Positions 1 through 22,817 of a stretch of 22,817 bases of DNA are shown here, piece after piece. Each line of letters starts with the position of its first letter. The first letter of the stretch is position 1. The stretch spans positions 1-22,817 of IMG/VR virus record IMGVR_UViG_3300012944_000064; one strand, written 5' to 3'. The notes beneath the pieces were generated by a model, which was not told where the DNA came from, did no database searches, and saw only the letters and a list, made by a program, of their open reading frames with translations. Position numbers and translations under genes: made by a program. This DNA comes from a virus.

Positions 1-1
1 C

Positions 2-199
2 ATGACCACCAAGGTGATCGAGCTCGAGCACGAGGAGCTGGGCCGCCTCGAGTCCCAGAAGGAAGGGCGCCAGCTGATCGGCGACTTCATGCGGCAGACG
101 CAGCAATCCCAGGACGCGCTGAAGGACATGATGCAGCGCGCGCTCGACAAGCGCGGGCGGGATCCCGTGCTGATCGAGCATAACCAGAGCGAGGGCTAG
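2..199 (+). CDS. Small hypothetical protein upstream of terminase (possibly 5'-truncated)
   Basis: A 65-residue frame opens at an ATG on the second base of the window, so the real start may lie upstream and this may be only the C-terminal part of a longer protein. The visible product is charged and probably helical (Glu/Gln/Arg/Lys rich, residues 5-55), with no membrane segment or recognisable motif. It ends at TAG five bases before the terminase GTG, and its last codons supply a GAGGG ribosome-binding sequence for that gene. Position directly before the large terminase gene would fit a small terminase subunit or a linker protein, but nothing in the residues proves this. Confidence 0.5.
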   Translation: MTTKVIELEHEELGRLESQKEGRQLIGDFMRQTQQSQDALKDMMQRALDKRGRDPVLIEHNQSEG

Positions 200-204
200 G
201 TTCC

Positions 205-1884
205 GTGCAGCCACGCATCAGCGGCAGGGAGCGGATCCAGATCGCCAGCCGCGCCGAGCAGGCGATCATGAAGTACGCGAAGCCTGACCCGGACACCGGC
301 TGCCGGCCGCACGCGCTCTGGCACAAGCACGTACACAACGTCAACCTGGATCCCATGCAGGTCCTGAAGATGATGGAGATGGACCGGCACAAGAACACGC
401 TCGACTTCTCCTGCCGGCGCACGCGCAAAACCTCGGTGAAGGAACTCTACAACCTGGAGCGCCTGGCCACGGGGCCATATCACGAGCTCGGCATCGTCGC
501 GCCGCGCGAGCGCCAGTCGCAGAACAACCTGCTGTATCACCTCGAGGCGATCCGGCGCTCGGACATGCTGAAGTCCTACATCGCGTACAAGTCCGGCCGG
601 CAGCAGCTCTCAGAAACGAAGTACGAATTCGTCAACAATTCCGTAGCGAAAATCTACGGGATCATGGCCCAGGTGGACGGCGACTCGCTGGCGATCGCCA
701 GCCTGGAGGAGGTGGACGACATGCCGGCGGACCGCCTTTTCACGAAGTTCCTGCCCATGCTCGGCGCGACGCAGCGCCTGGGCGCGGACGTGGTGATCGA
801 GCCGGAGATCCGCATCACCGGCGTATTCAAGGGCGCGGACACGCTGCAGCGCCTGGTAGACGGTAGTAATTATCACGTGCTGCCGATCGTGGATGCCTAC
901 CTGGGCATCGAGCTGGGCATCATCACCGAGGCCTGGCGCGCGCGGCAGGCCTCGGATCTCCCGGAAGCGGAATACATCAGGCAATTCCTTTGCCTCAACG
1001 TGGCGGCGCGCAACCTGATCTGGGAGATCTGGATCCGCCGCTCCATGGCGGTGGGGCTGCAGGCCGGGATCGAGCTGGCGGAGCCGCTGCCCGGCCGCAA
1101 GTACAAGAAAAGGGGATTGATCACCATCGGCTACGACCACACCGGCCACGGCGAGAGCGGTACCGCCTCGAAGAGCGCCGCGGTGGTGTCCGAGCAGATC
1201 GGCAATTACGTGACCTATCCGTACGCGCGGACGTGGAAGCCCGGGACCGACGACAAGGACCTCGAACTCGACCTGTATTCGATCTGGGACTATTTCATGC
1301 CGGACGCGGCGATCGGGGATGCGTACGGGGTCGGCATGCTGACCGGCCTCAACGACCGCCTCTACCGCGGCGGGCTCACCACGATAGACCGGCGCACGGT
1401 GGGCAATGGAGAGAGCAACGCCACCAACTGGCCGGACTGGGCATTCGCGCCGCTGCGATTCGAGGGCATGACCAAGCACTCAATGGCGACCGGACTGCGG
1501 AACATCTTCCACAACGGCCGTGCCGCGCTGCCCTATATCGAGGAGGCATTCCCGGCGATCGACGGCTCCACCGGAACGATTGTCATGCCGATGGCCCTCA
1601 ACGAGCTCGCCGGCGTCGCCGGGGACCTCGCGTTGCTGGTGCGCCAGCTCGGCAACATCAAGCCGGAGAAGAACGCGACCTCCGGCATGCGCGGGAGTTA
1701 CGACAGCTACAAGATGGCCGACCCGAAGATCGGCGATGACCTTTTCGACGCGGCGATGGCGGCGACCTGGGCGCTGATCAGCCGCGGCTCGGAGCTCGTC
1801 CCGGGCGTGATCCTCAGCCGCACCCAGACCCGCGAGCAGCTGCTCGGCCAACAGCTTGCTTTGCCGCAGCGGGCGGCTGCGTGA
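205..1884 (+). CDS. Phage terminase, large subunit (ATPase and nuclease)
   Basis: This 559-residue protein is the DNA-packaging motor: it cuts concatemeric DNA and pumps it into the prohead through the portal using ATP. A deviant Walker A motif, CRRTRKTS, is at residues 70-77, and a hydrophobic strand followed by acidic residues (SLAIASLEEVDD, 161-172) fits Walker B plus the catalytic glutamate. The C-terminal half has the RNase H-like nuclease pattern: GYDHTGHG with Asp311, AIGDAYGVGM with Asp372, and an acidic cluster IGDDLFDAA near 509-517. The size and the portal downstream agree. The start is GTG at 205, with GAGGG at 191-195. An ATG at 268 is possible but would trim the N-terminus. The stop overlaps the GTG of the next gene. 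Function is secure; the exact start is less so. Confidence 0.9.
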   Translation: MQPRISGRERIQIASRAEQAIMKYAKPDPDTGCRPHALWHKHVHNVNLDPMQVLKMMEMDRHKNTLDFSCRRTRKTSVKELYNLERLATGPYHELGIVAPRERQSQNNLLYHLEAIRRSDMLKSYIAYKSGRQQLSETKYEFVNNSVAKIYGIMAQVDGDSLAIASLEEVDDMPADRLFTKFLPMLGATQRLGADVVIEPEIRITGVFKGADTLQRLVDGSNYHVLPIVDAYLGIELGIITEAWRARQASDLPEAEYIRQFLCLNVAARNLIWEIWIRRSMAVGLQAGIELAEPLPGRKYKKRGLITIGYDHTGHGESGTASKSAAVVSEQIGNYVTYPYARTWKPGTDDKDLELDLYSIWDYFMPDAAIGDAYGVGMLTGLNDRLYRGGLTTIDRRTVGNGESNATNWPDWAFAPLRFEGMTKHSMATGLRNIFHNGRAALPYIEEAFPAIDGSTGTIVMPMALNELAGVAGDLALLVRQLGNIKPEKNATSGMRGSYDSYKMADPKIGDDLFDAAMAATWALISRGSELVPGVILSRTQTREQLLGQQLALPQRAAA

Positions 1885-2114
1885 ACGGTGCCACCGTCAG
1901 GATACAGCTCGACCGGCGCGCTCAGGCTCGAGCGGAGGCCATGCGCGCGGCCGTGCACCAGCAGATCCCGGAAGCGCTGCCGTGGATCCGGGACCTGATC
2001 GCCGCCGGGTTGATCGAAGGCTGGCGCGACGTGAGCTACGTAGGGCCACCGCGAACGGACAACAGCATCTCGGCGGACCGCATCGAACTCAAGCCAAAGG
2101 AGCATAAGGCATGA
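1881..2114 (+). CDS. Small protein between terminase and portal
   Basis: This 77-residue protein starts at a GTG overlapping the terminase stop (GTGA) and ends in an ATGA overlap with the portal start, so it is translationally coupled on both sides. Those two overlaps are the main reason to believe it. The N-terminal half is Arg/Ala rich and probably helical; the C-terminal half includes IPEALPWIRDLIAAGLIEGW. There are no cysteines or membrane segments. Its tail end carries AAAGGAG at 2096-2102, the portal ribosome-binding site. I do not recognise the family. Small genes at this place in other phages include head-tail joining proteins (lambda gpW type), but no residue pattern supports that name here. 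Confidence 0.65.
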   Translation: MNGATVRIQLDRRAQARAEAMRAAVHQQIPEALPWIRDLIAAGLIEGWRDVSYVGPPRTDNSISADRIELKPKEHKA

Positions 2115-3469
2115 CCCTCCTGCAACGCATGTTCAAAATCAAGCCGCCGGCGACACTGCCCAACGAGCAGGCCTCGATCGCCAACCGGGGAAGCGAAATC
2201 GGTGTGCGCGCGACACCGGAGAACGAGCTCAAGTACATGTATCGCCAGATGTGGGTGGATCCGGACCTGCGCCAGGCGATTCTCGACGTGCGTGAAGCCG
2301 ATCGCCTCGATGGACGGGTCAAGCGCGTGCATTCACGGATTGCGCGGGACGTGATCAAGGGCGGGCTGCTGCTGCAGCAGGCGACGGAGAACAAGACGCT
2401 CGCGAAGGAATGGCAGGCCTTCGGCAAGCGCCTGCAGCTCGACCGCCGCGAAAAACTCAAGTCAGACGCGCGCGGCTTCGTGATGGAGGGGAATCTGCCG
2501 ATGCAATGGGTGATGGACAAGCAATTCAACGTCATCGCCGGCGTGCGCATGCCCTCCGAGACCATTCTTCCGAATGTGAATCAACACGGCCAGTTCAAGG
2601 ACGTAGCCAGGGCCTACAGCCAGTTCGACATCCTCACCGGCGCCGTGCGCGCCGACTTCGCGCTGTGGCAGATGACGGTGGCGCGCTTCGACCCGGACAA
2701 CTTCGACGACATGGGCGCGCTCGGACGCCCGCTGCTGGATGCGTCTCGCACCACCTGGCAGAAGCTGAGAATGACCGAGGAGGACCTGGTCATCCGCCGG
2801 CGCGTGCGGGCGCCGCTTCGCGTACAGCACGTCCTCAAGGGGGCGACAAGTCCCGAGCTCGAGGAATACCGGGCACAAGATGAAAAGGACCAGAACCACA
2901 TCACCACCAACTACTACACGAACAGAGAAGGCGGCGTAAACGCGATTCAGGGCGATGCGAATCTGGACCAGATCAAGGACATCTCGCTTCTGCTGGATTC
3001 ATTTTTCTCCGGGACGCCGGTGCCGAAGGGCCTCATGGGCTATACGGACGCTCTCGCACGCGACATCCTCGAGGACATGAAGCGCGATTACTACGAGGAG
3101 ATCGACGACCTCCAGGACACGCTCGCTTTTCTTTACGAGGCGTCGTTTCGCCTGCAGCTCCTGCTCAAGGGCATCAATCCGGAGGCCGAGGATTTCTGCA
3201 TCGCCTACGCCGAGCGGCGCACCGAGACGCCGAACCAGGCCGCCGATCGCGCGCTCAAGCTGCAGGCGCTGGGGCTGCCCTTCGGCATGCTGTGGGAGGA
3301 GATGGGCTACAACGCTGCGTACGTGCGCGAGCGCATCGAATGGGAGCGGGAAAACTTCGATCCCTATCCGGACGATGCCGGCATCACGCCCGCCGGCAAC
3401 GGTCGTGTCAGCATCACGCCGGGAAACCAGCGCAAGGGTGAGAGCGGCACGGCGATCAGGAATCGCTGA
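2111..3469 (+). CDS. Phage portal protein
   Basis: This 452-residue protein is called the dodecameric portal at the capsid vertex through which DNA enters and leaves. Evidence is its place between terminase and MuF minor head protein, its length (portals are usually 400-550 residues), and typical portal features: an N-terminal segment with MYRQMWVDPDLRQAI, a mixed alpha/beta body with GNLPMQWVMDK, a long acidic helix region around residues 310-355 (DILEDMKRDYYEEIDDLQD) compatible with the stem and crown, and a C-terminal stretch rich in Pro, Asn and Gly. The ATG at 2111 has AAAGGAG eight bases upstream. The stop shares one base with the next start (TGATG). The Mu-like gene order suggests a Mu gp29-type portal, but I cannot assign the subfamily from sequence alone. 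Confidence 0.85.
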   Translation: MTLLQRMFKIKPPATLPNEQASIANRGSEIGVRATPENELKYMYRQMWVDPDLRQAILDVREADRLDGRVKRVHSRIARDVIKGGLLLQQATENKTLAKEWQAFGKRLQLDRREKLKSDARGFVMEGNLPMQWVMDKQFNVIAGVRMPSETILPNVNQHGQFKDVARAYSQFDILTGAVRADFALWQMTVARFDPDNFDDMGALGRPLLDASRTTWQKLRMTEEDLVIRRRVRAPLRVQHVLKGATSPELEEYRAQDEKDQNHITTNYYTNREGGVNAIQGDANLDQIKDISLLLDSFFSGTPVPKGLMGYTDALARDILEDMKRDYYEEIDDLQDTLAFLYEASFRLQLLLKGINPEAEDFCIAYAERRTETPNQAADRALKLQALGLPFGMLWEEMGYNAAYVRERIEWERENFDPYPDDAGITPAGNGRVSITPGNQRKGESGTAIRNR

Positions 3470-3819
3470 TGGCTCAGGTCAGCAGAAAGTTGAGGTCCGT
3501 GGGGGACGCCAAGGGCGTTCACGTCGGCTATTCGCACTGGTGCCCTGGCTGCGAGCACATGCATGTCATCTACACGTCCAACTATAGAGTGATGTGGAAA
3601 TTCAACGGCGACGTGGAGCGGCCCACGTTTGAGCCGAGCGTCAATCACACCTGGGGCAAGTACGCCGACCCGTCATTCGTGGACGAGTATCCCGGTGAAT
3701 CTGGCCGATGCCATTACTTCATTCGTGCTGGAGTGATCGAATTCTGCGGAGACTGCACGCACCGATTCAGCGGCCAAACCGTTGCATTGCCGGATCTACC
3801 GGCGGTTCACCGTGACTGA
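3469..3819 (+). CDS. DUF6527-like Cys-rich phage protein
   Basis: This 116-residue protein matches my memory of the DUF6527 family of small phage proteins. Signatures are HWCPGCEHMHVI (Cys25, Cys28), WKFNGDVERPTFEPSV, CHYFIRAG (Cys81) and EFCGDCTHRFSGQTVALPDLP (Cys93, Cys96). The CxxC pair plus the C/H/C residues near the end look like a small zinc-binding fold, but no biochemical role is known to me; some database names for the family (for example dehydrogenase-like names) are not supported by any visible motif. It joins both the portal and MuF genes by one-base TGATG overlaps, so it is fixed in the head operon. It has more A/T than its neighbours, which may point to later acquisition. Confidence 0.75.
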   Translation: MAQVSRKLRSVGDAKGVHVGYSHWCPGCEHMHVIYTSNYRVMWKFNGDVERPTFEPSVNHTWGKYADPSFVDEYPGESGRCHYFIRAGVIEFCGDCTHRFSGQTVALPDLPAVHRD

Positions 3820-5639
3820 TGCCCAGCACGGCTGAAGCCGCGGCGATCCGCCGCGCCACCTTTGCAGCTCACAAGGACATCGAGCAGCTCGACGCCGCAG
3901 CGCTGCAGGATCTGCAGCGGATCTACCGCCAGGCGGCGGCTGACCTGACTGACCGGATCCAGTCGCACGCGGGCCCGGACGGGAATCTTGCCCTGCAGGA
4001 GATGCGCAGCGCGCTGGCGCAAGTGGAAGGGCGGCTGCGGGATCTCGGCCAGGCCCGTGATGCGATGCTCGAAGGCAACCTGGTCAAGGCGGCCCAGCTC
4101 GGCACCCGGCCGTTCACGGCGGCCGCCGGCGTCGAGGCCGTCGTATCCACGCCCGGATCCATGGCGATCGCCAATGAGGCGCTGACTTTCGTGCGCAACT
4201 TCATCGCCGCGGACGGCCTGCAGCTCTCCGACCGGCTCTGGCGTCTCGACCGCGGCACACGCGACGCAATCGTGAACACGATCGAGCAGGCGGTGATCCA
4301 GGGGCATGGAGCCAGCCGTGCTGCGCTCGATTTGCTGGCGACCGGCGCCGGCGTGCCGGCTGACGTTCAGGCCAAGATCAAGGCCGCCAGCGCGGCCGGT
4401 ATCAGCAAGGCGGTGCAGGAACGGATGCTGGCTGACCAGGAGGGCGGCGCGCTCTACAACGCGCAACGCATCATGCGCACCGAGCTCAACCGGGCCCACG
4501 GCGAGGCCTATATGCTCTCCGGTGACGATCATCCCGATTTCGGGGCATGGCAGTACCTGCTGTCGCCGGCGCATCCGAAGCCCGATATCTGCGACCTGCT
4601 CTCGACGCAGAACCTGTACGGCCTGGGCGCGGGCTGCTATCCCGACCGGGAAACGCTGCCGTGGCCTGCACACCCGAACACGCTTTCCTTCGTGGTGATC
4701 AAGTTCCAGGACGAGATCACCGACGCCGACCGCCAGGGCAAGGAAACGCCGATGCAGGCTCTGGCGCGGCTCAAGCCCGAGCAGCGCGTCGGCGTGCTGG
4801 GCAAGAAAAAAAATCAGGTCTACAAGGATGGCGACCTGAAGCAAGGCATGATCCGGGCCCCGTGGAAGGCGGTGAAGATCCGCGCCGGCGACCGCAAGGT
4901 GGTCACGCCATTGCCGCGATCGCCGCGTCCGGCGATCGAGAAGGCGCAGCGATTGCCGGTGGCGACCGCCGCACTCAAGGGCCTGGCTGCCAAGTTGCGT
5001 TTTCCCGGGATCACCCTCGACCAGGCGAAGTCGATTGCCGCGGGCCTGCAGGCGGTGCTGGGGCCGTATGGCTTCAGAGTCGGCACCCTGGGGTGGACCA
5101 GTAAGGGCGAGGATGCCTTCGGGCTGTATACCCACTACCGATTCGGGCATCAGCCTGGGCTGAACGACTCGCTGCGCATCCAGAAGAACTACGCCGCGAG
5201 CGCGTCCACCACCGAGCGGCGGCTGCAGGCGATGAATGATCTGCGGAATACGGAACAACGCCGGCAGGTCGAGGCATTGCTGGAGACGGAGCGGTCGGAG
5301 TCCAGCCGGCGAGATCTCGAAACCCGGCTTGCCACCATTCGCGCCAATAAGCGATGGGCGGCATCGGGAGATGCCGAGGATCCTCTTTTCGTGGTGGCGG
5401 CTCACGAATCCGGCCACGCGCTGTACTACTCGCGCGCGGACGTGATGTTGACGTGGGTGGAGGAACTCAGCCGGCGGAAGGTCATGCGGATTGATCGCAT
5501 CAAGGTATCGGACTATGCGACGAAGAACGATTCCGAGCTCTTCGCCGAGGTCACGGCCCTGATCGCGGACAGACGGCGCGGCGAGGTCCCGGAGAAGATC
5601 CTGCAGGCGTATGATGCTGCCGTTGCCAAGGTGAAATGA
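3819..5639 (+). CDS. MuF-type minor head protein fused to a zincin-like metallopeptidase domain
   Basis: A 606-residue two-part protein. Residues about 1-300 form the MuF/SPP1 gp7 head morphogenesis region: long helices, then RIMRTELNRAHGEAY (217-231) and the signature SPAHPKPDICDLLS (249-262) with GLGAGCYPDR and LPWPAHPNTLSFVVI (280-294). Such proteins sit inside the capsid near the portal and may be ejected with DNA. Residues about 385-606 are not part of a standard MuF protein: a linker, a charged helix region (460-510), then VVAAHESGHALYY with the zinc-protease motif H529-E-S-G-H533, and 40 residues later SDYATKNDSELFAEVTAL (564-581), whose glutamates could give the third zinc ligand. This H-E-x-x-H plus YAxxNxxExFAE layout resembles anthrax lethal factor-like zincins. 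Polymorphic toxin domains fused to MuF are known in temperate phages; a role in head maturation is the alternative. Confidence 0.85.
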   Translation: MPSTAEAAAIRRATFAAHKDIEQLDAAALQDLQRIYRQAAADLTDRIQSHAGPDGNLALQEMRSALAQVEGRLRDLGQARDAMLEGNLVKAAQLGTRPFTAAAGVEAVVSTPGSMAIANEALTFVRNFIAADGLQLSDRLWRLDRGTRDAIVNTIEQAVIQGHGASRAALDLLATGAGVPADVQAKIKAASAAGISKAVQERMLADQEGGALYNAQRIMRTELNRAHGEAYMLSGDDHPDFGAWQYLLSPAHPKPDICDLLSTQNLYGLGAGCYPDRETLPWPAHPNTLSFVVIKFQDEITDADRQGKETPMQALARLKPEQRVGVLGKKKNQVYKDGDLKQGMIRAPWKAVKIRAGDRKVVTPLPRSPRPAIEKAQRLPVATAALKGLAAKLRFPGITLDQAKSIAAGLQAVLGPYGFRVGTLGWTSKGEDAFGLYTHYRFGHQPGLNDSLRIQKNYAASASTTERRLQAMNDLRNTEQRRQVEALLETERSESSRRDLETRLATIRANKRWAASGDAEDPLFVVAAHESGHALYYSRADVMLTWVEELSRRKVMRIDRIKVSDYATKNDSELFAEVTALIADRRRGEVPEKILQAYDAAVAKVK

Positions 5640-5818
5640 TGCCTCAATCCGCCCAATGCACCCGGTGCGCGCACTACCGCCTGTTCGGTGAGTGCGCGGC
5701 GTTTCCGAAGGGGATCCCCGATCCCATCTTCGCGGGTGAGCACGATCACACCCAGCCTTACCCGGGTGACAATGGCATACGCTTCGAGCCGTTGAAAATC
5801 CCGGCGCCGCAATCGTAG
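5636..5818 (+). CDS. Small Cys-containing protein downstream of MuF-zincin
   Basis: A 60-residue protein whose ATG overlaps the MuF stop (ATGATG; the ATG at 5639 is equally possible). It has CTRCAHYRLFGECAAF (Cys8, Cys11, Cys20) followed by a Pro/Gly-rich segment with DHTQPYPGDNGIRFEPL. I recall small bacterial and phage proteins with this CxxC plus AFPxGIP plus GDNGIxFEP pattern, all uncharacterised. The three cysteines with the histidines could bind a metal. Tight coupling to a MuF gene with a putative effector domain makes it a candidate partner or antidote, but the pattern is also found away from such genes as far as I recall, so this is only a hypothesis. Confidence 0.65.
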   Translation: MMPQSAQCTRCAHYRLFGECAAFPKGIPDPIFAGEHDHTQPYPGDNGIRFEPLKIPAPQS

Positions 5819-5880
5819 TCCCGCCTCGCCAAAGTCCCCCCCTGTTTTCCGCTTGACCTAAATCCGATCATCCGCCACGT

Positions 5881-5895
5881 CGGGCATTGCGCCCG
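5881..5895 (+). other. Short hairpin in the gap before the protease gene
   Basis: The 85-base gap 5819-5903 holds a five-base-pair perfect inverted repeat, CGGGC-attgc-GCCCG, a few bases before the GAGGT ribosome-binding sequence (5898-5902) of the protease gene. There is no T-tract, so it is not a convincing terminator. It could modulate initiation. A TTGACC hexamer at 5853-5858 has no acceptable -10 partner. A run of seven C (5836-5842) is the only other feature seen in the gap. Confidence 0.3.
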
Positions 5896-5906
5896 TCGAG
5901 GTAATG

Positions 5907-6674
5907 ATGAATCGGAAGCTGATTGCTGTTGCCTGCCTCGGCGCCCTCATGGCGCCGTCCTGCGCTGCCCCCGCAGTGGAAACTGAGGGGCGGCACTTCA
6001 AGCTCGAGGGCGGACTCCCGGAGGGAGTTCACCGCTGCATCTCATCCGCGATCAAGAACCTGTCCCTGGACGGGGACAAGCCGCAGACGTGGGAAACGCT
6101 GACCCGGACGGGCACGTTTCACGATCCACGTTACGGCGAGTTCGACATCACGCGGCCGATGCTGCTGGAAATGGTCTCGAACTTCGAGAAGGGCGTGTAC
6201 GGCCAGGATGTATTCATCGACGTAGGCCACGAGCCCTCCAAGGGCGCGGCGGCGCGGGTCCTGAAGCTGGCCGTCGAGGGCAACAAGCTGCGCGCGCTCC
6301 TGGAGTGGACGCTCTACGGCTTGAACGCCGTGAAGCAGCTCGGCATGCGGTATTTCTCGCTCGAGTACCACGACAACTGGCAGGACAACGAGAAGCGCGC
6401 GCGCCACGGCGCCGTGATGCTCGGAGCCGGCCTGACGATTCGCCCGGTCATCAAGGGCCTCGATCCCGTGCAGCTTGCCGAGCCCAACGGGCCCGCGCTG
6501 CATCCCGAACTCGCCATCCAACTCTTTCAGGAGAAACAAGCCATGTGGAAGCAACTGATGGAAGCCCTGCGGGCCAAGCTCGCCTCGTTCAAGCTCGCCG
6601 ACGCCCTGGTCAAGACGCTCGCGGACGCCGCTGAAAAGGCCCTCGGCCCGATCACCGACGAGACCGCCGCCTAG
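5907..6674 (+). CDS. Mu gpI-like prohead maturation protease
   Basis: This 255-residue protein fits the Mu-like prohead protease family, which trims scaffold and capsid proteins during head maturation. The core is FIDVGHEPSKGAAARVLKL (103-121, candidate catalytic His108), LRALLEWTLYGLNAVKQLG, MRYFSLEY (148-155, candidate nucleophile Ser151) and HGAVMLGAGLTIRPVIKGL (167-185), following the usual order in gpI proteins. The N-terminus (KLIAVACLGALMAPSCAAPA) looks like a signal peptide, but gpI-type proteins often have such a hydrophobic start, so export is not implied. ATG 5907 is preferred over 5904 because GAGG lies five bases upstream. From residue 213 a charged helical, scaffold-like tail begins at an internal ATG. 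The gene ends at an amber codon, after which the same frame stays open into the capsid gene. Confidence 0.8.
   Translation: MNRKLIAVACLGALMAPSCAAPAVETEGRHFKLEGGLPEGVHRCISSAIKNLSLDGDKPQTWETLTRTGTFHDPRYGEFDITRPMLLEMVSNFEKGVYGQDVFIDVGHEPSKGAAARVLKLAVEGNKLRALLEWTLYGLNAVKQLGMRYFSLEYHDNWQDNEKRARHGAVMLGAGLTIRPVIKGLDPVQLAEPNGPALHPELAIQLFQEKQAMWKQLMEALRAKLASFKLADALVKTLADAAEKALGPITDETAA
6543..6674 (+). CDS. Possible nested in-frame scaffold start inside the protease gene
   Basis: An ATG at 6543 in the protease frame is preceded by a consensus AGGAG at 6529-6533 with nine bases of spacing, a better signal than that of several certain genes here. It would give a 43-residue, helical, Lys/Ala/Leu-rich peptide starting MWKQLMEALRAKLASF and ending at the amber codon 6672-6674, or a scaffold-capsid fusion if that codon is read through. 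Phage Mu makes its scaffold Z from an in-frame internal start in gene I, so the arrangement has precedent. Whether the site is used cannot be told from sequence. Confidence 0.45.
   Translation: MWKQLMEALRAKLASFKLADALVKTLADAAEKALGPITDETAA
6672..6674 (+). other. In-frame amber codon separating protease and capsid frames
   Basis: TAG lies in the frame GCC-TAG-GCG-CTC. Both flanks are in the same frame, and the 69 bases between this stop and the first downstream GTG (6744) translate to plausible helical protein (ALIAAFEVSGKQLAEQL) without another stop. A weak hairpin, GGCCT-tcg-AGGTC, follows at about 6687-6699. The frame is therefore open from 5904 to 8549 except for this one codon. TAG also ends other genes here (197-199, 5816-5818, 13751-13753, 16830-16832), which argues against general amber reassignment. 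Confidence 0.85.
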
Positions 6675-6743
6675 GCGCTCATCGCGGCCTTCGAGGTCTC
6701 GGGCAAGCAGCTCGCCGAGCAGCTGACGGCCGGCGCCACCGAC

Positions 6744-8549
6744 GTGAAGATCACGCTCGCGATTCCGGACAGCTTCAAGGCCGGACTGGACGAGGCCGCC
6801 GTGAAGAAGCTCATGGAGGATATGGCCACGGCCCGCACCACCGCCGAGAAAAAGCTGACGGAGGATCTCGCCAAAAACGTCAAGCTGCTGACGGACACGA
6901 TCACGGCCGCTCAGGGAATCGACGACGAGCTCAAGAAAGAGCTGACCGAATCGGCCAAGGACCTGGTCTCGGCGCAGATGACAGAAGATCAGGTGAAGAA
7001 GCTCGCCAACGTGCAGATCGTCTCAGGCAATCGCACCGTGGCGGCGCGCCAGCTCGGCGGCCGCGGCTATCAGTGGCCACAGGGCGACGTTCGCATCACC
7101 CTGGACGGATCGAACGAGATCAAGGCGCTGCAGGCCGAAGTGGACAAGCGGCTGGACCGCATGCCCAAACACAACCGTTATCGGCTCTCCGACGGCGCTC
7201 CGATCGAAGGCAATAAGGCGCTGGTCGAGGCCTCGCTCGCCCTCTACGACGCCCAGCACGCGCGCCGGCTGCACGCCGAGTACGAGAGCATGAAGAAGCT
7301 CGCCGCCGGCGACGGCATCATCTCGGACGTCGCGATCCCGGCGATCTACGAGCGCACGGTGCTGCGCGAAGCGCTCATCCAGCTGGTGGGCCTGGGCCTG
7401 TGCGACGTCGGCACGGACAAGTTCACCACGGTGATCCAGATCCCGTATTCCTTCCGCGACACCGCCGCGGCGGGCGTGGCGCAGACGCGCACCTATGAAG
7501 GCCAGGCGATCCGGCGCGCCGGCGTGAAGCAGACCATGGAAGAAGCCCGTCCGATCCCGCAGAAGCTCGCCTTCGAGGTGTCGGATGAAATGCGCTACCT
7601 GGTGGCCAACGGCGTGTTGAGCTTCGACATTCTCGCTGACAACGCCAACAACGCGGTGCGGATCGTCGGCGAGGACGGCGAGCAGATCATCTTCAACGAG
7701 CACCTCAACGCGGCCGATCAGTTCGCCAATACCGCAGTGGTGGACGAGGCGGTGGCGACGGGCGACGGAACGAAGTCGATCTATATCACCAACAACTTCC
7801 CGGTGGTGCGGCCGAAGAAAGTTTTCGACCTCCAGGGTGTCCAGGTCGGCGCGACCTTGTATCCGATCACGGTCAAGACCAACGCCGTGACCCGCACGGA
7901 GTACGACTTTACCAACCTGCAGGCGCCCGGCCTCTACTGGTACATGGACTACAACCTGGGCGAGATCCACTTCGTCACCGAGCTCGGAGCGCCGTCCAAC
8001 GTGACCAACGCGCACGCGATCCTCTGCTCCTACAACTACACGACTAACGTGTACAAGTGGGACAGCGACCTCGGCGCGCTCAAGACGGACGAGAAATACG
8101 ACGACTTCCTGTATCGCTTCGGCCTGCGCAAGGCGATCGTCGAGGACCGGGCCTACATGGCCAACCTCGCCATCATGAGCGGGACGCTGCGTACCCAGAT
8201 CGAGCAGGCCCGGCAATTCAGCGCCAACTTCAAGCGCCCGGGCACGGATCTCCTGGTGGACGGCAACCTCGGCCGCATCAAGGACGTCCCTGCCTTCCGC
8301 AGCTACGCGCCGGGGCTGGCCATGGGCGACCAGCGCGTGATCGTCTGCGAGCGCGGTACCACGCGCTTCCGGATGCTCAAGCCCTGGACGATGGGGCAGC
8401 TGCAGGACCAGCGCGACGCGAACGGGCGCTTCACGGGCAAGAAGGAAGCCTACGGTGACCAGTTCATCGTGGTGCACACGCCGACCGAACTGAAGAAGGC
8501 GTTCACCTCGATGGTGGTCTACAGCGCCGCCGCCCGGGTCGACCGGTAA
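6744..8549 (+). CDS. Major capsid protein with scaffold-like N-terminal region
   Basis: Position right after the protease, size and composition identify the main head shell protein, probably of HK97 fold. Counting from GTG 6744 (601 residues): residues 1-95 are highly charged helix (VKKLMEDMATARTTAEKKL and similar), like a scaffold or delta domain removed by the protease. Residues about 110-340 and 445-600 form the shell part, with DGIISDVAIPAIYERTVLREALIQL near 190 and a basic C-terminus ending in VVYSAAARVDR. Residues about 345-440 are beta-rich and aromatic (GLYWYMDYNLGEIHFVTE) and look like an inserted surface domain. The start is uncertain: no Shine-Dalgarno sequence precedes GTG 6744 or the later ATGs at 6813 and 6822, and the frame is open back to the amber codon at 6672 and beyond. 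A fusion with the upstream frame is therefore possible. Confidence 0.8.
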   Translation: MKITLAIPDSFKAGLDEAAVKKLMEDMATARTTAEKKLTEDLAKNVKLLTDTITAAQGIDDELKKELTESAKDLVSAQMTEDQVKKLANVQIVSGNRTVAARQLGGRGYQWPQGDVRITLDGSNEIKALQAEVDKRLDRMPKHNRYRLSDGAPIEGNKALVEASLALYDAQHARRLHAEYESMKKLAAGDGIISDVAIPAIYERTVLREALIQLVGLGLCDVGTDKFTTVIQIPYSFRDTAAAGVAQTRTYEGQAIRRAGVKQTMEEARPIPQKLAFEVSDEMRYLVANGVLSFDILADNANNAVRIVGEDGEQIIFNEHLNAADQFANTAVVDEAVATGDGTKSIYITNNFPVVRPKKVFDLQGVQVGATLYPITVKTNAVTRTEYDFTNLQAPGLYWYMDYNLGEIHFVTELGAPSNVTNAHAILCSYNYTTNVYKWDSDLGALKTDEKYDDFLYRFGLRKAIVEDRAYMANLAIMSGTLRTQIEQARQFSANFKRPGTDLLVDGNLGRIKDVPAFRSYAPGLAMGDQRVIVCERGTTRFRMLKPWTMGQLQDQRDANGRFTGKKEAYGDQFIVVHTPTELKKAFTSMVVYSAAARVDR

Positions 8550-8575
8550 CCGCCCGCCGTTCAACTGTGCAGAGT

Positions 8576-8599
8576 CCGCCCCGGTGCAAGCCGGGGCGG
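8576..8599 (+). terminator. Strong hairpin after the capsid gene (possible partial terminator)
   Basis: A perfect nine-base-pair inverted repeat, CCGCCCCGG - tgcaag - CCGGGGCGG, lies 26 bases after the capsid stop. The following bases (gtattgctta) contain few T, so termination would be weak. It may reduce transcription into the tail region or protect the 3' end of the capsid message, giving more capsid than downstream protein. It is the strongest stem-loop I noticed in the window. Confidence 0.55.
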
Positions 8600-8625
8600 G
8601 TATTGCTTAGAGAAAGGAACATCAC

Positions 8626-9003
8626 ATGGCACGCATCCCCGTCGAGAACACCGGCAAGAACATCATGTACTGCGGCACCGAGATGATCCCGCCCGGCGAG
8701 ACCCGGCACATCGAGGAGTTTCACGTCCCCCTGCACCTGCGCCCGGCGCCGGTGGTGGCCGAGGTCAAGGAAGAGCCGAAGGACGAGCTGCAGGATCTCT
8801 TCGCCAAGACGGCCAAGGAAGTCATCGCTGCGATACCGGTCCTGTCCACCGAGGATCTGAAGCGCCTGCAGGACCTCGAGAACGCGCGCATGGCCAAGGA
8901 CAAGCCGGCGGTGCGTACCACGGTACTGGAGGCGATCCAGGCCGATGTGCTCAGGCGCGCTGAGGAACTTTCTCAGCGCCACGGAGACGGCTCCCAGGAG
9001 TAA
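8626..9003 (+). CDS. Uncharacterised protein downstream of capsid
   Basis: A 125-residue acidic protein with AAAGGA at 8613-8618, seven bases before the ATG. The first 45 residues are beta-like (MARIPVENTGKNIMYCGTEM, then IPPGETRHIEEFHVP); the remainder is charged helix with Glu/Lys-rich segments. The N-terminal pattern, short strands with IPPGE, resembles small phage proteins encoded just after capsid genes, some of which are head fibres or decoration proteins. I cannot assign a function. It is the first gene after the capsid hairpin and lies six bases before the next start. Confidence 0.7.
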   Translation: MARIPVENTGKNIMYCGTEMIPPGETRHIEEFHVPLHLRPAPVVAEVKEEPKDELQDLFAKTAKEVIAAIPVLSTEDLKRLQDLENARMAKDKPAVRTTVLEAIQADVLRRAEELSQRHGDGSQE

Positions 9004-9009
9004 CCGGAC

Positions 9010-9645
9010 GTGCCCGGAACGATGAGCCAGGACGATCTGGTCGCGGACCTCAAGGCTTCCATCAACGACGCCGCTTCATCCTTCAAGGCCGCCGCCGATG
9101 CCGATTTCAAGCGCCATATCACGGTCTCGGCGCTCGCCCTGGGCGAGAAGCGTCCGCGCACGCTGTTCTCCACTCTTACCCTGGTCGCTGAGCAGCCTGC
9201 CTACCCGGCGCCGGCGCTCTTCTGCGCGTTCAAGTCCCATCTATGGGGCATTGCGCCACGCTCGAGCCCTCAGCCCTGGGAGAAAGGCTGGCCGGGCAAG
9301 CTGCCGAAGGTCAAGGTCGTGGAGACCAATGACGACCCGGTCACGCGCCAGCTGCACCTGGATCCCCCGCCGACAGGCGCCCAGATCGGCGCGCTGGGCA
9401 CGGAGTTTCGTTTCTACTTCTACGGCGGCCATGTGGTGGATGCCACCGCCGCCAAGACGAGCGTTGCACCGGGCGATCGCGGGCTGCTCATCCTCCGCGC
9501 CCAGGCCGAGGCCATGCGCGAGCTCGCCATGCGCAACGTGAACAAGCCGGTGATGATGCGCGAGGGCATCGCCAGCCAGCCGCGCAACGGCACGCCCTCC
9601 TGGCTCTACCAGGAGCTGCTCAAGGAATGGGGGCAGGCGGCATGA
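9010..9645 (+). CDS. Uncharacterised head-completion or connector-region protein
   Basis: A 211-residue protein starting at GTG 9010, with AGGAG at 8996-9000 nine bases upstream; the in-frame ATG at 9022 is too far from that site. It begins with a helix (MSQDDLVADLKASINDAASS), then a beta-rich middle with several prolines and aromatic residues (PAPALFCAFKSHLWGIAP), and ends in a helix PSWLYQELLKEWGQAA. Its place between capsid and the gp10-like gene suggests a role in head-tail joining, but I recognise no family signature. The stop overlaps the next ATG. Confidence 0.7.
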   Translation: MPGTMSQDDLVADLKASINDAASSFKAAADADFKRHITVSALALGEKRPRTLFSTLTLVAEQPAYPAPALFCAFKSHLWGIAPRSSPQPWEKGWPGKLPKVKVVETNDDPVTRQLHLDPPPTGAQIGALGTEFRFYFYGGHVVDATAAKTSVAPGDRGLLILRAQAEAMRELAMRNVNKPVMMREGIASQPRNGTPSWLYQELLKEWGQAA

Positions 9646-10223
9646 GCGGCCACGAGATCAAGATCAGCGTCTCCAACGATCGCCTGATTGAAGGGCTGCA
9701 GCGCGCGCCGGAAGTGATCGAGCGCAACGTGGATGCGGCTACCGGGCGCGGCGCTCAGGAGACCGCCCGGGAGATGGTTGCGACATTGATACGCAATCGT
9801 TCAATGGCTCGTACCAAGCTCGCTCTTTCGATTCTATCCGGCATTAGTAAGCTGGGGCCAAGTCATTACCGCGTCTCCCCTGGCTCGGACTACGCCCGGG
9901 CGGTGGAAGAGGGCACCGGGCCGGCCGCCGGTCAGAAGGCGTACATGCCCAACCCGGTGCACCTGCGCGATTACGTCAAGCAGCGCGCCGGCATCAACTT
10001 CAAAGGCAAGCCCGGCACACCCACCCGCCGGCAGGCCATGGACGAGATCCGTGACCGCGCCTGGGCGCTGGCCATGTACATCAAGCGCTTCGGCACCCGG
10101 GCGCATCCCTTCGTCAAGCCGACGCGCGAGAAGATGCAGCCGCGGGTCCTCGAGCTCGTCCTGGGTGCGGTCCAGAAGAGCCTGCAGCAGATCTTCGGCA
10201 CGCCCGGGGGCGCCAGTGCATGA
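9642..10223 (+). CDS. HK97 gp10-like head-tail or minor tail protein
   Basis: A 193-residue protein resembling the HK97 gp10 family, which acts in head completion or tail attachment in siphoviruses. Supporting features are the amphipathic N-terminus IKISVSNDRLIEGLQRAPE, the AARAMVxxxxxR-type helix (AQETAREMVATLIRNRSMA), YARAVEEGTGP in the middle (the usual YAxxvExGT motif, about residues 84-94) and the C-terminal RAHPFVKPTREKM (about 152-164, family pattern PaxPFlxPA). I chose ATG 9642, which overlaps the preceding stop as ATGA, over the in-frame ATG at 9627. The coding end overlaps the next start by four bases. Confidence 0.75.
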   Translation: MSGHEIKISVSNDRLIEGLQRAPEVIERNVDAATGRGAQETAREMVATLIRNRSMARTKLALSILSGISKLGPSHYRVSPGSDYARAVEEGTGPAAGQKAYMPNPVHLRDYVKQRAGINFKGKPGTPTRRQAMDEIRDRAWALAMYIKRFGTRAHPFVKPTREKMQPRVLELVLGAVQKSLQQIFGTPGGASA

Positions 10224-10639
10224 GCGAGATCGGCGACCGCATGGCGGCCATCCTTTCGGCGTTCGCGGCCCGCTATCCGGACCGCATCGTCACGCGCGAT
10301 GCGCTGGACCCGGCGCAGCGCCTGGCCTCGGAGCTGGAGAAGGGGGTTTACACCTTTCTTTCGCTCAACGAGCACAACTACACCAACGTGGCGGGCTACG
10401 AGGCGCAGACCGGGCGCCAGGGAATCCTGGTGGTGGCCGACATCAAGGTCGAGGACGAGAACCCGCCCAAGGGCAGCGTGGTCGAGGATGCGGAGTTCGT
10501 GCTGATAGACGAAGTGAAAGCCTTCGTGCGCAACCTGCCGCCGCAGCTGTGCATGCTCAACCTCGAATCGCTGGCGCAGAGCGGCCAGCTGGACTACCCG
10601 CAGGGCTGGGTGGTTTTTCATCTCACGTACGTGCCGTGA
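10220..10639 (+). CDS. Probable tail terminator or tail completion protein
   Basis: A 139-residue protein starting in an ATGA overlap. It opens with a helix MSEIGDRMAAILSAFAARYP, followed by alternating strands (GILVVADIKVEDE, FVLIDEVKAFVRNL) and ends with a strand GWVVFHLTYVP. Size, alpha-beta-beta layout and position (after the gp10-like gene and ahead of the tail tube) match tail terminator proteins of the lambda gpU type, which cap the tail tube and join it to the head. The assignment rests mainly on position and shape. Confidence 0.5.
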   Translation: MSEIGDRMAAILSAFAARYPDRIVTRDALDPAQRLASELEKGVYTFLSLNEHNYTNVAGYEAQTGRQGILVVADIKVEDENPPKGSVVEDAEFVLIDEVKAFVRNLPPQLCMLNLESLAQSGQLDYPQGWVVFHLTYVP

Positions 10640-10652
10640 CGGATGCCCGGCG

Positions 10653-10940
10653 ATGAGAAAAACCATCAAGCCCCGAATCCCGCGCGAAGTGCCCAGCAAG
10701 ACGCTGCCGATGGTGATCCTCGCGGTGCTGCTGGTGATCGTGCTGGTCATCGCCAGCGTCATCGCCATCCGCCAGGCGCGCGCGCAGGGATTGAACGTCT
10801 GGACCATCACCGTCATCGGGCAGGACGCCGAGCTGGGCACAGTCACGTTGCGGCTGGAGGACCTCGAGGCCCTGGTGCGCGGCTTCAACCGGCGCGGCGA
10901 CGAGCTCCAGGAGCTCAACACGGTCACGGGGTGCACATGA
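10653..10940 (+). CDS. Small single-pass membrane protein of the lysis cassette
   Basis: A 95-residue protein with a basic N-terminus (MRKTIKPRIPREV), one strong membrane helix at about residues 18-42 (TLPMVILAVLLVIVLVIASV) and a roughly 50-residue soluble tail ending in GCT. It is probably N-in/C-out. It overlaps the amidase start as ATGA, so a lysis role (spanin-like or auxiliary holin) is possible, but the tail is shorter than in most inner-membrane spanins and I see no overlapping lipoprotein gene. A purely structural role is not excluded. The ribosome-binding site is weak. Confidence 0.6.
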   Translation: MRKTIKPRIPREVPSKTLPMVILAVLLVIVLVIASVIAIRQARAQGLNVWTITVIGQDAELGTVTLRLEDLEALVRGFNRRGDELQELNTVTGCT

Positions 10941-11482
10941 GCCGCGCCATCAGCCATCTCGTGATCCATTGCTCCGCCAGCCCCAACGGCCAGGCGATCA
11001 CGCCGCGCGATATCGACCGCTGGCACCACGAACGCGGATTCCGGCGCGCCATGGCGTTCCGCGATCTCCTCAATCTTAATCTGGAGGCGATCGGCTATCA
11101 CTTCGTCGTGATGGTGAACAGCCTGGTCGCCACCGGCCGGCATCTCGAGGAGATCGGCGCGCACGTCCAGGGATCGAACGCCCATTCCATCGGGATCTGC
11201 ATGGTGGGCACCGATCACTTCACGCCGCCGCAGTGGGCGGCCCTGGCCGGACTGGTGACGGCGCTGCGCAAGGACTACCCGGCGGCCCAGGTGCTCGGCC
11301 ATCGTGATTTCTCGCCGGACATCGACGGTGACGGTGTGGTGGAGCCCTGGGAATGGATGAAAACCTGCCCGGGATTCGAAGTGGCGGACTGGCTCGCCGG
11401 CGGGATGGTGGCGCTGGCTGACCACTTGCTGGTCCCGGCGGCCGCCAATGAATCACCGGCCGCGGCGGAAGGGGGTGCGTGA
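10937..11482 (+). CDS. Endolysin: T7 lysozyme-type N-acetylmuramoyl-L-alanine amidase
   Basis: A 181-residue zinc amidase that cuts the bond between N-acetylmuramic acid and L-Ala of peptidoglycan at host lysis. The amidase_2/PGRP pattern is clear: SHLVIHCSASPNG (zinc ligand His11), GYHFVV (Tyr54, equivalent to the catalytic Tyr), VLGHRDFSPDIDGDG (His122) and KTCPGF (Cys144). There is no signal peptide, so release should depend on the holin encoded next. The C-terminal 30 residues are Ala-rich and carry no wall-binding domain. The start is ATG 10937, overlapping the upstream stop; an open frame extends back to 10643 but that part is unlike amidase. The stop overlaps the holin start. Confidence 0.92.
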   Translation: MSRAISHLVIHCSASPNGQAITPRDIDRWHHERGFRRAMAFRDLLNLNLEAIGYHFVVMVNSLVATGRHLEEIGAHVQGSNAHSIGICMVGTDHFTPPQWAALAGLVTALRKDYPAAQVLGHRDFSPDIDGDGVVEPWEWMKTCPGFEVADWLAGGMVALADHLLVPAAANESPAAAEGGA

Positions 11483-11979
11483 TGGCGCCGCTGCTCGCCA
11501 TTGCGTTGCAGCTCGCGCCGATGATCCCCGGCGTCGCCAAGCTCCTGGCCGGCGACAAGGCGGAGGAAGTGGCCAAGACGGTGGTGGAAGTCGCGGAGGC
11601 CGTGACCGGCACCACCGGAGACAAGGTGGTGGACGCGCTCAAGGCGAACCCGACCCTCTCGCTGCAATTCCAGCAGCAGATCATGCAGCACCAGCTGGAC
11701 TGGTTCAGGACCGAGGTGACCGCGCAGCGCGACGTGATCATCGCCGAAGCGCAGAGCGAGAGCTGGATCACCAAGAACTGGCGGCCGCTCACCATGCTGA
11801 CCTTCACCGCGCTGGTGGTCGGCAAGTGGATGGGCTGGACCGCGCCGGGCGTGACGGCAGAAGTGGAGATGCAGCTGCTCGAAATAATCAAATTCGGGCT
11901 GTCCGGCTACGTCGTCGGGCGCTCGGCGGAGAAGGTCGCGCCGTATCTCGCGACCATGTTCAAGAACAGGGGATCCTGA
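11482..11979 (+). CDS. Holin of the 3TM superfamily (gene transfer agent holin type)
   Basis: A 165-residue protein beginning with a hydrophobic helix MAPLLAIALQLAPMIPG, then an Ala/Val/Glu helix region, a polar coiled middle (FQQQIMQHQLDWFRTEVTAQ), the family signature SESWITKNWRPLTMLTF (about 90-107) followed by a membrane helix TALVVGKWMGW, and a last hydrophobic segment near LEIIKFGLSGYVVGRS. This layout fits the 3TM holin family that permeabilises the inner membrane so the endolysin can reach the wall. ATG 11482 follows GGAAGGGGG; GTG at 11479 is an alternative. It overlaps genes at both ends. Confidence 0.8.
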   Translation: MAPLLAIALQLAPMIPGVAKLLAGDKAEEVAKTVVEVAEAVTGTTGDKVVDALKANPTLSLQFQQQIMQHQLDWFRTEVTAQRDVIIAEAQSESWITKNWRPLTMLTFTALVVGKWMGWTAPGVTAEVEMQLLEIIKFGLSGYVVGRSAEKVAPYLATMFKNRGS

Positions 11980-12281
11980 TGGGCGACAGGAGGGGGGCCG
12001 CCGCCTTGATGGATTACCGCGTGAGCCAGCTCGAGGAGGCCTTCAAGCAGGTCGCGGAGACCTTGAAGAGCATGGACAGAACGCTGACCAGTTACGCCGA
12101 GACCAAATCGGCGCTCGATCGCGCGTTCACCAAGATGACTGCGATCGAGAGCGACATTCTCGCCATCAAGCTGGCGCTGCCCGTGTTGAAACTCACGAGC
12201 AGCTGGGTGCGGATGGGCGTGATCGGCGTGGTCGGCCTGGTCGGCGCGATTGCCGTGAAGATTATTTTCGGAGGCTCATGA
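11979..12281 (+). CDS. Coiled-coil protein with C-terminal membrane anchor
   Basis: A 100-residue protein. Residues about 12-70 are a polar heptad-like helix (VSQLEEAFKQVAETLKSMD and on), and residues about 76-97 form one membrane helix (VRMGVIGVVGLVGAIAVKII). This plan, cytoplasmic coiled coil plus C-terminal anchor, resembles XhlA-type proteins that accompany holins in lysis. The start at 11979 overlaps the holin stop (TGATG); an ATG at 12009 has AGGAGG upstream but at 15 bases. It probably assists the holin; that role is inferred from topology and position. Confidence 0.7.
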   Translation: MGDRRGAAALMDYRVSQLEEAFKQVAETLKSMDRTLTSYAETKSALDRAFTKMTAIESDILAIKLALPVLKLTSSWVRMGVIGVVGLVGAIAVKIIFGGS

Positions 12282-12535
12282 TGAACAAAACGAAGAACGC
12301 ACCGGCATCGAGCGCACCCGCATCGTCCGGCCCGTCGGCTTTCCGCGTGGCCTATCACGACGGCCCGCCGAACATCACCTTCTACAACATCGCCTGGCAG
12401 CGCGGCGTGCCGCAGGCGATCGCCGCCGAGGAGTGGGCCGGCATGATAGCCCGCGCCGATTTCAAGGAGTTCGACTTCCGCCTCTCTCCGTCCACGCCCG
12501 ACGCCCCACGCTCACCGCTCAACACCGAGGAGTAA
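12281..12535 (+). CDS. Small uncharacterised protein before the tail tube gene
   Basis: An 84-residue protein with an Ala/Ser/Pro-rich N-terminus (residues 1-20), then a compact part FRVAYHDGPPNITFYNIAWQ and VPQAIAAEEWAGMIARADF. GGAGG at 12270-12274 favours ATG 12281 over 12278. Its last codons, GAGGAG before TAA, form the ribosome-binding site of the tail tube gene, so both are coupled. There is no membrane segment, so it is more likely tied to the tail than to lysis. No family recognised. Confidence 0.65.
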   Translation: MNKTKNAPASSAPASSGPSAFRVAYHDGPPNITFYNIAWQRGVPQAIAAEEWAGMIARADFKEFDFRLSPSTPDAPRSPLNTEE

Positions 12536-12538
12536 ACC

Positions 12539-13753
12539 ATGCCACAAGCACGCCTTTCCCAATTCATCGGCCAGTCGGAGGTCACCTACCGCACCGCGCC
12601 GGCGGCGGCGGCGAAAGTGATCCCGATCACCGAATTCGATTCGATGCGTGATGCCCGCCGGCAGGCGAACACCAGCGTATCGACGCGGCCGCTGGCGGAC
12701 AAAACCGACAAGGGCGATCCGACCTTCGGCGGACCGTTCAAGTCCATCTTCGAGCTGCGCGCGATCGGCTTCTGGCTGAAGCTGCTGCTGGGCAATCCCA
12801 GCGTGGGCAAGGCGGTGACTACGCAGCCGGTCAACGTCACCGGCGTGTCGGTGAACTACGCCTCGACCGACTGCACCGCCGGCAACGGCACGCTGGCGTT
12901 TACCTTCGCCGGTACCACGGTCACCTGGATGCCGCAGGGCGGATCCGCGGGGACGGCGGTCAACATCGGCGCCGGCGGCAATTTCACCGTGCAGGGCGGC
13001 GGTGGCGGCAAGAGCGTGAACATCTCGGTCACGGCCGCGGCGCTGCCAGGCACGAACCAGAACGATGCCACGATCAGCGTGCATGCCACGCTGAAGGCCC
13101 ATGCTTTCCCGTTCGACCTGGCGGACCGGCCAAGCGCGCTGATCGAGCGCCAGGAGCCGGATATCGCGAAATACCACCGCTTCCTCGGCGTCAAGGTGCC
13201 GGAGCTGTCCTGGGATCTGATCGCCAACGACCAGGTCCTGAGCGGCCGCCTGATTCCGGCCATCGAGGTCGATCCGATTCCCTCGACGCCGTTCGATGCG
13301 GCGCCCACGAGTTACGGCGCCTATGTCCGCGCCTGCGCCGGCGGCGGCAGACTGTGGGACGGCAGCGGTACCGGCCTGGGCACGATCCTCGGCGGCACGG
13401 TCGGCTTCGACAACAAGATGACGCCGGAGACCGCGCCGGACGGTCTCGACGGCTATGGCTACGTCGGCCAGGACGAAATGGTGGTAAAGGGCACGCTGCG
13501 CACGGTGTTCGATGGCGCCGGTGCTTATGCGCTCGCGCGCGCGGGCACCAGCACACGCCTGCGACTGCAGACCACGGCGGTGGTCGGGGCGGACACCTTC
13601 GGCGTGTTCGCGGATTTTCCCGCGGTGGAGCTGGTGGAGAAGCTGCCGCCCCGCAGCGGCAAGAGCGGACTCATCGCCACGCTCGACTGGATGGCGCACA
13701 ACAACGCCACCGTCCCGTCGATCTGGCTGGTCAACGACGTCGCGGCCTATTAG
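12539..13753 (+). CDS. Major tail tube protein with an inserted extra domain
   Basis: A 404-residue protein called the tail tube subunit from its position (after terminator, before the chaperone pair and tape measure) and composition: beta-rich with patterns such as SIFELRAIGFWLKLLLG, LSWDLIANDQVLSGRLIP and VVKGTLRTVFDG. Tube proteins of this type bind the tape measure and stack as hexameric rings. Residues about 93-182 form a Gly/Thr/Asn-rich beta segment (QPVNVTGVSVNYASTDC, then AGNGTLAF) inserted in the body; a related copy is in the tail tip protein. It may project outward as a decoration domain. ATG 12539 has GAGGAG six bases upstream. Confidence 0.75.
   Translation: MPQARLSQFIGQSEVTYRTAPAAAAKVIPITEFDSMRDARRQANTSVSTRPLADKTDKGDPTFGGPFKSIFELRAIGFWLKLLLGNPSVGKAVTTQPVNVTGVSVNYASTDCTAGNGTLAFTFAGTTVTWMPQGGSAGTAVNIGAGGNFTVQGGGGGKSVNISVTAAALPGTNQNDATISVHATLKAHAFPFDLADRPSALIERQEPDIAKYHRFLGVKVPELSWDLIANDQVLSGRLIPAIEVDPIPSTPFDAAPTSYGAYVRACAGGGRLWDGSGTGLGTILGGTVGFDNKMTPETAPDGLDGYGYVGQDEMVVKGTLRTVFDGAGAYALARAGTSTRLRLQTTAVVGADTFGVFADFPAVELVEKLPPRSGKSGLIATLDWMAHNNATVPSIWLVNDVAAY
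12815..13084 (+). repeat. Domain shared with the tail tip protein, copy 1 (tail tube)
   Basis: Residues 93-182 of the tube protein align with residues 373-470 of the tip protein. Shared blocks in order are VTTQPVNVTGV / VTQQPTNVTGV, STDCTAGNGTLAF / NSDCAAGNGTLEY, W-P-GG-G, a GG-rich stretch, and VTAAALPGTNQNDATI / VTKTALPVAPTSDNDITI. I compared them by eye. The DNA is also related in places (for example around GGCAAcGGcACGCTG), which suggests common descent rather than chance. Confidence 0.8.
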
Positions 13754-13758
13754 CGGCG

Positions 13759-13789
13759 GTGAAGAGTGAGGTGTGAGAGGTAAAAACCG
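13759..13789 (+). repeat. GTGA heptamer array in the tube-chaperone gap
   Basis: Three seven-base units, GTGAAGA GTGAGGT GTGAGAG, are followed by GTAAAAACCG. The same layout (three GTGA-type heptamers then GTAAAACCG) recurs at 18808-18838. The array lies between the tail tube stop and the AAGGAG (13792-13797) of the chaperone gene and is not translated. Confidence 0.7.
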
Positions 13790-13805
13790 TTAAGGAGTGT
13801 TGAAA

Positions 13806-14171
13806 ATGGAAAAAATCAAACTGTCGCTGAAACCGCTGAAGCCAGCGCGCTGGGAGACGCATGAACCCACCGGCGTGAAATTTCTGATCGCGCCCCTCAT
13901 CGGAGAGGAGGACCAGGATCTGACCGATCAATCCAGCAACATGATGGGCGTGGTGAACCCCATGCAGTTCGCCCGCCTCGCGGCCCCGAAAGTCCTGCGC
14001 GACTGGCAGCACGTCAGCGACGCCAACGGCACGGCCGTTGCGTGCAATCCGGAGAACATCAAGGAATTCGTCACCCATCATGGCGTGACCATCATGCCGT
14101 GGGTGATCCGCCGCGCCCGCTCGATCGACCACTACCGCACCGCGGAGGTCGAGGAAGCAAAAAAAGACTGA
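13806..14171 (+). CDS. Tail assembly chaperone, short form (lambda gpG analogue)
   Basis: A 121-residue protein from ATG 13806, with AAGGAG (13792-13797) eight bases upstream; GTG 13797 overlaps that site and is unlikely. It lies between tail tube and tape measure, the place of the gpG/gpGT pair that coats the tape measure during tail assembly in long-tailed phages. The sequence opens with MEKIKLSLKPLKPARWE and includes FLIAPLIGEEDQDLTDQ and a helical C-terminus. The last codons, GCA-AAA-AAA-GAC-TGA, form a -1 slippery site, and the overlapping frame encodes the extension. Assignment is strong from this combination. Confidence 0.85.
   Translation: MEKIKLSLKPLKPARWETHEPTGVKFLIAPLIGEEDQDLTDQSSNMMGVVNPMQFARLAAPKVLRDWQHVSDANGTAVACNPENIKEFVTHHGVTIMPWVIRRARSIDHYRTAEVEEAKKD
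14159..14165 (+). promoter_or_regulatory. Programmed -1 frameshift slippery site A AAA AAA
   Basis: Seven A residues are phased as A-AAA-AAA in the gpG-like frame and followed by G, a canonical X XXY YYZ heptamer. A short stem, TGACG/CGTCA with a seven-base loop (14169-14173 with 14181-14185), begins three bases downstream and may stimulate slippage. The -1 frame then reads AGA-CTG-ACG onward without a stop to 14488. Confidence 0.85.
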
Positions 14172-14488
14172 CGGCCCGCGCGTCATGGGAGATCTCGCTC
14201 GGATGGAGCTACATCAACGAAATCCGGAAAGCGGGTCGTCAGGTGGATCCGCAGGACCTCCCGCCGGATCTGGGGTGGGAAGCGCCGGTGTGGACCCTGT
14301 ATTGCCGGATATCCAGTCAATGGCGTGTGGGCTTCGGCGGACGCGTCGGGCTGGATTACGGCGTTGCGCTACCGCTGATCGAAAAGCGCGGCTGGAAAAC
14401 GGAACTCGCGCTCGATCTGTTGAGGGCGATCGAGTCCACCTATCTGGAATTGGACGAGAATGAACGAGAGCGAACGCGTCGGCATTGA
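14165..14488 (+). CDS. Tail assembly chaperone frameshift extension (lambda gpT analogue)
   Basis: The -1 frame after the slippery site codes for about 107 residues beginning RLTARASWEISLGWSYINE and including WTLYCRISSQWRVGFGG and GWKTELALDLLRAIESTY. It has no plausible start of its own, so it is expected only as the C-terminal part of a fusion of about 227 residues (13806-14165 joined to 14165-14488). In lambda the T part of gpGT contacts the tail tube protein. It overlaps the tape measure start by 29 bases. Confidence 0.85.
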   Translation, partial: RLTARASWEISLGWSYINEIRKAGRQVDPQDLPPDLGWEAPVWTLYCRISSQWRVGFGGRVGLDYGVALPLIEKRGWKTELALDLLRAIESTYLELDENERERTRRH

Positions 14489-16832
14489 CATCACGACCAC
14501 CTACTCGGGGAAAGGCACCGAGGCGGCGCGCCGCGACCTCCGTTCACTCGATCAGGAGGTTCAGGAAGTCGCGGGGCAGATGAAGCAGATGGCGTCGGCC
14601 TCCGATGCCACGAACAATTCATGGGGGCGTCAGGAGAGCGCCCTCAATAAGCTGGACGAGGAGCTGGAGAGTTTTCTGACCGTTTCCGACAAGAGCTATC
14701 GCGCGCAGCGGCAGCTCGACACCGGGAACGATCTCCTTTTCCGAAGCCTGAATGCGGGACTCATCACCCAGGAACAACACGATACGCTGCTTGAAAGGCT
14801 GTCCCAGAAATACGGTGCTGCGGCATCGGGCGCGCAGCAGCTCGGGAGAGCGAGTTCCAGCACGGCGCGCGAGATGGCAACGCTGGGGCGGGCGTTAGCC
14901 ACTGGCAACCTGGAACAGGCGGCACAAACATCCGGCGTACTCGCCGTGCGCGTGGGCGGTATCGGAATAGCGGGCATCGCCGCCGCCGGTGGAATCGCCG
15001 CGGTGGTTGGAACGCTCGCGCTGCTGATGGCCGAGCAGGAGCGTTTCGACCGTTCCTTGAACCGCATCAACGCAATGATCGGCGCAACCGGCCGCGAAGT
15101 GGCGCTCACCCGTTCGGAGATCCAGGCGCTGGTCAAAGACATCGAACAGCTGCCAGGCATGAACCGCGCCGGCGCGCTCGAGGTGGTGGGGGCGTCCGGC
15201 GGCCAGGGACTGAACGAGGACCTGTTTCGTCGCATCACCCTGCTCGCCAACGATTTTGCATTCGCCACCGGTCGCACCGCTCCAAAGGCGATGGAGGAAC
15301 TGGCCAAAGCTGCCCAAGGTGGCGGCAAGGAACTGTTGAAACTGGATGAAAACTACAAAATCCTCACGCTCGATCAGTACCAGTCCATTCAACAGTTCAT
15401 CAAGCAAGGCGATGCGGTTCAGGCGGCGGGGGTATTCCTGGCGGCCTACGAGGCGCGGCTGAGCGGGCTCAGGGGATCGGCCATGACGCCGCTGGAGGCG
15501 AGCGTAGACCGCCTGGGCAATGCGTGGACCGGGCTCACCGAACGCATGGGCAGCGGCGGTGGACTGGAGACGGCCGCCGATCGGCTGGCGAGGATCACCA
15601 AAGGGCTGTCATGGTTGATCGACAATGCGGAGACCCTCGGCAGGCTGACGATGCCGGGCGCCGCTTTGTCCTTCATTTTCTCCGGCAGCGCGAAAGGAAA
15701 CGATGAAGAAGCCGAATGGGAGCGTCGCGCCGCGGCTGCGAGGAAAAGAACGGCCAATGAAGGTGCGGAACGCAAGCGATTGGAGACGCAAGGAATCGAT
15801 CATGACAAGGCGCAAGCTGAGCAGGATGACAACGTAAGGAAGTTTCTCGACCAGAAAGCGAAGGAAGCCGACGCGAAGGCCAAACAAGAGTCGGAGCGGC
15901 GGGGCCGCGAAGCGCTTGCAGGCCATCTCACCGGCATGAAGTTCGAGCAGGACACGCAGGCCGAGATCGACAAGGCTGTGGCCGATATGCAAAAGCGGCT
16001 GAAGGCACGCGAGTACTACGAAAACATCTATGGCGAGGATATCACTACCGGTAAGACCACCGAGGAACTCGCCGCCTATCACAAGCAACTGCTTGAAGGC
16101 ATAGACGCACAGGCCGAGATAGAAGAAAACCTGATGCGCCTCAATGCCGGTTTCGACGAGCACGGCAAGGAGGTCAAGGCGGTGGGCGACGAGTATAAAG
16201 ACCTCAAGTTCGCCGTGGAGGGATGGGGCCGCGACAGCTCGCGCGCCCTGGCCAAGGCCGCCCTGGATGGCAAGATGAGCTTTGACACTCTAGGCAGCGC
16301 CGCCCGCCGCTTCGCCGAGGATCTGCTCGCAATCCAGATCCAGCGCTCAGTCATGGACCCCTTGCTCAAGGGCGCGACTGCCTATCTCGGCGATCTGTTC
16401 CGCGGCGGCGGCAGCGGTGCACCCGCACCGGAGGCCGATCTCACCGGTTCCTATGCGGAGATGGCGGCGATGGGATTGCCCTATCACACGGGCGGCATCG
16501 TCGGGGACAACCGCCCCGGGCGTTCGGTGGCGCCGTGGGTGTTCGACAACGCGCCCCGGTATCACCGCGGCGGCCTGGTCCAGGACGAGGTGCCGATCAT
16601 CGCCCGGCGCGGAGAAGAGGTGCTGACGGAGAACGACCCCCGGCACCGGAACAATGCCGGACCGCGCAACGTGCGCGTGGAGATCGTCAATCAGGGCGCG
16701 CCGCAGGAAGTGGTCTCCGCGCAGCCGAAATTCGATGCTGAAGGCATGGTGATCCAGATCGTCACCCGCGATCTCACCAACGGCGGACCGATCCGGTCTG
16801 CCGTGCAGAGTCTGGTTAAACCGATTCGATAG
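14460..16832 (+). CDS. Tail tape measure protein
   Basis: A 790-residue protein that sets tail length and may enter the host envelope with DNA. It starts MNESERVGIDITTTYSGKG, followed by long charged helices (20-120), a Gly/Ala/Ile membrane-like segment at about 160-190, a globular or helical region to 400, a very charged Lys/Glu/Ala helix (about 415-560), and a C-terminal part with VEGWGRDSSRALAKAALDG like the lambda H C-terminal domain, then Gly/His/Arg motifs HTGGIVG and YHRGGLVQDEVPIIARRGEE typical of tape measures. The usual rule of about 0.15 nm per residue would give a tail near 120 nm. The start lies inside the chaperone extension frame with only a weak ribosome-binding sequence. Confidence 0.9.
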   Translation: MNESERVGIDITTTYSGKGTEAARRDLRSLDQEVQEVAGQMKQMASASDATNNSWGRQESALNKLDEELESFLTVSDKSYRAQRQLDTGNDLLFRSLNAGLITQEQHDTLLERLSQKYGAAASGAQQLGRASSSTAREMATLGRALATGNLEQAAQTSGVLAVRVGGIGIAGIAAAGGIAAVVGTLALLMAEQERFDRSLNRINAMIGATGREVALTRSEIQALVKDIEQLPGMNRAGALEVVGASGGQGLNEDLFRRITLLANDFAFATGRTAPKAMEELAKAAQGGGKELLKLDENYKILTLDQYQSIQQFIKQGDAVQAAGVFLAAYEARLSGLRGSAMTPLEASVDRLGNAWTGLTERMGSGGGLETAADRLARITKGLSWLIDNAETLGRLTMPGAALSFIFSGSAKGNDEEAEWERRAAAARKRTANEGAERKRLETQGIDHDKAQAEQDDNVRKFLDQKAKEADAKAKQESERRGREALAGHLTGMKFEQDTQAEIDKAVADMQKRLKAREYYENIYGEDITTGKTTEELAAYHKQLLEGIDAQAEIEENLMRLNAGFDEHGKEVKAVGDEYKDLKFAVEGWGRDSSRALAKAALDGKMSFDTLGSAARRFAEDLLAIQIQRSVMDPLLKGATAYLGDLFRGGGSGAPAPEADLTGSYAEMAAMGLPYHTGGIVGDNRPGRSVAPWVFDNAPRYHRGGLVQDEVPIIARRGEEVLTENDPRHRNNAGPRNVRVEIVNQGAPQEVVSAQPKFDAEGMVIQIVTRDLTNGGPIRSAVQSLVKPIR

Positions 16833-16841
16833 GAGAAAACA

Positions 16842-17810
16842 ATGCCCGTCACCGTCTATAAATCCACCGATGGCAGTGCGCCAGCACTCAACGGCAATGC
16901 GGGCTCGCTGTGCACGGTGCTGGACGCCATTCTGGTGAACGGCTACGGCGCGAAGGCTCCCGCGGGCTGGGCCATTCCCTTCACCGGCACCAATAAGCGC
17001 ATTTACCGGGCACCGAGCGGCGCACTGCGTGGTTATTACCGGGTGCAGGATGATGCGCCACGAGCCGCTCCTTTCGCGGATGCCCGCGAGGCCCGAATAA
17101 AGGGTTCGGAAGCGGCCTCGGCGATCGACACGCAGACCAACTTGTTTCCGACCGCCACCCAGCTGGGCAACGGGTTGTTTCCCCGGAAGTCGATTACTGC
17201 GGACGGCACGGCGCGTCCGTGGGTGTGCGTGGCCGATGCCAGGACGATGTATTTCTTTGCCATGACGGGAGACTACGTCGGGTACGCCGCGTTCATGATG
17301 GGGGAATATTATTCCCTGAAGTCATCGGCCGATAACTTCAACGGCATGGTGATCGGCCGTAACATCGAGCAGATCGCCGCCACACCGACACCGCTGCCGG
17401 CGCAGGAAGGGCTGCACGTGCTGTCCGTGTTGTCCGTTGCCGGTGCGGGCCACTACGTTCCCCGGTCCTACCAGGAGGCAGGCGCTTCTGCCGTGAACCT
17501 GGGTAAGCACGGTAGTGGAGCGCACTCACTGGCAGGGCTGTTTGGTCTCGCCCAGTACCCCAACCCCATTGATGCGGGACTGTATTTGGCGGCTGTATGG
17601 CTGCACGAGCCATCGGCTGTTGGAATCTTGCGCGGCCGCCTCCGCGGCTTCTGGCATTTCCTGCATCCCGTCGGCTCCGGGGTGAACGATGGCGATACCT
17701 GGTCCGGATCCGGGCCGCTGGCCGGCAAGAGCTTTATCGCGATCAAGCCGACTGCCGATGGCCTCGGCATGTTCGTGATGGAAACGTCGGACACCTGGGA
17801 AACCAACTGA
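16842..17810 (+). CDS. Uncharacterised tail-region structural protein
   Basis: A 322-residue protein with AGGAG (16831-16835) six bases before the ATG, the G of the tape measure stop TAG (16830-16832) falling inside it. It is rich in Gly, Ala and aromatic residues and looks beta-sheet rich and soluble: MPVTVYKSTDGSAPALNG at the start, WAIPFTGTNKRIYRAPSG, GYYRVQDDAP, and MYFFAMTGDYVGYAAFMMG in the middle. There is no signal, coiled coil or enzymatic motif I recognise. Position between tape measure and the M-like gene points to a distal tail or tip role. Similar proteins of unknown function occur in other siphoviruses as far as I recall. Confidence 0.75.
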   Translation: MPVTVYKSTDGSAPALNGNAGSLCTVLDAILVNGYGAKAPAGWAIPFTGTNKRIYRAPSGALRGYYRVQDDAPRAAPFADAREARIKGSEAASAIDTQTNLFPTATQLGNGLFPRKSITADGTARPWVCVADARTMYFFAMTGDYVGYAAFMMGEYYSLKSSADNFNGMVIGRNIEQIAATPTPLPAQEGLHVLSVLSVAGAGHYVPRSYQEAGASAVNLGKHGSGAHSLAGLFGLAQYPNPIDAGLYLAAVWLHEPSAVGILRGRLRGFWHFLHPVGSGVNDGDTWSGSGPLAGKSFIAIKPTADGLGMFVMETSDTWETN

Positions 17811-18322
17811 TGGCTGCGCTCGGCGCGATCGGCAGCCAGGGGTCCGTCGGCGCGGGCGCTGCCGCGGCTGCGCCTTCCGGCGGGGCCAGCAGCATCGGGC
17901 TCGCCGCCCGCGTGGTGCTGACGATCGGCACCTGGTTGAACGTCATTCTTCCGGGGCAGCTGCCGGCCACGTTCCCGGACTATCCGATCCTGCTCTTTCC
18001 GGGGTTCACGGAGAAGCCGGATCCCGTGGTGCGCCGCACCGATATGGAGTCCGGCCCGCCGAAGCAACTGACGCGCTCGGCCCGGGCGATGGTGAAGCGG
18101 CCGGTTAGCTATCTGATCGTCTCCAAGACCGACAAGGACAGTTTCATGACGTGGTTCAACGTCGCGATCAACCGCGGCGCGGACTGGTTCAACTGGCTCG
18201 ATCCCTACGACGGCGTGGTGAAGCCGGCGCGCATTGTCGGCGGCGCGCTGGATCCGAAGCCGCAGATCAAGAGCCTCACCCGCTGGGTGATCGCGTTCCA
18301 GATCGAGACCTGGAGCGGCTGA
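17810..18322 (+). CDS. Lambda gpM-like minor tail protein
   Basis: A 170-residue protein starting at ATG 17810 in a TGATG overlap (an open frame extends further upstream but is not needed). The N-terminal 40 residues are Gly/Ala/Ser rich. The core has RRTDMESGPPKQLTR, a strand-rich part with SYLIVSKTDKDSFMTWFN, NRGADWFNWLDPYDG and a C-terminal WVIAFQIETWSG. The WF-DPYDG and terminal FxIExW pattern and the order M, L, K, J-like genes fit distal tail proteins at the start of the lambda tip set. It probably links the tape measure end to the tip complex. The subfamily is uncertain. Confidence 0.65.
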   Translation: MAALGAIGSQGSVGAGAAAAAPSGGASSIGLAARVVLTIGTWLNVILPGQLPATFPDYPILLFPGFTEKPDPVVRRTDMESGPPKQLTRSARAMVKRPVSYLIVSKTDKDSFMTWFNVAINRGADWFNWLDPYDGVVKPARIVGGALDPKPQIKSLTRWVIAFQIETWSG

Positions 18323-18325
18323 GGC

Positions 18326-18799
18326 ATGCCGAAGAACTACACCGCGAACTTCAAGGAAAAAACCGGCTCGACCTCGGGCGAGGAGCCGGTCTATCTGCTG
18401 GAGATCACGCATCCACAGCTCGCGCAGCCGGTGCGCGTGGTCAGGGACACCGACAACCTGGTCTCGAACGGCAACACCTTCATCGCCCTGGATTTCGATA
18501 TCGCCCTGCCGGATGACGTGCAGGGCAAGCTGCCGCGCGCGCCGATCCGGATCGACAACATCGGGCGCGAGCTCACGCAGTGGCTGGATGGATCCAAGGG
18601 CGGCAAGGGCGCGCAGGTTCGCATCATGCAGGTCATGCGCAGCGCGCCGGACCTGATCGAGTATGAAATCACCACCGACCTGCTGCGCGTGCGCCAGGAC
18701 GGCGGCTACATCAATGGCGAAGTCGGCTACGAGGACACGCTGAACGTGCCGGCGTTGCTGGCGACGCAGCGCCCGGACAACCAGCCCGGCATCTTCTGA
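18326..18799 (+). CDS. DUF1833-type (lambda gpL-like) minor tail protein
   Basis: A 157-residue protein matching the DUF1833 family in layout: VYLLEITHPQLAQPVRVVRD, a following NLVSNGNTFIALDFDIALPDD, LPRAPIRIDNIGRELTQWL and a C-terminal LLRVRQDGGYINGEVGYED with LNVPALLATQRPDNQPGIF. It follows the M-like gene by three bases and precedes the K-like peptidase, the position of gpL in lambda. Lambda gpL binds an iron-sulfur cluster with cysteines in its C-terminal half; this protein has no cysteine, so such a cluster is not expected here. Confidence 0.75.
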   Translation: MPKNYTANFKEKTGSTSGEEPVYLLEITHPQLAQPVRVVRDTDNLVSNGNTFIALDFDIALPDDVQGKLPRAPIRIDNIGRELTQWLDGSKGGKGAQVRIMQVMRSAPDLIEYEITTDLLRVRQDGGYINGEVGYEDTLNVPALLATQRPDNQPGIF

Positions 18800-18807
18800 T
18801 GCCGGGC

Positions 18808-18838
18808 GTGATGAGTGATAGGTGATAGGTAAAACCGC
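18808..18838 (+). repeat. GTGA heptamer array before the tail peptidase gene
   Basis: Units GTGATGA GTGATAG GTGATAG are followed by GTAAAACCG. This is the second copy of the pattern seen at 13759-13789. The third unit contains the GTG start codon (18822) used for the K-like gene, so the array spans the gap after the L-like stop and the first codons of the next gene. Confidence 0.75.
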
Positions 18839-19220
18839 TGCGCACTGGTCGGAGGCGTATCTCGGCATGCCGTACGTGCCGGGTGCGTTCGACTGCGCCG
18901 GACTGGCGGAGCTCGTCAGGCGCGAGGTATTCCGGCACGGGCTCACCCTGCCGTCCGATCGCCGGCCGGGTCCGTTCGGCCGCAACGCGCAGATCCACGA
19001 GAACCTGGCCGACTTCGCCATCCGCACCGAGACCCCGCAGGACGGTGATGGCGTGCTGATCATCGCCCGTGGCCGCCTGCAGCACATCGCGATCTATTGC
19101 CTCATTGGGGCCGAGCCGTGGGCGCTGCACAACATCGACAAGTCCAGCGTGCACCGGATCCGCGTGCGTGAGCTGGAGAAATGGAATTACCGGATCGAGG
19201 GGTACTACCGGTGGATTTAA
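18822..19220 (+). CDS. NlpC/P60-like tail tip peptidase (lambda gpK analogue)
   Basis: A 132-residue cysteine peptidase of the NlpC/P60 type, likely part of the tail tip and able to cut peptidoglycan peptides during infection. The catalytic set is visible: FDCAGLAELV (Cys25), LQHIAIY (His88) and ALHNIDK (His103, possible third polar residue). The start is awkward: the only in-frame start covering the first helix HWSEAYLGMPYVPG is GTG 18822, which lies inside the heptamer array and has no good ribosome-binding site. ATG 18867, with GGAGG 13 bases upstream, would remove part of the conserved fold. The gene overlaps the next one by ten bases. Confidence 0.85.
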   Translation: MIGKTAAHWSEAYLGMPYVPGAFDCAGLAELVRREVFRHGLTLPSDRRPGPFGRNAQIHENLADFAIRTETPQDGDGVLIIARGRLQHIAIYCLIGAEPWALHNIDKSSVHRIRVRELEKWNYRIEGYYRWI

Positions 19221-22200
19221 GCGAGGTACAAGGCGCAAGGTTCAAGGCTCAAGGTACTGCCTTGATTCCTTCGCGGTCGCCGGTGCTGGCCTATTCGCCG
19301 CACCCGCTCATCCCGTCGCTGGACCGCGAGGTCATCCGCGCCGAGCTCTATCCGGGGGAGACGCTGGGCGGCTACCTCGAGCGCGTGGGGATCTGGACAC
19401 GGATTCACAACCGGCCGGTACGCGTGACCATCAACGGCGTGGTGGTGCCGATCGAGTGGTGGTGGCGCTGCCGGCCGAAGCCCGGCACGTTCATCCAGGT
19501 CATGGCCGTAGTGCATGGCGGCGGCGGCAGCGGCGGTAAAAACCCGATCGCGACGGTGCTGATGATCGCGCTGCTGGTGATGGCACCGCAGCTTGCGCCT
19601 ATATTGAATACCGAGCTGGGCCTTGGATTCGCGGCTGGCAGCATAGGAATGTCTGCTCTCACCGCAGGCGTAATGATCGCCGGCAGCCTCGCCATCAACG
19701 CGCTGTTCCCGCCGCCCAAGCCGCAGCTCTCGGATGCGCAGGGGCGCTTCGGGCAGACCTCGCCGACCTATTCCCTGTCCGGCGGCGCAAACCGGATGCG
19801 GCCGTTCGAGCCGTTCCCGGTCATCATGGGCGTGCACAAGATCTTCCCGGACCTCGGCGCGAAACCCTTTACCGAATTCCAGGGGGACGATCAGTTTCTC
19901 TTCATGGTGTTCGACTTCGGCTACAACGACGTCGACCTGTCGGATTTCAAGATCGGCGCGAACGCGCTCGACAGCTTCTCCGGCGTCACCCTCGAGGAGT
20001 CCGGCCCGGACGGGATCCTGACCCTGTTCCCCGGCAACGTGGACAGCGCCGCCGGCGCCGCGCTGACGTTCGCCGGGAGCTGGGTCTCGCGCACATCCAG
20101 CCCGGACGCCACCGCGCTGGCGATCGAGCTGGACGGCGCGCTGTTCAAAGCGGGCGATCAAGGGCTGGAGGCGCTAGGCCTGCTCATGGAAATCCAATAC
20201 CGGGCCGTGGGCGCGCCCGACTGGATTCCCCTGCAGTTTGCCTCCGATGAATCGCCCGCGGTCGTGACCGATTACGGCATCGCCCGACTGCCGCAAGCCT
20301 TGTATGCCGCCGAGGCGATCAAGCCGGTGACGCAGCAGCCGACCAACGTGACCGGGGTTGTCATCTTCTGCGCGAACTCGGACTGCGCGGCGGGCAATGG
20401 GACGCTGGAATACGATCTCAATCTCGGCGATCCGGAATCGGATCAGAAAATGCTGCGGTGGACCCCGCCCGGCGGTGTGCCGGGCGCGTGGAACCAGGTG
20501 GACGGCGGCCCCATCATCCTGTACGGGGACGGCGGCACCCAGGGTATCCGCATCGAAGTGACGAAAACCGCACTGCCGGTCGCGCCGACGTCGGACAACG
20601 ACATCACCATCGTCGGAGATCTGCCGCGCCTGACCGAGATCGTCAGCAGCTCACGCAAGCCGCTGCGACGTACCTATTATTTCCCGGTTGCGCAGGGGCA
20701 GTACGAAATTCAGGTGCGGCGGGTGACGCCGGAGGAGACCGGCGAGCAATCGGTTTCCCAGCTCGCGTGGGGCCAATTGCGCACCTATCAGCCCGATGCC
20801 GCGGACTACACCGGCCGCAAGCGCATCGCGCTGAAGATCAAAGCCTCCGGGCAGCTCTCCGGCACCGTCGACCAATTCAGCGCGATCGCGCGCGCCAGGA
20901 CCGAGGCCTGGGACGGGGCGAACTGGGTCACGGCGCAGACCTCCAATCCCGCCTGGTGGGTGCTGGCCGCCGCGCGCGGCCGAATCGCATCTGGTCGGCG
21001 CATGTGGGGCGCCGGCATGCCGGATGCCCGCATCGGGCTGGAGAACCTCAAGGCCTTCGGCGCGTGGTGTGACGCCAAGGCACTTACCTTCGATGCGATC
21101 TTCGACCAGCAGATCTCGGTGCAGGACATGCTGGACGCGATCGCGCTGTGCGGGCGCGGAACAACCTCCAACGGCACGGGTCGGCTGGAGGTGGTGTGGG
21201 ATGCGCCCGACCTGCCCGCGGTCGGCGTGTTCGGCATGTCCAATATCCTGCTCGACTCCTTCGAGATCGAATACATCACCGAGAACCTGGCGGATGAAGT
21301 GATCATGGCCTTCATCAATCCGGACCTGGACTGGCAGCGCGACGTGGTCAGAGTCCTGGCGCCAGGCGTGACCAACCCGGTGCGCCCGCGCAACCTGGAG
21401 TTGTTCGGCTGCCGCTTCAAGGACCTGGCCGGGCAGGCGGCCAATCTCTATATCGCCGGGAACGAGCACCGCGCCCGAAAATACCGCTGGCGCATGGACT
21501 GGGAGGCGATGCCGCTGTCGCGCGGCGAGGTGGGCTATCTTTCACACGACCTGGCGAGCTACGACTATTCCGGCCGCCTGATCGAAGGCTCGACGGACGC
21601 GGTGCTCAAGCTCGAGCGCGCGGTCCCGCTCAACGTCGCCGGCAGCTTCGTCACCCTGGTCAGGCCCGACGGCAAGTTTGCGACCTATCCCGTACAGGCC
21701 GGCACTGGCGATTCGAATACGCTCAGCATGGTCTCCGCGCTGCCGTTCAATCCGGGCGTGGATATGAAGCATCCGCCCTGCGACTATCGCTGGCTCTACG
21801 GCTACACCGCCACGCCCGGGCGCAAGGTGAAGATCGACACGATGATGCCGAAGGGGCCCAGCGTGGTGGAACTGACGGCGGTGGACGAGGGACCGGACTA
21901 CTACAACTCGGCGGCCAATCCTTATCTGCACGTCGTTCCGAAAACGATCTTCGGCGCGCCGCAGATCTCGGGCCTGCAGATTACGGAGGAGGGCGTGCGC
22001 GCCGCGCAAGGCTACCTGGTGAACGCGATCTGCACCTGGACCGCCGGCGGCGATTATGCGTTCGCGGATGTGCGCGCTTCGGTCAACGGTGGCCCGCTCG
22101 AGCGCCTGGGCGGGGACATCCGCGGCCGCAGCTTCAGCTTTGCCGTGACCGATGGCAGTGCGGTGACGGTGGAAGTGACGGCGTATTCGAGCCTCGGCCG

Positions 22201-22817
22201 CATCGGCAAATCGGCAAAGGTGACCGTCTCCAAAACGATCAACTTCGCGGCCCTGTTCCCGCCGGCGAGCGTGACGATCTTTTCACTTAACGGAAAAACC
22301 TTCAGCTGGAAGCTGGTGGGTGACGTGGACGTGGTCGGCTACGTCATCCGGTTTCATATCGGCGATCGCCGGGTCTGGAACGATGCCTCGCCTCTGCATG
22401 AAGGCAAGGTGACTGAATCGCCGTACGAGCCGCCCGCCATCCCGGCCGGCCTGGTGAGTTTCGGGATCAAGGCGATCGACGCCGCAGGGCGCGAATCGAA
22501 CGAGCCCGCCTGGATCGTCGCGCACCTGGGCGATGCGCTGGTGGCCAACGTCATCGAGACCATTGACCTGCGCGCGCTCATCTGGCCCGGCACGATCACT
22601 AACGGAATCATTTCGGGCGGGGACATCGTGGCGGGCAGCACGAGCCTCCTCTATTCCGGCAATCCCGATGCGCCGCTTTACTCCGGCAATCCCGGCGCCC
22701 CGTTCTACGAGAGCAGCGGCTTCAAAGCGTTGAGCTACGAGACGGAGCCGATCGTGCCGTCGGCACCGCTCACGGGGTCCAGGCTGACCATCGACCAGCT
22801 CATCATCGGAGATCCCA
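19211..22817 (+). CDS. Tail tip/host specificity protein, lambda gpJ-like, fused to a gpI-like N-terminus (runs off the window)
   Basis: An open frame of at least 1,202 codons from GTG 19211 (GAGGGG 19197-19202 upstream) to the right edge; no stop is seen. Residues 1-20 encode a heptamer array. Residues about 25-100 look like a beta-grasp (ubiquitin-like) domain: LYPGETLGGYLERVGIW and PVRVTINGVVVP, as in lambda gpI. A GGGGSGG linker leads to two hydrophobic stretches (about 112-168) ending LINALFPPPKP-like. After QGRFGQTSPTYSLSGGANRM the J-like part begins. Residues 373-470 share a domain with the tail tube. Later parts contain VSQLAWGQLRTYQPD and LTFDAIFDQQISVQDMLDAIALCGR, typical of tip hub proteins, then fibronectin-like segments (about 910-1110). 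The tip closes the tail and binds the host receptor. Confidence 0.85.
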   Translation, partial: MDLSEVQGARFKAQGTALIPSRSPVLAYSPHPLIPSLDREVIRAELYPGETLGGYLERVGIWTRIHNRPVRVTINGVVVPIEWWWRCRPKPGTFIQVMAVVHGGGGSGGKNPIATVLMIALLVMAPQLAPILNTELGLGFAAGSIGMSALTAGVMIAGSLAINALFPPPKPQLSDAQGRFGQTSPTYSLSGGANRMRPFEPFPVIMGVHKIFPDLGAKPFTEFQGDDQFLFMVFDFGYNDVDLSDFKIGANALDSFSGVTLEESGPDGILTLFPGNVDSAAGAALTFAGSWVSRTSSPDATALAIELDGALFKAGDQGLEALGLLMEIQYRAVGAPDWIPLQFASDESPAVVTDYGIARLPQALYAAEAIKPVTQQPTNVTGVVIFCANSDCAAGNGTLEYDLNLGDPESDQKMLRWTPPGGVPGAWNQVDGGPIILYGDGGTQGIRIEVTKTALPVAPTSDNDITIVGDLPRLTEIVSSSRKPLRRTYYFPVAQGQYEIQVRRVTPEETGEQSVSQLAWGQLRTYQPDAADYTGRKRIALKIKASGQLSGTVDQFSAIARARTEAWDGANWVTAQTSNPAWWVLAAARGRIASGRRMWGAGMPDARIGLENLKAFGAWCDAKALTFDAIFDQQISVQDMLDAIALCGRGTTSNGTGRLEVVWDAPDLPAVGVFGMSNILLDSFEIEYITENLADEVIMAFINPDLDWQRDVVRVLAPGVTNPVRPRNLELFGCRFKDLAGQAANLYIAGNEHRARKYRWRMDWEAMPLSRGEVGYLSHDLASYDYSGRLIEGSTDAVLKLERAVPLNVAGSFVTLVRPDGKFATYPVQAGTGDSNTLSMVSALPFNPGVDMKHPPCDYRWLYGYTATPGRKVKIDTMMPKGPSVVELTAVDEGPDYYNSAANPYLHVVPKTIFGAPQISGLQITEEGVRAAQGYLVNAICTWTAGGDYAFADVRASVNGGPLERLGGDIRGRSFSFAVTDGSAVTVEVTAYSSLGRIGKSAKVTVSKTINFAALFPPASVTIFSLNGKTFSWKLVGDVDVVGYVIRFHIGDRRVWNDASPLHEGKVTESPYEPPAIPAGLVSFGIKAIDAAGRESNEPAWIVAHLGDALVANVIETIDLRALIWPGTITNGIISGGDIVAGSTSLLYSGNPDAPLYSGNPGAPFYESSGFKALSYETEPIVPSAPLTGSRLTIDQLIIGDP
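19229..19256 (+). repeat. CAAGG heptamer array inside the tip gene start
   Basis: Four units, CAAGGCG CAAGGTT CAAGGCT CAAGGTA, lie directly after the K-like stop (19218-19220) and within the first 16 codons of the J-like gene as read from GTG 19211. The units share the first five bases and vary in the last two. Different in sequence but equal in unit length to the arrays at 13759 and 18808. Confidence 0.8.
20327..20620 (+). repeat. Domain shared with the tail tube protein, copy 2 (tail tip)
   Basis: Residues about 373-470 of the tip protein match residues 93-182 of the tube protein. Blocks kept are VTQQPTNVTGV, NSDCAAGNGTLEYD, W-PPGG-PG, GDGGTQGIRIEVTKTALP and DNDITI. Several residues are inserted relative to the tube copy before the Trp. 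The domain is located between J-like regions, as an insertion would be. Confidence 0.8.
22649..22702 (+). repeat. Two tandem 27-base repeats in the tip gene
   Basis: Two in-frame copies code for LYSGNPDAP and LYSGNPGAP, followed by a degenerate third beginning FYESSG. They lie near residues 1147-1164 in a Gly/Ser-rich part following ISGGDIVAGS, an area that in tip proteins often connects to fibre or receptor-binding segments. Confidence 0.75.

Follow-up and report, generated by a model that had tools for sequence, protein, structure and literature searches.

A viral protease–scaffold–capsid fusion gene with a TAG codon private to one record and a probable nested start for a scaffold–capsid product

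The frame at positions 5904–8549 of the IMG/VR virus record IMGVR_UViG_3300012944_000064 (here the window, that is, the whole stretch of 22,817 bases that was analysed) is best read, with a probability of roughly nine in ten, as a single late protease–scaffold–MCP fusion gene that carries a TAG codon private to this record and two likely starts, the products of which would co-assemble and lose the scaffold through the action of the built-in protease. Translation agrees with the first-pass annotation, made from the sequence of the window, that nothing but TAG 6672–6674 interrupts this frame, which then stays open to the TAA ending at 8549. The intact allele has 881 codons, with ATG 5904 or 5907 as the likely first codon. 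The 624-residue part 3′ of the TAG aligns with a relative from its residue 4 on, and this homology, together with the unbroken frame in the relatives, shows that the halves on either side of the TAG are one gene and not a chance succession. In the open reading frame list of the window no further gene appears broken. The coordinates of the features discussed are collected in table 1.

Table 1. Features of the fusion gene in the window.
Feature	Coordinates	Strand	Basis
Protease–scaffold–capsid fusion gene	5904..8549	+	open but for the TAG; unbroken in L039, the twin contig, and in the remaining fusion homologues
Predicted protease domain, assemblin-like, Mu gpI type	5904..6542	+	Pfam, PHROG, fold model, invariant His109/Ser152
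Putative internal start: AGGAG, 9-nt spacer, ATG 6543; nested scaffold–capsid product, 668 codons	6529..6545	+	conservation
Predicted helical scaffold (delta-like) region, end approximate	6543..7310	+	all-helix model, residues 1–255 of the nested product
TAG stop, private to the window record; AAG (Lys) in the twin contig	6672..6674	+	only difference in 8616 shared bases
Predicted HK97-fold MCP region, start approximate	7340..8546	+	Foldseek against the PDB

A search of viral contigs yielded a twin, IMGVR_UViG_3300015245_000198 (L039, 9232 bp), that is identical to positions 1–8616 of the window except at base 6672, where the window has T and the twin A. With AAG in place of TAG the twin carries the gene as an unbroken frame of 881 codons, the allele comparison at this base being with one near-identical contig, which was also the only one matched when viral contigs, a set that may lack the records closest to the window, were scanned for the junction pattern with any base allowed at 6672. 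A single difference in 8.6 kb that happens to be a nonsense codon in an essential gene would resemble an error free of selection or a mutation that arose very recently, since standing variation is expected to be mostly silent. With T at 6672, positions 6668–6677 form a perfect 10-bp palindrome (CGCCTAGGCG), which is lost with A and may have a bearing on the origin of the change or error.

The wider family was surveyed by a search with an alignment of three sequences, which found 29 matching loci among viral contigs and another 3 among contigs of bacterial genomes. No stop falls within the matches, and each full-length match reads as a single open frame no shorter than about 850 codons. At the column of the TAG the residue is K, E, A, S or T, and never a stop, in 26/26 distinct fusion sequences, a set that includes the twin and one sequence cut at its 5′ end; an uninterrupted frame for protease, scaffold and capsid is found in the twin and the other fusion homologues, and only the TAG breaks it in the window record. 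As judged from these alignments, the TAG is a one-base change private to the record, that is, a recent nonsense mutation or a sequencing or assembly error. The first-pass annotation had listed, as one of three possibilities, a polyprotein split by a sequencing error or a recent nonsense mutation, and the check it recommended, aligning homologous loci at the TAG column, bears this out, with a sense codon throughout and never a conserved stop. By the same comparisons the protease–scaffold–MCP fusion is the state common to the whole family. Two loci with protease-only matches (L034, L035) were considered as split versions and rejected; they resemble truncated, broken or recombined prophages.

The N-terminal part of the gene is predicted to encode a Mu-I-type (assemblin-like) protease, in which His109 and Ser152 are invariant across 21 homologues. 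The Pfam family Mu-like_Pro scores 21 bits on this part, below the cut-off of 25.2 (E 2.8e-4), and PHROG 328, head maturation protease, matches it with E 5.8e-4. The protease model (pLDDT 76) finds herpesvirus assemblins as its top Foldseek matches, with T4 gp21 also listed, all of them weak (E above 0.01, TM about 0.3). The predicted N-terminus of the window gene (positions 5904–5975, MMNRKLIAVACLGALMAPSC) is signal-like, basic and then hydrophobic; akin stretches occur in L008, L009, L017, L020 and L033 and not in most relatives. For the part after the protease, the capsid part included, Pfam, NCBIfam and the functionally named PHROG families gave no match, and a sequence search of the PDB returned chance matches only, so that fold comparison was chosen. 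Foldseek against the PDB gave 223 matches at or below E 1e-3, the best 50 of which are tailed-virus capsids except for two encapsulin chains (probability 1.00), and these place an HK97-fold capsid domain at the C-terminus. Taken together, the models describe a gene in which the protease is followed by a helical scaffold and then by a capsid protein with the HK97 fold.

An internal start that the first-pass annotation had overlooked lies at the protease/scaffold border, 129 bases upstream of the TAG. ATG 6543, with its Shine–Dalgarno (SD) sequence, is the strongest internal start of the gene, and its conservation was followed in a non-redundant set of 21 homologues (below 85% identity; start codon counted within 3 columns). 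A start codon stands at the nested position in 21/21, accompanied in 19/21 by an SD 4 nt long or longer, the latter figure not representing independent events as the homologues are related (14 groups below 60% identity); the next best position with SD and start in the whole gene reaches 7/21. In L011 and L026 the nested codon is GTG (Val), so that a start codon, rather than methionine, is what is kept, and L024 and L027 retain the ATG without a clear SD. Synonymous resampling of the upstream codons gave a mean of 9.4 SDs and never exceeded 17 in 2000 runs, so that the observed conservation is greater than amino-acid constraint would produce. In 9 of the 21 homologues, moreover, every plausible first start lacks an SD 4 nt long or longer, an observation in favour of initiation mainly at the nested codon. 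Across the 21 homologues, no other nested start was conserved from which a free capsid protein could arise. The conserved in-frame SD and start at the protease/scaffold border, as looked for on the pattern of Mu I/Z, implies nested expression as in that system, by which a protease-free scaffold–capsid product would be obtained.

Two further features were observed in the course of the analysis. A strong GC hairpin followed by a T run, similar to an intrinsic terminator, lies within about 45 nt upstream of the first start of the fused gene in L010, L011, L012, L014, L015, L016 and L022, and in the window, L008 and L009 the GC hairpin at this place lacks the T run; the hairpin may attenuate or insulate the capsid transcript. 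Before the tape-measure gene of the window (14460), two overlapping frames (13797–14488), with a run of seven A (14159–14165) just before their first stop, look like a programmed frameshift of tail assembly chaperones.

From these elements a path of expression and assembly can be proposed. Ribosomes starting at 5904/5907 would produce the full protease–scaffold–capsid chain in smaller amount, and those starting at ATG 6543 would produce scaffold–capsid without the protease. Both chains would co-assemble into the procapsid, where the built-in protease would excise both the scaffold and its own domain, so that the HK97-fold shell remains. It seems rather probable, with appreciable room for doubt, that the head of a little-described family of tailed phages is made in this way, one gene yielding a major scaffold–capsid chain and a minor full chain by nested starts, with the protease housed within the shell subunit and its dose set by the two starts. 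If the TAG allele were real, neither chain would extend to codon 257 and capsid protein would be lacking, unless rescued by a weak start further downstream or by a suppressor host.

The last of these routes is the alternative that survives best, namely a real amber allele that replicates by means of a host amber suppressor tRNA or of TAG reassignment. The tolerance of the column for K, E, A, S and T makes it probable that an inserted residue would be accepted, and few genes of the window end in TAG. However, three others do so in the gene list (at 5818, 13753 and 16832), and the tape-measure gene does so at 16832 directly before the next start at 16842; no tRNA gene was found in the window, and the same strain exists with AAG. 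This explanation is very unlikely. The first-pass annotation had counted at least four other genes ending in TAG, rather than three, but its opinion that general amber reassignment is unlikely stands, as reassignment is still unsupported.

Even less probable is a pair of split genes, in which the protease–scaffold ends at the TAG and the capsid has a start of its own, or is re-initiated, at GTG 6744, GTG 6801 or later. An unusual initiation of the capsid had been among the earlier suggestions, with the remark that neither GTG 6744 nor later in-frame ATGs have an SD; this is correct for GTG 6744, but ATG 7590 has GAGGT at 10 nt, and GTG 6801 has GAGG at 5 nt, a point in favour of a separate start. 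A split arrangement also exists at a distant Mu-like locus (L038, 27% identity), where a protease–scaffold gene, a small gene and a capsid-sized gene are separate. Within the family, however, the gene is always fused and no relative has a stop at this place. None of the starts downstream of the TAG is conserved, those at GTG 6801 and ATG 7590 included: the best score 7/21 and 5/21, whereas the conserved internal start, at the nested site, scores 19/21 and precedes the TAG. Programmed amber readthrough, also raised by the first-pass annotation and by which the protease(-scaffold) would end at the TAG with a fraction of the ribosomes continuing into the fusion, would account for real protein in the same frame on either side of the codon, but it can be practically dismissed given that stops at or near the position are absent from all relatives, with AAG in the twin and sense codons in every fusion homologue, and that a capsid made only by readthrough would be a minor product, the opposite of what a shell needs.

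The private TAG calls for caution, in that a base peculiar to one metagenome contig can mimic recoding or a split gene. The architecture of the gene outweighs the TAG in importance, as one gene family unites two known tricks, a scaffold–capsid fusion and a nested in-frame start for the scaffold. If this is true, two start sites in one gene would be a simple way to set the protease dose of the procapsid.

The same nesting is known from herpesvirus UL26/UL26.5 and from lambda C/Nu3. Among phages closer to the present case, initiation of the scaffold inside the protease gene has been described for Mu (I with nested Z) and proposed for PaMx73, in which the putative scaffold start uses a Val codon preceded by ACGAGGA at 9 nt (PMC4378225). 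The window family is similar to both in the combination of a Mu I type protease with an in-frame SD and start at the protease/scaffold border (PMC4378225), and the PaMx73 Val start comes close to the GTG nested starts of L011 and L026. In Mu-like phages, however, the capsid is a separate gene, whereas in the window family it is fused to the scaffold.

In Pseudomonas phage MD8, according to the available part of its description, one gene (gp5, 693 aa) has been proposed to encode maturation protease, scaffold and HK97-fold capsid, in this order, as the window gene does (PMC8508860). The same text aligns the MD8 protease/scaffold with that of phage lambda, whereas the window protease matches Mu gpI/assemblin, and it does not mention an internal start, while the window family has a nested one (PMC8508860). 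Fused protease and major capsid genes are also found, on the accounts available in part, in Paracoccus prophages (PMC6536676) and in the Rhodobacter capsulatus RcC phages (PMC8601537); the Paracoccus fusion differs in having a ClpP type protease and a Mu gpT-like capsid domain (PMC6536676), and nested starts are not mentioned in the available portions of either report (PMC6536676, PMC8601537). No report of a nested start combined with a scaffold–capsid fusion in one gene was found in the literature searched.

The one relative found in the phage collection, Microcystis phage vB_MaeS-yong1 (MT855965), is a true homologue, about 38% identical, that carries GGAG and then ATG at the nested site. 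Its gene is a single 848-aa CDS that is annotated as a hypothetical protein with the remark ‘Mu-like prophage I protein’, the capsid part being unrecognised in the record. In the same entry (L002, MT855965.1) a neighbouring 234-nt CDS (5024–5257) is labelled ‘major head protein’, probably by mistake, and the capsid domain is in the next CDS.

Follow-up and report, generated by a model that had tools for sequence, protein, structure and literature searches.

Related binding modules are known to occur on the tail tube of a phage as well as around its tip (PMC6669499, PMC9022992). In the 936 lactococcal phages, BppA-like carbohydrate-binding modules (CBMs), which bind host cells, occur on the evolved Dit, on the tube extension TpeX and on the neck passage structure, and a phage with a related CBM on its tube extension often has one on Dit too (PMC6669499). 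The phage Ig-like domains (Big_1, Big_2, I-set and FN3) are dispensable and presumed to provide weak adhesion (PMC9022992, citing Fraser 2006); they are beta-rich and about 100 residues long, their carriers include proteins of the tube, baseplate/tip, fibre and capsid as well as decoration proteins, and on tubes they are non-essential and can raise infection efficiency (PMC9022992). The tube protein pb6 of phage T5 has its own C-terminal Ig-like (Big_2) domain (PMC9022992). At the tip of phage lambda, FNIII-A is likewise an inserted domain, within the hub of gpJ (PMC10721106).

Here we describe a domain that occurs in both the tail tube protein and the gpJ-type tail tip protein encoded in the window, by which we mean the whole 22,817-nucleotide stretch of viral DNA that was analysed. 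As in the 936 phages, a single virion bears one kind of module at both its tube surface and its tip region, the carriers are several, and the module is present or absent between relatives (PMC6669499). Unlike the 936 CBMs, which were shown to bind the host by means of GFP fusions and whose tube module is added by a frameshift, the window domain is a putative binding domain encoded in frame inside its carriers; its profile matched no PDB sequence, and sequence comparison detected no similarity to CBMs. It shares with the Ig-like domains a beta-rich make-up, a similar length and a similar range of carriers, but it is internal in both of its carriers in the window, it brings one sequence family to the tube and tip of one phage, and the Big_1, Big_2, I-set and FN3 Pfam models gave no match at E up to 1 when 12 domain members were scanned. 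It also differs from the Big_2 domain of T5 pb6, to which it is unrelated in sequence, in lying in the first lobe of the tube protein. The original prediction had called a domain shared by tube and tip unusual, which was overstated: the arrangement is already known in kind from other phages, while the domain family itself appears to be uncatalogued in the libraries searched.

The carriers and the parts of each that matter here are collected in Table 1. The window tube protein itself falls below the threshold for PF18906 (Phage_tube_2) in a Pfam search; its membership of that family follows from its own phrog_290 match together with the PF18906 matches, at 56-93 bits, of the aligned tube homologues L003, L005 and L062, which are 25-53% identical to it and include tubes with and without the insert. 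The tip protein matches phrog_31 (central tail fiber J) at E 1.6e-102, PF24801 (FNIII-A_GpJ) and PF13550, which, together with the FNIII-A fold of its model, places it among the gpJ tips with an FNIII-A domain. Two other features of the module were noted in passing. The lysis genes, an Amidase_2 endolysin and a GTA-type 3TM holin, lie inside the structural module at window 10643-11979, with the head-tail connector genes on one side and the tube gene on the other. The tail assembly chaperone ORF has a seven-A run at its end (GCAAAAAAAGAC; window 14150-14175), and another ORF (14042-14488) lies in the -1 frame; this arrangement resembles a frameshift site of the lambda G/GT type.

Table 1. Window features discussed in the text, with positions, strand and basis
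Feature	Position	Strand	Basis or remark
Siphovirus structural module	within the window (22.8-kb virus contig)		
Tail tube protein of 404 aa; tube fold with two lobes, plus inserted domain	12539..13753	+	phrog_290, E 6e-9
Inserted domain, tube copy, residues 89-185	12803..13093 (also placed at 12803-13114)	+	between LLLG helix end and TLKAHAFP strand
Tail tip protein, gpJ family, continues past contig end	19181..22816	+	phrog_31, PF24801, PF13550
gpJ FNIII-A domain, N-terminal part	20000..20254	+	homologue alignments, model match to lambda gpJ
Linker (GIARLPQALYAAEAIKPV) before tip copy	20255..20317	+	similar in L009, L011, L077, L159
Inserted domain, tip copy, residues about 380-488	20318..20644	+	inside FNIII-A loop
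FNIII-A domain, C-terminal part (SSSRKPLRRTYYFPVAQGQYEI...)	20645..20815	+	PF24801 match, residues 488-536

Sequence comparison confirmed that the tube and tip segments are homologous and represent one domain. By BLASTP the two are identical at 42 of 98 positions (43%; 63.5 bits, E 3e-19), and their local alignment score of 161 stands far outside the distribution from 1000 shuffles (mean 29.6, SD 5.4, maximum 54). A profile built from 21 copies on other carriers, neither tube nor tip and containing neither window copy, recovers both of these, with E 3e-25 for the tube copy and E 8e-14 for the tip copy; tube-only and tip-only profiles, each of which includes one window copy, likewise recover both. 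A search across the window found these two copies only, which lie 7.5 kb apart in one operon. The shared domain of the original prediction is thereby borne out, as are its shared blocks (QPxNVTGV, DCxAGNGTL, W-P-GG, VTxxALP and ND..I are all present); its tip numbering was about 8-15 residues too low, an offset that fits a different choice of start codon. The relatedness that it reported at the DNA level is correct though weak, at 53% identity codon by codon, and the copies are therefore neither a recent duplication nor an artefact of assembly, which we rule out.

In both carriers the domain is an insert. Tube relatives, found by the C-terminal core, comprise eight proteins with the domain and two (L062 and L063) that are 46-48% identical to the window tube and cleanly lack it. 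In the alignment, the sequence '...LLLGQPVT' of these two runs directly into 'TGTTLKTHTYP', and the other eight bear the domain at the position of this joint. More distant tubes from the order of a Rhodocyclaceae MAG (L074 and L075) have a different segment (TDGIRIGMLIKP...) in a comparable place upstream of the tube core.

In the tip protein, the FNIII-A loop that holds the domain is empty in the homologues L005, L014, L056, L060, L061 and L065. Across about 100 tip ORFs with both flanks anchored (overlapping loci of one contig being counted separately), the loop measures 0-142 residues. It is either empty or filled by a short spacer, by an unrelated insert (77-129 residues) or by this domain, which was found there in the window, L009, L011, L077 and L159; most tip proteins lack it, and the aligned homologue L002 has an unrelated insert instead. 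All five tips that have it also share the linker NGVARLP..Y..G.RK.IT.Q. A second loop insert of about 77-119 residues (YATHYWS...EHxDGE...WRWVPHP...GQPWxGIAPDP), unrelated to our domain, fills this gpJ loop in some 30 viral contigs (L119, L120, L123, L126, L157 and others), and the loop is an insertion hotspot; contents as varied as these are what is expected of an exposed, tolerant site. Since both carriers have orthologues without the insert, an explanation by which the segment belongs to the core fold of either protein is rejected, and the domain is indeed an extra one in both.

AlphaFold models agree with a separate structural unit, each copy being predicted as a confident, mostly-beta domain with six to seven strands. 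The tube model has a mean pLDDT of 76 with the domain mostly at 83-95, and the model of a 272-residue tip fragment (20000-20815) has a pLDDT of 79 with the domain mostly at 87-97. Compared with the tubes of P74-26, SH-Ab15497 and T5 (pb6), the tube model adopts the tube fold, with VIA Z scores of 19-22 over about 265-304 residues. The tip fragment aligns with residues 90-209 of lambda gpJ, the FNIII-A domain that corresponds to the carrier of the tip copy, at Z 10.6 and 2.7 A over 116 residues; these 116 residues are the FNIII-A part of the window model, and the lambda segment is too short to accommodate the inserted domain as well. The structural matches of these models that fall on the domain alone are weak, to FlgK (4ut1; Z 6.6, 77 residues, 2.7 A) and to a sheath protein (3lml; Z 5.1, 88 residues, 3.2 A); with Z scores too low to decide for or against an Ig-like beta-sandwich topology, we claim no fold family.

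The same domain recurs on other virion proteins. Phage_tube_2 tubes with the domain were found in L002, L003, L005, L014, L060, L061 and L065-L068, and in another four prophages from the order to which the Rhodocyclaceae MAG belongs; sampling more widely around that MAG, over its class and phylum, yielded no additional genome with it. The likely hosts of the window phage are beta-proteobacteria related to Rhodocyclaceae. Outside the window, gpJ tips bear it in L009, L011/L012, L077 and L159, fibre-like proteins of phrog_11439 in L006, L008 and L013, and capsid-decoration-like proteins of phrog_1731 in L015 and relatives, the one in L053 adjoining the major head protein; phrog_13135 proteins and an unclassified 263-aa protein (L007) complete the list. 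In the group of a Nitrospirae MAG the domain is present in 11 of 24 genomes, the MAG itself counted, and four prophages of this group carry it twice, at a spacing of about 7 kb, with a decoration-like protein and a phrog_13135 protein as the two carriers. A divergent copy, a weaker but independent match at E 3e-9 to a phage-only profile, lies in a multiheme MtrC/MtrF-like cytochrome of 931 aa from the same group (L054:6726-9518, + strand), which also has a PKD domain, and the domain family may therefore extend beyond phages. Isolated phages gave no match: five domain copies, run by tblastn against 50,697 phage records, returned nothing at E 0.01, and the L014 tube at full length matched weakly in two cases, both outside the domain. 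Pfam, PHROGs and PDB sequences contained no match covering the domain, no known domain family to which it could be assigned and no sequence relative of known function. This family of about 95 residues thus appears to be uncatalogued in those libraries, which is not to say that it has never been seen.

How did one phage come to hold two copies? The original prediction proposed that the module had been copied within one tail operon, and the two copies do lie in a single operon, with no other record found, the window excepted, in which the domain is on tube and tip together. Such a duplication, from tube to tip or the reverse, is nevertheless very improbable. The window copies agree at fewer than half of their protein positions and, as noted, scarcely more at the DNA level, whereas the window tube copy is 57-66% identical to the tube copies of L005 and L002. 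In the tree, copies group by carrier protein, with 6 changes as the minimum and none of 200 shuffles as low; the nearest neighbours of the window tube copy are the tube copies of L002, L032 and L005, and the window tip copy forms a clade with those of L009 and L011, supported at 99/96 with three tip copies (38 rows) and at 88/77 once two very divergent tip copies were added (five copies, 40 rows). Forcing the window copies to be sisters lowers the log-likelihood by 20 with either set, and the AU p value is 0.013 with 38 rows, weakening to 0.073 with 40. The tree alone is therefore suggestive but not final, and the better argument against duplication is that the tip copies of different phages share both the insertion loop and the linker. 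Presence of the domain does not track similarity of the tip core to that of the window, as L060 (70%) and L005 (67%) lack it and L009 (64%) and L011 (53%) have it, so gain or loss must have happened more than once. In seven other records with a readable domain-bearing tube and a readable tip, the domain is on the tube only, which means that tube and tip copies are not coupled; the fragmentary records of L009, L011, L077 and L159, which have the tip copy, yielded no Phage_tube_2-like tube. The two window copies are best read as two separately held inserts.

As to function, we somewhat favour the reading that this mostly-beta domain of about 95 residues is a mobile one of the virion surface and that its two copies provide outward-facing, weak patches for binding the host or the environment. 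From the insertion sites and the models, both copies probably face outward, and the common trait of the carriers is plausibly exposure on the virion surface. Weak, multivalent adhesion to the host surface is the most likely function, by analogy with the 936-phage CBMs and the Ig-like domains of tubes. The copies in the tube-protein loop would hold the virion loosely at the cell surface while the tip seeks its receptor, and those in the FNIII-A loop of the gpJ-type tip would add avidity beside that receptor. There would be roughly 80-90 copies on the tube and 3 at the tip, as estimated from a 790-residue tape measure at about 1.5 A per residue and 40-A rings of 3 subunits (two-lobed, T5-like). 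The lack of coupling between tube and tip copies in the seven other records counts against this reading, as does the conservation, which is strongest at residues (P, N, T, G, W, L and D) that look structural and unlike a binding site. A bolder version, which we regard as possible though doubtful, takes the movement of the family among head-decoration, tube, tip and fibre proteins, and its presence on a multiheme outer-membrane-type cytochrome, to mean one shared ligand-binding module, with which a phage holding at least two copies would cover its particle in receptors for one and the same surface polymer.

The same conserved positions fit a structural spacer or stabiliser without a ligand, packing on its neighbours between rings on the tube and against gpI/gpL at the tip. 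The tube insertion sits in the core lobe, the inserted Ig-like domain of YSD1 wraps adjacent tube subunits (PMC9022992), and lambda FNIII-A contacts gpI via beta-strand augmentation (PMC10721106). Yet the tubes of L062 and L063 and most tip proteins manage without the domain, and it occurs in at least five different carriers with no common packing partner, so we consider this role unlikely. That the domain is largely neutral, a promiscuous segment that illegitimate recombination carries from one virion gene to another and that exposed loops tolerate, without selection for any function of its own, would agree with its patchy occurrence among the tips compared above; its retention over great divergence, in 8 of 10 tube-core relatives and in nearly half of the genomes of the Nitrospirae MAG's group, makes this a distinctly unlikely account.

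With this domain, a component of the virion surface that is missing from Pfam and PHROGs is now defined, together with clean pairs of presence and absence for both tube and tip. The natural tube and tip orthologues that lack the insert make the role of tube decorations directly testable, and marking the gpJ FNIII-A loop as a hotspot for unrelated surface inserts helps the annotation of tip proteins.
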